Shown here: positions 1 through 64,000 of the stretch, one piece after another
Layout: each line of letters starts with the position of its first letter
How positions within the stretch are numbered: the first letter of the stretch is position 1
NCBI GenBank assembly: GCA_023228465.1
Contig: JALOBC010000015.1
Location: forward strand, 1-64,000
DNA: 64,000 nt
Direction of reading: 5' to 3'
Origin: Dokdonella sp.
GTDB lineage: Bacteria; Pseudomonadota; Gammaproteobacteria; Xanthomonadales; Rhodanobacteraceae
Program-made: the position numbers and the translations under genes
Notes under the pieces: model-generated
What the model was told of the DNA's origin: nothing
Seen by the model: only the letters and a program-made list of their open reading frames with translations
The model's database searches: none

Positions 1-150
1 CTCTAGCACATCCGCTCAGCCGTCCAACACCAAAATCCATTCTTTGAAAGTGATAGCTACAAAGACCCAAGGAGCCAGAACCCACACCAGATTCCGGATA
101 CCCAATTGAATACCGCAGGCGTCCAGCCCTGACCGGTGCGCCCGCCGGGT

Positions 151-176
151 GGCGAGGCGTCGTGCGAGGCCTCGCC
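151..176. other. Perfect hairpin downstream of the metallo-hydrolase gene
   Basis: An 8-bp perfect inverted repeat (GGCGAGGC at 151-158, GCCTCGCC at 169-176) with a 10-nt loop sits just beyond the stop codon of the leftward metallo-hydrolase gene. There is no clear T tract, so it could be a weak terminator or an mRNA-stabilising structure. The remaining bases 1-150 hold no gene I can support. Confidence 0.4.
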
Positions 177-190
177 ACGTCCGTCCGCGC

Positions 191-1582
191 TCAATCGATC
201 AGGATCGGTTCGCCCCGTCCGGGCATCTGCCAGGCCTGGCCGCGCTCCTCGAGGATTTCGCCGAGCACGCGCATGCCGCGTTCGCGCTCGCCGTGCACCA
301 GGAACACGCGGCGGCGCGGCGCGTCGCCCAGCCAGGCGAGCAGTTCGGGCTGGTCGGCGTGGGCGGAGAAGCCGTTGATGGTCCACACTTTCGCGCGCAC
401 CGGAATGTCCTCCTTGAACACGCGCACTTCTGCTGCGCCATCGATGATGCGCCGCGCCAGGGTGCCTTGCGCGGCGTAGCCGACGAAGACGATGCTGGAA
501 CGCTGGCGCCACAGGTTGTGCTTGAGGTGATGGCGGATGCGCCCGCCGTTGCACATGCCCGAACCGGCCAGGATGATGGCGCCGCTCTCGATCTGGTTGA
601 TCGCCATCGATTCACCGGTTTCGCGGGTGAAATGCAGGCCCGGCATGGAAAACGGATCGCCGCGGTGGAGTTCCTCGAGCGCGTCGGCGCCGTAGCATTC
701 CGGATGCCGGCGGAAGATCTCGGTGGCCGAGATGGCCATCGGCGAATCGAGGAACACGCGGGCGTGCGCGGGCAACGCGCCGTCACGGAAGCCGCGATGC
801 AGGTGATAGAGCAGCTCCTGCGCGCGCTCCAGCGCGAAGGTCGGGATGACGACGTTGCCCTTGCGTTCGAAGGTGCTGCGGATGGCCTCGTACAGTTCCT
901 CGACCGACTCGCTTGCGCCCCGATGGGCACGGTCGCCATAGGTCGATTCCATGACCACGTAATCGGCTGCCGGGGCCGGCACCGGGTCGCGCAGGATCGG
1001 TCGGCCCGGATTGCCGAGGTCGCCGGAAAACACCATGCGCCGCTGGCGCTTGCCATCATCCAGATCGAGCACGACCGAGGCCGACCCGAGGATGTGCCCG
1101 GCGTCCTGGAAGGTGGCGCGCACGCCATCGGCAAGGATCACCGGTGTGCAGTAGGCGACATCCGGGGCGAAGAAATCCAGCGCATGCAGAGCATCGTGCA
1201 GCGTATACAGCGGCTCGCTGCTGTCCTCGCCACGCCGGTCGTGACGCAGCGCCCGGCGTGCTTCTTCCTCCTGGATGGCCGCCGCGTCCAGCATCACGAT
1301 GCGGGCGAGCTCACGCGTCGCCGCGGTGGCGTGGATGCGGCCACGGAAGCCCTCGCGCACCAGTTTGGGAATGCGTCCGCAATGATCGAGGTGAGCATGG
1401 GTCAGCAGCAAGGCATCGATGCTGGCCGGATCGAAGTCGAATGCTTCGGCGTTGGCCGCCTCGCTGTCCCGGTCCCCCTGGAACAGGCCGCAGTCGATCA
1501 GCACCCGATGCTCGCCGCAGGTGACCAGGTGACACGAGCCGGTCACGTCCTTGGCCGCGCCGTGGCAACTGTAGATGATCAT
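191..1582 (-). CDS. MBL-fold metallo-hydrolase of the beta-CASP (RNA-processing) family
   Basis: Predicted metal-dependent ribonuclease or related hydrolase of 463 residues. The first third is a metallo-beta-lactamase fold with the zinc motif THAHLDHCG and a later SGDLG segment. The middle has the beta-CASP signatures ESTYGDR, IPTFALERAQELL and GSGMCNGGRIRHHL. The C-terminal part has FSAHADQ and LVHGE, supplying the last metal-binding histidines. The start is placed at the ATG opening MIIYSCHGAAKDVTGSCH, because that is where family similarity begins; the frame stays open upstream but that part resembles nothing. The family is known in bacteria as KH-less RNase J/CPSF73-like proteins; the substrate here is not known. 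It is divergent from the nuclease gene, 94 bases away. Confidence 0.85.
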   Translation of the reverse strand: MIIYSCHGAAKDVTGSCHLVTCGEHRVLIDCGLFQGDRDSEAANAEAFDFDPASIDALLLTHAHLDHCGRIPKLVREGFRGRIHATAATRELARIVMLDAAAIQEEEARRALRHDRRGEDSSEPLYTLHDALHALDFFAPDVAYCTPVILADGVRATFQDAGHILGSASVVLDLDDGKRQRRMVFSGDLGNPGRPILRDPVPAPAADYVVMESTYGDRAHRGASESVEELYEAIRSTFERKGNVVIPTFALERAQELLYHLHRGFRDGALPAHARVFLDSPMAISATEIFRRHPECYGADALEELHRGDPFSMPGLHFTRETGESMAINQIESGAIILAGSGMCNGGRIRHHLKHNLWRQRSSIVFVGYAAQGTLARRIIDGAAEVRVFKEDIPVRAKVWTINGFSAHADQPELLAWLGDAPRRRVFLVHGERERGMRVLGEILEERGQAWQMPGRGEPILID

Positions 1583-1676
1583 GGCCGACCTCCGCGCGCC
1601 TCGAGACAGCGCGATCATGCCAGAAGCACGGGATGGCTTCTGGCACACTCGCGGCCCGTGCCCACGGCTGGTTCCA

Positions 1677-2456
1677 ATGCGCTGCCTTCTCGCCTTCGCG
1701 TGCTTCCTGCTGCTTGCCTTGCCCGTGGGCGCATGCGCCTGGGGGCCCGCGCCCCACCGCATGGTGGCCGAGCTCGCCGAGGGGCAGCTCACGCCGGCTA
1801 CACAGGTCGAAGTGCGTCGACTGCTCGGCAAGGCGTCGCTGACGGACGTGGCGCCGTGGGCGGACGAAATTCGCAACGACCCGGCGCAGCGCGCCTTGTG
1901 GCGGGAGACCGCGCCGCTGCACTTCGTCAATTTCGCCGATGCCGCGTGCCGCTACGTGGCGCGCCGCGACTGTCCCGGCGGGCGCTGCATCGTGGCGGGC
2001 ATCGAGCGCTACGCGCGCGTACTCGCCGACCGCGGCCGCCCCGACGCCGAGCGCGCGCAGGCACTGCGCTTCGTCGTACATTTCATTGCCGACGTGCACC
2101 AGCCGCTGCATGCCGGCTACCGGCCCGATCGCGGCGGCAACCGCTACCAGGTGCGCTGGCAGGGGCGTGGCACGAATCTGCATGCCGTGTGGGATTCACC
2201 CGTGCTGGCCAGCCGCGGGCTCGGCTGGCGCAGCTACGCGCGCGAGCTGGCCGGCAAGCCCCTGCCCCGGGCGACCGGCACACCTGCCAGCTGGGCCGAG
2301 GAATCCTGCCGCATCACCCGCGACGGGGGCCTGTACCCGCGCGGACACCGCCTCGACGCCGCATATGCAGCGCGGATGCGCCCGCTCGCCGAGCAGCGCG
2401 TGCGGGTCGCCGCGGCACGGCTGGCCCGCATGCTGAACAGGGCGCTGGACCGCTGA
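1677..2456 (+). CDS. Secreted S1/P1-type zinc nuclease
   Basis: A 259-residue single-strand-specific nuclease of the S1/P1 family, which cleaves RNA and ssDNA to 5'-nucleotides using three zinc ions. The start ATG opens a classical signal peptide (MRCLLAFACFLLLALPVGACA). The mature protein would begin WGPAPHR, and family knowledge says the N-terminal Trp and the His bind zinc. Further ligands are visible in PWADEIR, LHFVNF, HFIADVHQPLHAG, GGNRYQV and NLHAVWDS. Length matches the family (about 260-270). An in-frame start 34 codons earlier would bury the signal peptide, so I reject it. Likely role is periplasmic or extracellular nucleic acid scavenging. Confidence 0.93.
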   Translation: MRCLLAFACFLLLALPVGACAWGPAPHRMVAELAEGQLTPATQVEVRRLLGKASLTDVAPWADEIRNDPAQRALWRETAPLHFVNFADAACRYVARRDCPGGRCIVAGIERYARVLADRGRPDAERAQALRFVVHFIADVHQPLHAGYRPDRGGNRYQVRWQGRGTNLHAVWDSPVLASRGLGWRSYARELAGKPLPRATGTPASWAEESCRITRDGGLYPRGHRLDAAYAARMRPLAEQRVRVAAARLARMLNRALDR

Positions 2457-2481
2457 TCCATACGCGGGCAGTCGACCGCCC

Positions 2482-2510
2482 TGAACAATTACTAAACCCG
2501 CGCGTATTGT
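2482..2510 (+). promoter_or_regulatory. Candidate sigma-70 promoter of the outer-membrane protein gene
   Basis: TGAACA (2482-2487) and TATTGT (2505-2510) are separated by 17 bases in an AT-rich patch just after the nuclease stop codon. Each hexamer matches 4 of 6 consensus bases. It would give a leader of about 125 nt before the ATG at 2643. Confidence 0.4.
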
Positions 2511-2642
2511 AATTTGCCGAATGAATCCCATCTGAAGGTTGTCGCCGCCGCAGCGAACTGTTGCTGCAGCGCACCAGTCATAGGTGCACGGCAAGAACGT
2601 GCCGGACGCGACGCATCCATAACAGCAGTCGGAGTTCAAAAC

Positions 2643-3251
2643 ATGAAAAAGACCCTGATCGCCATTGCCCTGGCCAGTACCGGATTCCTCGCCTTGCCTG
2701 CGCTCGCACAGGCGCAGAACAACAGCGGATTCTTCATCAACGGCAACATCGGCCAATCCAGCCTCGACAAGGGCGTGTACGACGACAATGACACCGGTTG
2801 GGCCGCCAACTTCGGTTACCGCTGGGCGGTTGCCCCTTCGGCCCTGATCGGTATCGAGGGCGGCTACGCGGATCTTGGCAAGTTCGGCACGCGCAACATG
2901 TATACCGGCCTGCCGTTCGGCAACGCCAGCATCAAGGGCTGGAACCTCGGCGTCAACGGCCACTTCAACCTGACCGACAACTGGTACCTCAGTGGGCGTG
3001 GCGGCTATTTCCGCCCGGACGTCCGCGGCAGCTACATCAGCTCGGTGACCACGGATGCGGCCGGCAACCCCGTGTATGGCATCACCACGGTCGATAGCAG
3101 CGCCAACAAGTGGTACGTGGGTGCCGGCTTCGGCTACGACTTCAGCAACAACTTCAGCATCGGCCTGAACTATGACTACTACAAGGCCAACACCAGTGGC
3201 CTGAACTTCAATCCGAGCCTGGTCTCGGTCAGCGGCGAATACCGCTTCTGA
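2643..3251 (+). CDS. Small outer-membrane beta-barrel protein (OmpW/opacity-like)
   Basis: A 202-residue protein with a clear signal peptide (MKKTLIAIALASTGFLALPALAQA, cleavage after AQA). The rest alternates polar and hydrophobic residues with many Gly, Asn, Tyr and Trp, as in an eight-stranded barrel, and it ends with the outer-membrane signature Tyr-Arg-Phe (GEYRF). Recurring strand patterns such as NFGYRWAVAP, WYVGAGFGYDF and SIGLNYDYYK are typical of the OmpA-barrel/opacity group. It stands alone between its own promoter and a strong terminator, so it is probably monocistronic and well expressed. Ligand or function is unknown. Confidence 0.8.
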   Translation: MKKTLIAIALASTGFLALPALAQAQNNSGFFINGNIGQSSLDKGVYDDNDTGWAANFGYRWAVAPSALIGIEGGYADLGKFGTRNMYTGLPFGNASIKGWNLGVNGHFNLTDNWYLSGRGGYFRPDVRGSYISSVTTDAAGNPVYGITTVDSSANKWYVGAGFGYDFSNNFSIGLNYDYYKANTSGLNFNPSLVSVSGEYRF

Positions 3252-3313
3252 GGCAGGTCCGGCGCAGGAACGCGCAGACCACAACCGCTCCACGGCAGGA
3301 TGCCCGAGCATGA

Positions 3314-3343
3314 CCCGGCCCGCGCAAGCGGGCCGGGTTTTTT
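3314..3343 (+). terminator. Rho-independent terminator after the barrel protein
   Basis: A 10-bp perfect stem (CCCGGCCCGC / GCGGGCCGGG) with a GCAA tetraloop is followed by six T residues. It sits 62 bases after the stop codon. Confidence 0.93.
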
Positions 3344-3452
3344 CATGGTGGCCGCGGCACCGCGAGGGAGCAGCCCTCGGGCGCACAGGGTTCTGTCCGG
3401 GCGACGCGCGACGTCCGGCGCAGCCGTGCCGACGCCCGCTGGCATGCCCGGA

Positions 3453-4697
3453 TCAGCGCCTGCGCGGCAATACCAGCGCAGGCGGCGGGAGGGGTTGCGG
3501 CGCGGCGCGCGCAGGGGCGGTGTCGATGATCGAGAAGCTGCGTGGCATGACCTTGCGCATCAGGCGCGGCGGATGGGTCAGGAAATGCTCGAACAACCCG
3601 TTGATGTCGTTCATGCCATCCGCCTGGCCAGTGATCTGGAACTGGTCGAAGACATAGGGCCGCCCCTCGGACAGCAGGGGATCCGGATGGTCCGAGACAT
3701 GGAAATGCAGGTGGGGTTCCGAACTGTTGCCGCTGTTGCCCAGGCGCGCGATGACATCGCCCCGGCGCACCATCTGGCCTTGCGTGACGGTCTGGCTGCC
3801 CGGGATCAGATGCGCATAGAACGCGTAGTTGCCGCCGCCGATGTCCTGCATGATGTAGTTGCCGGCGGCCGTTTCCATGGTTGCATTCGGCGGGTTGTAC
3901 GGCGGGGTGCCGTCCGGCATGCCGTCGCGCGTGGCCACGATCGGCCCGTCGGCGGCCGCCAGCACATCCAGCCCATAGGCAAGGTAGCTTGCGTTTTCGT
4001 TCGCCGGGCCCGTGGTGCGCCGGCCCTGCGCATCGACCTTCACCCAATCGATGGCGTAGCGCTCCGGCACATGAAACTGGCCGGGCAGCGGCTGGCCGGT
4101 CGCGTCACGCAGCGGGATCGCCACGCGCCGATGAATGCCGTGCTCGTTGCTCGAATCGCTGGCCACCCAGCCGCTGCCGGAAAACGGCATGCCGACCACC
4201 ACGGGCGGGGTGGTGGAAACCGGCACCTCCACGCTCACCGTCTCACCCGGCCCGGCATCGTCGCGGCAGGCGCCAAAATCCAGCGCATGGTGGAGCACGA
4301 CGGGCGTCGGCAGCGACACGGCCAGCGGCACGAAGAGATAGATGAGGGCACCACCACCGGCCGGGATGTCGATCGGATCCTGCGGCGCCAGGTCCACCTT
4401 CTGCACCGCAGCGTCATACACGATCATGTTGCCGAGCAGTTCCGCACCTGCCAGCAGCGTCGTCATGGTCGCCGCGCCCTGCCCGGCCTGCATGCGCACG
4501 CGCGCGAGGCGCACGCATTCGATACCGGCGAAATTGCCGACATCGAGTTCATACACCAGCACGCGCGCATCCGGACCCTGCAGCGGCGTCGGCGCAAATT
4601 GCACGCTTGCAGTGGGCGCCGCCACGGCCGTCGCGCCGCCCAGTCCCGCCAGCAACGCCCAAGCCACCCCTCGCCCAGCGCGGGAATGCCTGCCCAT
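3453..4697 (-). CDS. Secreted M23-like (LytM-fold) putative peptidoglycan metallopeptidase
   Basis: A 414-residue exported protein. The start ATG follows a strong GGGGAGGG ribosome site and begins a signal peptide (RGVAWALLAGLGGATAVAA). About the first 200 residues show no recognised domain. The C-terminal part is an M23/LytM fold with the motif EPHLHFHV. The canonical first motif HxGxD is absent at the usual place (AYGLD). Instead an upstream pair HGIHRR ... RYAIDW is present, which I believe serves as the His/Asp ligand pair in one M23 subgroup; this is from memory. If active it would cut peptide cross-links or another Gly-rich substrate outside the inner membrane. Convergent with the barrel gene and divergent from hppA. 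Confidence 0.75.
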   Translation of the reverse strand: MGRHSRAGRGVAWALLAGLGGATAVAAPTASVQFAPTPLQGPDARVLVYELDVGNFAGIECVRLARVRMQAGQGAATMTTLLAGAELLGNMIVYDAAVQKVDLAPQDPIDIPAGGGALIYLFVPLAVSLPTPVVLHHALDFGACRDDAGPGETVSVEVPVSTTPPVVVGMPFSGSGWVASDSSNEHGIHRRVAIPLRDATGQPLPGQFHVPERYAIDWVKVDAQGRRTTGPANENASYLAYGLDVLAAADGPIVATRDGMPDGTPPYNPPNATMETAAGNYIMQDIGGGNYAFYAHLIPGSQTVTQGQMVRRGDVIARLGNSGNSSEPHLHFHVSDHPDPLLSEGRPYVFDQFQITGQADGMNDINGLFEHFLTHPPRLMRKVMPRSFSIIDTAPARAAPQPLPPPALVLPRRR

Positions 4698-4829
4698 GTC
4701 TACCCTCCCCAGTGATGGCTGCGCGCAACGCGCGCGCAAGCCTAGCGCGCCCGGCGCACGCGCGCATTGACCTGACGCTTCCCAGGGCGGCGACAGAAGT
4801 GCGGGTACACGTTTTTGGCGCGCGCTCGC

Positions 4830-4835
4830 TATACT
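4830..4835 (+). promoter_or_regulatory. Probable -10 box of the hppA promoter
   Basis: TATACT stands in a GC-rich context 65 bases before the hppA start. A -35 element is poor: TACACG with an 18-base spacer is the best candidate. Confidence 0.35.
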
Positions 4836-4899
4836 TGCCCGGATTGGTTCGTTGTCCTGCGGTTCATCTTTTGCAGCCTGTTCGTCAAGGGAGGGTTTC

Positions 4900-6930
<2,031 letters not shown>

Positions 6931-6992
6931 TCACCTTGCGGGGCGCGGACCAACCGGTTCGCGCCTTCGCTTCGAAACATGCAAGACACGAC

Positions 6993-7019
6993 AACGGCGG
7001 CCCTAGGGCCGCCGTTTTT
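6993..7019 (+). terminator. Rho-independent terminator of hppA
   Basis: A GC-rich inverted repeat (CGGCGGCCC / GGGCCGCCG, 6995-7014) is followed by five T residues, 62 bases after the hppA stop codon. Confidence 0.9.
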
Positions 7020-7177
7020 CGTGCTGCTCGCGCGTACGTCGCGCGCATGCGCCGTCCATGCGCGCCGGGCACGAACCTGCGTGCGCCGGGCAGGCGCGTG
7101 GCCGGATGCGCCTTGTCCGCTGGCAAGCTCGCCCTGGGCGGGTTAGGTTCAGTCCCTCCACATCAGGGAGCATCCGC

Positions 7178-7477
7178 ATGCGCTGGCTCGTCCCGTTCCA
7201 TCGCCTCTCGTCCGTACACCTGGGCCTGGGGCTTCGCGTCGCCCGCATCGTGGCCTGGCTGGGCTACCTGCTGGTGGCGCTCGCCATCCTCATGTTCGTG
7301 TTCGTCGGCCTTGGCGTCGGCAGCTCGCGCCCGGGCGGTTTCCTGGCCATGCCGCTGCGCGCACTCAGCAGCTTCATCCTGTTCGGCTGGGCCATGGCCT
7401 GCCTGGCGATCGCCAGCCTGCTCGCTGCGCTGGTCGGCATCGAGGAGAACCTGCGCCGCGCCAGCGAAAGCAGATAG
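7178..7477 (+). CDS. Small two-helix inner-membrane protein, function unknown
   Basis: A 99-residue protein with two predicted membrane helices, around residues 22-46 (ARIVAWLGYLLVALAILMFV) and 65-88 (SSFILFGWAMACLAIASLL). It ends in a charged tail EENLRRASESR. The start ATG has a good ribosome site (CAGGGAGCA). No catalytic motif is visible and I do not recognise the family. The 216 bases after it, before the next gene, hold nothing I can identify. Confidence 0.65.
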   Translation: MRWLVPFHRLSSVHLGLGLRVARIVAWLGYLLVALAILMFVFVGLGVGSSRPGGFLAMPLRALSSFILFGWAMACLAIASLLAALVGIEENLRRASESR

Positions 7478-7693
7478 GATGTCGCGCCGGGCAGCGCGTC
7501 CCCTGCGCATCCCCGGGTACAGCAAGCGGGCCGCGGGGCCGCAGGGCCGGCGAAGGATCGACCAGGCGCGCCTGATTGGCCATCCAGCCGACCAGACGTC
7601 TGCATGGATGTTTTGCGGACATCCACCGCCTTTGCCCGCACTTCGTAGCCGCGCTTGATAGCATCAGCGGTTCACTTTCCCCGGAGGCCACCC

Positions 7694-8677
7694 ATGATCG
7701 ACTTCCAGCCCGGACTCATCTTCCGCCTGCTGCTGCGGACCTTGCCGTTCTTCGCGCTGCGCCTTGCGGTGTACCTCGGCATCACCCTGGCGTACGTCGT
7801 CGGCGTCGGCCTCGGCAGCGGCATCGGACTGCTGTTCGGCAAGGTCGCCGGCGCGTCCGGCGGCGGCATGTTCTGGGGCGCCCTGGTCGGCTTCGCCCTG
7901 GTGTCCGGAATCCTCTACTGGGTGCGCGAATACCTGCTGTACCTGGTCAAGGCGGGCCACATCGCCGTGCTGGTGGAGCTGCTCGAAGGCCGCGAGGTGC
8001 CGGACGGCAAGGGCCAGATCGCCCATGCGCGGCAGATCGTCACCGCGCGCTTCAAGGAATCGTCCGTGCTGTTTGGCCTGGACGTACTGATCAAGGGCAT
8101 CCTGCGCGTGTTCAACCGCGTGGTCGCGAGCATCGCCGGCTTCCTGCCCATTCCGGGTCTCGACGGCCTGCTCAAGATCGTCGATGCCATCGTGCGCACG
8201 TCCCTGACCTTTCTCGACGAGGTGATCCTGGCGCAGATCATCCGCCAGAAGTCCACCAACCCCTGGGCCACCGCGCGCGACAGCGTGGTGCTGTATGCGC
8301 AGAACTACAAGGGCCTGTTCCGCAATGCCGTCGTCCTGACCTTCATGGTCTGGGGCATGACGCTGCTCATCTTCCTGCTGGTGCTCGGCCCGGTTGCGGG
8401 TCTCGTCGCACTGGCCCCGGGCATCGCCGGCATCTGGACCTTCGTCCTCGCGCTGGTGCTCGCGCTCAGCCTGAAGGCCGCATTGGTCGACCCCTTCGCC
8501 ATGGCCGCGCTGATGCAGGCGTACGCGAAACTGACCGATGGCCAGGTGCCCAACCCGGAGTGGATCGCGCGCCTCGACAAGATGTCCGGCAAGTTCCGCA
8601 CCCTGACCAAACGCGCTGAGGAACAGCCCGTCGCCGCGCCCGCCGCCTTGCCTGCAGACGCGGTCGCGCGCGATTGA
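7694..8677 (+). CDS. Multi-pass membrane protein, function unknown
   Basis: A 327-residue protein with about six membrane helices: two in the first 80 residues, one central and a group at 215-270 (LLIFLLVLGPVAGLVALAPG, IWTFVLALVLALSLKAALV). Between them lies an amphipathic region with FKESSVLFGLDVLIKGILRV and a Pro/Gly hinge IPGLDGLLKIVDAIVRTS. The C-terminus is soluble and Ala/Pro rich. The start follows CCGGAGGCCACCC, a strong ribosome site. It looks like a conserved hypothetical protein found in related bacteria, but I cannot name a role. Confidence 0.75.
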   Translation: MIDFQPGLIFRLLLRTLPFFALRLAVYLGITLAYVVGVGLGSGIGLLFGKVAGASGGGMFWGALVGFALVSGILYWVREYLLYLVKAGHIAVLVELLEGREVPDGKGQIAHARQIVTARFKESSVLFGLDVLIKGILRVFNRVVASIAGFLPIPGLDGLLKIVDAIVRTSLTFLDEVILAQIIRQKSTNPWATARDSVVLYAQNYKGLFRNAVVLTFMVWGMTLLIFLLVLGPVAGLVALAPGIAGIWTFVLALVLALSLKAALVDPFAMAALMQAYAKLTDGQVPNPEWIARLDKMSGKFRTLTKRAEEQPVAAPAALPADAVARD

Positions 8678-8858
8678 ACGGGCCGGCTGGGGCCGTGCCC
8701 CTGGCCGCGGCGCTGCATCGATGCGGGCGTTCACGCGCAGCAGGGACCGGCGAGCGCCTGGATCGGCCCGGCCGGCGCCATTTCTGAAGGCGGAGAAGCA
8801 TCTCCGCCCACGCGGTTTGGTGGCAAGATGGACTTCCCGCCCGACCCGGAGAATTCCC

Positions 8859-9656
8859 ATGTCCCGACTGGCGACCGCGATCCTCGGCCTTGTCCTCGCG
8901 CCGTTGCTGGCCGCACCCGCCACGGCGGCGATGGTTGCCAAGGCGGTGAACTACAGCGCCGGCGATACCGCCCTTGCCGGCACCCTGGTGTATGACGACG
9001 CGATTGCGACCCCGCGCCCGGCGCTGCTGATGGTGCCGAACTGGTACGGCGTGAACGACGCTGCCATCAAGAAGGCCGAAGCCATCGCCGGACAGGCCTA
9101 TGTGATCTTCCTCGCCGACATGTACGGCAAGGATCTGCGGCCGAAGAACGCGGCCGAAGCCGGCACTGCCGTGAAGCCCCTCTACACCGACCGCACGCTG
9201 ATGCGCGAGCGCGTCAATGCGGGTCTTTCCGCCTTGCGCGCACAGGCCGCGACTGCGCCGATCGACCCCACCCGCATCGCCGCCATCGGCTTTTGCTTCG
9301 GCGGCTCGGCGGTGCTGGATCTGGCCCGCTCCGGCGCCGATGTCGCGGCGGTGGTGAGTTTCCACGGCGGTCTGTCCACCGACGATCCGGCGCGGGCAAA
9401 GAACATCAAGGCGTCGATCCTCGCCATGAACGGCGCCGATGACGCCGGCACCATGGCCGACGCAGTGGCCTTCCGCACGGAAATGAAGGCGAGCCCCGCG
9501 CCCTGGGAATTCGTGGTCTTCGGCCACGCCGTGCACTGCTTCACCGAGGTCGGCGAGGACTCGCCCGGCTGCCGCTACGACGCGAAGATCGCCAAGCGCG
9601 CCTATGCCCTGATGCGCACGTGGCTGGCCGAGGCGTTTCCCGCAACGGCCCCTTGA
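8859..9656 (+). CDS. Exported dienelactone hydrolase family protein
   Basis: A 265-residue alpha/beta hydrolase. The first 24 residues are a signal peptide (MSRLATAILGLVLAPLLAAPATAA). The nucleophile elbow is GFCFGG with Cys146, as in dienelactone hydrolases rather than Ser hydrolases. The remaining triad members fit Asp in NGADDAG and His in FGHAVHCF. The LMVPNWYGVND segment forms the oxyanion region. Classical dienelactone hydrolases open lactone rings in aromatic degradation, but exported members of this family are common and mostly of unknown substrate. The ATG is preceded by CCGGAGAATTCCC, which fixes the start. Confidence 0.88.
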   Translation: MSRLATAILGLVLAPLLAAPATAAMVAKAVNYSAGDTALAGTLVYDDAIATPRPALLMVPNWYGVNDAAIKKAEAIAGQAYVIFLADMYGKDLRPKNAAEAGTAVKPLYTDRTLMRERVNAGLSALRAQAATAPIDPTRIAAIGFCFGGSAVLDLARSGADVAAVVSFHGGLSTDDPARAKNIKASILAMNGADDAGTMADAVAFRTEMKASPAPWEFVVFGHAVHCFTEVGEDSPGCRYDAKIAKRAYALMRTWLAEAFPATAP

Positions 9657-9772
9657 CCGCGTGGGTAGCTGCGTATGACCACGCATTGGAGCGGTGGCCG
9701 ACCCAGCCGGTTGGCCGCTTGGTGCCTGCGACCAGGCGGCGGGCGGGCGGCGGCGCCGGCACGCACCGGGGC

Positions 9773-10954
9773 TCAGACCGCACTGCCGCAGGCATGGCCC
9801 GAAGCCCATGCCCACTGGAAGTTGTAGCCGCCGAGCCAGCCGGTCACATCGACGACCTCGCCGATGAAGTACAGCCCCGGCACGCGCCGGGACGCCATGG
9901 TCGTTGACGAGAGTTCCCGGGTATCCACGCCGCCCAGGGTGACTTCGGCGGTGCGGTAACCCTCGCTGCCGCTGGCGACCAGCGGCCAGCGCGCGAGCAG
10001 ATCGGCGGCTTCGCGCAGTTGCGTGTCGCGGTACTGGTGCATCGGATGGCTGTCCAGCCAGTGCTCGCACAGGCGCTGGGCGAAGCGCTTGGGGATGCGT
10101 TCGGCGAGCACGTTGCGCAGCTCGCTGGCCGGTCGCGCGGCGCGCTGCCCGCGCAGCCAGTCGAAGGCGTCTTCGCCCGGCAGCAGATCGAGCCGCAGGT
10201 CATCGCCCGGCTGCCAGTACGAGGAAATCTGCAGGATGGCCGGTCCGCTCACGCCGCGATGGGTCAGCAACATGGAGTTGCAAAAGCTCACGCCGTTGCA
10301 ATGCGCCTCGACCAGCAGCGCGACGCCGGCCAGATCGGCCAGGCGTTTCTGGTGCACGCCGCTCAGCGTCAAGGGCACCAGGCCCGCACGCGTCGGCAGC
10401 ACGCGATGGCCGAACTGGCGCGCGAGCGCATAACCAAAGCCGCTGGCACCCATGCTGGGGATCGACAGGCCGCCGCTTGCGACCACCAGCGCCGGCGCGC
10501 GGAAATCACCGCAGGTGGTGGCGAGGTGGAAGCCGGTCTCAGCGTGACGGACGCGCTCCACTGCACAGCGCGTTTCGACCACGACTCCGGCATCGGCACA
10601 TTCGTCGAGCAGCATGCGCACGATCTGCTTGGAGGAATCATCGCAGAACAGTTGGCCGAGCTCCTTTTCATGCCAGGCAATGCCGTGGCGCTCGACCAGG
10701 GCAAGGAAATCCCCCGCCGTGTAGCGCGCCAGCGCCGACTTGCAGAAGTGCGGGTTGGCAGACAGGAAATTGGCCGGCGTGGTGCCGGTATTGGTGAAGT
10801 TGCAGCGCCCGCCGCCGGACATCAGGATCTTCTTGCCGACGCGGTTGGCGTGATCGACGACGACGACGCGCCGACCTCGCTGCGCCGCCGTGATGGCGCA
10901 CATCAACCCGGCGGCGCCGCCGCCGATGACGAGGACATCGACCACGTCCGCCAT
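9773..10954 (-). CDS. FAD-dependent oxidoreductase of the HI0933/BaiN (YhiN) family
   Basis: A 393-residue flavoprotein. The N-terminus has the Rossmann dinucleotide motif VLVIGGGAAGLMCAI, then the family signature KKILMSGGGRCNFTN. A central insert domain is followed by a second FAD-contacting C-terminal segment, GLYFIGEVVDVTGWLGGYN, typical of this family. Members are flavin reductases acting on varied substrates; BaiN has been linked to bile acid dehydroxylation, but in most bacteria the role is unknown. It is divergently oriented to dbpA across a 195-base gap and convergent with the hydrolase gene. Confidence 0.93.
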   Translation of the reverse strand: MADVVDVLVIGGGAAGLMCAITAAQRGRRVVVVDHANRVGKKILMSGGGRCNFTNTGTTPANFLSANPHFCKSALARYTAGDFLALVERHGIAWHEKELGQLFCDDSSKQIVRMLLDECADAGVVVETRCAVERVRHAETGFHLATTCGDFRAPALVVASGGLSIPSMGASGFGYALARQFGHRVLPTRAGLVPLTLSGVHQKRLADLAGVALLVEAHCNGVSFCNSMLLTHRGVSGPAILQISSYWQPGDDLRLDLLPGEDAFDWLRGQRAARPASELRNVLAERIPKRFAQRLCEHWLDSHPMHQYRDTQLREAADLLARWPLVASGSEGYRTAEVTLGGVDTRELSSTTMASRRVPGLYFIGEVVDVTGWLGGYNFQWAWASGHACGSAV

Positions 10955-11149
10955 GGGCTCAATGCGCCCTGGGCGCGCAGGTCGCGCATGGCAGCGGGGC
11001 GATCATCGCCAGTGCCTGGGTGTCGGCGAAGATCTGCATCGATCGGTTCCGGGAAATCCTGCACGCGTCGGCCGGCAGCGTAGCATCCGCGCACGGGAAC
11101 GCGACTGGCACGGGCACCGCGAACCCGGCCAGACCTGCGATCATTGCGC

Positions 11150-12523
11150 ATGGAAAATTTCAGCGCGCTCGCTCTTGATCCTGCCCTCGGGCAATCACTG
11201 GAATCGCTCGGCTATTCCACGATGACGCCGGTGCAGGCGCAGAGCCTGCCCGCCGTCCTGGCCGGTCGCGACCTCATCGCGCAGGCGCCGACCGGCAGCG
11301 GCAAGACGGTGGCGTTCGCGCTCGGCCTCTTGCAGCGGCTGGACGCCGGCCTGGTCAGGCCGCAGGCGCTGGTGCTGTGTCCGACGCGCGAGCTGGCCGA
11401 CCAGGTGGCCAAGGTGATCCGGCGCCTGGCGAGCGGCATCCCGAACGTGAAGGTACTGCTGCTGACCGGCGGCGTGGCGCTGGCGCCGCAGATGGCCTCG
11501 CTGCGCAAGGACTCGCACGTCATCGTCGGCACGCCCGGGCGGGTGCAGGAGATGCTGCGCAGGAAGGTGCTGCATCTGGCGCATGTGCGCACCCTGGTGC
11601 TGGACGAGGCCGACCGCATGCTCGACATGGGCTTCGAGGAGCCGATCCGCGAGATCGTCGGCAGGACACCCGCGACGCGCCAGACGCTGCTGTTCTCGGC
11701 CACCTGGCCCGAGGCCATCCGCGCGATCGGCCGCGACCTGCTGCGCGACCCGCTGGAAGTCACGGTGGCCCCGGCCATGGCGCAGGCGTCGGTCGAGCAG
11801 CGCTTCTTCGAAGTGGAACTTGCCGACAAACCGGCGCTGCTCGCCGCGATCCTGCACGAGTACCAGCCCGAGTCGAGCGTGGTGTTCTGCAATACCCGCC
11901 GCGACGTGGACGCGGTGGCCGCCGCACTCGGCACGGCAGGCATCAGCGCGCTGGCCTTGCATGGCGACATCGACCAGCGCGACCGCGACGAGGTGCTGGT
12001 GCGCTTCGCCAACCGCAGTTGCCGCGTCCTGGTCGCCAGCGACGTGGCCGCCCGCGGCCTGGACATCCAGGAGCTCGCCGCGGTGATCAATTACGAATTG
12101 CCGCCCGATCCGGACATCTACCTGCACCGCATCGGCCGCACCGCGCGCGCCGGCCAGAGCGGCCTGGCCCTCAGCCTGGTGACGCCACGCGAAATGCCGC
12201 GCGCGCTGGCGCTGGAAACGCGCCAGGGCGCGCCGCTGGCGTGGACCCGGGCATCGCCGGCGGCGGGCGGGCCGGCGCGTTCCCTGCCCGCGGCGATGGT
12301 GACCCTGCGCCTGGACGCCGGGCGCACCGACAAGATGCGCCCGGGCGACATCCTTGGCGCGCTCACCGGCGAGGCGGGCCTGCCGGCCGAGGCGGTCGGC
12401 AGGATCGACGTGTTTCCGACCCGCTGCTACGTCGCCATCCGCCGCGCCGATGCGAACCGGGCGTTGCAGCGCCTGCAGGCGGGCAGGATCAAGGGCCGCA
12501 ACGTGCGCGTGGCGCGCCTGTGA
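11150..12523 (+). CDS. dbpA: ATP-dependent RNA helicase DbpA
   Basis: A 457-residue DEAD-box helicase that remodels 23S rRNA hairpin 92 during 50S subunit assembly. Visible motifs are the Q motif (TPVQAQSLP), Walker A (APTGSGKT), PTRELADQ, DEAD (VLDEADRMLDMGF), SAT, and HRIGRTARAG, the form seen in DbpA. The last 75 residues (MVTLRLDAGRTDKMRPGDIL to NVRVARL) are the DbpA RNA-binding domain, which separates it from RhlE and SrmB. The ATG at 11150 is preferred to a TTG two codons upstream. Convergent with hisIE, only 12 bases between stop codons. Confidence 0.95.
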   Translation: MENFSALALDPALGQSLESLGYSTMTPVQAQSLPAVLAGRDLIAQAPTGSGKTVAFALGLLQRLDAGLVRPQALVLCPTRELADQVAKVIRRLASGIPNVKVLLLTGGVALAPQMASLRKDSHVIVGTPGRVQEMLRRKVLHLAHVRTLVLDEADRMLDMGFEEPIREIVGRTPATRQTLLFSATWPEAIRAIGRDLLRDPLEVTVAPAMAQASVEQRFFEVELADKPALLAAILHEYQPESSVVFCNTRRDVDAVAAALGTAGISALALHGDIDQRDRDEVLVRFANRSCRVLVASDVAARGLDIQELAAVINYELPPDPDIYLHRIGRTARAGQSGLALSLVTPREMPRALALETRQGAPLAWTRASPAAGGPARSLPAAMVTLRLDAGRTDKMRPGDILGALTGEAGLPAEAVGRIDVFPTRCYVAIRRADANRALQRLQAGRIKGRNVRVARL

Positions 12524-12535
12524 GCGCGGCCTGCG

Positions 12536-13189
12536 TCAGGGAGAGGCATCCTGGTTGGCTGGCGCGTGCTGGCGCTGGCGTCGAGCGAGTACGGCCGCCA
12601 CCTCGGCGAGGCCGATGCCACTGGCGCGCAGCAGCACGATGAGGTGGTAGAGGAGGTCGGCGGCCTCCTCGCGCAGTTGCGGGATATCGCCGGCCGCGCC
12701 CGCCAGTGCAGTTTCGACCCCTTCCTCGCCGACCTTCTGCGCGATGCGGCGGATGCCGCTTGCCAGCAGGCGGGCCGTATAGCTTCCTTCCGGCCGCTCG
12801 CGCACGCGTTCGGCGATGATCCGGTCCAGTGCAGCCAGGGCATCGGCAGGCGCCTTGCCGAAGCAGCCTGGCTGGCCGGTATGGCAGACCGGCCCGGCGG
12901 GCAGCGCCTGCACCAGCAGCGTATCGCGGTCGCAATCGGTGTCGATCGACACCAGTCCCAGCCGATGGCCGGAGGTCTCGCCCTTGGTCCACAGCCGCTG
13001 CCGCGAGCGACTGAAGAACGTCACCGAGCCGGTGGCCCACGTGGCGGCCAGCGCCGCGCGATCCATGTAGCCCAGCATCAGCACCTGGCGCGTGTCGGCA
13101 TCTTGCACGATGGCCGGCAGCAGGCCGTCCTGCTTGTCCCAGGCGAGGTCCCCGGCCCATGCGGGCATTTCTGGCTCAGCAGGCACCAC
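12536..13189 (-). CDS. hisIE: Bifunctional phosphoribosyl-AMP cyclohydrolase / phosphoribosyl-ATP pyrophosphatase
   Basis: Carries out steps 2 and 3 of histidine biosynthesis. The N-terminal HisI domain (about 1-115) has the metal site around IDTDCDRDTLL and VCHTGQPGCF. The C-terminal HisE domain (about 120-217) has GSYTARLLASGIRRIAQKVG and EEAADLLYHLIVLL. Last gene of the his operon. The start is uncertain: GTG at 13189 overlaps hisF by 14 bases, a GTG one codon later (13186) has the best spacing from GGAGG, and an ATG at 13168 begins MPAWAGDLAWDKQDG. Confidence 0.96.
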   Translation of the reverse strand: MVPAEPEMPAWAGDLAWDKQDGLLPAIVQDADTRQVLMLGYMDRAALAATWATGSVTFFSRSRQRLWTKGETSGHRLGLVSIDTDCDRDTLLVQALPAGPVCHTGQPGCFGKAPADALAALDRIIAERVRERPEGSYTARLLASGIRRIAQKVGEEGVETALAGAAGDIPQLREEAADLLYHLIVLLRASGIGLAEVAAVLARRQRQHAPANQDASP

Positions 13190-13952
13190 GCACCTCCATG
13201 CCTTCCGCGGCCAGCGCCTGCTTCAAGGCGGAAATCGCCACCGCGCCGCTGTGGAAGACGCTGGCCGCGAGCGCGGCATCCACGTCGGCGAGACGGAACA
13301 CCTCGCTGAAATGAGCGATCGACCCGGCTCCGCCCGAGGCGACCAGCGGCACGTCGCAGAGCGCGCGTGCGGCGGCAAGCTGTTCGATATCGAAGCCTTG
13401 CCGGACGCCATCGGCGTCCATGCAGTTCAGCACGATCTCGCCGGCCCCGCGGCGTTGCGCTTCGACCAGCCAGTCCAGCGTGCGCTGCGGCTGCTCGCGG
13501 ATTCGCGCCGCATCGCCGGTGTGGCTGAAGACGCGCCAGTCGCCATCGGCTGCGCGCCGGCTGTCGATGCCGACGACCACGCACTGGGTTCCGAATTCGT
13601 TGGCCAGGGCGTCGATGAGGTCCGGTGCCTCGAGGGCCGGCGTGTTGACCGATACCTTGTCGGCGCCGGCGTGCAGCACTCGCCGCGCGTCCGCAACGCT
13701 GCGGATGCCGCCGGCAACGCAGAAGGGGATGTCGAGGAAGCCGGCGATGCGTTCGATCCACGTCCGGTCAACGCTGCGGCCTTCCGGGCTGGCACCGATG
13801 TCGTAGAACACCAGTTCGTCTGCGCCGGCATCGCGGTGGCGGCGCGCCACATCGAGGATGTCGCCCATGTCGCGGTGGGCCCGGAAGCGCACGCCCTTGA
13901 CGACCCGGCCCTGGCGCACATCCAGGCAGGCAATGATGCGTCGACTCAGCAT
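13176..13952 (-). CDS. hisF: Imidazole glycerol phosphate synthase cyclase subunit
   Basis: A 258-residue TIM barrel that uses ammonia supplied by HisH to close the imidazole ring, giving IGP and AICAR. It starts with the family hallmark [20 protein letters not shown], where the Asp in ACLDV is catalytic; the second catalytic Asp is in [10 protein letters not shown]. Phosphate-binding loops [10 protein letters not shown] and [10 protein letters not shown] are present. It overlaps hisA by 7 bases and hisIE by up to 14 bases, indicating translational coupling. Confidence 0.97.
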
Positions 13953-14677
13953 GCCAGCGCCTCGTCCAGCGTCAGGCAGTCTTCCAGCAGGGCGCGGCCC
14001 AGCACCGCGCCGGCGCAGCCGGCCGCGGCAACGGCGCGCAGATCCGAGGTGTCGCGGATGCCGCCGGAGGCCTGGATCAGGACGTGCGGAAAATGCGCGG
14101 CAAGCTGCCGGTACAGCGCGAGGTTCGGCCCGCCCAGCATGCCGTCGCGGGCGATGTCGGTACACAACAGGTGCTCCAGGCCGGCCGCGCAGTACCCGCG
14201 CAGCAGCGGCTCCAGGCGCGCACCCGAATCCTCGGTCCAGCCGTGCGTGGGCAGGATCCAGTCTTGACCCACGCGCCGCACGTCGAGCGCGATGGTGAGC
14301 CGGCTCGCACCGACGCGCGCCATCCAGTCGGCAACTTCCGCCGGGGCGCGCACGGCAAGGCTGCCCACCACGACGCGCGCGGCGCCCGCGTCGAGCAGGC
14401 GCTGCACGTCGGCCAGGCTGCGAACGCCGCCCCCGGTCTGCACCTCGAGCGAGGTGGTGCGCACGATGCGCTCGAGCAGTGGGGCCAGCGTGTAGCCGCC
14501 GGCGCGCGCGGCATCCAGATCGACCAGGTGCAACCAGCGCGCACCGTCCTCGGCGTGACGTTGCGCCCGCGCCAGTGGGTCCGTGCCGTACGCGGTGGCA
14601 CGCGAATAATCGCCCTGCCGCAGGCGCACCACCTGGCCGGCATGCACGTCGATGGCGGGATAGAGGGTCAACCACAT
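13946..14677 (-). CDS. hisA: ProFAR isomerase
   Basis: A 243-residue TIM-barrel enzyme for the fourth step of histidine synthesis (ProFAR to PRFAR). It begins [19 protein letters not shown], with the general acid/base Asp in AIDV. The phosphate-binding loops [13 protein letters not shown] and [13 protein letters not shown] and the second catalytic Asp in [12 protein letters not shown] are all present. It overlaps hisH by 10 bases and hisF by 7 bases. Confidence 0.97.
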
Positions 14678-15273
14678 GCGAGGGCTCCGGAGAGGAAGTT
14701 GGCGAGGATGCGCGCGCCCGTCGCGCCCGAGCGCTCCGGGTGGAATTGCACGCCGGCGGTGTGCCCGCGCTGCACCACGGCGGCAAACGCCTGGCCGTGA
14801 CTGCACCAGGCGACGCAATCGGAAGTCACCGGCGCGGCGAATCCATGCACGAAGTAGCACGGTTCGCCCTCGCCGACGCCCTCGAGCAGGCTGCCGGCAT
14901 CGCGCAGCCGCAGGCGGTTCCAGCCCATGTGCGGGATGCGGATTCCCGGCGCGGGCTGCAGCCGCCGCACCTGCCCCGGCAGCAGCCCCAGGCAATCGAC
15001 GTCGCCTTCTTCGGAGTGCTCGAAGAGCAGCTGCATGCCCAGGCAAATGCCAAGCAGCGGTTGACGTAGCGCACGCAACAGCGCGACCAGGCCGCTCGCG
15101 TGCAGGCGCGCCATGGCCGCCGCGGCATGTCCGACGCCGGGCAGGATGACCCGCTCGCAGCCCTCGATCAGGCGCGCGTCGGCGGTTGGCACCGGCACGG
15201 CACCCAGGCGCTGCAGCGCGTTGCACACCGAACCCAGGTTGGCGCCGCCCGCGTCGATCACCGCCACGCGCAT
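14668..15273 (-). CDS. hisH: Imidazole glycerol phosphate synthase glutaminase subunit
   Basis: A 201-residue class I glutamine amidotransferase that feeds ammonia to HisF. The nucleophile Cys lies in [12 protein letters not shown] and the His/Glu pair in [10 protein letters not shown]. The glycine-rich start [14 protein letters not shown] is typical of HisH. Its ATG shares one base with the hisB stop codon (TGATG), a tight coupling. Confidence 0.97.
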
Positions 15274-16376
15274 CACAGCACGCCCTTGGTCGAGGGAAGC
15301 GCCCGCCCCTCGCGCCGCAGCGCACTGCGCAGCGCCCGTCCGACCGCCTTGAAGCAGGCTTCGACCATGTGATGGGTGTTTTCGCCGCGCACCGACAGGT
15401 GCAGGGTGAGCCCTGCGGCCTCGCACAGGGAGCGGAAGAAGTGCGGCACCATTTCGGTTGGCAGCTGGCCCACTGCTGGTCGCGGGAACGCGCCTTCGAA
15501 GACGAAACAGGCACGGCCACTGACATCGAGCGTCACCGCGGCGAGCGATTCGTCCATGGGCAGGCGCAGGGCGACCGCCCCGACCGCGCCGTCCGCCTGC
15601 CCATAGCGGCCGATGCCGCGCTTGTCGCCAAGCGCGCGCGCGAGCGCCGTACCGAGCACCAGCGCGCAGTCCTCGATGGTGTGGTGCTCGTCCACCTCCA
15701 GGTCGCCGCGGCAGGCGAGCTGCAGCGCGAAACCCCCATGCGTGCCGAGTTGGCAAAGCATGTGGTCGAACATGCCGATGCCGGTGTGCACCTCCGGCTC
15801 CGCGCTTCGATCCAGGTCCAGCGTCACGTCGACCTCGGTTTCGCGGGTGCGGCGCGCCAGGCTTGCCGTGCGCGGCCGCTCGGCCAGCGCATGGGCGATG
15901 CCCGGCCAGTCCCATTCCCCGCCGAAGCGCGCGCTGCGCAGCTGGAATCCGGGCACGCCCAGCGCAGATGCGAACTCCAGATCGCTCGGGCGATCGCCGA
16001 TCACCGCCGAGTGGTCCAGATCGATCGCCCGGTCGCGCAGGTAGTGCTGCACCAGCCCCAGGCCCGGCTTGCGCGTGGGGCGCTGCTCGTGCTCGAAGCT
16101 GGTATCGATCAGTACCTCGCGGAAGTCGATGCCCTGCGAAGCCAGCACCTGGAGCAACAGGCGATGCGGCCCTTCGAACGCCGCCTGCGGGAAGGCAGGG
16201 CTGCCGAGCCCGTCCTGGTTGCTGACCATTACCAGGTCGAAGCCCGCCGCGCGCAGGCGCAGCAGCGCCGGCACCACGCCACGGGCCAGACGCAGCTTGT
16301 CGAAGCTGTCGACCTGCCCGTCCGCGGGCTCCTCGATCAGCGTGCCGTCGCGGTCGATGAAGAGCATGCGCGTCAT
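15273..16376 (-). CDS. hisB: Bifunctional histidinol-phosphatase / imidazoleglycerol-phosphate dehydratase
   Basis: A 367-residue fusion carrying out steps 6 and 8 of the pathway. Residues 1-165 form an HAD phosphatase with the nucleophile motif [22 protein letters not shown] and [11 protein letters not shown]. From about residue 175 the dehydratase has the manganese-binding motifs [20 protein letters not shown] and [10 protein letters not shown]. The fused form is typical of enteric and xanthomonad gammaproteobacteria. Its ATG overlaps the hisC stop by 4 bases. Confidence 0.97.
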
Positions 16377-17458
16377 GGCGCCTGCTCCGCCGCGCCGATG
16401 GCGCGCAGTACGCGGTCGTTCTCCTCGCGCGTGCCGACGCTGATGCGCAGCGCATCGGCCAGCCCGGGCACGCCACGCTGGTCGCGCACCTGCACGCCCG
16501 CGGCGAGCAGGCGGCGCCAGACGTCGGCGGCAGCGGCGAACCGCACCAGCAGGAAGTTGCCCTGGGAGGGATGGACGCGGCGCACGCCGGCGGCGCGGCC
16601 CAGCGCACGGGTCATGCGCTCGCGCTCGATGCAGACGGCGCGCACGCAGGCTTCGGTGCGCTCGCGCGCAGCCGGCGCCAACGCGGCCAGCGCCAACTCG
16701 ACTGCCGGCGTGGCCAGCGGATAGGGTGCCTGGCAGTGGCCGAGCAGCCCGACCAGCGCCGGGTCGCCGATCACGCAACCCACGCGCGCGCCCGCCAGCG
16801 CGTGCGCCTTGGACAGGGTGCGCAGTACCAGCAGGTTGTCGTGCGACGCGAGGAGCGCAAGCGCCGAGGCCACGCTGGAAAACTCTCCATAGGCCTCGTC
16901 GACGACCACGGCAGCCTTGCCGGCGAGACCTGCCGCAAGCATGGCGAGATCCGCAGGCCTCACGCCGTGCCCGGTGGGATTGCCCGGCGAGCAGACGAAC
17001 ACCAGCCTGGCCTCGCTGCGCCGCGCCGCAGTGATGACGGCGGGGATGTCCAGCGAGAACCCGCCCGCGCCATCGCACAGCGGTACGTCGATGACCGGCG
17101 CGCCATGCAGGCGGGCGCTGATGGCATACATGCCAAAGGTCGGCGTGGAGATGATCACGGCATCGCGACCGGGCCGGCAGAGCGCGCGCACCAGCAGGTC
17201 GATCGCCTCGTCGCTGCCGCGGCAGGGCAGCAGGCGCGCGGGCGCGACCCCATGGAGATCGGCCAGCGCGTCACGCAGGGCCATGGACTGCGCAGCGGGA
17301 TAACGCCGGCAGCGCCCTGCCGCGTCCGCAGCATTCGGCCATGGGTTCTCGTTGGCGTCCAGGTGGATGCTCGCGGCCACGGCCTCGCGACGCGCCGAGG
17401 CGTAGCCGCCGAAGTCGCGCAGATCCTCGCGCACCAGGTCCAGCGCGGAAGCGCTCAT
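16373..17458 (-). CDS. hisC: Histidinol-phosphate aminotransferase
   Basis: A 361-residue fold-type I PLP enzyme converting imidazole acetol phosphate to histidinol phosphate. Family signatures are [10 protein letters not shown], the PLP-contact [10 protein letters not shown], the aspartate in [10 protein letters not shown] and the Schiff-base lysine in [18 protein letters not shown]-terminal substrate-contacting Arg lies in [13 protein letters not shown]. Start and stop codons overlap hisD and hisB by 4 bases each. Confidence 0.97.
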
Positions 17459-18768
17459 GCCATGGCCTCCAGCCGCGCCAGGCGCCGCGATACGGCGGCG
17501 GCATGGGCGTCCAGCCCTTCGGCCCGGGCCAGCGTGACGGCGTCGGCACCGATGCCGCGCAGCCCCTGGGCGTCGACTTCCTGCACGCTGATCCAGGTCT
17601 GGAAGCTCGCGACCGACAGCCCGCTGAAGGCGCGCGCTGCGCCATGGGTCGGCAGGACGTGGTTGGTGCCGCTGCAGTAGTCGCCGAGCGTCTCGGGAGC
17701 ATGGTCGCCGAGGAACACCGACCCGGCACTGGCCACCGCATCCAGCCAGCGCCGCGGCGCGCGCACGGCGAGGATCAGGTGCTCGGGCGCGTAGGCGTTG
17801 GAAATGCGCATCGCGGCGGCGATGTCCGGCACGCGCACGAGGCGCGCGTGGCGCAGCGAGCGCGCGAGGATCTCGGCACGCGCGAGCGTCGGCGCCTGGC
17901 GGCCGATCTCTCCGGCCACCGCGGCGAGCAGGCGCGGGCAGTCGCTGAGGAGGATGGCCTGGGAATCGGGTCCGTGCTCGGCCTGTGCCAGCAGGTCGGC
18001 GGCAACAAACTCGGCATCGGCGCCGGCATCGGCAATGACCAGCACTTCGGAAGGTCCGGCCGGCAGGTCGATGGCGACGCCTTCGGCACCGACCTGCCGC
18101 TTGGCTTCGCTGACATGGGCATTGCCCGGGCCGAACAGCTTGTCGCAGCGCGGCACCCCGCCCACGCCGTAGGCCATGGCGCCGATCGCCTGCACGCCGC
18201 CGAGCAGGAAGACGCGCTCGATGCCACAGGCTGCCGCGGCGCAGAGCACGGCCGGGTCTGCGCTGCCGTCGCGACGCGGCGGCGTGCACAACACGATGTC
18301 CTGGCAGCCGGCGAGACGCGCGGGCACGCCGAGCATCAGGGCGGTGGAAGGGAGCGGCGCCGAACCGGCCGGCACGTACAGCCCGACCCGCGCAATGGGG
18401 CGTGGCAGCCGCTCGCAGAGGACGCCGGGGGCGGTCTGCAGGGCATAGCCGGCGGCCATGCCCGCGCGATGGAACGCCTCGATGCGCGCGTACGCGGCCT
18501 GCATGGCCGCCGCCAGCCCGGCTGGCAGTTCGCGGCGCGCGCGGGCGAAGTCCCCAGGCGCCACCTCCAGGCATTCCAGCGCGCAGCCGTCGAAGCGTGC
18601 GGTCAGCGCGCGCAGCACCGGCGCGCCGCCGGTGCGCACCTCGCGCAGCAGGACCGCGACCTCCTCGCGCAGCCGCGTCTCGCCCACGGCCGTCGGCCGT
18701 TCCAGCAGCGCGCGCCGCGCTGCGCCGTCCAGCGCGTCCCAGTCGTGCACTTCCGGCAGCATCGTCAT
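17455..18768 (-). CDS. hisD: Histidinol dehydrogenase
   Basis: A 437-residue zinc-dependent NAD enzyme that oxidises histidinol twice to histidine. Recognisable segments are [18 protein letters not shown], the signature region [14 protein letters not shown], and the zinc and catalytic residues in [19 protein letters not shown] and the [13 protein letters not shown] segment near the C-terminus. The start [11 protein letters not shown] overlaps the hisG stop codon by 4 bases, and no other start is as well placed. Confidence 0.97.
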
Positions 18769-19664
18769 AGCAGCATCTGCTCGACGGGCAACACCAGCAT
18801 GCGCCGCGCGCCGGCCTGGCGCAGGTCCTCCAGCTGCCGCCAGGTCACGGCACCGGGGCACAGGGCCTGCAGCGCGACGACGTCGCTGTGCCCTTCGACC
18901 GCACTCACGCTCGGCGTCACGCCGGCCGGCAGCAGGCCGGCGATGGCCTGCAACTGGGTACGCTGCGCCTCGAGCATCAACAGGCGCGCATCCTGGCCGC
19001 CGAGCGCGCCGTCGATGCGGCGCAGCAGCAGGTCGCGCAGGGCATCGCGCGCATCGCCGAACGCCGCGTGCGTGCCGGCCAGCACTGCCTCGCTGCGCAG
19101 CACCACCGCGACTTCGCGCAGCTGGTTGGCGGCGAGTGTCGCGCCCGAAGAGACCAGGTCGCAGATCGCCTCCGCCTTGCCCAGGCGCGGCGCGATTTCG
19201 ACCGACCCGGACAGCGTCACCACCTCTGCGTTCACGCAGTTGTCGCGCAGCCAGGCATGCAGCAGGGCGGGATGCGAGGTGGCGATGCGCGCTCCCTGGA
19301 GGGTCAGCGGTCCGTCCCAGGCGGCGTCCACGGGCAGCGCGATGCTCAACCGACATTGCCCGAATCCCAGCGCGCGCAGTTCGACCAGGGCGGGGCGCTC
19401 GCCACCCGCGGCCTGGGCGGCGCGGCGCTCCTCCAGCACGTCACGACCGACCAGCCCGAGCTCGCAGGTGCCATCATGCAGGAGACCGGGGATATCGTCG
19501 TCGCGCACCAGCAACAGGTCGATGGGCAGGCTTTCACCCAGGCAGAACAGGCGCTCGCGACCGGCGGCGAACTCGAGGCCGGCGCGCGCCAGCAGGGCGC
19601 GGCCCGGCGCGGTCAGGCGACCGGATTTCTGCGTGGCGACGCGCAGTCGTTCACGTGGCTTCAT
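18765..19664 (-). CDS. hisG: ATP phosphoribosyltransferase, long form
   Basis: The committed and feedback-regulated step of histidine synthesis, joining ATP and PRPP. At 299 residues it is the long form with a C-terminal regulatory domain, so no HisZ partner is required and none is seen. Motifs include [12 protein letters not shown] at the start, [10 protein letters not shown], the PRPP-binding loop region [18 protein letters not shown], and a C-terminal ACT-like stretch ending [20 protein letters not shown]. It is the first enzyme gene of the operon and lies 62 bases after the regulator gene. Confidence 0.97.
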
Positions 19665-19726
19665 GGGACATCCAGGAGCGGGAGGGAGGCTGGAGCGGAG
19701 AGGACGGGTCGAGCGGGGCCGCGCAG

Positions 19727-20047
19727 TCAGCTACGGTGTCGATGCAGTCCCAGGGCCGTGGCCGCCTGGCGGTAGCCACCGGCGCCGCTGCTCAGGCAGC
19801 GCGCGACGCGACCGATGGTGGTGACGCTGACGCCGGTGCGCTGGTGGATGTCGCGGTAGGGGAGTTCTTCGAGCAGCAGCGGCACGACCTGCCAGCGGTC
19901 GGCCATGGCCTCGAGCTCCGCCGGCGTGCACAGATCCGTGAGCAGCGCATGCAGGTCCTCGCGCGTGCGCACGGCAAGCAACGCCTCGACAAGCCCGTCG
20001 AGGGCGGCGTCGCGTGCGGCGGAGGTGCGGGCGGGCGGACGTTTCAC
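19727..20047 (-). CDS. TrpR-family repressor of the histidine operon (HisR-like)
   Basis: A TrpR-superfamily DNA-binding protein of 106 residues if started at the GTG at 20047. The core TPAELEAMADRWQVV followed by the helix-turn-helix LPYRDIHQRTGVSVTTIGRV matches the YerC/TrpR-like group. The frame is open to an ATG at 20092, but a predicted promoter and operator lie over those extra codons, so I prefer the later start (GTG at 20047, or TTG at 20053). It is the first gene of the histidine operon. From memory, xanthomonads are assigned a TrpR-family histidine regulator called HisR. The effector is presumably histidine; that is inference. Confidence 0.85.
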   Translation of the reverse strand: MKRPPARTSAARDAALDGLVEALLAVRTREDLHALLTDLCTPAELEAMADRWQVVPLLLEELPYRDIHQRTGVSVTTIGRVARCLSSGAGGYRQAATALGLHRHRS

Positions 20048-20061
20048 CGGCAAGACAGACC

Positions 20062-20085
20062 AATGTAATAGCGCGTTAATACATT
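20062..20085. promoter_or_regulatory. 24-bp palindromic operator at the his operon promoter
   Basis: The outer arms AATGTA and TACATT and the centre CGCG are perfect. Overall 20 of 24 positions are self-complementary. It overlaps the -10 box and presumed start point of the leftward his promoter, the expected place for an autoregulating repressor. Confidence 0.7.
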
Positions 20086-20112
20086 GAAGCATGCGGCCTC
20101 GGGAAACGTCAA
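20083..20112 (-). promoter_or_regulatory. Predicted promoter of the regulator-hisGDCBHAFIE operon
   Basis: On the minus strand TTGACG (20107-20112) and TTCAAT (20083-20088) are 18 bases apart. The -35 matches 5 of 6 and the -10 matches 4 of 6 consensus bases. Transcription would begin near 20076, inside the palindrome. Confidence 0.6.
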
Positions 20113-20267
20113 GCGGCGTGCGTCGATGGCCTGGCGTTGCGCCGTTCCTGCACGCGAATGGCGTGTTCCGCAGCGGGCGGCCTTGCGCCCGCCCCTGCCC
20201 GGCGCTCGCCAGGAACCCGATTCACTTGGCGGGCACCGCACTGCAGCGGGCCGCGAGGCGCTGCGCC

Positions 20268-22040
20268 TCAGGTGTTAACGCGGTCCTCGCGCACACCGCG
20301 CTCCAGCCACCACAGCACGCCGACCGCAGCAAGGAACGCGAGGAAGAAGGGCCAGCGCGGCCACGGCCAGATTCTTGTCCCGGCAAGCTTCACGGGCCCG
20401 CCACCGGACACCAGCTCTGCGGTCGCCGCCTGTTGCTCCGCATGCGCGAGCGCAGCAGCCTCGCCGTGATCGCGCACCCATACCGGCACGTCCTCGCCGG
20501 CGCTGGAGAGCACGTGCCAGCCGGCGCTGCGCGGCCACCAGCCGGCGCAGCCCGCCGCGTCCGGGGTCAGCGACTCGGCTGCGCCATTTGCCGGGCGCAC
20601 GCTTGCGTCGGCGGCGAGCGCACACACGCGCACCCGCTCATCGCGCCTGGGGTCGGGCGACAGCTCGGGCAGCGGCCTGCCGCGCGGCCGCGCGATGGCC
20701 TGGAAGACACCGCTCCAGAGCGAGCCGAAGGCCGCGGGACTCCCCGCCAGTTGCAGGCGTTCGCTGTCGGCCAGCAGCCACACGCCGACCCGTCCCTGTC
20801 CGCGGCCACGCAGCCACGCCGCGGTGCCGCCATCGGCCATCCGCAGCAGCGGCGCGACGTCCGCGGCATGTACCGTCCAGGGTAGGCGCGTGAGCGGGAT
20901 GTCGGCGGCCAGCGGTTGGCCGACGAGCGGCGCCGGCGACCCGGGCTTGTCGGCCTGCAGCGGCACGCCGAGTGTGGCCCAGTCATCCACGGCGCGCTTG
21001 TCGGCCTGCAGCGGCACGCCGAGCGTGGCCCAGTCATCCACGGCGCGCTCGACGGCCGCGTCGCCGGCGGCGCCGCGCAGGCGCAGCAACAGGCCCATGC
21101 CGCCACGTACCGCTGCCTCCACACGCGCCCTGGCATCGGCAGCCAGAGCCGACCAGGCGCGCGCGTCGATGATGGCGAGATCGACCTGGGCGAGCGCCGC
21201 GGCGTCGAGCGGCGCGGCGCCTTCGCGCAGGTCGATGCCGGCGCTGAGTGCGACGCGGCTGGCCAGGTCAAGCCCGGCATCCTGCATCCAGCGGCGCAGG
21301 TACTTGAGTTCCGGATCCGGTGCGCCGGCAAGCAGCAGCACGCGCAACGGCGCTCCAGGCAGGGCGGCGATCGGCACTGGCACGTCCTCGACGCGCTCGC
21401 CTGCCGGGTCGAGGATCCGCAGACGAAACAGCGCGGGCCCCGCGGCCTTGGCCAGCGCGGCCAACTGGAAGCGGCCGTCCGCGGAGAGGCTGGCCGACGC
21501 GACCGGCGCGCCGGCGGGGTCGGCAAGTTCCACGCGCCCGCCGGGCGCCCCCTCCACCCGTCCCGTGACCGTCCACGCCTCGCCCGCGCGGACAGCCTGC
21601 GGCGCGGCGAGCTCGACCAGGCCACGCGGAAGCGGCGCCGGCTCGAAACGCCGGACCCGCCCGCGCGCCGCGTCGCGGTCACGTGCAGGCAGACCCAGTC
21701 CCACCACCCACAGGTCACGCGCCTCGGGGAAACGCCGCAGCGCGGTGGCAAGGTCGGGGACCGGTACGGCATTCGCCAGGCGGGGCGCGCCCGGCAGCCG
21801 CACGCGATCGCCCCCGCGCGGCAGGGCATCGCGCTGCACGCGCGTCGCTCCCGGCGTGACGACGATGAGCGAAGCGCCCACGGTCGGCTCGGTCATGGTC
21901 GGTGGAAGCAGCGTCAGGTAGAGCGCGGCGGTGGCGGCGACCAGCAGCGCGGCGCGCGCGATCCGCTGCCGCCCGCGCGTGCACCAGAGCCCGAGCAGCA
22001 GCGCCAGGCCAAGCAGGGCGAGCGTCGCGTCCGCGATCAT
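20268..22040 (-). CDS. Membrane-anchored protein of the MoxR/BatA operon, function unknown
   Basis: A 590-residue protein with two N-terminal membrane helices (LALLGLALLLGLWC and AALLVAATAALYLTLLPP), a large probably periplasmic region and one C-terminal helix (FFLAFLAAVGVLWWLERGV). The central part resembles the glutamine-amidotransferase-like region seen in last genes of Bat-type operons (LRVLLLAGAPDPELKYLRRW, DLAIIDARAW), but no nucleophile is evident. It contains an exact-looking internal tandem repeat of 17 residues (RAVDDWATLGVPLQADK, twice). The start ATG overlaps the upstream gene by 4 bases. Last gene of the five-gene operon. Confidence 0.75.
   Translation of the reverse strand: MIADATLALLGLALLLGLWCTRGRQRIARAALLVAATAALYLTLLPPTMTEPTVGASLIVVTPGATRVQRDALPRGGDRVRLPGAPRLANAVPVPDLATALRRFPEARDLWVVGLGLPARDRDAARGRVRRFEPAPLPRGLVELAAPQAVRAGEAWTVTGRVEGAPGGRVELADPAGAPVASASLSADGRFQLAALAKAAGPALFRLRILDPAGERVEDVPVPIAALPGAPLRVLLLAGAPDPELKYLRRWMQDAGLDLASRVALSAGIDLREGAAPLDAAALAQVDLAIIDARAWSALAADARARVEAAVRGGMGLLLRLRGAAGDAAVERAVDDWATLGVPLQADKRAVDDWATLGVPLQADKPGSPAPLVGQPLAADIPLTRLPWTVHAADVAPLLRMADGGTAAWLRGRGQGRVGVWLLADSERLQLAGSPAAFGSLWSGVFQAIARPRGRPLPELSPDPRRDERVRVCALAADASVRPANGAAESLTPDAAGCAGWWPRSAGWHVLSSAGEDVPVWVRDHGEAAALAHAEQQAATAELVSGGGPVKLAGTRIWPWPRWPFFLAFLAAVGVLWWLERGVREDRVNT
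20946..21047. repeat. In-frame 51-bp tandem duplication
   Basis: Two adjacent 51-base copies (20946-20996 and 20997-21047) differ at one position (T at 20973, C at 21024). The change is synonymous (ACA versus ACG, Thr). The duplication adds 17 residues to the encoded protein and looks recent. Confidence 0.95.
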
Positions 22041-24151
22041 GGGGAAGGCTCCGGCATGCCATGCAGGCGTTCGAGGCGTTCGAGCCAGGCGCGCCCGAGC
22101 GCATCGGGTTCGCGGCGTGGTCCGGTGACGGGCGGCGGTACCGCCAACAAAGGCCACAGGCGGGCGCGCAATTCCCGTCGGCACGCGTTGCAGGCCGGAT
22201 CGGCGCGGGCGCGATCGAGCGCGACCATGGCTTCCAGCGCATCGCCGCGTTCGCGCTGGCGCGCAGCAAGCTGGTCTTCGAGAGCATTCCAGTCGGGTGC
22301 ACCCACGCCGGCCAGCGCCTGCCACGCCTGGCCCAGTGCCTGCGCTCCGCCGGTGGCCGGCGCCAGCGTGCCGCGGACGTCGGCCAGGCCCTCGCGATCG
22401 CCGCTGAGGCGGCGGCTCTCGTCCGGCACCGGCAGCTCGAGCCCCACGCGGGCGAGGTAGATGCGCGAGGCCTGCTGCACCTGCTTGATGAAGTCCAGCG
22501 CGCGGTACTCAAAAGGGAGCGCCAGGGCGGGTTCACCCTGGCGCAGGTGCAGTTCGGCCTGCCACATTTCGGCCAGCGCGGATTTCAGGATCGCCCGGGT
22601 CTGCGGATCGAGCAGGGTCGCCGCCTCGGCGCTGTCATGCGTATGACCGTATTCGGCGAGCACGTCACCGGCGTCGCCCATGCGCGGCGGCGCCGATGGC
22701 TCATGCGTTGCGCCATGCTCATGCGCATCGTGATCCTGAGGACCGCCTTCGCCGCGCTGCCCGGCCGTCTCCGATTCCTCGCCGAGGAACTGGCCATAGC
22801 GCAGGCGCAGGATCTTCTGGTCCACGCCAATGGCGTCGGAGCGGTCGAGAAACCGCTCGGCGCCGAGCGTCGTCCGCGCCGCGACCAGTGCTTCGCTGTC
22901 GATGATGATCTGGCGCTGGCTGCGAAAGTACGCTGGCAGGGTGCGTTGCACCACCCCGTCCAGATCCGCCACATCCGCCGGCGCCGCGGCCGGCCAGCGC
23001 AGGATGAAGCTGGCGCTGCGCGTGATGTTGGGCGCCGGTTCGCGGTTGTCGCGCACCAGCACGCGCACGATCAGATCGTCGCCTTCGGCGAAGTCCAACG
23101 CGGCAAGATCGAGGGTGTGCCGGTAGCGGACGTGCCGCGTGCCGTCCAGGGCAGTGCCGTCCAGGTCAACGGTCTGCGCCCTGACCTGCACGCTGTCACC
23201 GCTGATCTGGGCGAGCTCCACGGCAAGCTGCGCGCCGGCGATGCCGTAGTCGTCCGTTGCCTCGACGTCCAGCGTCCACTCGGTCTGTCCACTCGCCAGC
23301 AGGCTGAGCGTGTGCTCCGGTGCCGACACGCGGACTGTCGGCGCCTGGTCGGCGATGACATCCAGCCGGTGCAATCCGCCTTTCAACGCGGGTGCGCCAG
23401 TCAGTTCGACGCGGTAGAGCGTGGATTCGGCCAACGCCAGCCCGCCGCGCCAGGCGCCATCCCCGCGCTCCAGCGGCACGCGCCGCCCATCGTGCAGCAC
23501 CAGCGCCGCCGCGCGCGGCTCCGGCGCGAAGCGCAGCTGCCAGGTGAGCTGCGCGCCGGCAGGCACCTCGGCGTCCAGCGCCGGAACTTCGCGCGCGCCC
23601 AAACCGGTGTAGGCCGGTGGAACGATGCGCACGCGCGCCTGCACCAGGCGCGTGGCGAGCGTCTCGGCAGGCTGGCCAGCGGCAGACCCTGCGGCCGAGC
23701 GCGGCGCGGGTGCCCACAGCCAACCCGCCAGCAGCACGCCGAGTGCCGCGCCCCAGGCGATCCCCAGCGCGCCGCGCGGCCAGACAGGACGCGCGTCCAC
23801 GCCCTGCTCGGCCAGGCGCCGCTGGAGGCGCTGGCGCTGCAGGCCGGCCAGCGGCGTCAGCCTGCGCGGATCATGCGTAAGCAAGGCGGCGCTGTCTTCC
23901 ATGCGCGGATCGAGGGCATCGAGCCGGCGTGCCAGCCAGGCAGCATCGGTGCTCCGCCAGGTGCGCCAGGCGAGCAGCCCGAGCAAGACCGCGCCGCCGA
24001 ACGCGGCCGCGCAGGCCGCAGCGATGCCGGTCTGGCGCCCGAACAGCGCGACCAGCGCCAGCATCAAGGGCAGCAGCAGCGCGATGCGGATGGCGATACG
24101 GCGCCTGGCCACCGACCGGCGCAGGCGGGTAATGGGTCGATCGACGATCAT
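22037..24151 (-). CDS. DUF4175-like membrane protein with a His-rich insert
   Basis: A 704-residue protein. Two membrane helices lie near residues 20-60 (RIALLLPLMLALVALFG, AAFGGAVLLGLLAWRTW) and another around 130-150. The rest is a long extracytoplasmic region with Ig-like strands (VRIVPPAYTGLGAREVP, TDDYGIAGAQLAVELAQ) and then a helical part (LDPQTRAILKSALAEMWQA). This layout matches the DUF4175-type proteins encoded beside MoxR/DUF58/BatA genes. Around residues 474-505 there is a His/Asp-rich stretch (DHDAHEHGATHE, YGHTHD). It overlaps both neighbours by 4 bases, so the operon is translationally coupled. Confidence 0.75.
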   Translation of the reverse strand: MIVDRPITRLRRSVARRRIAIRIALLLPLMLALVALFGRQTGIAAACAAAFGGAVLLGLLAWRTWRSTDAAWLARRLDALDPRMEDSAALLTHDPRRLTPLAGLQRQRLQRRLAEQGVDARPVWPRGALGIAWGAALGVLLAGWLWAPAPRSAAGSAAGQPAETLATRLVQARVRIVPPAYTGLGAREVPALDAEVPAGAQLTWQLRFAPEPRAAALVLHDGRRVPLERGDGAWRGGLALAESTLYRVELTGAPALKGGLHRLDVIADQAPTVRVSAPEHTLSLLASGQTEWTLDVEATDDYGIAGAQLAVELAQISGDSVQVRAQTVDLDGTALDGTRHVRYRHTLDLAALDFAEGDDLIVRVLVRDNREPAPNITRSASFILRWPAAAPADVADLDGVVQRTLPAYFRSQRQIIIDSEALVAARTTLGAERFLDRSDAIGVDQKILRLRYGQFLGEESETAGQRGEGGPQDHDAHEHGATHEPSAPPRMGDAGDVLAEYGHTHDSAEAATLLDPQTRAILKSALAEMWQAELHLRQGEPALALPFEYRALDFIKQVQQASRIYLARVGLELPVPDESRRLSGDREGLADVRGTLAPATGGAQALGQAWQALAGVGAPDWNALEDQLAARQRERGDALEAMVALDRARADPACNACRRELRARLWPLLAVPPPVTGPRREPDALGRAWLERLERLHGMPEPSP

Positions 24152-25308
24152 CGCGGGGACCTGCGCCAGCCGAGCGCGATCAGTCGCTCCAGCAGGAACG
24201 TTGCGGCGATGAGCGCCACCAGCCAGGCATCCAGCGAATGCACCGAGTGCCTTGGCGGCAAGGCCTCGCCCGCCATGCCCGGATCGAGCGTCGGGCGCAG
24301 CGCCGTCGCGCCCGCCGCTGTCGGCGCCGGCGGCGGGCCCGCCAGCGCTGCGTGCAGGCGCTGCGGGAAATCGGCGTCCAGCAGCGCGGGCAGATCGTGC
24401 GGCGCGAGCGCCCCGGCCAGGGTGACCAGGCGTCCCGCGCCTTGCCGGCTGGCACTGGCGAGCGGGCGGCCATGGGCATCCGGCCACAACGACGCGCCGG
24501 CGGCAGGGCCTGCGCCCACAACCAGCGCGGTGCCGCCCTGCTCCAGCCAGCGGTCCAGCGCCGGCGCTGGCGGCGCCAGCCACACCAGCCAGTCCGCGGT
24601 CGGCGGAACCGCTTGCCCGGCCGGCGCGGCGTCCAGCGTGTAGCGACCCGGTGCAGCCAGGTTCCAGACCGCGACCGCCGCTTCCACATACGTGGCGGAC
24701 GGCGCCTGATCCGGCGCTAGGCGCAGCGCCAGCGTGCGGGGCAGCGCCGGCCCGGGCGGACGCGCGGGCATGCGCCCCGGCACGACGCGCCATTCGACCG
24801 GGCGCACCAGACGCGGGCGTTCGCCATCGAGCCCTTCCACCCGCTCGGGCACGATGACGGTGAGCGGGGTGTCCTTCGCCAGCGTAGCATCGAGTTCGCG
24901 CAGCAGGCTGGCGCTCGCTCCCGCCGATGGCGGCGCACCGGTGCCCAGCGCCGGAAAGCCGGGACTCAGCCAATGCCATTCCCCGTCCGACGCCACCGCG
25001 GCCCGGGCGCCGACCGGATTCACACCCGGGGCGAGGACGATCCACGCGCTTGCCCGGGTGCCGCCGCGCTGCCACACCGGCTGCGCCAGGAGCAGGGCGA
25101 GCAAGGCCAGCAGCAGCAGCCGCACCAGCAGCAGCCAGGGGCGCTGGATGCGTATGCGCCGCTCGGGCCGGGCACGCGGACTGATCCAGCGCAGCGCCGC
25201 AAACTCCACGCGCACGAGTTCCAGGCGCCGCACCAGGTGGATCCACAGCGGCAGCGCCAGCGCTGCCAGCGCAGCCAGTCCCAGGGGCGCAAGCAGCGCG
25301 AGACTCAC
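24148..25308 (-). CDS. BatA-like membrane protein (aerotolerance regulator N-terminal domain)
   Basis: A 386-residue protein. The N-terminus has the BatA signature: helix one (LGLAALAALALPLWIHLVRR), then a basic segment with LRWISPRARPERRIRIQRP, then helix two (LLLVRLLLLALLALLLAQPV). A middle extracytoplasmic part ends in a C-terminal helix (WLVALIAATFLLERLIALGW). The usual VWA metal site (DxSxS) is not evident, so only the membrane anchor is conserved. Bat proteins act with MoxR ATPases in stress tolerance or envelope functions. Coupled by 4-base overlaps to the DUF58 gene before it and the DUF4175-like gene after it. Confidence 0.82.
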   Translation of the reverse strand: MSLALLAPLGLAALAALALPLWIHLVRRLELVRVEFAALRWISPRARPERRIRIQRPWLLLVRLLLLALLALLLAQPVWQRGGTRASAWIVLAPGVNPVGARAAVASDGEWHWLSPGFPALGTGAPPSAGASASLLRELDATLAKDTPLTVIVPERVEGLDGERPRLVRPVEWRVVPGRMPARPPGPALPRTLALRLAPDQAPSATYVEAAVAVWNLAAPGRYTLDAAPAGQAVPPTADWLVWLAPPAPALDRWLEQGGTALVVGAGPAAGASLWPDAHGRPLASASRQGAGRLVTLAGALAPHDLPALLDADFPQRLHAALAGPPPAPTAAGATALRPTLDPGMAGEALPPRHSVHSLDAWLVALIAATFLLERLIALGWRRSPR

Positions 25309-26192
25309 GGCCCACTGCCCCGGTCACCGCCAAACAGCACGCGCAACGGCTCGATCAGGGGCCGGTCGAGCACGTACTCGGCATGCCGGATGCCGGCGGC
25401 GGTGAAACGCTGCGCCAGTCGGGCACGTGCCGCGGCGAAGCGCTCCAGGTAGTCGCGCCGGGCCGCCGCCGCTTCGACGCGCAATTCGCTGCCGGACTCC
25501 GGATCGACGAAGCGGTGGCCACCGGCATAGGGAAAATCCCGCTCACCGGCAGTGAGGAGCTGGATCGACAGCACTTCGCGCCGGGTGGCGGCCAGGCGCA
25601 AGGCAAGTTCGACCATGCTTTTGTCGAAGAAGTCCGAGAGCAGCAGTACCAATGCCGGCGGCAGCATGCGTTCGAGCATCGGCAACAGGCGCGCAGGATC
25701 GGGCAGCGTCGCCGCGGCGTTCAGCCGCTCGAGCGCCAGCAGGACCTGGTCGCGTTGACGCCGGCCGGCATGCGCGGGCAGGAACAGCGGTGCCGCGCCG
25801 CCGACGGCCAGCAATCCGAAGCGGTCACCCTGGCGCAGGGCGAGTTCGATGACGCAAGCGGCAAGCTGCCGCGCAGCCTCCAGTCGCGAAGGCGCCGCCG
25901 GCCCGGCATCGCGCTGGCCCATCGAAGCGCTGGTGTCGATCACCAGCCAGACGCCGAGCGCGCTGTCGCGCTCGGCCTCGCGCACGAAATGCCGGTCCGA
26001 GCGCGCGTAGAGCTTCCAGTCGATGCGACGCGGATCATCACCCGGCTCGTAGGCACGGTATTCGGCGAATTCCAGGCCCGCGCCGCGCACGCGGCTGGCG
26101 TGCTGGCCAAGGCCGGCTGCGCCGCCGCGGCGCGAGGCCAGGCGCAGGTCGCGCAACTGGGCGCGCAAGGCGGGCGTAAGCGGCGCCAGCAC
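25305..26192 (-). CDS. DUF58 / VWA-like protein partner of MoxR
   Basis: A 295-residue soluble protein. It contains the DUF58 hallmark FAEYRAYEPGDDPRRIDWKL and a von Willebrand A-type beginning WLVIDTSASMGQR (a DxSxS metal site), followed by RLEAARQLAACVIELALRQG. Such proteins pair with MoxR AAA+ ATPases and are thought to present or receive client proteins. The GTG at 26192 is chosen as start: it lies 7 bases after the moxR stop codon, with TGAGG as ribosome site. An ATG further upstream would overlap moxR by 38 bases and adds unrelated residues. Confidence 0.9.
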   Translation of the reverse strand: MLAPLTPALRAQLRDLRLASRRGGAAGLGQHASRVRGAGLEFAEYRAYEPGDDPRRIDWKLYARSDRHFVREAERDSALGVWLVIDTSASMGQRDAGPAAPSRLEAARQLAACVIELALRQGDRFGLLAVGGAAPLFLPAHAGRRQRDQVLLALERLNAAATLPDPARLLPMLERMLPPALVLLLSDFFDKSMVELALRLAATRREVLSIQLLTAGERDFPYAGGHRFVDPESGSELRVEAAAARRDYLERFAAARARLAQRFTAAGIRHAEYVLDRPLIEPLRVLFGGDRGSGP

Positions 26193-26199
26193 GGAAGCC

Positions 26200-27201
26200 T
26201 CAGGCCGGGAACGGCACCGCCGCCAACAGCTCGGCAATCACCGCGTCGGTGCTGCGTCCGGCAGCTTCGGCGCTGAAGGACAGCAACAGGCGGTGGCGCA
26301 GGACCGGCGCGGCCAGTGCCTTCAGGTCCACCCGCGTGGCAGCGAGCCGGCCGTGCAGCAGCGCGCGCGCCTTGGCCGCCAGCACCAGCGCCTGGCCGGC
26401 GCGCGGGCCGGCACCCCAGCGCAGCGCTTCGCGCACCGATGCACTGCCGCCCTGCTGCGGCCGGGTGGCACGCACCAGGCGCACGATCCAGGCCAGCAGG
26501 TCCTCGCCCAGGTGCACTTCACGCACCAGGGCCTGCAGGGCAAGCACTTCGGCACCCTCCATCACCGGCTCGATGACCGGCGTGGCGCTGCCGGTGGTCT
26601 GCACCAGGATCGCGCGTTCCTCGGCTTCATCCGGATAATCCACGCGGATGTGCAGCAGAAAGCGGTCCAGCTGCGCCTCCGGCAACGGATAGGTGCCGGC
26701 CTGCTCCAGGGGATTCTGCGTGGCCAGCACGAAGAATGGCTGCGGCAGCACATGCGTGACCCCGGCATAGCTCACGGTGCGTTCCTGCATCGCTTCGAGC
26801 AGCGCCGACTGGGTCTTGGGCGGGGTGCGGTTGAGCTCGTCGGCCAGCAGCAGGTGGGTGAAGACCGGGCCGCGCTGGAACGTGAAGCGGCGCCGGCCGG
26901 TGCCGTGTTCCTCTTCCAGGATTTCGGTGCCGATGATGTCTCCCGGCATCAGGTCCGGCGTGAACTGGATGCGTCGGAAGTCCAGCGCCAGTGCCTGCCC
27001 CAGCGCGCGCACCAGGAGCGTCTTGCCGAGCCCCGGCACACCCTCGATCAGGCAATGGCCGCCGGCGAGGAGCCCGATCAGGAGCTGCTCGACGACCTCG
27101 TCCTGCCCCACCACCACGCGGCCGATGGCTTCGCGCAATGCGCCGAGCTGTTGCAGCCGGGCAGCGAGGGCGGCTTCGGTCGGGGCAGGCATCTGGGCCA
27201 T
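26200..27201 (-). CDS. MoxR-family AAA+ ATPase
   Basis: A 333-residue chaperone-like ATPase. Walker A is EGVPGLGKTLLVRAL, Walker B is HLLLADELNRTPPKTQSAL, sensor 1 is FVLATQNPLEQAGTYPLPEA, and the C-terminal lid is helical. The preceding segment FRRIQFTPDLMPGDIIGTE is a MoxR hallmark. The start MAQMPAPTEAA follows CTGGAGAATGCC; an ATG 13 codons upstream has no similarity. First gene of the five-gene operon. Clients are unknown; the downstream membrane proteins suggest an envelope role. Confidence 0.95.
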   Translation of the reverse strand: MAQMPAPTEAALAARLQQLGALREAIGRVVVGQDEVVEQLLIGLLAGGHCLIEGVPGLGKTLLVRALGQALALDFRRIQFTPDLMPGDIIGTEILEEEHGTGRRRFTFQRGPVFTHLLLADELNRTPPKTQSALLEAMQERTVSYAGVTHVLPQPFFVLATQNPLEQAGTYPLPEAQLDRFLLHIRVDYPDEAEERAILVQTTGSATPVIEPVMEGAEVLALQALVREVHLGEDLLAWIVRLVRATRPQQGGSASVREALRWGAGPRAGQALVLAAKARALLHGRLAATRVDLKALAAPVLRHRLLLSFSAEAAGRSTDAVIAELLAAVPFPA

Positions 27202-27487
27202 GGCATTCTCCAGGGACGGCAGTGGATTGTCCCGGCCCACGCGGCCCGTGACACGTGCGGAATGTCACGCCCGGCATTGACGCGCGGCGGGCGTTTGCCA
27301 CCATCGCCTGCCAGGCCGGTGCGCAAGCCGTCGTGAGGCCGCTCGCCGGACAGCGGTGGACGGCGTCCTGTCACGAGCGCAGCTTGGCCGCCTGATGACC
27401 TGCAGGCAGCAATCGTGGTGAGATAAGGGGGCTGCGCCGATGGCCACGCAGCCACACCACGCGCCGTGAACTTGAGGAGGCTGTTCC

Positions 27488-28486
27488 ATGCAAGCGTTCG
27501 TCGTACCGCTGTTTGCACTGGCGCTGGGCGCCGGCCCGGGCGCCCCGGCTGCCGCGGGAGACTGGGTCCTGGCCAGCGGCACCGGCACCTGTTCCGTTAC
27601 ATCGGTCGATTTTCCCGACGGACCGCGCGGCTTTGCCGCCGGCGCCTTCAATTGTGGCCTGTTGACCATGGACGGTGGCTACAGCTGGACACCGATCGAC
27701 GTGGTCCCCGAGCACGGCCAGAGCCTGGTCTGGGCGCATGCCGCCAGCGCGGACGAACTCTACGCCGCCCGCCTGGGCTTTTACCGCAGTACCGATCGCG
27801 GCGCCAGCTGGGCGCAGGTCGGCCCCTGGGATACGAGCAGCCCGGGGAGCATCTTCGACGTCGCCTTCCTGGCCTCGGGACGGTTGGTCGCGATCAAGGG
27901 CGGCCAGACCTGGACCAGCGACGACCAGGGTGACCACTGGACCCTGCGCTACCCGGGCGAAATGGATCGCAACTTCCACGAGCTGCACTTCCCCGGCAGC
28001 GGCGCCATCGGTTATGCCACTGGCGGCGTGGTGCGCGGCAGCATGGGTAACGGTATCGGCACGGTGCTGCGCACGGCCGATGCGGGGGCGACCTGGACCG
28101 TGCTGGACTTCCCGCACGGCGCGATCACTGCCGCAGACTTCGTCGATAGTGACCACGCCATGGTCGCGGTACAGAACCACTGGACCGGCACGCTGTACGT
28201 GACCAGCGACGGCGCCGCCACCTGGCAGGCGCTGCCCAGCGCGCCACCGGGCTGGATCACCAGCCTCAAGCAACGCAGCGCCAGCCACTGGTATGCGGCC
28301 ACCGCGGACGGCTGCCTGCAAACCAGCCGCAATGGCGGGCACAGCTGGCAGGCGGATTACTGCGATGCGGATTTCCGCGCGCTGGCGTCGATCAACCTGC
28401 GCGGCGGCGCCGCCGTGGCTGCCGGCAATGACGGCCTGGTGCTATATGAGGATCGCATCCTGCGCAGCGGGTTCGAAGGCCCGTGA
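27488..28486 (+). CDS. Secreted BNR/YCF48-like beta-propeller protein
   Basis: A 332-residue exported protein with a short signal peptide (MQAFVVPLFALALGAGPGAPAAA). Repeated blades of the sialidase/BNR type are visible: TMDGGYSWTPID, STDRGASWAQVG, TSDDQGDHWTLR, TADAGATWTVLD, TSDGAATWQALP and SRNGGHSWQADY. This is the Asp-box pattern S-x-D-x-G-x-x-W. Related proteins include photosystem assembly factor Ycf48, but many bacterial members are of unknown function. The C-terminus ends YEDRILRSGFEGP, a motif shared with other secreted proteins in this window. A strong ribosome site (GAGGAGG) sets the start. It lies on the opposite strand to both flanking gene groups. Confidence 0.82.
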   Translation: MQAFVVPLFALALGAGPGAPAAAGDWVLASGTGTCSVTSVDFPDGPRGFAAGAFNCGLLTMDGGYSWTPIDVVPEHGQSLVWAHAASADELYAARLGFYRSTDRGASWAQVGPWDTSSPGSIFDVAFLASGRLVAIKGGQTWTSDDQGDHWTLRYPGEMDRNFHELHFPGSGAIGYATGGVVRGSMGNGIGTVLRTADAGATWTVLDFPHGAITAADFVDSDHAMVAVQNHWTGTLYVTSDGAATWQALPSAPPGWITSLKQRSASHWYAATADGCLQTSRNGGHSWQADYCDADFRALASINLRGGAAVAAGNDGLVLYEDRILRSGFEGP

Positions 28487-28532
28487 GCTGCGCGAGCCGT
28501 GCCGCCGGTCGGTCGCAGGCCGTGGCACCAGC

Positions 28533-29324
28533 CTAGGTGGTCAGCGCGTACATCACGATGTTGACCGCGAACTTCGTGTTGTCCTCGGCGAGGAAGCGCT
28601 TGTTGCGCCAGTCGTAATCCCACTCGCAGCCATAGTCCTTGTTGGAGTAGAGCACGCCGAGGCGGCCGTCGATCTCGATGCCCTTGAGGTAGTCGTGAAC
28701 GAGATCATCGCCCCAGCCGTTGAGCTCGAAGCTGGTTGCCGGCGGGCCGTCGAAGCGGAAGAAGCTGGCGTAGAGCGGGTGGTCGTTGGCCAGCTTGCCG
28801 AGGGCGTCCGGGCCGAAGATCGCGGCCATCTCGCGCTCGTAGGATTTCGCGAACAGGCCGTCGATGTCGTGGTTGCAGTCATCGACCAGCACGAAGCCGC
28901 CGTTCCTGACGTAGCGCTCGAAGTTGCGGCGCTCGTCGGGGTTGAACTCGACCAGCTTGTGGCCGGCGAGGTAGCAGAACGGCGCGGCGAGCATGGCCGG
29001 ATCGGCCAGCGGCAATACACGCTCGACCGGATCAATGCGCAGCGTCGTGTACTGGATCAGCGCGTCGAGCACGTTCGACGGCATGCGCTCGTCGACATCC
29101 CAGTCGCCCGACTCGTACATGAGGCGGGTGAAGTGGAAGTCGTAGGGACCGCCGGGAGCGGGGCTTGTGGCTTGCGAACTGGCAGGCACGGCACCGGCAC
29201 GCCGTGCGGCGGGCGCGAGCAATGCGGCCGCGCCCATCGCGAACGCCGCACGCAGGAACCGGCGCCGCGAGGCGGTGCAGGAAGCAGGTTCCGGGCTAGG
29301 CCGGAATGGCGGCCGAAGCTTCAT
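28533..29324 (-). CDS. Tat-exported DUF4159 protein
   Basis: A 263-residue protein of the DUF4159 family, which has a flavodoxin/GATase-like fold of unknown function. The N-terminus has a twin-arginine signal (SRRRFLRAAFAMGAAALLAP). Conserved segments follow: FHFTRLMYESGDWDVDERMP, VLPLADPAMLAAPFCYLAGH, YVRNGGFVLVDDCNHD and the closing WRNKRFLAEDNTKFAVNIVM. Such genes commonly sit next to moxR/DUF58/bat genes, as here. 154 bases separate it from the upstream tldE-like gene. Confidence 0.85.
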   Translation of the reverse strand: MKLRPPFRPSPEPASCTASRRRFLRAAFAMGAAALLAPAARRAGAVPASSQATSPAPGGPYDFHFTRLMYESGDWDVDERMPSNVLDALIQYTTLRIDPVERVLPLADPAMLAAPFCYLAGHKLVEFNPDERRNFERYVRNGGFVLVDDCNHDIDGLFAKSYEREMAAIFGPDALGKLANDHPLYASFFRFDGPPATSFELNGWGDDLVHDYLKGIEIDGRLGVLYSNKDYGCEWDYDWRNKRFLAEDNTKFAVNIVMYALTT

Positions 29325-29478
29325 CGTTCAGCGTCGCCGGTCGGCCCTGCGTGGCCGACGGGCGCCCGCAGGCAGCCCGGACCCGGCGCCGCCGCGCTGG
29401 CCCATGCCAGCGGGCAGCAGCGCCGAAGTTCGAACGCGTGACCACTGCGGTCCCAAATCCCGACTTGCCAAGCGCCGC

Positions 29479-30813
29479 TCAAACAGCATCCGACAGCGAG
29501 GTGAAGGTGAAGTCGCGGATCTTCATCGGCGGGATCAGCATCACGAAGGGCGATTCATCGTCACCCACGCGTACCGGCTTGCCGATCTCCTCGACGTTGT
29601 TGAGCATGATCGCCGGCGATTCGTTGAAGCGGAAGTTCTTGATCGGGTACTTGATCTTGCCGTTCTCGATGTAGAAGGTGCCATCGCGCGTGAGGCCGGT
29701 CAGCAGGACCGTCTGCGGATCGACCATGCGGATGTACCAGGTGCGCGTGACCAGGATCCCCTTCCTGGTGCCCTTGACCATGTCGGCAGTGGACTTGTCG
29801 CCGCCGGCCATGATGAGGTTGCCCGGTCGCCCGCTCGCCTGCTTGCCCTGCTTTTGCGCCCAGTAGCGCGAGTAGTTGAGGTAGGCGACCTTGCCCTTGT
29901 CGATGATGGCGACCTTGTCGCGCGCCAGGCCCTCCTGGTCCCACGGCAGCACGGCCGCGTCGGGGTGCCAGGGATCGGCGTGGATGTTGACCCGCTCGTC
30001 GAACAGCTTCTCGCCCAGCTTGTTGCCGCCGCCCTTCTTCGACAGGAAGCTGCGGCCCTCGTCGGCCTGGCGTGCATCGAAGCCGAACATCATGAAGCTG
30101 ATCAGGCCGGCGGTGGCCGCCGGCTCCATGATGACCGTGTACTTGCCCGGTTCCAGTGCCTTGGCCTCGGCTGATCCCTTGGCCTTCTGAATAGCCGTCT
30201 TGATCTCGTCCCTGGCATCGAATTTCGCCACATCGGCGAGATTGCGCGCAACCCAACCCGAACCCCGGCCATCCTCGGTGCGCACCGTGCAGGTGAAGTC
30301 CATCGCGGAAGACTTCTGGTAGCCGAAGTTGCCGTTGCTGTTGGCCAGCGCGGTGAACTCCCGGGAATCGGAGAAGAAGCCGGCGGCGACCAGCTTGTCC
30401 TTGCGGCACGGCTCGATGCAGTCGGCAGCGACCTGGGCGCGATATTCCGGCGTGATCGCGGCGGTGCGGGCATTGAAGGTGTCGCTGGCCCGATAGGCCT
30501 GCTTGGGAATGGCCGGCACGAACTCGGGATTTTCCGGCGCCAGCTTCGCCAGTTCCTCGGCGCGGCGCACGACGGCCACGATGGAAGCGTCATCGAAGGC
30601 ATTGATGGTGGCCGTGCCCACGCGCTTTCCGAACGCGACCTCGACCGCCAGGTTGACGTCATCGACGTGCCCGGAGGTGGACACCGAGTTCAGCGCATAG
30701 CGCACGTTGCCGCTGCTGCCGCCCGCCAGCGTGGCGCTGCACTGGTCGGCCTTCGAGGCCTTGATGACCTTGTCCAGGATGGCCCTGGCCTGCTCTTCGC
30801 TGTAGATGCTCAT
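29479..30813 (-). CDS. TldE/PmbA-like metallopeptidase-family protein
   Basis: A 444-residue member of the TldD/PmbA superfamily. It lacks the HExxxH metal site found in TldD, as expected for the TldE-type partner. Conserved pieces include GKYTVIMEPAATAGLISFMM, a LSKKGGGNKLGEKLFDERVN loop, and the C-terminal GKIKYPIKNFRFNESPAIML. The start MSIYSEEQARAILDKV has GGAG nine bases upstream; no signal peptide is present. In E. coli TldD and TldE form a heterodimeric peptidase that trims peptides such as pro-microcin B17. 94 bases lie between this start and the upstream tldD stop. Confidence 0.88.
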   Translation of the reverse strand: MSIYSEEQARAILDKVIKASKADQCSATLAGGSSGNVRYALNSVSTSGHVDDVNLAVEVAFGKRVGTATINAFDDASIVAVVRRAEELAKLAPENPEFVPAIPKQAYRASDTFNARTAAITPEYRAQVAADCIEPCRKDKLVAAGFFSDSREFTALANSNGNFGYQKSSAMDFTCTVRTEDGRGSGWVARNLADVAKFDARDEIKTAIQKAKGSAEAKALEPGKYTVIMEPAATAGLISFMMFGFDARQADEGRSFLSKKGGGNKLGEKLFDERVNIHADPWHPDAAVLPWDQEGLARDKVAIIDKGKVAYLNYSRYWAQKQGKQASGRPGNLIMAGGDKSTADMVKGTRKGILVTRTWYIRMVDPQTVLLTGLTRDGTFYIENGKIKYPIKNFRFNESPAIMLNNVEEIGKPVRVGDDESPFVMLIPPMKIRDFTFTSLSDAV

Positions 30814-30868
30814 GCTTGCTTCTCCAAACCTGTGTGGGGGCTGGCTGGCGGCGGCTGGGCGCGCTCTT

Positions 30869-30907
30869 GCCATCCCGAATCACGCATTGCCGATCGCCAA
30901 TCCCGGC
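30869..30907. repeat. Intergenic GATTCCC-type repeat, degenerate copy
   Basis: The gap between the two Tld genes contains CCATCCCGAATCACGCATTG followed by CCGATCGCCAATCCC. This resembles the end of the repeats found between atpA and atpG and between atpD and atpC. Confidence 0.4.
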
Positions 30908-32542
30908 TCAGCCAAGGCTGCGTGCCGTGTTGATGACGTTCACGCCATTGAAGCGCGCGGTGGACGATCCGTGCGATACCGCCGACACCTGGCTTGGCTG
31001 GCCCTTGCCGTCGAAGAACGAGCCGCCCAGGCGATAGTCGGACTGGTCGCATACCGCCACGCAGGCGTTCCAGAACTCGGGCGTGCGGATCTGGTAGGCG
31101 ACATCCTCGATCGGGCGCGTGACCTTGCCATCCTTGATCTCGTAGAAAAGCTGGCCACCGAACTGCGCGTTGTAGCGCTGCTGGTCGATGGAGAAGGAAC
31201 CGTCACCGATGATGTAGATGCCGTCTTCGACGTCCTTGATCATGCCTGCGGGGTCGAGCTTGTCCTTGCCGGCCTGCAGCGAAACATTGGGCATGCGCTG
31301 GAACTGCACGCTCGACCAGGAATCGGCATAGCAGCAGCCTTGCGATTCCTTGAGGCCAAGGATGTGCGCCTGGTCGCGGATGACCTGGTAGTTGACCAGC
31401 TTGCCGTCCTTGATGAGGTCCCACCTGCCGGTCTTGACGCCCTCATCGTCGTAACCGACCGCGCCCAGCGAACCCGGCTGGGTCTTGTCGGCGAAGATGG
31501 TGACCTTGTCGCTGCCGTACTGGAAGTGTTCCTTCCACTTGTCCAGGGTGGCGAAGCTGGTGCCGGCGTAGTTGGCCTCGTAGCCGAGCACGCGATCGAG
31601 TTCCAGCGGATGGCCGACCGATTCGTGGATGGTGAGCCACAGGTGCGAGGGGTCGAGTACCAGGTCGTACTTGCCCGGCTTGACCGAGGGTGCGGAGAGT
31701 TTCTCCTGCGCCTGCCTGGCGGCGGCGACCGCATCGGCCTGCATGTCGTAGGAGTCGCGGTACAGCACGGCCCCGCCCGGCAGCTCCACGCGGTCGGCGG
31801 GTTTGAATTCCAGATACTCATAGCCCATGCCGCGCGGCGAGGACAGCCCGCCGCGCGAGCGGAACTTGCCGCTCTGCTTGTCGATCGCGGTGATCGACAT
31901 CGGCGCCCAGATGCGGTGGATATCCTGGTCGATGTAGGAGCCATCGGTGGAAGCGAAATACTTCTGCTCGTTGACCGCAAACAGCATCGAGTTGACGAAA
32001 CTGGCGCCCGCGGCGAGCGCGGCGGCATTGACGCCGAGCAGCAGCGCCACCTTGTCCTTGACCGGCACTTCCATGGCGTTGCGCTTGATCGGCGTCTTCC
32101 AGCTCACCTCGCCCACACCCTTGACCGGCGCCAGTTCCACCGGGGCGGCCTGCAGACGCGAATTGGCCTTGGCGATGCTCAGCGCCCGGCGCACCGCAGC
32201 GGCCACGCTGTCCGGATCGAGCGTGCTGGTGGCGGCGAAGCCCCAGGTGCCCTTGGCAATGACGCGAATGCCGATGCCGGTGGACTCGGTGTTGACGACG
32301 TTCTGCACCTTGTCCTCGCGCGTGATGACGAACTGGCGCAGGTACTTGCCGATGCGCACGTCGCAGTAGGTCGCGCCGCCCGCGCGCGCGGCCTGGAGCG
32401 CGACGTCGGCAAGCCGTTTGCTGGTCGCCGGATCGAGCTTGTCTAGCAGCGCTTCGGCGGCGATCAGGCGACCATGGAACATCGGCAGCATGAGGCCACC
32501 GACGCCGATACCGGCCATCTTCAGGAAGTCGCGTCTTTCCAT
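30908..32542 (-). CDS. tldD: Tat-exported TldD-type zinc metallopeptidase
   Basis: A 544-residue TldD-family peptidase. The zinc motif is HESVGHPLELDR, with His306, Glu307 and His311 (HExxxH). Flanking conserved blocks are LVLDPSHLWLTIHESVGH, SLGAVGYDDEGVKTGRWDLI and YNAQFGGQLFYEIKDGKVTR. Unlike E. coli TldD it carries an N-terminal twin-arginine signal (RRDFLKMAGIGVGGLMLP), so the protein is probably periplasmic. It precedes a TldE-like gene on the same strand and likely forms a heterodimer with it. The substrate is unknown. It is divergent from queD over 291 bases. Confidence 0.9.
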   Translation of the reverse strand: MERRDFLKMAGIGVGGLMLPMFHGRLIAAEALLDKLDPATSKRLADVALQAARAGGATYCDVRIGKYLRQFVITREDKVQNVVNTESTGIGIRVIAKGTWGFAATSTLDPDSVAAAVRRALSIAKANSRLQAAPVELAPVKGVGEVSWKTPIKRNAMEVPVKDKVALLLGVNAAALAAGASFVNSMLFAVNEQKYFASTDGSYIDQDIHRIWAPMSITAIDKQSGKFRSRGGLSSPRGMGYEYLEFKPADRVELPGGAVLYRDSYDMQADAVAAARQAQEKLSAPSVKPGKYDLVLDPSHLWLTIHESVGHPLELDRVLGYEANYAGTSFATLDKWKEHFQYGSDKVTIFADKTQPGSLGAVGYDDEGVKTGRWDLIKDGKLVNYQVIRDQAHILGLKESQGCCYADSWSSVQFQRMPNVSLQAGKDKLDPAGMIKDVEDGIYIIGDGSFSIDQQRYNAQFGGQLFYEIKDGKVTRPIEDVAYQIRTPEFWNACVAVCDQSDYRLGGSFFDGKGQPSQVSAVSHGSSTARFNGVNVINTARSLG

Positions 32543-32666
32543 CGGTTGCTCCAGGTCTGTCGATCACGGGCGAGGTGCGTGATGTTCGCGCATGCGGGCG
32601 GGGCCGCCACGTGTCGAAAGGCATGGGCTGCGGGCTGCACGGACGAGCCACCCGGGCGCCGGGCCG

Positions 32667-32687
32667 CACGTGGTGCACGTGGTGCAC
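32667..32687. repeat. Tandem 9-mer in the tldD-queD intergenic region
   Basis: The nonamer CACGTGGTG occurs twice in tandem and is followed by CAC, giving nested GTGCAC and CACGTG palindromes. It lies between the divergent tldD and queD genes. The rest of this 291-base gap shows nothing recognisable. Confidence 0.5.
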
Positions 32688-32833
32688 GGCAGCGTGGTCG
32701 CAGGCGCGTGCGGGTCGGCGGGCGCCTGCACTGAAGGCCGGGGTGCGTGGTGGCGCCTGCCGATCCGCCAGCCACGAACCCGGCAGGCCTGCACCGGCCA
32801 ACGACCCGTCGCCGTCCACGCTAGAATGGCCGG

Positions 32834-33205
32834 ATGGAGATCTCCCGGTCCTTTCACATCGAAGCGGCACACCGCCTGCCCAACGTCCCGGCCGGGCACA
32901 AGTGCGCACGCCTGCATGGGCATTCCTTCGTCATCGGCGTGCACGTGGCCGGACCGGTGGACCCGACACTCGGCTGGGTGATGGATTTTGCCGACATCAA
33001 GGCCGCCTTCGCACCGCTGTTCGAGGCGCTCGACCACCGTTACCTGAACGATGTGGAAGGGCTGGAGAACCCGACCAGCGAGAACCTCGCGCGCTGGGTG
33101 TGGGACCGGCTTGCGCCGCGCCTGCCGCTGCTGGCGCGGGTGGTCGTGCAGGAAACCTGCACCTCGGCCTGCAGCTATACTGGCCCGGATACCGCCCGGC
33201 CCTGA
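32834..33205 (+). CDS. queD: 6-carboxy-5,6,7,8-tetrahydropterin synthase
   Basis: A 123-residue member of the PTPS/QueD family, acting early in queuosine (7-deazaguanine) synthesis on dihydroneopterin triphosphate. Zinc ligands are His in EAAHRLP and the pair in LHGHSF, with the catalytic Cys in HKCARLHGH. The second active-site block is ALDHRYLND, and the C-terminal [10 protein letters not shown] holds the substrate-binding Glu. Length is standard. It stands apart from other queuosine genes. Confidence 0.93.
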
Positions 33206-33286
33206 TATTTGGCGCGTCGCACAAAGCGGCGCAATCCAGCTTCAGGCCTGATCACGCATGTGCTCCAGCGCTCCTGCGGAGGTTTT

Positions 33287-33315
33287 TTGTCTAGATATGT
33301 TGCATTGCAGCATAA
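33287..33315 (+). promoter_or_regulatory. Phasin promoter with a PhaR-like operator
   Basis: TTGTCT (33287-33292) and a -10-like CATAAG near 33311 flank the dyad TGTTGC-ATT-GCAGCA (33298-33312). From memory, PhaR repressors of polyhydroxybutyrate genes bind TGC/GCA-rich dyads of this form. The site would be occluded by a bound repressor. Confidence 0.5.
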
Positions 33316-33366
33316 GACCTGCTAGGATGCCATCCACACTCGCAGGACAACCCACAGGAGACCACC

Positions 33367-33765
33367 ATGTTTGAGCAGATCAACAACCAGTCGCTGAACC
33401 TCGGCAAGAACTACGCGGACGCGTTCGTGAAGGCGCAGGGCCTGGCCCTGGCCGGCTTCGAGCGCATCACCGAACTCAACCTCAAGACCTTCGAGGATCG
33501 TGTCAAGGCCTCGGTCGAATTCTGGACCGAAGCGGCCGAAGTGCGCGATTTCGACGGCGCCAAGGCAATCTGGCCGAAGGGCGTGCAGCTGGCCAAGGAA
33601 AGCGCCGAGAAGCTGTTTGCGAACGGCCAGGAAGTGATCGGCGTTTCGCTGAAGACCGGCGAAGCCATCGGTTCGCTTGCCAAGGGCTCGCTCGAGAACA
33701 CCGTCGAGACGGTGACCAAGGAAGCCAGCGCAGCTGCCAAGAAGGCCTCGGCCGCTGCCCGCTGA
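33367..33765 (+). CDS. Phasin family protein
   Basis: A 132-residue helical protein of the phasin family, which coats polyhydroxyalkanoate granules. The body is amphipathic helix (NYADAFVKAQGLALAGFERI, FEDRVKASVEFWTEAAEVRD). It ends in a Lys/Ala-rich tail (TKEASAAAKKASAAAR) like that of PhaP/PhaF proteins. A strong ribosome site (CACAGGAGACCACC) precedes the ATG. No PHA synthase is in the window. It has its own promoter and terminator. Confidence 0.85.
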   Translation: MFEQINNQSLNLGKNYADAFVKAQGLALAGFERITELNLKTFEDRVKASVEFWTEAAEVRDFDGAKAIWPKGVQLAKESAEKLFANGQEVIGVSLKTGEAIGSLAKGSLENTVETVTKEASAAAKKASAAAR

Positions 33766-33828
33766 ACCCTGGCAGGCACATTTCCCAGAGAACGCGCCGT
33801 CCCCTCCCCTGAGGGCGGCGCATGATTG

Positions 33829-33856
33829 GGGCCGGACTTGATCCGGCCCTTTTTTT
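33829..33856 (+). terminator. Rho-independent terminator of the phasin gene
   Basis: An 8-bp perfect stem (GGGCCGGA / TCCGGCCC) with the loop CTTGA is followed by seven T residues. Confidence 0.95.
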
Positions 33857-34022
33857 GCCTGGCGCCGATCGGCGCCCGTGACAGGATGCCGCAGATTCCG
33901 TCGCGGGGCCCGCTGTGGATTGCATGCAGGGCCAAGCGCTTGTTAAACTTCGCGTCCTTTGGATGGGCTCGGGGCCGCGCCATCGTGGCATCGCCCGAAC
34001 CCACCTGAAACGAAGGTTCCCG

Positions 34023-35948
<1,926 letters not shown>

Positions 35949-36002
35949 TCGACCGGCAGTGAACCGGCGACGGTTCGCCGTCGCCAGCGCAGGAGTTAGG
36001 CA

Positions 36003-36473
36003 ATGATCCCCAATCTCACCCTGGTCATCCAGGGCCTGGCGTTCTTCGCCGTGGTCTGGCTGGTCATGAAATTCGGCTGGCCGCACATCATCGCGGCCAT
36101 CGAGGAGCGCCAGAACAAGATCGCCGAAGGCCTGTCGCAGGCGGAACGTGCACGCAAGCAGCTTGCCGATTCCGACGCGCGCGTGGCCGAGGAGATCAGG
36201 AAGGCCCGCGCCGAAGCGGCGGCCATCATCGACAAGGCGCACCAGCAGGCGACGCAGATCGTCGACAAGGCGCGCCAGGATGCCGTTGTCGAGGCGACCA
36301 AGCAGAAGGCCATCGCCGCGGCCGACATCGAGGCGCAGATGCACAAGGCACGCGAGGAACTGCGCGGCAAGGTGGCGGCGCTTGCCGTTGCCGGTGCCGA
36401 GAAGATCCTGCACCGCGAGATCGACGCCTCGGCGCACCGCGCGCTGATCGACCAGCTCGCCGCCGAGATCTGA
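36003..36473 (+). CDS. atpF: F1Fo ATP synthase subunit b
   Basis: A 156-residue peripheral stalk subunit. It has one N-terminal membrane helix (TLVIQGLAFFAVVWLVMKFG), followed by a long charged coiled coil with heptad Ala/Arg/Glu patterns (ERARKQLADSDARVAEEIRK) that binds subunit delta. Length matches the family. The ribosome site is GCAGGAGTTAGGCA. Two bases separate it from atpH. Confidence 0.97.
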   Translation: MIPNLTLVIQGLAFFAVVWLVMKFGWPHIIAAIEERQNKIAEGLSQAERARKQLADSDARVAEEIRKARAEAAAIIDKAHQQATQIVDKARQDAVVEATKQKAIAAADIEAQMHKAREELRGKVAALAVAGAEKILHREIDASAHRALIDQLAAEI

Positions 36474-36475
36474 CG

Positions 36476-37009
36476 ATGTCCAGCGCCCTTACCCTCGCTC
36501 GCCCCTACGCCCGTGCCGCCTTCGAGCTGGCGCGGGCCGCGGGCACCTTGCGTGACTGGTCGGAACGGCTCGACTTCGCCGCCACGCTGGTCAACGATCC
36601 GCGCGTCGCCCGCCTGATCAGCGACCCGCGCGTGCCCGAGGCCGACCTGGTGGCGCTCATGTTGCCGCCCGGCGAAGCCGCCGATTCGGAGTTTTCCCGC
36701 TTCGTACAGGTGCTGGTGGACAACGACCGCCTGGCCGTGATGCCCGAGGTGGCGGCGCTGTACTCGGTACTGCGCCAGGATGCCGAACACACCCTGCACG
36801 TGCGCCTGCGCTCGGCGAACGCGGTCGATGCGTCCGAGGTCGACAAGCTCAAGGCGGCGCTCAAGCGGCGCTTCGGGCGCGAGATCGAGATCGAGCAGGA
36901 AGTCGATCCGACCATGCTGGGTGGCGCCATCATCGACGCCGGCGACGTGGTCATCGATGGCTCCGTGCGCGGCCGCCTGGCGAGGCTGGAGCAGGCACTG
37001 GTGAACTGA
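36476..37009 (+). CDS. atpH: F1Fo ATP synthase subunit delta
   Basis: A 177-residue stator subunit linking the b dimer to the top of F1. The N-terminal helical domain starts with [19 protein letters not shown]. The C-terminal signature [20 protein letters not shown] and the closing [14 protein letters not shown] are typical. Confidence 0.97.
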
Positions 37010-37116
37010 AAGCCGGTCAGCCGGCGGGAATCGCAGCTCGATCCCCGTTTGCGCGCCGCACTTTCCGAAACGAACCCCCGCGCGCCGCGCCTGCGGCGTG
37101 CACCGAGGAAAAACCC

Positions 37117-38664
<1,548 letters not shown>

Positions 38665-38666
38665 CG

Positions 38667-38755
38667 AGCCGGGATCGGGAATCGAGAGCCGGGAATCGTG
38701 CAAGCGGGTGTGGGTTCGTCGAGACGTTGCTGACGATTCCCCATTCCCCACTCCC
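38667..38755. repeat. GGGAATCGG-type intergenic repeat (atpA-atpG gap)
   Basis: This copy contains GGGATCGGGAATCGAGAGCC then GGGAATCGTG, a variable middle with TCGTCGAGACGTTGCTGACG, and ends GATTCCCCATTCCCCACTCC. A related element in the opposite orientation lies at 41239-41311. Confidence 0.7.
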
Positions 38756-38788
38756 GCCTCCCCGCAGCGGGCATAGCGAGCGAAGAAC

Positions 38789-39652
38789 ATGGCTGGTGCA
38801 AGAGAAATCCGTACCAAGATCAAGAGCGTCCACAACACCCGCAAGGTGACCGGGGCGCTGGAGATGGTGTCGGCATCAAAGATCAGGAAGGCGCAGGATC
38901 TGATGCGCGCCTCGCGTCCGTACGCGCGTGCGATGCGCCAGGTGATCGGCCACATCGCGCGCGCCAACACCGAGGTGAAGCATCCCTTCCTGGTGGCCCG
39001 CGAGGAGGTCAAGCGCGTCGGTTACGTGATCATATCGACCGACCGCGGCCTGTGTGGCGGGCTCAATTCGAACCTGTTCCGCAAGATGCTGAGGGAGATC
39101 CGCAGCTGGCACGAGAAGGGTGTGGCGGTCGATGTCGTGTGCATCGGTCAGAAGGCCACGCAGTTCTTCCGCCGCCTGGACGTCAACATGGTCGGCAGCG
39201 TCACCCACCTGGGCGAACGACCGCAGATTGCCCAGCTCATCGGCGTGATCAAGGTGATGCTCGACGAGTACACCGCCGGCAACGTCGATCGGCTGAGCCT
39301 CGTCTACAACGACTTCATCAACACGATGACGCAGAAGGCGACCATCGACGCGCTGCTGCCGCTGCCGCCGTCGGATGACATCGCCTCGGTGCACGGCTGG
39401 GACTACATCTACGAACCGGACGCGGAAAGCGTGCTCGAACACGTGCTCACGCGCTACATCGAGTCGCTGGTGTACCAGGCCGTGCTGGAAAACCTCGCCA
39501 GCGAGCACGCCGCACGCATGGTGGCAATGAAGAGTGCCTCGGACAACGCCACCAAGGCCATCGAATCGCTGACGCTGGTTTACAACAAGGCGCGCCAGGC
39601 CGCGATCACGCAGGAGATCAGCGAGATCGTCGGCGGTGCAGCGGCGGTATGA
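38789..39652 (+). CDS. atpG: F1Fo ATP synthase subunit gamma
   Basis: A 287-residue rotor shaft. The N-terminal helix is the classical [20 protein letters not shown], followed by SASKIRKAQ, and the C-terminal helix [20 protein letters not shown] completes the coiled coil. The central Rossmann-like part contains the [15 protein letters not shown] signature. Confidence 0.98.
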
Positions 39653-39680
39653 GTGCGATCGTCGTTGATCGCGAGGATCA

Positions 39681-39705
39681 AGAAGCGGCCATCCGTGGCG
39701 CACTG
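39681..39705. repeat. Hairpin repeat copy 2 (atpG-atpD gap)
   Basis: AGAAGCGGCCATCCGTGG followed by CGCACTG matches the repeat at 35348-35373 apart from one missing C. Its hairpin is therefore one pair shorter. Confidence 0.8.
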
Positions 39706-39714
39706 TCAAAATAA

Positions 39715-41208
<1,494 letters not shown>

Positions 41209-41238
41209 TCGGCGTTCTGCTCCGGCAATCGGGGTGGG

Positions 41239-41311
41239 TGAGTGGGGACTCGTCAACAGCGACACGCCGACGACCCGCTGCGACCATTCCCGATTGCCGA
41301 TTCCCCATTCC
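41239..41311. repeat. GGGAATCGG-type intergenic repeat, inverted copy (atpD-atpC gap)
   Basis: Reads GAGTGGGGACTCGTCAACAG with a variable middle, then CCATTCCCGATTGCCGATTC and CCCATTCC. It aligns with the reverse complement of the element at 38667-38755. Confidence 0.7.
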
Positions 41312-41340
41312 AGTCGAACGAGCGAAGCGAGAGAGAACCC

Positions 41341-41763
41341 ATGGCCACCATCCGATGTGACATCGTCAGCGCCGAGTCAGAAATCTTCCGCGGCACGGCG
41401 CAAATGGTCATTGCGACCGGCGAGATGGGCGAGCTCGGCATCGCGCCGCGTCACGCACCACTGATCACCCGCCTCAAGCCCGGCCAGGTGCGCGTACTGC
41501 TGGAAGGCGGCGAGGAACAGTTCTTCTACGTTTCCGGCGGCATGCTGGAAGTGCAGCCGAACCTCGTCACCGTGCTGGCCGACACCGCGATCCGCGCCAG
41601 GGATCTCGACGAAGCCGCGGCGCGCAATGCCAAGGCCGAAGCCGAGCGCGCGCTTGCCGATCGCTCCGACGCCCTGTCGGTCGCCCAGGCACAGGCCCAG
41701 CTCGCCCAGGCGATGGCCCAGCTGCAGGCCCTGGAAAAGCTGCGCCGCACGCTGAAGCGCTGA
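41341..41763 (+). CDS. atpC: F1Fo ATP synthase subunit epsilon
   Basis: A 140-residue central stalk subunit that inhibits ATP hydrolysis. The N-terminal beta sandwich contains [20 protein letters not shown] and [14 protein letters not shown]. The C-terminal helical pair runs from [20 protein letters not shown] to [10 protein letters not shown]. Last gene of the atp operon. Confidence 0.97.
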
Positions 41764-41854
41764 GCCCGCCCTCTTCGCTGAATCGACGCCGCCGGCGCAA
41801 GCTGGCGCTGTCATTGGCGCGGGGCCCGCGCTGCAGGCATGCTCTACTGGCGCA

Positions 41855-43252
41855 ATGAAGCTGCCCGTCCTGCCCTCCCGCTGGCCCCGCCTGCTGCTGG
41901 TCCTGCTCATCGTGCAGGCGCCGCTGATCTTCAACCCCGGCTGGTTCAGCCACGACGAACTGCAGTGGGCCGCGCGCGCGGACGTCGCGCACTTTCGCGA
42001 TCTGCCCTGGGTTCCGTGGGGCGATCTGGCCGCCTTCCAGTACCGCCCGCTGACCTTCAACCTGTGGCTGGTGCTGTCCTGGCTCGCCTTCGCGACGCCC
42101 TGGCTCATGCACGGACTGTTCGTGATGCTGGGGAGCATCAATGCGCTGCTGATTGCAGCCGTGCTGCGCGCGGCTGCCGTTCCATCACGTACCGCCGCGG
42201 CTGCGGCCATCGTCTTCGTGCTCACGCCCTACGTGGTGTACGTGCACGGCTGGGTCGGTACGCTCGCCGACCTGCTGGTGCTGCTCGCCGGACTGGGCGC
42301 CCTGCGCCTGCTGCAGGTTTCCGCGCACGCGCCGTGGGCGCGCCAGGCAATGGCCACCGTACTGGTCGCACTCCTGGTCGCAATGGCCCTGCTGGCCAAG
42401 GAATCGGCCATCGTGCTTCCCGCGCTGCTGCTGCCGGCACTCTACCGTCACCCGCGCCCACGCCGGGCCCTGGCGATGATTGCACTCGCCAGCCTGCCTG
42501 TCCTGGGCTATCTGGCGCTGCGTTTCGCAACGCTCCTCGGCGCACCAGGCGCGCATGAAGGTTATGCCTGGGCCTGGCCAAACCTGCCGGCACGCCTGGC
42601 CGAGTACCTCCTGTTCCCTTTCATGCCGTCGCTGTTCGAGGTGGGTACCACCCTGGCCAAGAGCCCCGCGCGCCTGGCGGCAGCCGCGGCCTGCCTGGCT
42701 GCCCTGCTTGCCGCGCTGGCATGGCGCGGCTGGCGCTGGCCGCTGGCCTGGCTGGCCCTGGTGGTCGCGCTGCTGACACCGGTGCTGATCCTGGCCACCA
42801 GCTCCGGCCAGTACGCCTATCTCGCCAGCGCGGCCGCCGTCGGCCTCGCAGCCGCCGCCTGGCCGCGCCTCGCACGCGCGCCACGCATCGCGCTCAGCGG
42901 TGCCAGCGTCGTGGTCATCGTGCACGGCCTCGCCGTCATGGCCGCGATGGTGCAGGTCGGCCAGATCCAGCACAGGTTCGATGCCGACCTGCGCGCCATC
43001 CTGGCCAGCGGCATCGAAGCGCCTGCCATCGCCCCGGCAGCCGACGCCCGGGCCTGGATGCTGCGCCGCTTCCTGCACCAGGTGCCCCGGTACGCCGGGG
43101 CACGAATCGCCCAGCCGGGCCAGGCACCCAGGTACATCATGCAGCGCAATGGGCATCTGCTGCCGGCGCCTGCCCAGGCGTCCCCTGGCCCGTCCATGGC
43201 CCCGGTCCCGCGTGCCGCTGGGGAATCTGCAAGGCGCGACCAGAGCTGGTAG
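41855..43252 (+). CDS. Multi-pass membrane protein, GT-C glycosyltransferase-like
   Basis: A 465-residue protein with about ten membrane helices. After the first helix there is an acidic motif in a probable periplasmic loop, WFSHDELQWAARAD, followed by FQYRPLTFNLW. This resembles the catalytic first loop of GT-C enzymes, which use lipid-linked sugars (PMT/ArnT type). The soluble C-terminal part carries no known domain. No partner gene nearby identifies a substrate, so the enzyme call is tentative. The start MKLPVLPSRWPRLLLV lacks a strong ribosome site. Confidence 0.65.
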   Translation: MKLPVLPSRWPRLLLVLLIVQAPLIFNPGWFSHDELQWAARADVAHFRDLPWVPWGDLAAFQYRPLTFNLWLVLSWLAFATPWLMHGLFVMLGSINALLIAAVLRAAAVPSRTAAAAAIVFVLTPYVVYVHGWVGTLADLLVLLAGLGALRLLQVSAHAPWARQAMATVLVALLVAMALLAKESAIVLPALLLPALYRHPRPRRALAMIALASLPVLGYLALRFATLLGAPGAHEGYAWAWPNLPARLAEYLLFPFMPSLFEVGTTLAKSPARLAAAAACLAALLAALAWRGWRWPLAWLALVVALLTPVLILATSSGQYAYLASAAAVGLAAAAWPRLARAPRIALSGASVVVIVHGLAVMAAMVQVGQIQHRFDADLRAILASGIEAPAIAPAADARAWMLRRFLHQVPRYAGARIAQPGQAPRYIMQRNGHLLPAPAQASPGPSMAPVPRAAGESARRDQSW

Positions 43253-43394
43253 AGTGTGTCCCAGTTCACACTTCTGCCGTGAGCACGTACCGGCAGTCAC
43301 CGTGGCCTGCGCCACTGATGTGAATTACCACGCAGATTACACTGCTTCCCGGTTGCCGGAACTCGTCAGGCAACTCTGCGGCACGACGCTCTTC

Positions 43395-43436
43395 GTGCAA
43401 TCCATGAAAAGCGCGCAATCCCGGCAGGGATTGCAC
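43395..43436 (+). promoter_or_regulatory. Competing hairpins in the leader of the first secreted paralogue
   Basis: The 3' arm at 43427-43436 (GGGATTGCAC) can pair either with GTGCAATCC at 43395-43403 (9 bp) or with GCAATCCC at 43415-43422 (8 bp, GGCA loop). The two structures are mutually exclusive and end 28 bases before the start codon. Confidence 0.5.
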
Positions 43437-43463
43437 TGTTCGTGAATTCGACAGGAGTAGGCG

Positions 43464-44048
43464 ATGAACGTTCGATTGAGCATCCACCCCCTTTGCCTCG
43501 CCGCAGTGCTGGCGCTGGCCCTACCCGCCGCTGCCCAGGCAATCGACGGCCCGAATGGCCCCCCCTCGTTCGATCCCGCACTGATGCAGTTTCAGGCCGA
43601 ATCGACAAATGATGCTGCAACGCCGCTGGCCACCGACAGTTATTACTTCATTCCGGCCAGCGCCTTCAATCGCATACAGAGCAATACCGAGACCACCTAC
43701 GTTGCCGGTGGCTGCATCCGCATCACCGGCGGATTCCGCTTCGCCACGACCGACATGCAGATCCCTACCGGGTCGAGCATCTACGGCCTGCGTGTGTACT
43801 ACAAGGATACCGACGCCAGCAACATGGTCAGGGGCTGGATCACGACCTACGATGGCAACTCGGTGTATGACGAACTGGTGGCGGTGGAAAGCGAAGTGTC
43901 AGTCGGCCATGGGTCGAAATATCTGGGCGTCACCCCCAGGCCCATAGTCGACAACTTCGCCCATGCCTACTCGATCGACATCGGGCAAACCGGATCATCG
44001 GCCAGCACGGCATTCTGCGGTGCGCGCGTCTTCTACAGCACGCCGTGA
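43464..44048 (+). CDS. Secreted protein of unknown family, paralogue 1
   Basis: A 194-residue exported protein with a signal peptide (SIHPLCLAAVLALALPAAAQA). Mature features are SYYFIPASAF, GGCIRITGGFRF, IYGLRVYYKDTDASNMVRGW and the end FCGARVFYSTP. The two Cys residues probably pair. The mature part looks all-beta. It is paralogous to the next gene over its whole length and shares the order FIPAS / C / LRxYY / FCGxR. I do not recognise the family. A good ribosome site (ACAGGAGTAGGCG) precedes the ATG. Codon use is visibly less GC-rich than in the neighbours. Confidence 0.75.
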   Translation: MNVRLSIHPLCLAAVLALALPAAAQAIDGPNGPPSFDPALMQFQAESTNDAATPLATDSYYFIPASAFNRIQSNTETTYVAGGCIRITGGFRFATTDMQIPTGSSIYGLRVYYKDTDASNMVRGWITTYDGNSVYDELVAVESEVSVGHGSKYLGVTPRPIVDNFAHAYSIDIGQTGSSASTAFCGARVFYSTP

Positions 44049-44056
44049 GGTGCACC

Positions 44057-44599
44057 ATGAAACACAATGGATTCTGGTTATGGCTCGGGATCGCCCTGGC
44101 TCTGCCCGCCGGCATGGCCATGGCAGGCCCGGCGCCCGATGCACCGCAAGCGCCCACGGCCACGCGCTGGATGTTCATTCCGGCCTCCTCATTCGTCCCG
44201 CGCAGCTCCAATTCGATCTACGACTACCACAGCGGCGCGTGCGTATCGGCAGCAACAGGCGTGACGCTGGTACACAAGTTGCTGCCACCCAACGGCGCGA
44301 ATCTGCGCTACATGCGGCTCTATTACCTCGACAATTCCGGCGCCACCAGAATGAGCGGATTCGTCTCGTCCTATGATGCCGCAGGCACACTGACGGATCT
44401 CACCCAGGTGCGCTCGTCCAATCGGGGTGATTATTCCTCCAGCCTCTCGCCGGCCATCAACCACATCGTCGATCGTGTCGACACGAACTACGCAATCAAC
44501 CTCCGTTTTGAGAGCGATTCCGATTCGATCTTCGTGGACAGCTTCGAAACCGCGCCGACCATGCGCTTCTGCGGCGTGCGCATGATGTGGGACGAGTAG
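44057..44599 (+). CDS. Secreted protein of unknown family, paralogue 2
   Basis: A 180-residue exported protein with a signal peptide (GFWLWLGIALALPAGMAMA). It repeats the layout of the previous gene: RWMFIPASSFVPRSS, SGACVSAATG, LRYMRLYYLDNSGATRMSGF, NYAINLRF and MRFCGVRMMWDE. Between the last two it carries an extra stretch, DSDSIFVDSFETAPT, where paralogue 1 has a short loop. It starts 8 bases after its neighbour's stop, so the pair is co-transcribed. Function unknown. Confidence 0.75.
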   Translation: MKHNGFWLWLGIALALPAGMAMAGPAPDAPQAPTATRWMFIPASSFVPRSSNSIYDYHSGACVSAATGVTLVHKLLPPNGANLRYMRLYYLDNSGATRMSGFVSSYDAAGTLTDLTQVRSSNRGDYSSSLSPAINHIVDRVDTNYAINLRFESDSDSIFVDSFETAPTMRFCGVRMMWDE

Positions 44600-44616
44600 C
44601 GTCCCGCCCGAAGGAA

Positions 44617-44645
44617 GCGGCGCCCGTGGGACTCGCGGGCGCCGC
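44617..44645. terminator. Strong hairpin after the secreted paralogues
   Basis: A 10-bp perfect stem (GCGGCGCCCG / CGGGCGCCGC) with a 9-nt loop lies 18 bases after the stop codon. No T tract follows, so factor-dependent termination or mRNA stabilisation is more likely than intrinsic termination. Confidence 0.5.
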
Positions 44646-44751
44646 CCCGGATCAAGGCCGGTTGTACCTGGCATGTCATGTGGCGAACCCCTCCGGTTCT
44701 TCACCTTCCTGGCGAATGGCTCTGGTCGTCACCTGACGGGGCCCGGTGGAT

Positions 44752-45015
44752 TCAATTCTGAAGTGCACCACTCACGCAGTGAGGTGGCGCAGGTGCGGTA
44801 GCCTGTGCAGCTTCACCGCCAAGTGGAACCACACATGGGCTACGCGCACCTGAGCCAGGACGAACGCTACCAGATTCAGTGCCTGCATGACGGAGGTTTC
44901 GCCGCTCGGCAGATTGCTCACGAGCTGCAGCAGTCGCCGAGCACGATCAGCCGCGAGTTGGCATGTAACGCGGGCAAGGAGGGCGACTACCGGGCACGCC
45001 AGGCGCATCGGCCGC
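44752..45015 (+). mobile_element. Left-end remnant of an IS30-family insertion sequence
   Basis: The fragment begins around ATTCAATTCTGAAGTGCACC, which looks like the terminal inverted repeat plus leader of an IS30-type element, and includes the first 58 codons of the transposase. The remainder of the element is missing and no matching right end was found nearby. The exact left boundary is uncertain. Confidence 0.55.
44835..45010 (+). pseudogene. Truncated IS30-family transposase (N-terminal part only)
   Basis: Reads MGYAHLSQDERYQIQCLHDG, then FAARQIAHELQQSPSTISRE and ending YRARQAHR. This is the N-terminal helix-turn-helix of an IS30 transposase. After about 58 residues the similarity stops and the catalytic DDE domain is absent. 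It cannot encode an active transposase. Confidence 0.8.
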
Positions 45016-45105
45016 ACAGGCTGAATTGCACGTTGACGCCCGTTTGCGCGCCCCAGTCGGCGAGCGCCGTTGTCGTTTCCAGGCGCGCGATGGCGAGAAG
45101 GACCG

Positions 45106-46755
<1,650 letters not shown>

Positions 46756-47183
46756 CGGACGGATCACCTGTTTGGGCACAAGACCAGGGTCATCGGGCAG
46801 GAAGCCGCACGCATTGGCGGCGCGCTGACGGCACGACAGTGGACCTTCCTGGCTATGCGTGGCAAGTGTCGATCGCACGACTCGCCAGCGCCGAACCGCG
46901 GGCGGCACGATCGGCGGCATTGGATCGACTCGTTTGCCGCTCGCGCGGCTTTCGGCAGGGTGCGGGGTGGGTGGTGATGGCATCAGGCGGGGGCCGGCGT
47001 CGCAAGTGGTGCGCCTGCACGGCGTCGATTGCGCGCCGACGCCCGCACGGGCGCACCTGGCGTCGAACCGTGCCACGCGCATGCGCGGCCCGGATACCCA
47101 CCAGCCGCCAATCGAGCGCCATGAGCCACCTTGCCGCTGGTTTACGCCCATGTAAGGGCAATCCACCGAAACCGAGGCGTGTG

Positions 47184-48260
47184 ATGAACAGAACATCGTT
47201 GGTCTGCTTGTCCCTGATGTCGATGATGTCCCTGTTGTGCTGGAGCGACCGTGCATTGGCCGTTGCCGCAGAGGCTTGCCCCGATCCCATCTTCATCCAG
47301 TCCTTCGACGACGCTACGGCAGTCGTGTGTCCACGTCCGAAGGCGCGTTTTGACTGCTTTGGCAGTTACGCAACGAGCTTTGGCGCACTTTCCTCGACGG
47401 GTGCCGGCCAGCCGATCCTGTGGACCATTGCCAGCAATGGCGGTCCCCCTGCCGCACCGATTTCCGTCGAGTTCGGCTCGTCATCGAGCAACGGCGTTGC
47501 CGAAGCCGATTTCGACGGCGATGGAGTATTCGATGTTGCGGTATACGACATCGACGTTGGCGGCTTCAGCTACCTGCCCTCCAGTGGTGGCGCAGCGGTG
47601 ACGATTACGTGGAGCAGCAACCCCAGCACCGATTTCTACACTGTGGTGGGTGATTATGACTGCGATGGAAAGTCCGATCCGACCTACGTCCGCTATGCAG
47701 GCGGGGCGATCGAATGGGTCATCAACACCAGTGGTCCTGGACCTGACCGGGCAGTCACTTTCGGCTCGTGGACGACCGACTACGTGCTCGCCGGGATGGA
47801 TTGGGACGGCGATGGCTGCGATGACCTGGGAACGGTCCGGATCGACGGCGCCAGCAACATGACCTGGCGCATTGGTGACGCCAGCAGCGGTGCATTGTTG
47901 CTGCAGCAGGTCTGGGGCAACCGCAGTACCGATTTCATCGTTCCCGGCGACTATCTCGGGGACGAACGGGCCGATTTCGCCATTTGGCGCTCCTTTGGCG
48001 CGGGCACCAGCGGGGAATGGCTGATCAAGGAAAACGGTGGGCCAGGCTCCCTGGCCCAAGTCTTCGGCACCCCCGGCGACTATGCCGTGCGTGACCTGGC
48101 GCTGCGCGGAGACTTCGACGGCGATGGCAAGGACGACATCGCGGTCAGGAAGAACGGCACGGCCATTTGGCAGTGGCGGCGCAGTTCCGACGCGGTGATC
48201 GACCAGGCGACGGTGGGCACGCCAAGCGGCTTTCCGATTCCTGCTACGGGCGTCCAATAG
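47184..48260 (+). CDS. Secreted FG-GAP/VCBS repeat protein
   Basis: A 358-residue exported protein. The signal peptide ends near DRALAVAAEA and is followed at once by CPDPIFIQSFDD. Five repeats of about 50 residues then each carry a calcium-loop-like motif: DFDGDGVFD, DYDCDGKSD, DWDGDGCDD, a degenerate DYLGDERAD, and DFDGDGKDD. This is the pattern of FG-GAP/VCBS beta-propeller repeats that bind Ca2+ and often mediate adhesion or matrix binding. The ATG follows GAGGCGTGTG. Partner and ligand are unknown. Confidence 0.82.
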   Translation: MNRTSLVCLSLMSMMSLLCWSDRALAVAAEACPDPIFIQSFDDATAVVCPRPKARFDCFGSYATSFGALSSTGAGQPILWTIASNGGPPAAPISVEFGSSSSNGVAEADFDGDGVFDVAVYDIDVGGFSYLPSSGGAAVTITWSSNPSTDFYTVVGDYDCDGKSDPTYVRYAGGAIEWVINTSGPGPDRAVTFGSWTTDYVLAGMDWDGDGCDDLGTVRIDGASNMTWRIGDASSGALLLQQVWGNRSTDFIVPGDYLGDERADFAIWRSFGAGTSGEWLIKENGGPGSLAQVFGTPGDYAVRDLALRGDFDGDGKDDIAVRKNGTAIWQWRRSSDAVIDQATVGTPSGFPIPATGVQ

Positions 48261-48443
48261 GGGGCGTCGACGTTCGCGCAGCGTGCCGCAGGCGAGTGAA
48301 ATGCAAGGAGGCGCCCAGGCAGCCTGAACCTGGCGGCTGCGGACGGACGGCTGGCAAGACAGTGCGCGCAGTCGGCGCACGCACTCGCGAGAGCGATCTC
48401 CATGCAACCACTGCGCTCCGGCGACGATCACGGAAAGTCGGCC

Positions 48444-50027
48444 TTACCCCCTCTTCAACGCCTGCCGCAGGGGATCCAGCAACGCGCCATAGCGCGGCGC
48501 ACGTGCCGTATCGCGGCGAATGGGCTGGCGCACCTGGCTGGCGCTGGCGGTGCGCACGCTGCGTTCGGCTTCGAAGTAGCGCAGGCAGACGGGATCGAAG
48601 GGCAGGCCGCAGAACTCGAGCAGGGCGCGGGTTTCGCCTTCGGTGTCGGCCACCAGCGCTTCGTAGGACTGGCCGCGGATGTGTTCTGGATGGCGCGCCT
48701 GCCAGTGCTGCATGGTGTCCGCGTAGTCGTGATAGCAGGCAGCGAGGTCGCCAAGGTCGTAGCTGTATTCATGGCCGGCCCAGAAGATCTGGCGAAAGCA
48801 GGACAGGCAGGTTTCCACGGGGTCGCGACGGCAATCGATGATGTGCGCGCCGGGCAGCATGGCGCGGATGGCACCGACCAGCATCCAGTTGCCGGGCGTC
48901 TTGTCGGTGAAGCGCGGGCGTCGTTCGCGCCATTTCGCGGTGCGTGCCAGGTACGCCTTACCGAGTCGCTGCCAGTCATCCGGCGTGGCCTCGCTCACCC
49001 AGGCCGGAAAGGGCCTGCCGCGGCGGCGCGATTCCTCGCCGATCAGCATGCCAAGGTCGGTCAGTTCGCTGCCGCCCTCGACCTGCGGATGGGCGGCGAG
49101 AATCTGCTCGGTGAGCGTTGAACCCGAGCGCGGCAGGCTGACGACGAAGATGACTTCGCCACCGAGGGCGGCATCCGGCGCGCCGGCCACCGGGCCATCG
49201 AAGCTGGCGCGCATCGCGCCGACCCAGGCGCGGAAGGCCGCGGCATTCCACGGGAAGCGCTGGCGTCCGAGCCGGTTCGCGGCGAGGTAGGCAGCAAAGG
49301 CGTCGGCGTGACGGTCGGCATCTTCCAACGCCTTGGCATGGGCGAACCCAAGGCCAATGCGCTCGTCCAGCGGCAATTCGCCGTGCCCACAGGCGGCCTC
49401 GAGCGCGGCCAGATCAGCCGCTCCGAAACGCACCGCCTTGAGGTTGGCCAGACCCCACCAGGCGTGGCCCGAAAGCGGCGAAGCGGCCAGCACCTGGCGA
49501 TACTGCGCTGCGGCAGCGTCGCTGCGCCCCAGCATCATCAGGGATTCGGCCAGCAGGAAGCGCGCCGACTGCATGCCCGGCTCCAGCGCCAGTGCCTGTT
49601 CCAGCGGTGCCAGCGACTCATCCAGCCTGGCCTGCAGCTGCAGCAGTTTGCCAAGGTTGTACCAGCCGCCTGCCGAGTGTGGTGCGAGCGTGCAGGACTG
49701 GCGCAGGGCAGCCTCGGCGGCGCCATGCTCGCCGGCATCGGCGAGCACGCCGCCGAGCTGCGCCAGGATCGCCGGATCGCGCGGGCGCAGGATCGCCGCG
49801 CGGCGCAAGGCGGTCGCGGCTTCGCCCGAACGCCCCAGGGCCGCCAGCGACAGGGCGTGTGCGCACAGCAGCTGTGGATCGTCTGGCACGGCACGCCGGG
49901 CCGCAGCGAAACAGCGCTCGGCGCTGAGCGGATCACGCTCGGCAAGTTTTTGCCGGCCGAGCCGGAACTGGCGCAGGGCCTCCGCCGCCGCAGGCGTGGC
50001 GGGAAATCGGGCGTCTTGCTCGGACAT
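48444..50027 (-). CDS. TPR-repeat sulfotransferase family protein
   Basis: A 527-residue protein in two parts. Residues 1-220 are tetratricopeptide repeats (RQKLAERDPLSAERCFAAAR, LAQLGGVLADAGEHGAAEAA, WYNLGKLLQLQARLDESLAP). Residues from about 270 form a sulfotransferase domain with the PAPS 5'-phosphosulfate loop VSLPRSGSTLTEQIL and the 3'-phosphate region CRRDPVETCLSCF. Similar fusions are frequent in proteobacteria; acceptors are unknown. The start MSEQDARFPATP is preferred because the 28 codons before it are unlike the family. Divergent from glmU. Confidence 0.88.
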   Translation of the reverse strand: MSEQDARFPATPAAAEALRQFRLGRQKLAERDPLSAERCFAAARRAVPDDPQLLCAHALSLAALGRSGEAATALRRAAILRPRDPAILAQLGGVLADAGEHGAAEAALRQSCTLAPHSAGGWYNLGKLLQLQARLDESLAPLEQALALEPGMQSARFLLAESLMMLGRSDAAAAQYRQVLAASPLSGHAWWGLANLKAVRFGAADLAALEAACGHGELPLDERIGLGFAHAKALEDADRHADAFAAYLAANRLGRQRFPWNAAAFRAWVGAMRASFDGPVAGAPDAALGGEVIFVVSLPRSGSTLTEQILAAHPQVEGGSELTDLGMLIGEESRRRGRPFPAWVSEATPDDWQRLGKAYLARTAKWRERRPRFTDKTPGNWMLVGAIRAMLPGAHIIDCRRDPVETCLSCFRQIFWAGHEYSYDLGDLAACYHDYADTMQHWQARHPEHIRGQSYEALVADTEGETRALLEFCGLPFDPVCLRYFEAERSVRTASASQVRQPIRRDTARAPRYGALLDPLRQALKRG

Positions 50028-50195
50028 CGACGACTGGCTCGCAAATGGACAGCTCACACGCTGCAAGCCGCTGAGCTTAGCAAGCCCGCCGGCACACCAC
50101 AGCGCCACCACTCGCTCCGTTCACCCCGCGGGCGGCGCCGGGTGTGGAGGAAACCGAGCTAGAATGCCCGCCTGCACAGAACGTGGGGAGTTTCC

Positions 50196-51563
50196 GTGAG
50201 CGGCATCCCGTTGCATGTGATCGTGCTCGCCGCCGGCGAAGGCAAGCGCATGAAGTCGGCCCAGGCCAAGGTGCTGATGCCGCTGGCTGGCCGACCGATG
50301 CTGGCGCATGTACTGGATACCGCGCGCAGGCTGCAACCGGCCCGCATCCACATCGTCTACGGGCATCGCGGCGACCAGGTGCGCGCCGCCGCCACCGACC
50401 TGGGCGACCTCACCTGGGTGCACCAGCCGCAGCAGCGCGGTACCGGCCACGCCGTGCAACTGGCAATGGCCGGCATCGCCGGCGCGGCGCGCGTCCTGGT
50501 GCTTTACGGTGACGTGCCGCTGATCCGCGTGGAGACGCTGCAGAAACTGCTGGCCACCGAGGCCACGCTGGTGGCCCTGGTCACCCAGCTCGAAAATCCC
50601 TACGGCTATGGCCGCGTGCTGCGCGACGGCATCGGCCGCATCCGCGCCATCGTCGAGGAGAAGGACTGCACGGTCGAGCAGCGCGCGGTCAACTGCATCA
50701 ACAGCGGCATCCTGGCCGCCGATGCCGGGCGCCTGCGTGGCTGGGTGGCGACCCTCGGCACCACCAACGCACAGCACGAATACTACCTGACCGACGTGTT
50801 CGCCAAGGCCGCCGACGAGGGCGAACCGGCGGCGGCCAGCCTGTGCATCGATCCACAGGAAGTGTTCGGCGCCAACGATCCCTGGCAGCTGGCCGCCCTG
50901 GAACGCATGTACCAGCGACGCTGCGCCACTCACCTGGCCGCCGCCGGGGTACGCTTCGCCGATCCGGTACGCTTCGATGCCCGCGGCGAGGTCAGTGCGG
51001 GGCGTGACGTGGAGATCGACATCGACGTCATCCTCGAAGGCCTGGTGGAGCTTGGCGACGAGGTGCGGATCGGCCCCTACTGCCGCATCCGCAATTCCAC
51101 CCTCGCGGCCGGAACGGTGGTGCATTCGCACTGCAACCTGGACGGCGTGGTCACCCACGGCCCCTGCAGCATCGGCCCGTACGCACGCCTGCGCCCGGGC
51201 ACGGATCTGGCTGCCGGCGTGCATGTCGGCAGCTTCGTGGAGACCAAGCAGGCACGCTTCGGCCGCGACGCCAAGGCCAACCACCTGAGCTATCTCGGCG
51301 ACGCCGAGATCGGCGCCGGCGTGAACATCGGCGCAGGGACCATCACCTGCAACTACGACGGCGCCTCCAAGCACCTGACCGCGATCGAGGATGGCGTGTT
51401 CGTCGGCTCCAACAGCTCGCTGGTCGCACCGGTGCGCATCGGCCGCGATGCCACCATTGGCGCGGGCTCGGTGATTGCCGGCGAGGCGCCGGCCGGCGAA
51501 CTCACGCTCTCGCGCGTGCGCCAGCGCAGCGTGCCGGGCTGGCGCCGGCCCGGCAAGCGTTGA
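50196..51563 (+). CDS. glmU: Bifunctional UDP-GlcNAc pyrophosphorylase / GlcN-1-P acetyltransferase
   Basis: A 455-residue enzyme making UDP-GlcNAc for peptidoglycan and LPS. The N-terminal uridyltransferase has [37 protein letters not shown] and the Asn/Gly block NCINSGIL. The C-terminal left-handed beta helix has hexapeptides such as IGPYCRI and [10 protein letters not shown] and the acetyltransferase His in [20 protein letters not shown] start with the ribosome site GTGGGGAG is used. In many relatives glmU directly follows atpC; here about 8.4 kb separates them, and glmS is not found downstream. Confidence 0.97.
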
Positions 51564-51693
51564 CCGGCGCTCGTGCAGGAGCGCAACGCGTGTATCGTCC
51601 TGGCCTGCCGGCGCCTGCGCCAAGGGCAGTCGCCCGTCCGTCAGCCTGCCGCTTGGCGGCGCAGCGCGGGCCTGACCAACCACCCTGTTCCCA

Positions 51694-53004
51694 ATGAGCC
51701 TGCTGGAACCTGCAATGGAAGCACCCCTGCCCATCCTCGATGACGCACAGCTTGCGGTCATCGGCCTAGGCTACGTCGGCCTGCCGCTCGCGGTCGGCTT
51801 CGGCCGCCAGTTGCCGACACTCGGCTTCGACGTGAACGCCGCGCGCATCGACGAACTGCGCGCGCACCGCGACCACACGCTGGAGGTGAACGCCGAAGAA
51901 CTGGCGCAGGCGCAGCACCTGCGCTTTGCCACCGATCCGGCCGAGCTGGCGCGCTGCAATGTGTTCATCGTCACCGTGCCGACGCCGATCGATGCCGCCA
52001 AGCGACCGGATCTTTCCCCGCTGGAAGCGGCCAGCCGCACGGTCGGGCGCGCCATGCGCCGCGGCGACGTGGTGGTGTATGAATCCACCGTCTATCCGGG
52101 CGCGACCGAGGAAGTGTGCGTCCCCATCATCGAACGCGAATCGGGGCTCAGGTACCGGATCGATTTCCATGTCGGCTACAGCCCGGAACGCATCAACCCC
52201 GGCGATCGGGAGCATCGCCTGGAGTCCATCCTCAAGATCACTTCCGGTTCCAGCCCGGCAGCCGCCGATTTCGTCGACGCGCTATACCGCAAGGTGGTCA
52301 GGGCCGGCACCCACAAGGCGTCCAGCATCCGCGTGGCCGAAGCGGCCAAGGTCATCGAGAACACCCAGCGCGATCTTAATATCGCCCTGGTCAACGAACT
52401 GGCACTGATCTTCCATCGCCTCGGCATCGACACCGCCGAGGTGCTGGCTGCGGCCGGTACCAAATGGAACTTCCTACCCTTTCGCCCCGGGCTGGTCGGC
52501 GGCCACTGCATCGGCGTGGATCCGTACTACCTGACCCACAAGGCGCAGCAGATCGGCTACCACCCGGAAGTGATCCTGTCCGGCCGTCGCATCAACGACG
52601 GCATGGGCGAGCATGTGGCGCAGCGCGTGATCAAGCTGATGACCCAGCACTGCATCCAGGTGGTCGACTCGAACATCCTCGTCCTCGGCCTGGCCTTCAA
52701 GGAGAACTGCCCCGACCTGCGCAACACGCGCGTGATGGACGTGATCAACGAGTTCGCCAGCTACCGCGCCAACATCGACGTGTATGACCCCTGGGTCGAT
52801 GCGGCCGCGGCCGAACGCGAGTACGGCATCCGCCTCATTCCCGAACTGGCACCCGATCACTACGACGCGATCGTGCTCGCGGTCGCGCACCGGCAGTTCC
52901 TCACCCTGGGCGCGCGCGGCATCCGCGCGCTGGGGCGCCCGGGTTGCGTGGTATTCGACGTCAAGCAGGCGCTGCCACGCAGCGAAGTGGACGACCGCCT
53001 CTGA
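51694..53004 (+). CDS. UDP-N-acetylhexosamine 6-dehydrogenase (TviB/WbpO type)
   Basis: A 436-residue nucleotide-sugar dehydrogenase that oxidises a UDP-HexNAc at C6 to the uronic acid in two NAD-dependent steps. The N-terminal Rossmann motif is [17 protein letters not shown]. The family block [19 protein letters not shown] and the substrate-binding [10 protein letters not shown] follow. The nucleophile Cys lies in [17 protein letters not shown], and the central region is [17 protein letters not shown]. The closest types are TviB, WbpO and WbpA, which feed capsule or O-antigen synthesis; UDP-GlcNAc from GlmU is a plausible precursor. Alternatives are UDP-ManNAc dehydrogenases. Confidence 0.88.
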
Positions 53005-53023
53005 GGCCGCCGACCGGGCGGCC
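53005..53023. terminator. Hairpin just after the dehydrogenase gene
   Basis: A 7-bp perfect stem (GGCCGCC / GGCGGCC) with the loop GACCG begins immediately after the stop codon. No T tract follows, so termination efficiency is uncertain. Confidence 0.4.
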
Positions 53024-53049
53024 CCAGCGACGAACACGCGGCCGGCGAC

Positions 53050-53090
53050 CCGCCGGGCAGGGCCTCGGTCACCCGCCCGGCGGCGAGGCC
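53050..53090 (+). promoter_or_regulatory. Overlapping alternative hairpins before the cupin-like gene
   Basis: CCGCCGGGC (53050-53058) pairs with GCCCGGCGG (53075-53083), while GGCCTCG (53061-53067) pairs with CGAGGCC (53084-53090). The arms interleave in the order a-b-a'-b' and the 3' arms are adjacent, so the two stems probably exclude each other. Confidence 0.4.
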
Positions 53091-53154
53091 ACGCATACTT
53101 GTTGCCGGCCGCGGATCGCGCGAAACTCGCGCCGTCACACCCAGGGCGACTGTC

Positions 53155-54078
53155 ATGGACGGGGAATCTCGTGCGCTGATCGACCTCGATTGGGATCGCT
53201 TCCACCCGTGGCGCATCCAGCCAGTGCGCCATCGCCTGGCTGCGCATCCATTGCTGCAACCGGCGCAACTGGTGGAACTTGGCAAGCGGCTGGAACGGCT
53301 TGGGCGGGTGCGCACCCACAGCGACGACGCCACTCCGGGGACCTCCTTCAACGCCGCGCCGCGCCTGCACCCGCACCGCAAGTCGGCGGCGGAAACGCTG
53401 GCCGACATCCACGCGGCGCGCGCCTGGATGTCCCTGCTCAACGTGCAGGCCGATCCGGTCTATCGCGCCCTGGTCGATGCGGTGCTGGACGATATCAGGC
53501 CCAGCGTGGAGCGCAGCGACCCGGGCATGTGCTATCGCGGTGGCTGGATCTTCGTCACCTCGCCGCGCACGGTGACCCCCTTCCACTTCGACAAGGAGCA
53601 CAACTTCATCCTGCAGGTGCAGGGGCGCAAGACGCTCTACGTCTGGGACCACCGCGACACCGAGGCCGCCAGCGAACGCGCACGTGACCGTTTCCACGCC
53701 ACCCACGAGCGCGACCTGCTGGTCTGGCGCGAGGAACTGCGCGAGCGCGCGCAGGTCTTCCACCTGGAGCCCGGCCAGGGCGCCTACATGCCATCCACCA
53801 GTCCACACATGGTGGAGAACGGCGACGGCCCCTCGATCACCATGAGCTTCACCTACTACACCCACGCGACCCGTCGTGACAGCGCGCTGCACAGCCTGCA
53901 CGAACGCCTGCGCGGGCTTGGCATCGCCCTGGCCCCGGTCGGCCATCGACCGGCGGTGGACGCCATGCTCCATCACGTCGGAGGCAGCGTGCGGGCGGTA
54001 CGCCACGTGCTGCGCAAGCTGGCCGGGCGCCCGGTCTTCCCCACCAGCGCACCCTACGCCTTCACGGAAACCTACTGA
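53155..54078 (+). CDS. Cupin-like (JmjC-type) putative Fe(II)/2-oxoglutarate oxygenase
   Basis: A 307-residue protein. The central jelly roll has the metal motif TPFHFDKEHNFILQVQGRK (HxD pair) and the distal His in MPSTSPHMVENGDGPSITMS, as in JmjC-like cupin hydroxylases. Residues 1-110 have no assigned domain, and the C-terminus is helical and basic (VRAVRHVLRKLAGRP). It may be a hydroxylase acting on a protein or a peptide precursor. It sits on the same strand between a UDP-sugar dehydrogenase and the NRPS-PKS genes, so a tailoring role is possible but unproven. Confidence 0.7.
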   Translation: MDGESRALIDLDWDRFHPWRIQPVRHRLAAHPLLQPAQLVELGKRLERLGRVRTHSDDATPGTSFNAAPRLHPHRKSAAETLADIHAARAWMSLLNVQADPVYRALVDAVLDDIRPSVERSDPGMCYRGGWIFVTSPRTVTPFHFDKEHNFILQVQGRKTLYVWDHRDTEAASERARDRFHATHERDLLVWREELRERAQVFHLEPGQGAYMPSTSPHMVENGDGPSITMSFTYYTHATRRDSALHSLHERLRGLGIALAPVGHRPAVDAMLHHVGGSVRAVRHVLRKLAGRPVFPTSAPYAFTETY

Positions 54079-54173
54079 GCGGCAGGCGCTTGCGGCGGAT
54101 CCGCATCCCGCGCGACCCACCCGATCCCCGAGGAACTTCGGACCGACAGACGCGCCGACAGCAACCCTTCACC

Positions 54174-54201
54174 TTTACATCAATACAGTTGCGCATACTG
54201 T
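54174..54201 (+). promoter_or_regulatory. Candidate promoter of the NRPS-PKS operon
   Basis: TTTACA (54174-54179) and TACTGT (54196-54201) are 16 bases apart in an AT-rich patch within very GC-rich DNA. They lie 38 bases before the small leader ORF and 180 bases before the first synthetase gene. Confidence 0.45.
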
Positions 54202-54238
54202 GACGTACCGCACAAACTACACGCCCGGGGAGGGCGAC

Positions 54239-54394
54239 ATGTACGGACCAGCATGCGATGCCGAGATTATCCGGGGCGGATTCGCGGCCTCTGGACGGCA
54301 CGTCGTCCGATTCCGCCCAGTCGTCCCACCCGCGCCGAGGGGGGGACAGGCTTGCATTTGCAGGCGTGCCCTGTCAGCCAATGACCCGATGTGA
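54239..54394 (+). CDS. Small ORF overlapping the start of the NRPS-PKS gene
   Basis: A 51-codon frame whose ATG has the best ribosome site in the region (GGGGAGGG, five bases from the end of GGAGG to the ATG). It encodes a basic, Pro/Arg/Gly-rich peptide beginning [15 protein letters not shown] and ending SANDPM, with three Cys residues. It reads 14 bases into the synthetase gene, so it could couple translation or act as a leader peptide. No similarity is recognised and it may be non-coding. Confidence 0.35.
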
Positions 54395-57300
54395 CCCGCC
54401 TGCGCACGCCCTCGCCATCCGCCTGGACGACGTGCTGCCCCGCCAACCGGCGGCCAGCCCGACCCGCGCGCCACCGGCGACTGCGCTTGCCCTGGGCGCA
54501 GCGCAATTGGCAGCACTCGCCACGCGCGCCCGCCGGCTCGGCCTGACGCCGGCGGATCTTGGTCGCGCGGCCCTGGTGCTCACCGAGGCGCGCCTGACCG
54601 GCAACGCCCAGATCGCAACGGCCGATGGCGGCGCCCTGCCAGTGCCCGCCGCGGGCGCCCTGGATGCGTGGCTGGCCAGCACGCTCGGGGCCGACCAGGC
54701 CGCGGCGCCGCTCGCCGCGGGTGCCTGGCTGGCCGACGCGCGCGCCGCGCAGGCCGCGCTGGCCGAAACACGCTTCGCCTGGTGGCTGGACGAAGCCGGC
54801 CTGCACGGCCGCGCCCGCGATGGCGCCGACGCAGACGCCCTGCGCATCCTGGCCAGGGCCCTGGCCAATGTCCTGAGCGGCCTGGCGGATGCGTCCACCC
54901 TGGAAGAGGTGTCGGCCCTCGATGCCGCGACGCGGCAGCGCCTGTTGCACGACTGGAACGCGACCGCCGTCGCGCGCCGTCCCGACGACAGCATTCATGG
55001 CCTTTTTGCCGAGGTCGCCGCGCGCTGCCCGCAACGCATTGCCATCATCGATGGCGACACGCGCATCGACTACGCCACGCTCGCGCGCCGGGCCGACGAT
55101 ATCGCGCACGCGCTCGCCGCCCACGGCGCCGCGCCAGGCGAGGTGGTGGCCGTGCTGCTGGATCGCTCGGCCGAGGCGCTCGCCGTGCTGCTCGGCATCC
55201 TGCGTGCCGGCGCGGCCTACCTGCCACTCGATCGCAAGCATCCGGCCGAACGCCTCGCCGCCACCCTGGCCGATGCCGGCGTCCGCCTGGTGATCGCGCA
55301 GCAGGACGCTCCGGCCGCCGCGGCCTGCGCGGCAACCCGGCTGCTGGCGCTGGAGGACCTCCACGCCGCGGCTGCAGTCGGCGCACTGCCACCGCCCGTC
55401 ACCGGCGCCGCGCCTGCCTATGTGATGTACACCTCCGGCTCCACCGGCACCCCCAAGGGCGTGGTGGTGCCGCACCGCGCCGTCATCCGCCTGGTGCGCG
55501 ACGTGGACTATGTCGATTTCGGCACGGCGCCCTGCCTGCTGCACGCCGCGCCGCTGGGTTTCGATGCCGCCACCTTCGAGATCTGGGGCGCGCTGCTGAA
55601 CGGCGGCACGCTGGTCGTGCACCGCGAGTCCATCCCGACCGGCGCCGCGCTCGCCGCCACCATCGCGCACGGCGGGGTGCGCATTGCCTGGCTGACGGCG
55701 GCGCTGTTCAACGCCATCGTGGATGACGATCCGCAGCACCTGGCCGGGCTCCACCAGCTGCTGATCGGTGGCGAGGCCCTGTCCGTGCCGCACGTGCGCA
55801 AGGCGTTGTCCGCCCTGCCCGACACCACCCTCATCAACGGCTACGGCCCGACCGAGTGCACCACGTTCGCGGCCACCTACCGCATTCCGCGCGACCTTGC
55901 GGCCGATGCGCCGTCGATTCCGCTCGGCCGCCCCATCGCCAATACCCGCCTGTACGTGCTCAATGCACGCGCCGAGCTGGTGCCGCCCGGCGTGCGCGGC
56001 GAACTTTACATTGGCGGCGAGGGCGTTGCGCTGGGCTACCTGGAGCGTCCGCAACTGAACGCCGAACGCTTCCTGGCCGATCCGTACGGCACGCCCGGCG
56101 CACGCATGTACCGCAGCGGCGACCAGGTGCGCTGGCAGGAAGATGGCACGCTGGAATTCGTCGGCCGCAGCGACGGGCAGGTCAAGATCCGCGGCTTCCG
56201 CATCGAGACCGGCGAAATCGAGGCAGCCCTCAAGCGCCACCCGGCGGTGCGCGATGCCGCGGTGGTGGCGCGCGAGGATCAGCCCGGCCGCAGGCGCCTG
56301 GTGGCCTATTTCGTAGCGGCCGCGCCGGTCGAGCCGCCCGCCCTGCGCGCCGCGCTCGCGCGCCACCTGCCCGAGTTCATGGTGCCGGCGCTTTACCTGC
56401 GCCTGGACCACCTGCCGGTCACGCCAAATGGCAAGCTCGACCGCCGCGCCCTGCCCGTACCCGAGCGGCGCCGGCCGGAGCTTGCCGTCGACTTTGCGCC
56501 ACCGCGCGGCAACGCCGAACAGCGCGTCGCCGCGATTTTCGCCGACCTCACCGGCGTCGAAGCGGTCGGCCGCGACGACAACTTCTTCGAACTGGGCGGC
56601 GATTCGCTGCTCGCGCTCAAGGCAATGGCCGAAATCGATGCCGGCCCGGCACTCGGCATCGCCGACTTCTTCGCCGGACCCACCGCCGCCGGCATCGTCG
56701 CGCTGCTGGAACGCGCTGGCCCGACCGCCGCCGCCGCTGAACCCGGGCGCCCGCCCCCGGCCAACGCAAGCCAGGAACCGATCGCCATCATCGCCATGGC
56801 CGGCCGCTTCCCCGGCGCCAGCGACGTCGAGACCTTCTGGGACAACCTGTGCGCGGGCCGCGATTCGATCCGCTTCTTCGCCCCGGACGAACTCGATCCC
56901 GCCATCCCCGCCGCGCAGCGCGACGATCCCGCGTATGTGCGCGCCCGCGGCGTGCTCGAGGACGTGGCCGGGTTCGATGCCGCCTTCTTCGGCATCACTC
57001 CGCGCGAAGCGGACCTGATGGACCCGCAGCAGCGCATCTTCCTGGAGCTTTGCTGGGAATGTTGCGAGCGCGCCGGCGAGGTGCCGGGACGCGGCGCCCC
57101 GGTCGGCGTGTTCGCCGGCATGTACAACGCGACCTACTTCCAGCAGCAGGTCAGCCGTCGCCCCGACCTGGTCGCCAAGTTCGGCGCCTTCCAGGTAATG
57201 CTGGACAACGAGAAGGACTACATCGCCACGCGTGTGGCGCACAAGCTGGATTTCACCGGTCCGGCCATCAGCGTGCACACCGCCTGCTCGACCTCGCTGG

Positions 57301-60300
57301 TGGCGATCTGCCAGGCCGTGGACGCCTTGCGCGCGGGCCACTGCACGATGGCGCTGGCCGGCGGCGTGGCCGTCACCTGTCCGCCGGCCAGCGGCTACCT
57401 CTACCAGGAAGGCGGCATGCTCTCGCCCGACGGTCACACGCGCAGCTTCGCCGCCGATGCGCAGGGCACGGTGTTCAGCGACGGCGCGGCGGTGGTGCTG
57501 CTCAAGCCGCTCGCCCAGGCGTTGGCCGACGGCAACCCGGTGCATGCGCTGATCCGCGGCGGCGCCGTGAACAATGATGGCGGCGGCAAGGCCAGCTTCA
57601 CCGCTCCCAGCAGCAGCGGCCAGGCGCAGGTGATCGAGCGCGCCCTGGCTGCGGCCGGCGTGCACGCGCGCTCGATTTCCTACATCGAGACGCATGGCAC
57701 CGCCACGCCACTTGGCGACCCGATCGAGATCGAGGGGCTGACCCGCGCCTTCCGCCGCGATACCACGGCCACCGGCTTCTGTGCCATCGGCTCGGTGAAG
57801 AGCAACATCGGCCACACGGTCATCGCCGCGGGCGCGACCGGCGTCATCAAGACCGCGCTGGCGCTGGCCGAACACCGCCTGCCGCCGACGCTGCATGTCG
57901 CGGCAACGAATCCCGCCATCGACTTCGCCCAGTCGCCCTTCGTGCCCAATCGCGAGTTGCGCGCATGGACCAGCAGCGACGGCACGCCGCTGCGCGCCGG
58001 CGTCAGTTCGTTCGGTGTCGGCGGTACCAACGCGCACCTCATCTTGGAGGAAATGCCCGCGCGGCCGGCCACGCAAACCGGCGCAGGTCCGCACGTGCTG
58101 CTGCTCTCCGCGCGCACGCCGACCGCCCTCGCCGCGATCCGCGCGAACCTCGCCCGCCACCTGGCGGCGCACCCGGACAGCCATCTCGCCGATGTGGCCT
58201 GGACGCTCGCCACCGGTCGCAAGGCCTTCGCCCTGCGCAGCGCAGTGGTGGCCGCCGACGCTGCGGCTGCAGTGGCCGCCCTGGGCGCCGCGGCGGCGCC
58301 ACGCACCGCCCAGCCAGGCAGCGGCACCGTCTTCATGTTCCCCGGCCAGGGCGCGCAGTACGCCGGCATGGGTCGCGCCCTGTACGCTGCCGAACCGGTG
58401 TTCCGCGATGCGCTGGATACCTGCGCCGAGCGCCTCGCCGGCATGCTCGGCTTCGACCTGCGCGAGCGCCTGTTCGCGGACGATGCCGCGGCGCTGCGCG
58501 AAACCGCACTCACCCAGCCGGCGACCTTCGCTATCGAATATGCGCTGGCGCAGTTGTGGCTGGACGTCGGCCTGCGCCCGGACGCGCTGGTCGGACACAG
58601 CATCGGCGAGTTCGTCGCCGCGGTGCTGGCCGGGGTGATGAGCCTGGACGACGGCTTGCACCTGATCGCCCTGCGCGGACGGCTGATGCAGGCGCTGCCC
58701 GCTGGCGCGATGCTATCGGTGCGCCTGGATGCCGCGACCCTCGCCGCGCGCCTGGCGCCGCCACTCTCGCTCGCGGTCGAGAATGCGCCCGACGCCTGCG
58801 TGGTCGCCGGCCCCCTTGCCGCGGTGGAGACCCTGCGCATCGCGCTCGAGTCCGACGCCATCGCCTGCCGCAGGCTGCCCACTTCGCATGCCTTCCACTC
58901 GGCCATGATGGACCCGGTGGTCGCGCCGCTGCGCGAGGCGGTGGCCCACGTGGCGCTGGCCGCGCCGAGCATCCCGATCATCTCGACGCGCACCGGCGCA
59001 TTGCTCGGCGACGCGCAGGCGACCTCGCCCGGGCATTGGGCCGACCACGCGCGCGACTGCGTGCAGTTTGCACGCGCGCTGGCCAGCCTGCACGCGCGCG
59101 ACCCCGACGCCGTGCTGCTGGAAGTGGGGCCGCGCGCCACCCTGACCCGGCTGGCGCACCGGCAACCGGGGCGTCCGCGCGCGGCCATCGCCTCGCTCGG
59201 CGACCAGGTCGCAGACGAGGTGCTGGCCTGGCGGCAAGCCGCCGGGGCCGCCTGGTGCGCGGGCGCGGCGCTCGACTTCACGCGCCTGGACCGGCGCGCA
59301 CACCGGCAGCTGCTGCGCCTGCCCAGCTATCCCTTCGAGCATGTGCGCCACTGGATCGATGCGCCCATCGATGCGCCCGCCGATGCGGCACCCACGTCCC
59401 GGGTCGGCGCGCCGCCACCGTTGCCGATCGCCCCACCGGAAACCGCCATGTCAACCGCGCCCCCCACCCCTGCCCCGCCCGCCGCCGACCTGCGCCTGGC
59501 ACGCCTCCGCACCGAGCTGGCCGCGCTGATCGAGGACGTGGCCGGCATCGACGTGGGCGAAGCCCCGCCGCAGGCCGATTTCGTCACCCTGGGCCTGGAT
59601 TCCCTGGCCCTCACCCAGCTCGCGCTGCAGGCCAGCCGGGCCTTCGACCTCAAGCTCACGTTCCGCCAGCTGATGGAAGACCTCGATTCGCCCGAGAGGC
59701 TCGCCATGCATATCGACCAGAACCTGCCCCCCGAGGCGGCCACGCCCGGCCCGCCGACGCCTGCAAGCACCGCGCCTGCGCCTGCCGCCACGCCCACGGC
59801 AACCGTGCCAGACGCGGCCGCCACGCCCGGCGGCGCCTTGCTGCGCGAGGTCATCGCCCAGCAGATGGCCTTGATGCAGCAGCAATTGGCGCTGCTGGGC
59901 GGCGCACCCGCCACCGCACCCGTTGCCCCACCCGCGGCCGCGACGACGCCAGCGGCTGCGCCAGCGCCCGCCGCGCCGCCGGCCACACCGGTCGCTGACG
60001 AGGAAGCCGCGTTGGCACACACGCGCTACGACGTCAGCAAGGCCTTCGGCGCGATCGCGCGCATCCATTCCAGCCGCGGCGAGGCGGGGGAACGCCAGCG
60101 CCTGCGCCTGGACGCCTTCATGCGCCGCTACCTGGAGCGCACGCGCAAGTCGCGTGAGTACACCGAGCAGCATCGACCACACCTGGCCGACCCGCGGGTG
60201 GTCACCGGCTTTCGACCGCAACTCAAGGAAATCACCTACCAGATCGTGGTCGAGCGCTCGCAGGGCGCGCACCTGTGGGACCTGGACGGCAACCGGTATG

Positions 60301-61568
60301 TCGATGCCCTGAACGGATTCGGCATGAACCTGTTCGGCTGGCAACCCGATTTCGTGCTGGACGCGGTGCGCCGCCAGCTCGACCTGGGCTACGAGATCGG
60401 CCCGCAGCATCCGCTGGCCGGCGAGGTGGCGCGGCTGGTGTGCGAGCTCACCGGCTTCGAGCGCGCGGCGCTGTGCAACACCGGCTCGGAAGCGGTGATG
60501 GGCACGGTACGCATCGCGCGCACCGTGACCGGCCGCGAGACCCTGGTGATCTTCAGCGGCGCCTATCACGGCATCTTCGACGAGGTGATCGTGCGCGGCA
60601 CGCGCAAACTACATTCGGTGCCGGCCGCGCCCGGCATCCTGCGCAATACCGCCGAGCACGTGCTGGTGCTGGACTACGGCGACCCGGCGTCGCTGGACAT
60701 CATCCGCCAGCGCGCCGGCGAGATCGCCGCGGTGCTGGTCGAGCCGGTGCAGAGCCGGCGCCCGGACCTGCAACCGCGCGAGTTCCTGCAGGAACTGCGC
60801 CGCATCACGGCCGCCTCCGGCAGCCTGCTGATCTTCGACGAGGTGGTCACCGGCTTCCGCTCGCACCCGCGCGGCGCGCAGCACGTGTTCGGCGTGGATG
60901 CAGACCTCGCCTGCTATGGCAAGGTCGTCGGCGGCGGCATGCCGATCGGCGTGATCGCCGGCAAGCACGCGTACATGGACGCGCTCGACGGCGGCCAGTG
61001 GTCCTATGGCGATGATTCGGTGCCCACGGTCGGCGTCACCTACTTCGCCGGCACCTTCGTGCGCCATCCGCTCGCGCTGGCCGCCGCCCGCGCCGTGCTG
61101 GAACATCTCAAGCAGGCCGGGCCGGCGCTGCAGGAACGGCTGAACGCCCGTACCAGCGCCTTCGCCGACGAACTCAATGGCGTGTGCCGCGCGGCCGGTG
61201 CGCCGGTGGCCATCACGCACTTCGCCTCGCTCTGGCGCATCGGCTTCAGCGAAGACCACCCGCTGCAGGACCTGCTGTTCGCCATGATGCGCAGCCGTGG
61301 CATCCACATCCTCGACCATTTCCCCTGCTTCTTTACTACCGCGCACGCGGAACAGGACTACGTCGCCATCGTCAACGCGTTCCGCGATTCGCTGGCGGAA
61401 TTGCAGGCCTCGGACTTCCTGCCGCGCCGGGTGGTGGCCGCGCCCGAACTGGACGCCAGCAGGCCACCGATGCCGGGCGCCCGGATCGGCCGTGACGCCG
61501 ACGGCAACCCGGCCTGGTTCGTGCCCAATCCCGACCAGCCCGGCAAGTTCCAGAGGATCGGGGCATGA
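54381..61568 (+). CDS. Hybrid NRPS-PKS synthetase: A-T-KS-AT-T-aminotransferase
   Basis: A 2395-residue assembly-line protein. Residues 1-190 are a degenerate condensation-like stub without HHxxxDG. The A domain (about 195-690) has [11 protein letters not shown] and NGYGPTE, with pocket residues D-A-F-W-L-G-G-T-F-K, a valine code. Carrier protein 1 has GGDSL (Ser742). KS (799-1225) has the full triad Cys969, His1105, His1145. AT (1317-1610) has GHSIGE (Ser1407) and HAFH (1503-1506), the malonyl type. Carrier protein 2 has GLDSL (Ser1741). An Ala/Pro linker precedes a class III aminotransferase (about 1880-2370) with PLP Lys2181 in [13 protein letters not shown]. There is no KR, DH or ER. The order resembles MycA/ItuA and McyE. 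The start may instead be an ATG at 54258. Its stop overlaps the next ATG by 4 bases. Confidence 0.95.
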
Positions 61569-64000
61569 ATGTACGCACGGAAGATCACCTGGTCGAAGTC
61601 GACTACGACCCGTTTGCCCAGGCGCCGCTGGCGCGGGTGGTGCCCTCCACCGAGGCGCAGCGGGAAATCTGGCTTGCCGCCAGCCTCGCAGCGGAGGCGT
61701 CGCTGGCCTACAACGAGTCGGCCACTCTGCACCTGCACGGCGCACTCGATGCGGCTGCGCTGCAGGCTGCGCTCACCACGCTGGTGGAACGCCACGAGGC
61801 CCTGCGTGCCACCGTCAGCGCGGATGGCCAACACCTGTGCATCGCCGAACCTGCGGCCTGCACCCTGACCATGCACGATCTTGCCGCGCTCGCGCCCGAC
61901 GCGCGCGAAGACGCCATCGCCGACACCCTGCAGCGCGCGGTCGCGACCCCGTTCGACCTCGAACGCGGCCCGCTGTTCGCTGCCGAACTGCTGCGCCTGG
62001 GCGCCGATGAACACATCCTGCTGCTCAATGCCCATCACATCATCTGCGATGGCTGGTCCTTCGGTGTGATCGTGCGCGAACTGGCGGCACTGTATGCCGC
62101 AGCGCACGAACGGCGCGCCGCAGCGCTGCCACCTGCCGATTCCTTTGCCGGCTTCGCGCTGGCCGCCAGCGCCGCATCCGCCACGACGCAGGCGCACGAA
62201 GACTACTGGCTGGCCCGCTTCAGCCCCCCGCCTGCGCCCCTGGAGCTGCCCCTGGATCGACCCCGCCCGCGGCAGCGCAATTTCGCCTCGCGGCGCATCG
62301 ATCACCACCTGGATGCGCCCCTGGTGACCCGCCTGCGCGCCGCCGGTGCCAGTCAGGGCGCCAGCCTGTATGCGGTCCTGCTGACCGCCTTCGGCACCTT
62401 GCTGCAGCGCCTGAGCGGCCAGGACGACCTGGTGGTCGGCGTGCCGGCCGCCGGACAGGCGACCAGCGGCGCGCGCGCACTGGTCGGCCATGCCGTCAAC
62501 GTGCTGCCGCTGCGCATGCGAGCGCAAGCGGCGATGCCCTTCGAGGCCCTGCTGCGCGAGGTGCGCGCGGATCTGCTGGATGCCTTCGACCACCCGCAGT
62601 ACACCTTCGGCACCCTGCTGCAACGGCTGGCCCTGCCGCGCGACCCCACGCGCCTGCCCCTGGTCGGCGTGCTGTTCAACCTGGATCAGGCCCTCGAACC
62701 GGGCAGCATCGACTTTGGCGGCCTCGACTTCGAGTTCGCCGGCGTGCCGCGCAGCCACGAGAACTTCGAACTGTTCATCAACGCGGTGCAGGCCGGCGGT
62801 GGCCTGCGCCTGGAATGCCAGTACAACACCGATCTTTTCGATGCCGCCACCATCGAGCGCTGGCTGGATGCCTACGCCACCCTGCTCGACGCACTGGTGG
62901 CGAACCCCCGGCAGACCCTGGCCGCCCTGCCCATCCTGTCGCCCCGCGAGCGTGCCGCGCTGGCCGCGCTGCAACCGGCACCGGCCCCGCGCGCGGCGGG
63001 CCGGCGCGTGGAGGCGCTGGTGTTTGCCCAGGCACGCCGCACGCCCGAACGCGTTGCCCTGCGCTGCGGCGGGCAGACCTGGACCTATGCCCAGCTCGCC
63101 GCGCGCGCCCGCGGCATCGCCGCGGCGCTTGGCGCCCGCGGCATCGGCGCCGGCGCCCTGGTCGGCATTGCCCTGGAGCGCGATCCCGACCTCGTCGCCG
63201 CCACGCTCGGCGTGCTCGCAGCCGGTGCCGGCTACGTGCCGCTCGATCCGGCCTTCCCCGCCGACCGGCTCGCCTACATGGCCACGGATGCGCAGCTCGC
63301 GCTGCTGCTGGCCGGGCCGCCGACCGCTGGCCGCTTCGACTGGCCGGCCGCACGCACCCTGCTGCTCGATGACCCGGCCATCCCGGCGGACGCGCCCGAC
63401 CTGCCACCGGCCCAGGGCGACGACGCCATCGCCTACGTCATCTACACGTCCGGTTCGACCGGCAAGCCCAAGGGCGTGTGCGTGCCGCAGGCAGCGGTCG
63501 TCAACTTCCTCCTTGCCATGCAGAGCGCGCCCGGCATCCAGCCGGACGACCGCCTGCTGGCGGTGACCACGCTGTCCTTCGACATCGCGGTGCTGGAACT
63601 CTTCCTGCCGCTCACCTGCGGGGCCACCGTGGTGCTGGCCAGCCACGGCGAAGCGCTGGACGGGCATGCGCTCGGCGCGCTGATCGAACGCCACGCGGTG
63701 ACCCTCATGCAGGCCACGCCGGCCAGCTGGCGCCTGCTGCTGGAAGCGGGCTGGCCGGGACGCGCGGGCCTGCGCGCCGTGTGCGGCGGCGAACCCCTGC
63801 CGCGCGACCTGGCCGAGGCCCTGCTGCAGCGCTGCGCTGCCCTGTGGAACCTGTACGGCCCCACCGAGACCACGGTCTGGTCGACCGCCTGGCGGGTGGA
63901 GGCGCCACAACGCGGCATCCGCATCGGCCGGCCGATCGACAACACCACGGTGTGGGTCCTCGATGCGCTGGATCAGCCCTGTCCGATCGGCGTGGCCGGC
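61565..64000 (+). CDS. Nonribosomal peptide synthetase: C-A..., partial at the window edge
   Basis: The first 812 residues of an NRPS that continues beyond the window. The condensation domain (about 25-450) begins [20 protein letters not shown] and has an intact HHIICDG (157-163). Its sequence ([38 protein letters not shown]) is the type that accepts polyketide or beta-amino acyl donors. The A domain (from about 475) has [11 protein letters not shown] (627-637) and [11 protein letters not shown]. Readable pocket residues are D-I-L-Q-V-G-L-V-W, nearest in my memory to glycine-type codes (D-I-L-Q-L-G-L-I-W-K), but this is weak. The ATG overlaps the previous stop codon by 4 bases (ATGA). Confidence 0.95.

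Follow-up and report, generated by a model that had tools for sequence, protein, structure and literature searches.

A valine-coded NRPS-PKS-aminotransferase line in an exopolysaccharide locus of Dokdonella sp., predicted to form a diamino-acyl-glycyl chain

Analysis of a 64,000-nucleotide stretch of a Dokdonella sp. contig (hereafter the window) revealed a hybrid NRPS-PKS line encoded by two overlapping genes, ORF1 and ORF2, situated inside an XrtA-like exopolysaccharide locus. On the best reading of its domains, ORF1 would load valine, add one malonate and convert the beta-keto thioester in line, by its own aminotransferase, to a carrier-bound 3,4-diamino-5-methylhexanoate. This chemistry had been put forward in the original prediction and, judged from the sequence and from a valine code found in print, we regard the diamino-acyl step as probable. 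That the line completes a diamino-acyl-glycyl chain, any glycan role left aside, is slightly favoured.

Organization and predicted chemistry of ORF1

ORF1 (54381..61568, on the forward strand, like all features below) encodes a hybrid synthase of 2395 aa; an alternative in-frame ATG lies upstream at 54258, from which the open frame comprises 2436 aa. Pfam analysis distinguished AMP-binding, KS and acyltransferase domains, two carrier domains and a class-III aminotransferase, confirming the predicted order A-T-KS-AT-T-aminotransferase. Pfam found no ketoreductase in ORF1, as had been foreseen, nor any in ORF2. The 200 residues ahead of the A domain hold what remains of a condensation domain's C-terminal half (54468..54944; hhalign probability 97.4%, E 1.5e-11), which aligns to template columns 225-449 of 453. 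As no HHxxxDG motif was seen in the sequence of this remnant, the A domain appears to be the starting point of the line.

The adenylation domain (55005..56435; PF00501/PF13193) is followed by carrier T1 (56496..56735, outer limits approximate; PF00550), with its Ser codon at 56604, and by the ketosynthase (56775..58247; PF00109/PF02801/PF16197), whose active Cys codon lies at 57285. The acyltransferase (58329..59174; PF00698) carries GHSIG and the malonyl-type motif HAFH (codons 58887-58898), and the second carrier, T2, occupies 59514..59711 (PF00550). At the C-terminal end, PDB comparison placed a class-III aminotransferase of the mycosubtilin MycA type (60093..61427; Lys codon 60921), which scores 409 bits to its nearest PDB entry, the MycA aminotransferase 6kfm; the top-scoring glutamate-semialdehyde aminomutase reaches 187 bits.

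MycA, of the mycosubtilin/iturin type, starts from a fatty acid and transaminates a beta-keto thioester. Its aminotransferase domain is homologous to that of ORF1 and is likewise located after KS-AT-T. Unlike in MycA, an NRPS A-T pair precedes the KS of ORF1; instead of the acyl ligase that loads a fatty-acyl or aryl starter in MycA-type hybrids, ORF1 has an A domain with a valine code. The KS Cys/His/His, the AT Ser, HAFH (as claimed for the window), both carrier Ser residues and the aminotransferase Lys and Asp are retained in 75/75 complete non-duplicate sequences, that of the window included; a degree of selection enters into these numbers, since one of the six scan patterns used to gather relatives contained HAFH and others fall in the aminotransferase.

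Statine-forming NRPS-PKS systems, such as that of pepstatin, extend an amino acid by one malonate, as is predicted here. In the pepstatin system, as presented in part of PMC12081711, the keto group becomes a hydroxyl, unlike the amination predicted for ORF1, and the ketoreductase that would act on the gamma-amino-beta-keto intermediate of a statine synthase is missing from ORF1/ORF2. It is very improbable that a trans-acting ketoreductase gives an ordinary statine while the aminotransferase serves something else. Keto groups of pepstatin-type statines are described in the same part of that source as reducible in trans, but neither ORF contains such a domain, the aminotransferase keeps its Lys and Asp throughout, and no ketoreductase was recognized among the annotated conserved neighbour clusters, a subset of all clusters. 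Should the diamino acid be formed, a proteinogenic amino acid would have been converted in line to a statine analogue with NH2 in place of OH, and many natural variants are available for testing.

The substrate code of the ORF1 A domain, DAFWLGGTFK, was verified by alignment and is identical to the valine code printed for malacidin MlcM (PMC9113097, table 7). The first A domain of LgrA, a Val-Gly enzyme, aligns with that of ORF1 in a comparison with the PDB structure, but its pocket is different, and the comparison speaks neither for nor against valine. Loading of another residue (isoleucine, 2-aminobutyrate or hydroxylated valine) is unlikely. Pocket codes are predictions, and the code varies among relatives: 76 readings, two duplicates included, comprise 47 of the xGGTFK type, 13 Pro-like, three Thr-like and 13 others. 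Against such loading stand the exact match to a printed valine domain and the related code DALWIGGTFK, which appears in print among the commonest Leu/Ile/Val codes and also as a Val sequence.

Chain completion by ORF2

ORF2 starts at 61565, overlapping ORF1 by four bases. The original prediction had placed the line at 54381..64000 and suggested looking past 64 kb for further modules; the line is indeed present in that span, but its end falls in the middle of ORF2, which reaches 66493. Pfam assigned the part within the window (61565..64000; the first 812 of 1642 aa) to a C domain and most of an A domain, and the whole protein reads C-A-T-C-T, the T-C-T part lying outside the window. No thioesterase is present among the domains of the full protein. 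By alignment, the A2 code is DILQVGLVWK, which is glycine-like and differs from DILQLGMIWK, printed for glycine domains, at three positions, every one conservative. The exact DILQLGMIWK was found in 5/71 A2 domains of relatives. Codes of the DILQ glycine type occur in 39 of the 71 and other types in the remaining 32, so glycine is not constant across the family.

ORF2 would join the 3,4-diamino-5-methylhexanoyl unit to glycine. A last unit may be added or received by the terminal C-T of ORF2, for which no A domain of its own is present. Among 48 non-duplicate two-C ORF2 proteins, counting that of the window, 25 have lost the third A domain, 12 have a degenerate one and 11 an intact one; these 11 are all of the DILQ type, and by analogy with them the last unit could be a second glycine loaded in trans. 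The terminal carrier motif is retained in 47/48 of these proteins, and a thioesterase-sized tail is missing from 45/48. Release might proceed via a Cys-type hydrolase pair (hydr1/hydr2, see below), or the short C-terminal tail might hand the chain to a partner.

A free gamma-amine could cyclize onto the thioester, which counts against a linear chain. It is quite unlikely that the line ends in a five-membered ring, with the extended valine attacking the thioester through its free alpha-amine to give 4-amino-5-isopropylpyrrolidin-2-one, or a tetramic acid where transamination fails. Gamma-amino thioesters lactamize readily, and at the start of the line no capping domain was recognized, only the condensation remnant. 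Against ring closure, HHxxxDG is retained in C1 and C2 of 48/48 two-C ORF2 proteins and in the condensation domain of 22/23 one-C proteins; this implies onward transfer of the chain.

Relatives in other bacteria

Of the 80 genome loci kept from at least 585 confirmed stretches, 76 have the ORF1 architecture, with carriers in Xanthomonadales, Burkholderiales and Bacteroidota. Genes in these loci were called with a codon-model caller; the four loci without a core gene call (L062, L072, L076 and L098) were excluded from neighbourhood group counts. Across the relatives the first residue varies (Val-, Pro- and Thr-like codes), while malonate and transamination are constant.

The original prediction had set ORF1 apart from known in-line aminotransferases. 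The architecture is neither unique nor previously unseen: the part of Milano et al. 2013 (PMC3870968, table 2) drawn on here lists Pedobacter heparinus C6XWU5 as A-CP-KS-AT-CP-PLP1, with a glycine-containing predicted product, Nrp-Mal-Gly-Pk. Thiorhodococcus drewsii G2E5C9 and Salinisphaera F7QBN5 share the layout and have further domains (same source). These systems are known by predicted products only, and that part of the paper carries no remark on polysaccharide genes. Nothing on the product, or on NRPS-PKS genes within exopolysaccharide loci, was found in the PMC open literature; PMC5563371 and PMC12819058, in the parts concerned, treat other clusters.

Genomic context and possible role of the product

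Upstream of ORF1, Pfam identified a UDP-glucose/GDP-mannose dehydrogenase family protein (51694..53004) and a JmjC/cupin-8 type Fe(II)/2-oxoglutarate oxygenase-like protein (53155..54078). The latter has H144-x-D146...H218 invariant in 25 sequences, and its structure model (pLDDT 94) matches YxbC/FIH/NO66 folds at TM 0.4-0.5; the modelled fold suggests a JmjC-type hydroxylase and does not tell the substrate. Downstream, a chain-length determinant exceeds the curated XrtA cut-off (368.7 vs 278.85 bits). The best matches of the tyrosine kinase (TIGR03018, 159 bits) and the amidotransferase (TIGR03108, 622.9 bits) are also XrtA families, below their cut-offs of 230.65 and 816.9. The neighbour genes thus resemble those of XrtA/PEP-CTERM exopolysaccharide loci (TIGR03007, TIGR03018, TIGR03108, TIGR03013), and hydrolases of the relatives are akin to TIGR03100/TIGR03101. 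Unlike such loci, this one contains the synthase gene pair, and exosortase-dependent sorting was rejected, as none of 16 genus genomes has a TIGR02602 match.

An XrtA determinant above the cut-off is present in 7/7 genus genomes with the synthase vs 2/9 without it. Those two synthase-free genomes count against a glycan link. A polysaccharide-export gene lies within 60 kb of the synthase gene in 13/18 proteobacterial genomes (0.78 expected) and in 3/19 genomes of Bacteroidota (1.76 expected; linkage not significant), the counts not being independent, because related genomes have a common gene order. Homologues on plasmids are surrounded by polysaccharide genes in 6/10 records examined; the other four have no clear glycan context.

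The lines are found near surface-polysaccharide genes in many proteobacteria, and we therefore propose that the product, instead of being a drug-like poison, may have its function at the cell surface. It would act as part of, or together with, the exopolysaccharide of the surrounding locus; a diamino-acyl-glycyl group for a surface glycan is plausible, though a little less likely than not. If the product is attached to polysaccharide, NRPS-PKS machinery would be a route for cationic groups onto bacterial surface glycans, and the product of such orphan hybrid clusters should be sought in exopolysaccharide, not in culture extract. The role of a protease-inhibitor-like warhead, suggested originally, found no support in the annotated neighbourhoods, the locus being one for exopolysaccharide.

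The product could instead be a small peptide secreted in free form (3,4-diamino-5-methylhexanoyl-Gly-Gly or the like) acting as siderophore, signal or antibiotic, with the polysaccharide genes adjoining merely through inherited gene order; we consider this possible but somewhat doubtful. In two plasmid copies from Variovorax, the stretch examined contains TolC/efflux or copper-oxidase genes, and the Bacteroidota, whose linkage is not significant, include a relative (L109) ending in a thioesterase. However, the polysaccharide linkage recurs with differing gene orders in Xanthomonadales, Burkholderiales and alphaproteobacterial plasmids, and most two-C ORF2 proteins lack the thioesterase-sized tail.

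Frequent neighbours of the synthase in Burkholderiales, absent in Bacteroidota, are the Cys-type hydrolase hydr1 and its inactive-looking partner hydr2; in the genome analyzed here both sit on another contig, apart from the synthase, which counts against the proposed model. At the expected nucleophile position, alignment places Cys in hydr1 (31/31) and Arg in hydr2 (31/31); a GxSxG detected in hydr2 by regular expression was misleading. Single representatives score 67.9 bits against TIGR03100 (hydr1; cut-off 168.45) and 82.6 bits against TIGR03101 (hydr2; cut-off 202.75); the two proteins are relatives, not members, of exosortase-A-associated hydrolases 1 and 2. The hydr1 fold is that of a generic alpha/beta hydrolase (first match at TM 0.63, thioesterases in the first 20 matches), and the fold search points to no specific function.

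More speculatively, and with considerable doubt, a widespread undescribed branch of such lines may make carrier-bound beta,gamma-diamino-acyl-glycyl groups as cationic exopolysaccharide decorations. The chain would be transferred from the terminal C-T, devoid of its own A domain, by the Cys-nucleophile hydrolase/pseudo-hydrolase pair, and the lineage-specific loading A domain (Val, Pro, Thr and others) would determine which side chain the decoration carries. In Bacteroidota, by contrast, ORF2 has a tail of thioesterase size, which Pfam confirmed in one case, and the lines there probably yield a soluble product.

Domain organization and predicted chemistry of the synthase

The synthase gene (ORF1, positions 54381-61568) encodes a protein of 2395 aa; an alternative in-frame ATG at 54258 would extend it to 2436 aa. 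As originally predicted, the Pfam domains follow the order adenylation (A), carrier (T), ketosynthase (KS), acyltransferase (AT), T and class III aminotransferase (AMT), and no ketoreductase is present. The pocket code DAFWLGGTFK, proposed to specify valine, was read in the A domain; malacidin MlcM has a valine domain with an identical code, printed in a table of PMC9113097. In a 2025 survey (PMC12283262), DALWIGGTFK ranks with the most frequent Leu/Ile/Val codes and is also named as a Val sequence. The AT carries the anticipated HAFH motif together with GHSIG. The nearest PDB relative of the AMT is that of mycosubtilin MycA (409 bits; best glutamate-1-semialdehyde aminomutase, 187 bits). The KS Cys/His/His, AT Ser and HAFH, both carrier Ser residues and the AMT Lys and Asp occur in 75/75 complete non-duplicate sequences, the one from the window included, a count that is partly built in because the sequences were collected with AT-to-AMT patterns, one of them containing HAFH.

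Residues 30-188 of ORF1 match the C-terminal half of condensation (C) domains (hhalign 97.4%). No active-site motif was seen in this segment, and we therefore assume that valine enters the line with its amine free. By the known logic of the family, valine would then be extended with malonate and aminated, and glycine would be added. The chemistry of the original prediction, a valine-derived beta,gamma-diamino acid, thus stands as the best reading; for a protease-inhibitor-like warhead, which it also suggested, no support was found.

The second synthase protein and its relatives

The contig was followed past 64 kb, as had been proposed. The next gene, ORF2, starts at 61565, overlapping ORF1, and ends beyond the window at 66493; its product has the order C-A-T-C-T, in which no thioesterase was found. 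The A domain code, DILQVGLVWK, is near DILQLGMIWK, printed for glycine domains in PMC12283262. The last carrier may be loaded in trans.

The third A domain varies among 48 non-duplicate ORF2 proteins with two C domains (that of the window included): 11 have an intact copy, always of the DILQ type, 12 have a degenerate one, and in 25 it is deleted. Both C domains retain HHxxxDG in all 48 proteins, and the terminal carrier motif could be located in 47. The C-terminal tail is shorter than 60 residues in 45 and thioesterase-sized in three; many of the short tails, judged by eye, are basic, amphipathic-looking and LGGRLRxLFGRR-like. The window's ORF2 itself ends in a short basic, possibly amphipathic tail behind the last carrier, and similar tails recur in many relatives lacking a thioesterase. 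In the degenerate third A domains (L034 13111-19536 and 11 other ORF2s), the TSGS core and/or the NGK-type lysine motif was not found; these copies are intermediate between the intact domain and the clean deletions.

Bacteroidota ORF2 proteins are mostly C-A-T with a tail of 274-313 residues, identified as a thioesterase in the one case tested with Pfam (L109). Domain checks on five alphaproteobacterial plasmid records showed, at the end of the line, a separate C plus T protein with no recognised A domain in four and a single long protein in the fifth.

Distribution and code variation

A scan of a genome collection with the AT-to-AMT part gave at least 594 pattern matches; among the matches listed, 585 were confirmed and 80 loci kept. 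The A-T-KS-AT-T-AMT order lies in a single ORF in 76 of these 80, the exceptions being L051, whose first carrier the search missed, L054 and L060, both truncated at contig ends, and L098, which is split. By taxon label in the records, 30 loci belong to Xanthomonadales, 25 to Burkholderiales and kin, 22 to Bacteroidota and three to other groups; the label of L073, a Bordetella parapertussis metagenome bin, is possibly misassigned. Such lines had been considered unseen, which is not upheld by these loci or by the literature: Milano et al. 2013 (PMC3870968) tabulate the same layout for Pedobacter heparinus, with related layouts in Thiorhodococcus and Salinisphaera, so the architecture is already in print as a table row. 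No product of it was found in the literature searched.

First A domain codes (76 readings, two duplicates included) are of the xGGTFK valine type in 47 cases, proline-like in 13, threonine-like in three and other in 13. Among 71 C-A-T proteins, to which some loci contribute more than one, the second-residue code is of the DILQ glycine type in 39 and different in 32 (including DIMQ in 10 and DMPQ in nine). From these counts, the predicted malonate extension and transamination are constant across the family and glycine is not; the recount weakens the family-wide constancy of glycine but leaves the interpretation of the A domain in the window's ORF2 unaffected.

Polysaccharide neighbourhood

Genes for a UDP-sugar dehydrogenase and a JmjC/cupin oxygenase precede ORF1 and ORF2, which are followed by genes for a polysaccharide export protein, chain-length determinant, tyrosine kinase, outer-membrane protein, polysaccharide deacetylase and glycosyltransferases, and lastly an amidotransferase and a weakly O-antigen-ligase-like protein. 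All lie on one strand in one gene call; a second caller replaced one glycosyltransferase with a minus-strand ORF. The chain-length determinant scores above the XrtA cut-off (368.7 versus 278.85 bits), and the kinase and amidotransferase match XrtA families best, with scores under the cut-offs. Upstream of the locus, a tetratricopeptide-sulfotransferase protein is encoded at 48444-49889 (minus strand).

At least one polysaccharide marker occurs within 15 kb of 26/30 Xanthomonadales, 8/22 Burkholderiales, 0/2 other and 11/22 Bacteroidota loci (four of the 80, having no core gene call, were dropped), and in all seven synthase-bearing genomes of the window's genus; two of these, G009 and G007, also appear in the Xanthomonadales count, as L091 and L101. 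No such marker was present in 20 arbitrarily chosen 20-kb stretches from four genomes of the genus. These stretches are not as long as the loci, and their genes were assigned with BLAST instead of clustering; they held a GT4-like gene, a further glycosyltransferase-like gene (cluster 26), a GINT1-like gene, two epimerase-like genes and one transferase of the phosphopantetheinyl transferase cluster.

A stricter test on 37 genomes asked how close the synthase lies to the nearest polysaccharide-export gene (PF02563) of its contig, relative to random placement; the simulation treats related genomes as independent, which they are not. Such a gene lay within 60 kb in 8/9 Xanthomonadales (0.40 expected), 5/9 Burkholderiales (0.38) and 3/19 Bacteroidota (1.76; simulated p 0.26). 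The XrtA determinant exceeds the cut-off in 7/7 genus genomes with the synthase and in 2/9 without it (four of the nine <90% complete). Of 1488 plasmid records with an AMT match, 10 were examined among the 25 listed: clear polysaccharide genes lie next to the synthase in six (Variovorax VAI-C, two Rhizobium, Rhodobacter, Aliiroseovarius and Loktanella), a single glycosyltransferase in one, and none in three. We hypothesize that the product is used in the polysaccharide.

Hydrolase pair and second locus

Relatives of alpha/beta hydrolases, falling into the families hydr1 and hydr2 with 31 members apiece when duplicates are counted, occur near some of the synthases. At the nucleophile place hydr1 has Cys, with a conserved His (31/31), and hydr2 has Arg (31/31); one representative of hydr2 and one of hydr1 score below the cut-offs of TIGR03101 and TIGR03100, respectively. 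Both lie within 15 kb in 14/22 Burkholderiales, 8/30 Xanthomonadales, 1/2 other and 0/22 Bacteroidota loci, and in 6/7 genus genomes. This pair could act in chain release.

In the window's genome, the end of another contig, C37 (L133 4707-12056), carries hydr1, hydr2, a second cupin, a DnaJ-like gene and a cluster-6 gene. The cupin is split across contig ends, its start lying on C38 (L135) alongside two genes, one TIGR04325 methyltransferase-like and the other GINT1-like. The arrangement is that of the relative G007 minus the synthase; therefore, the synthase pair and one cupin are separate here, inside the polysaccharide locus. The C37/C38 genes form the second part of the presumed pathway. 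Cluster-6 proteins (L022 3055-3738 and relatives; 21 loci or genomes), of about 230-300 aa, accompany the synthase or cupin; two representatives had no Pfam or NCBIfam match. On contig C88 (L134 7092-9900), a separate A domain gene adjoins a PF01648 match, the only phosphopantetheinyl transferase match found in this genome.
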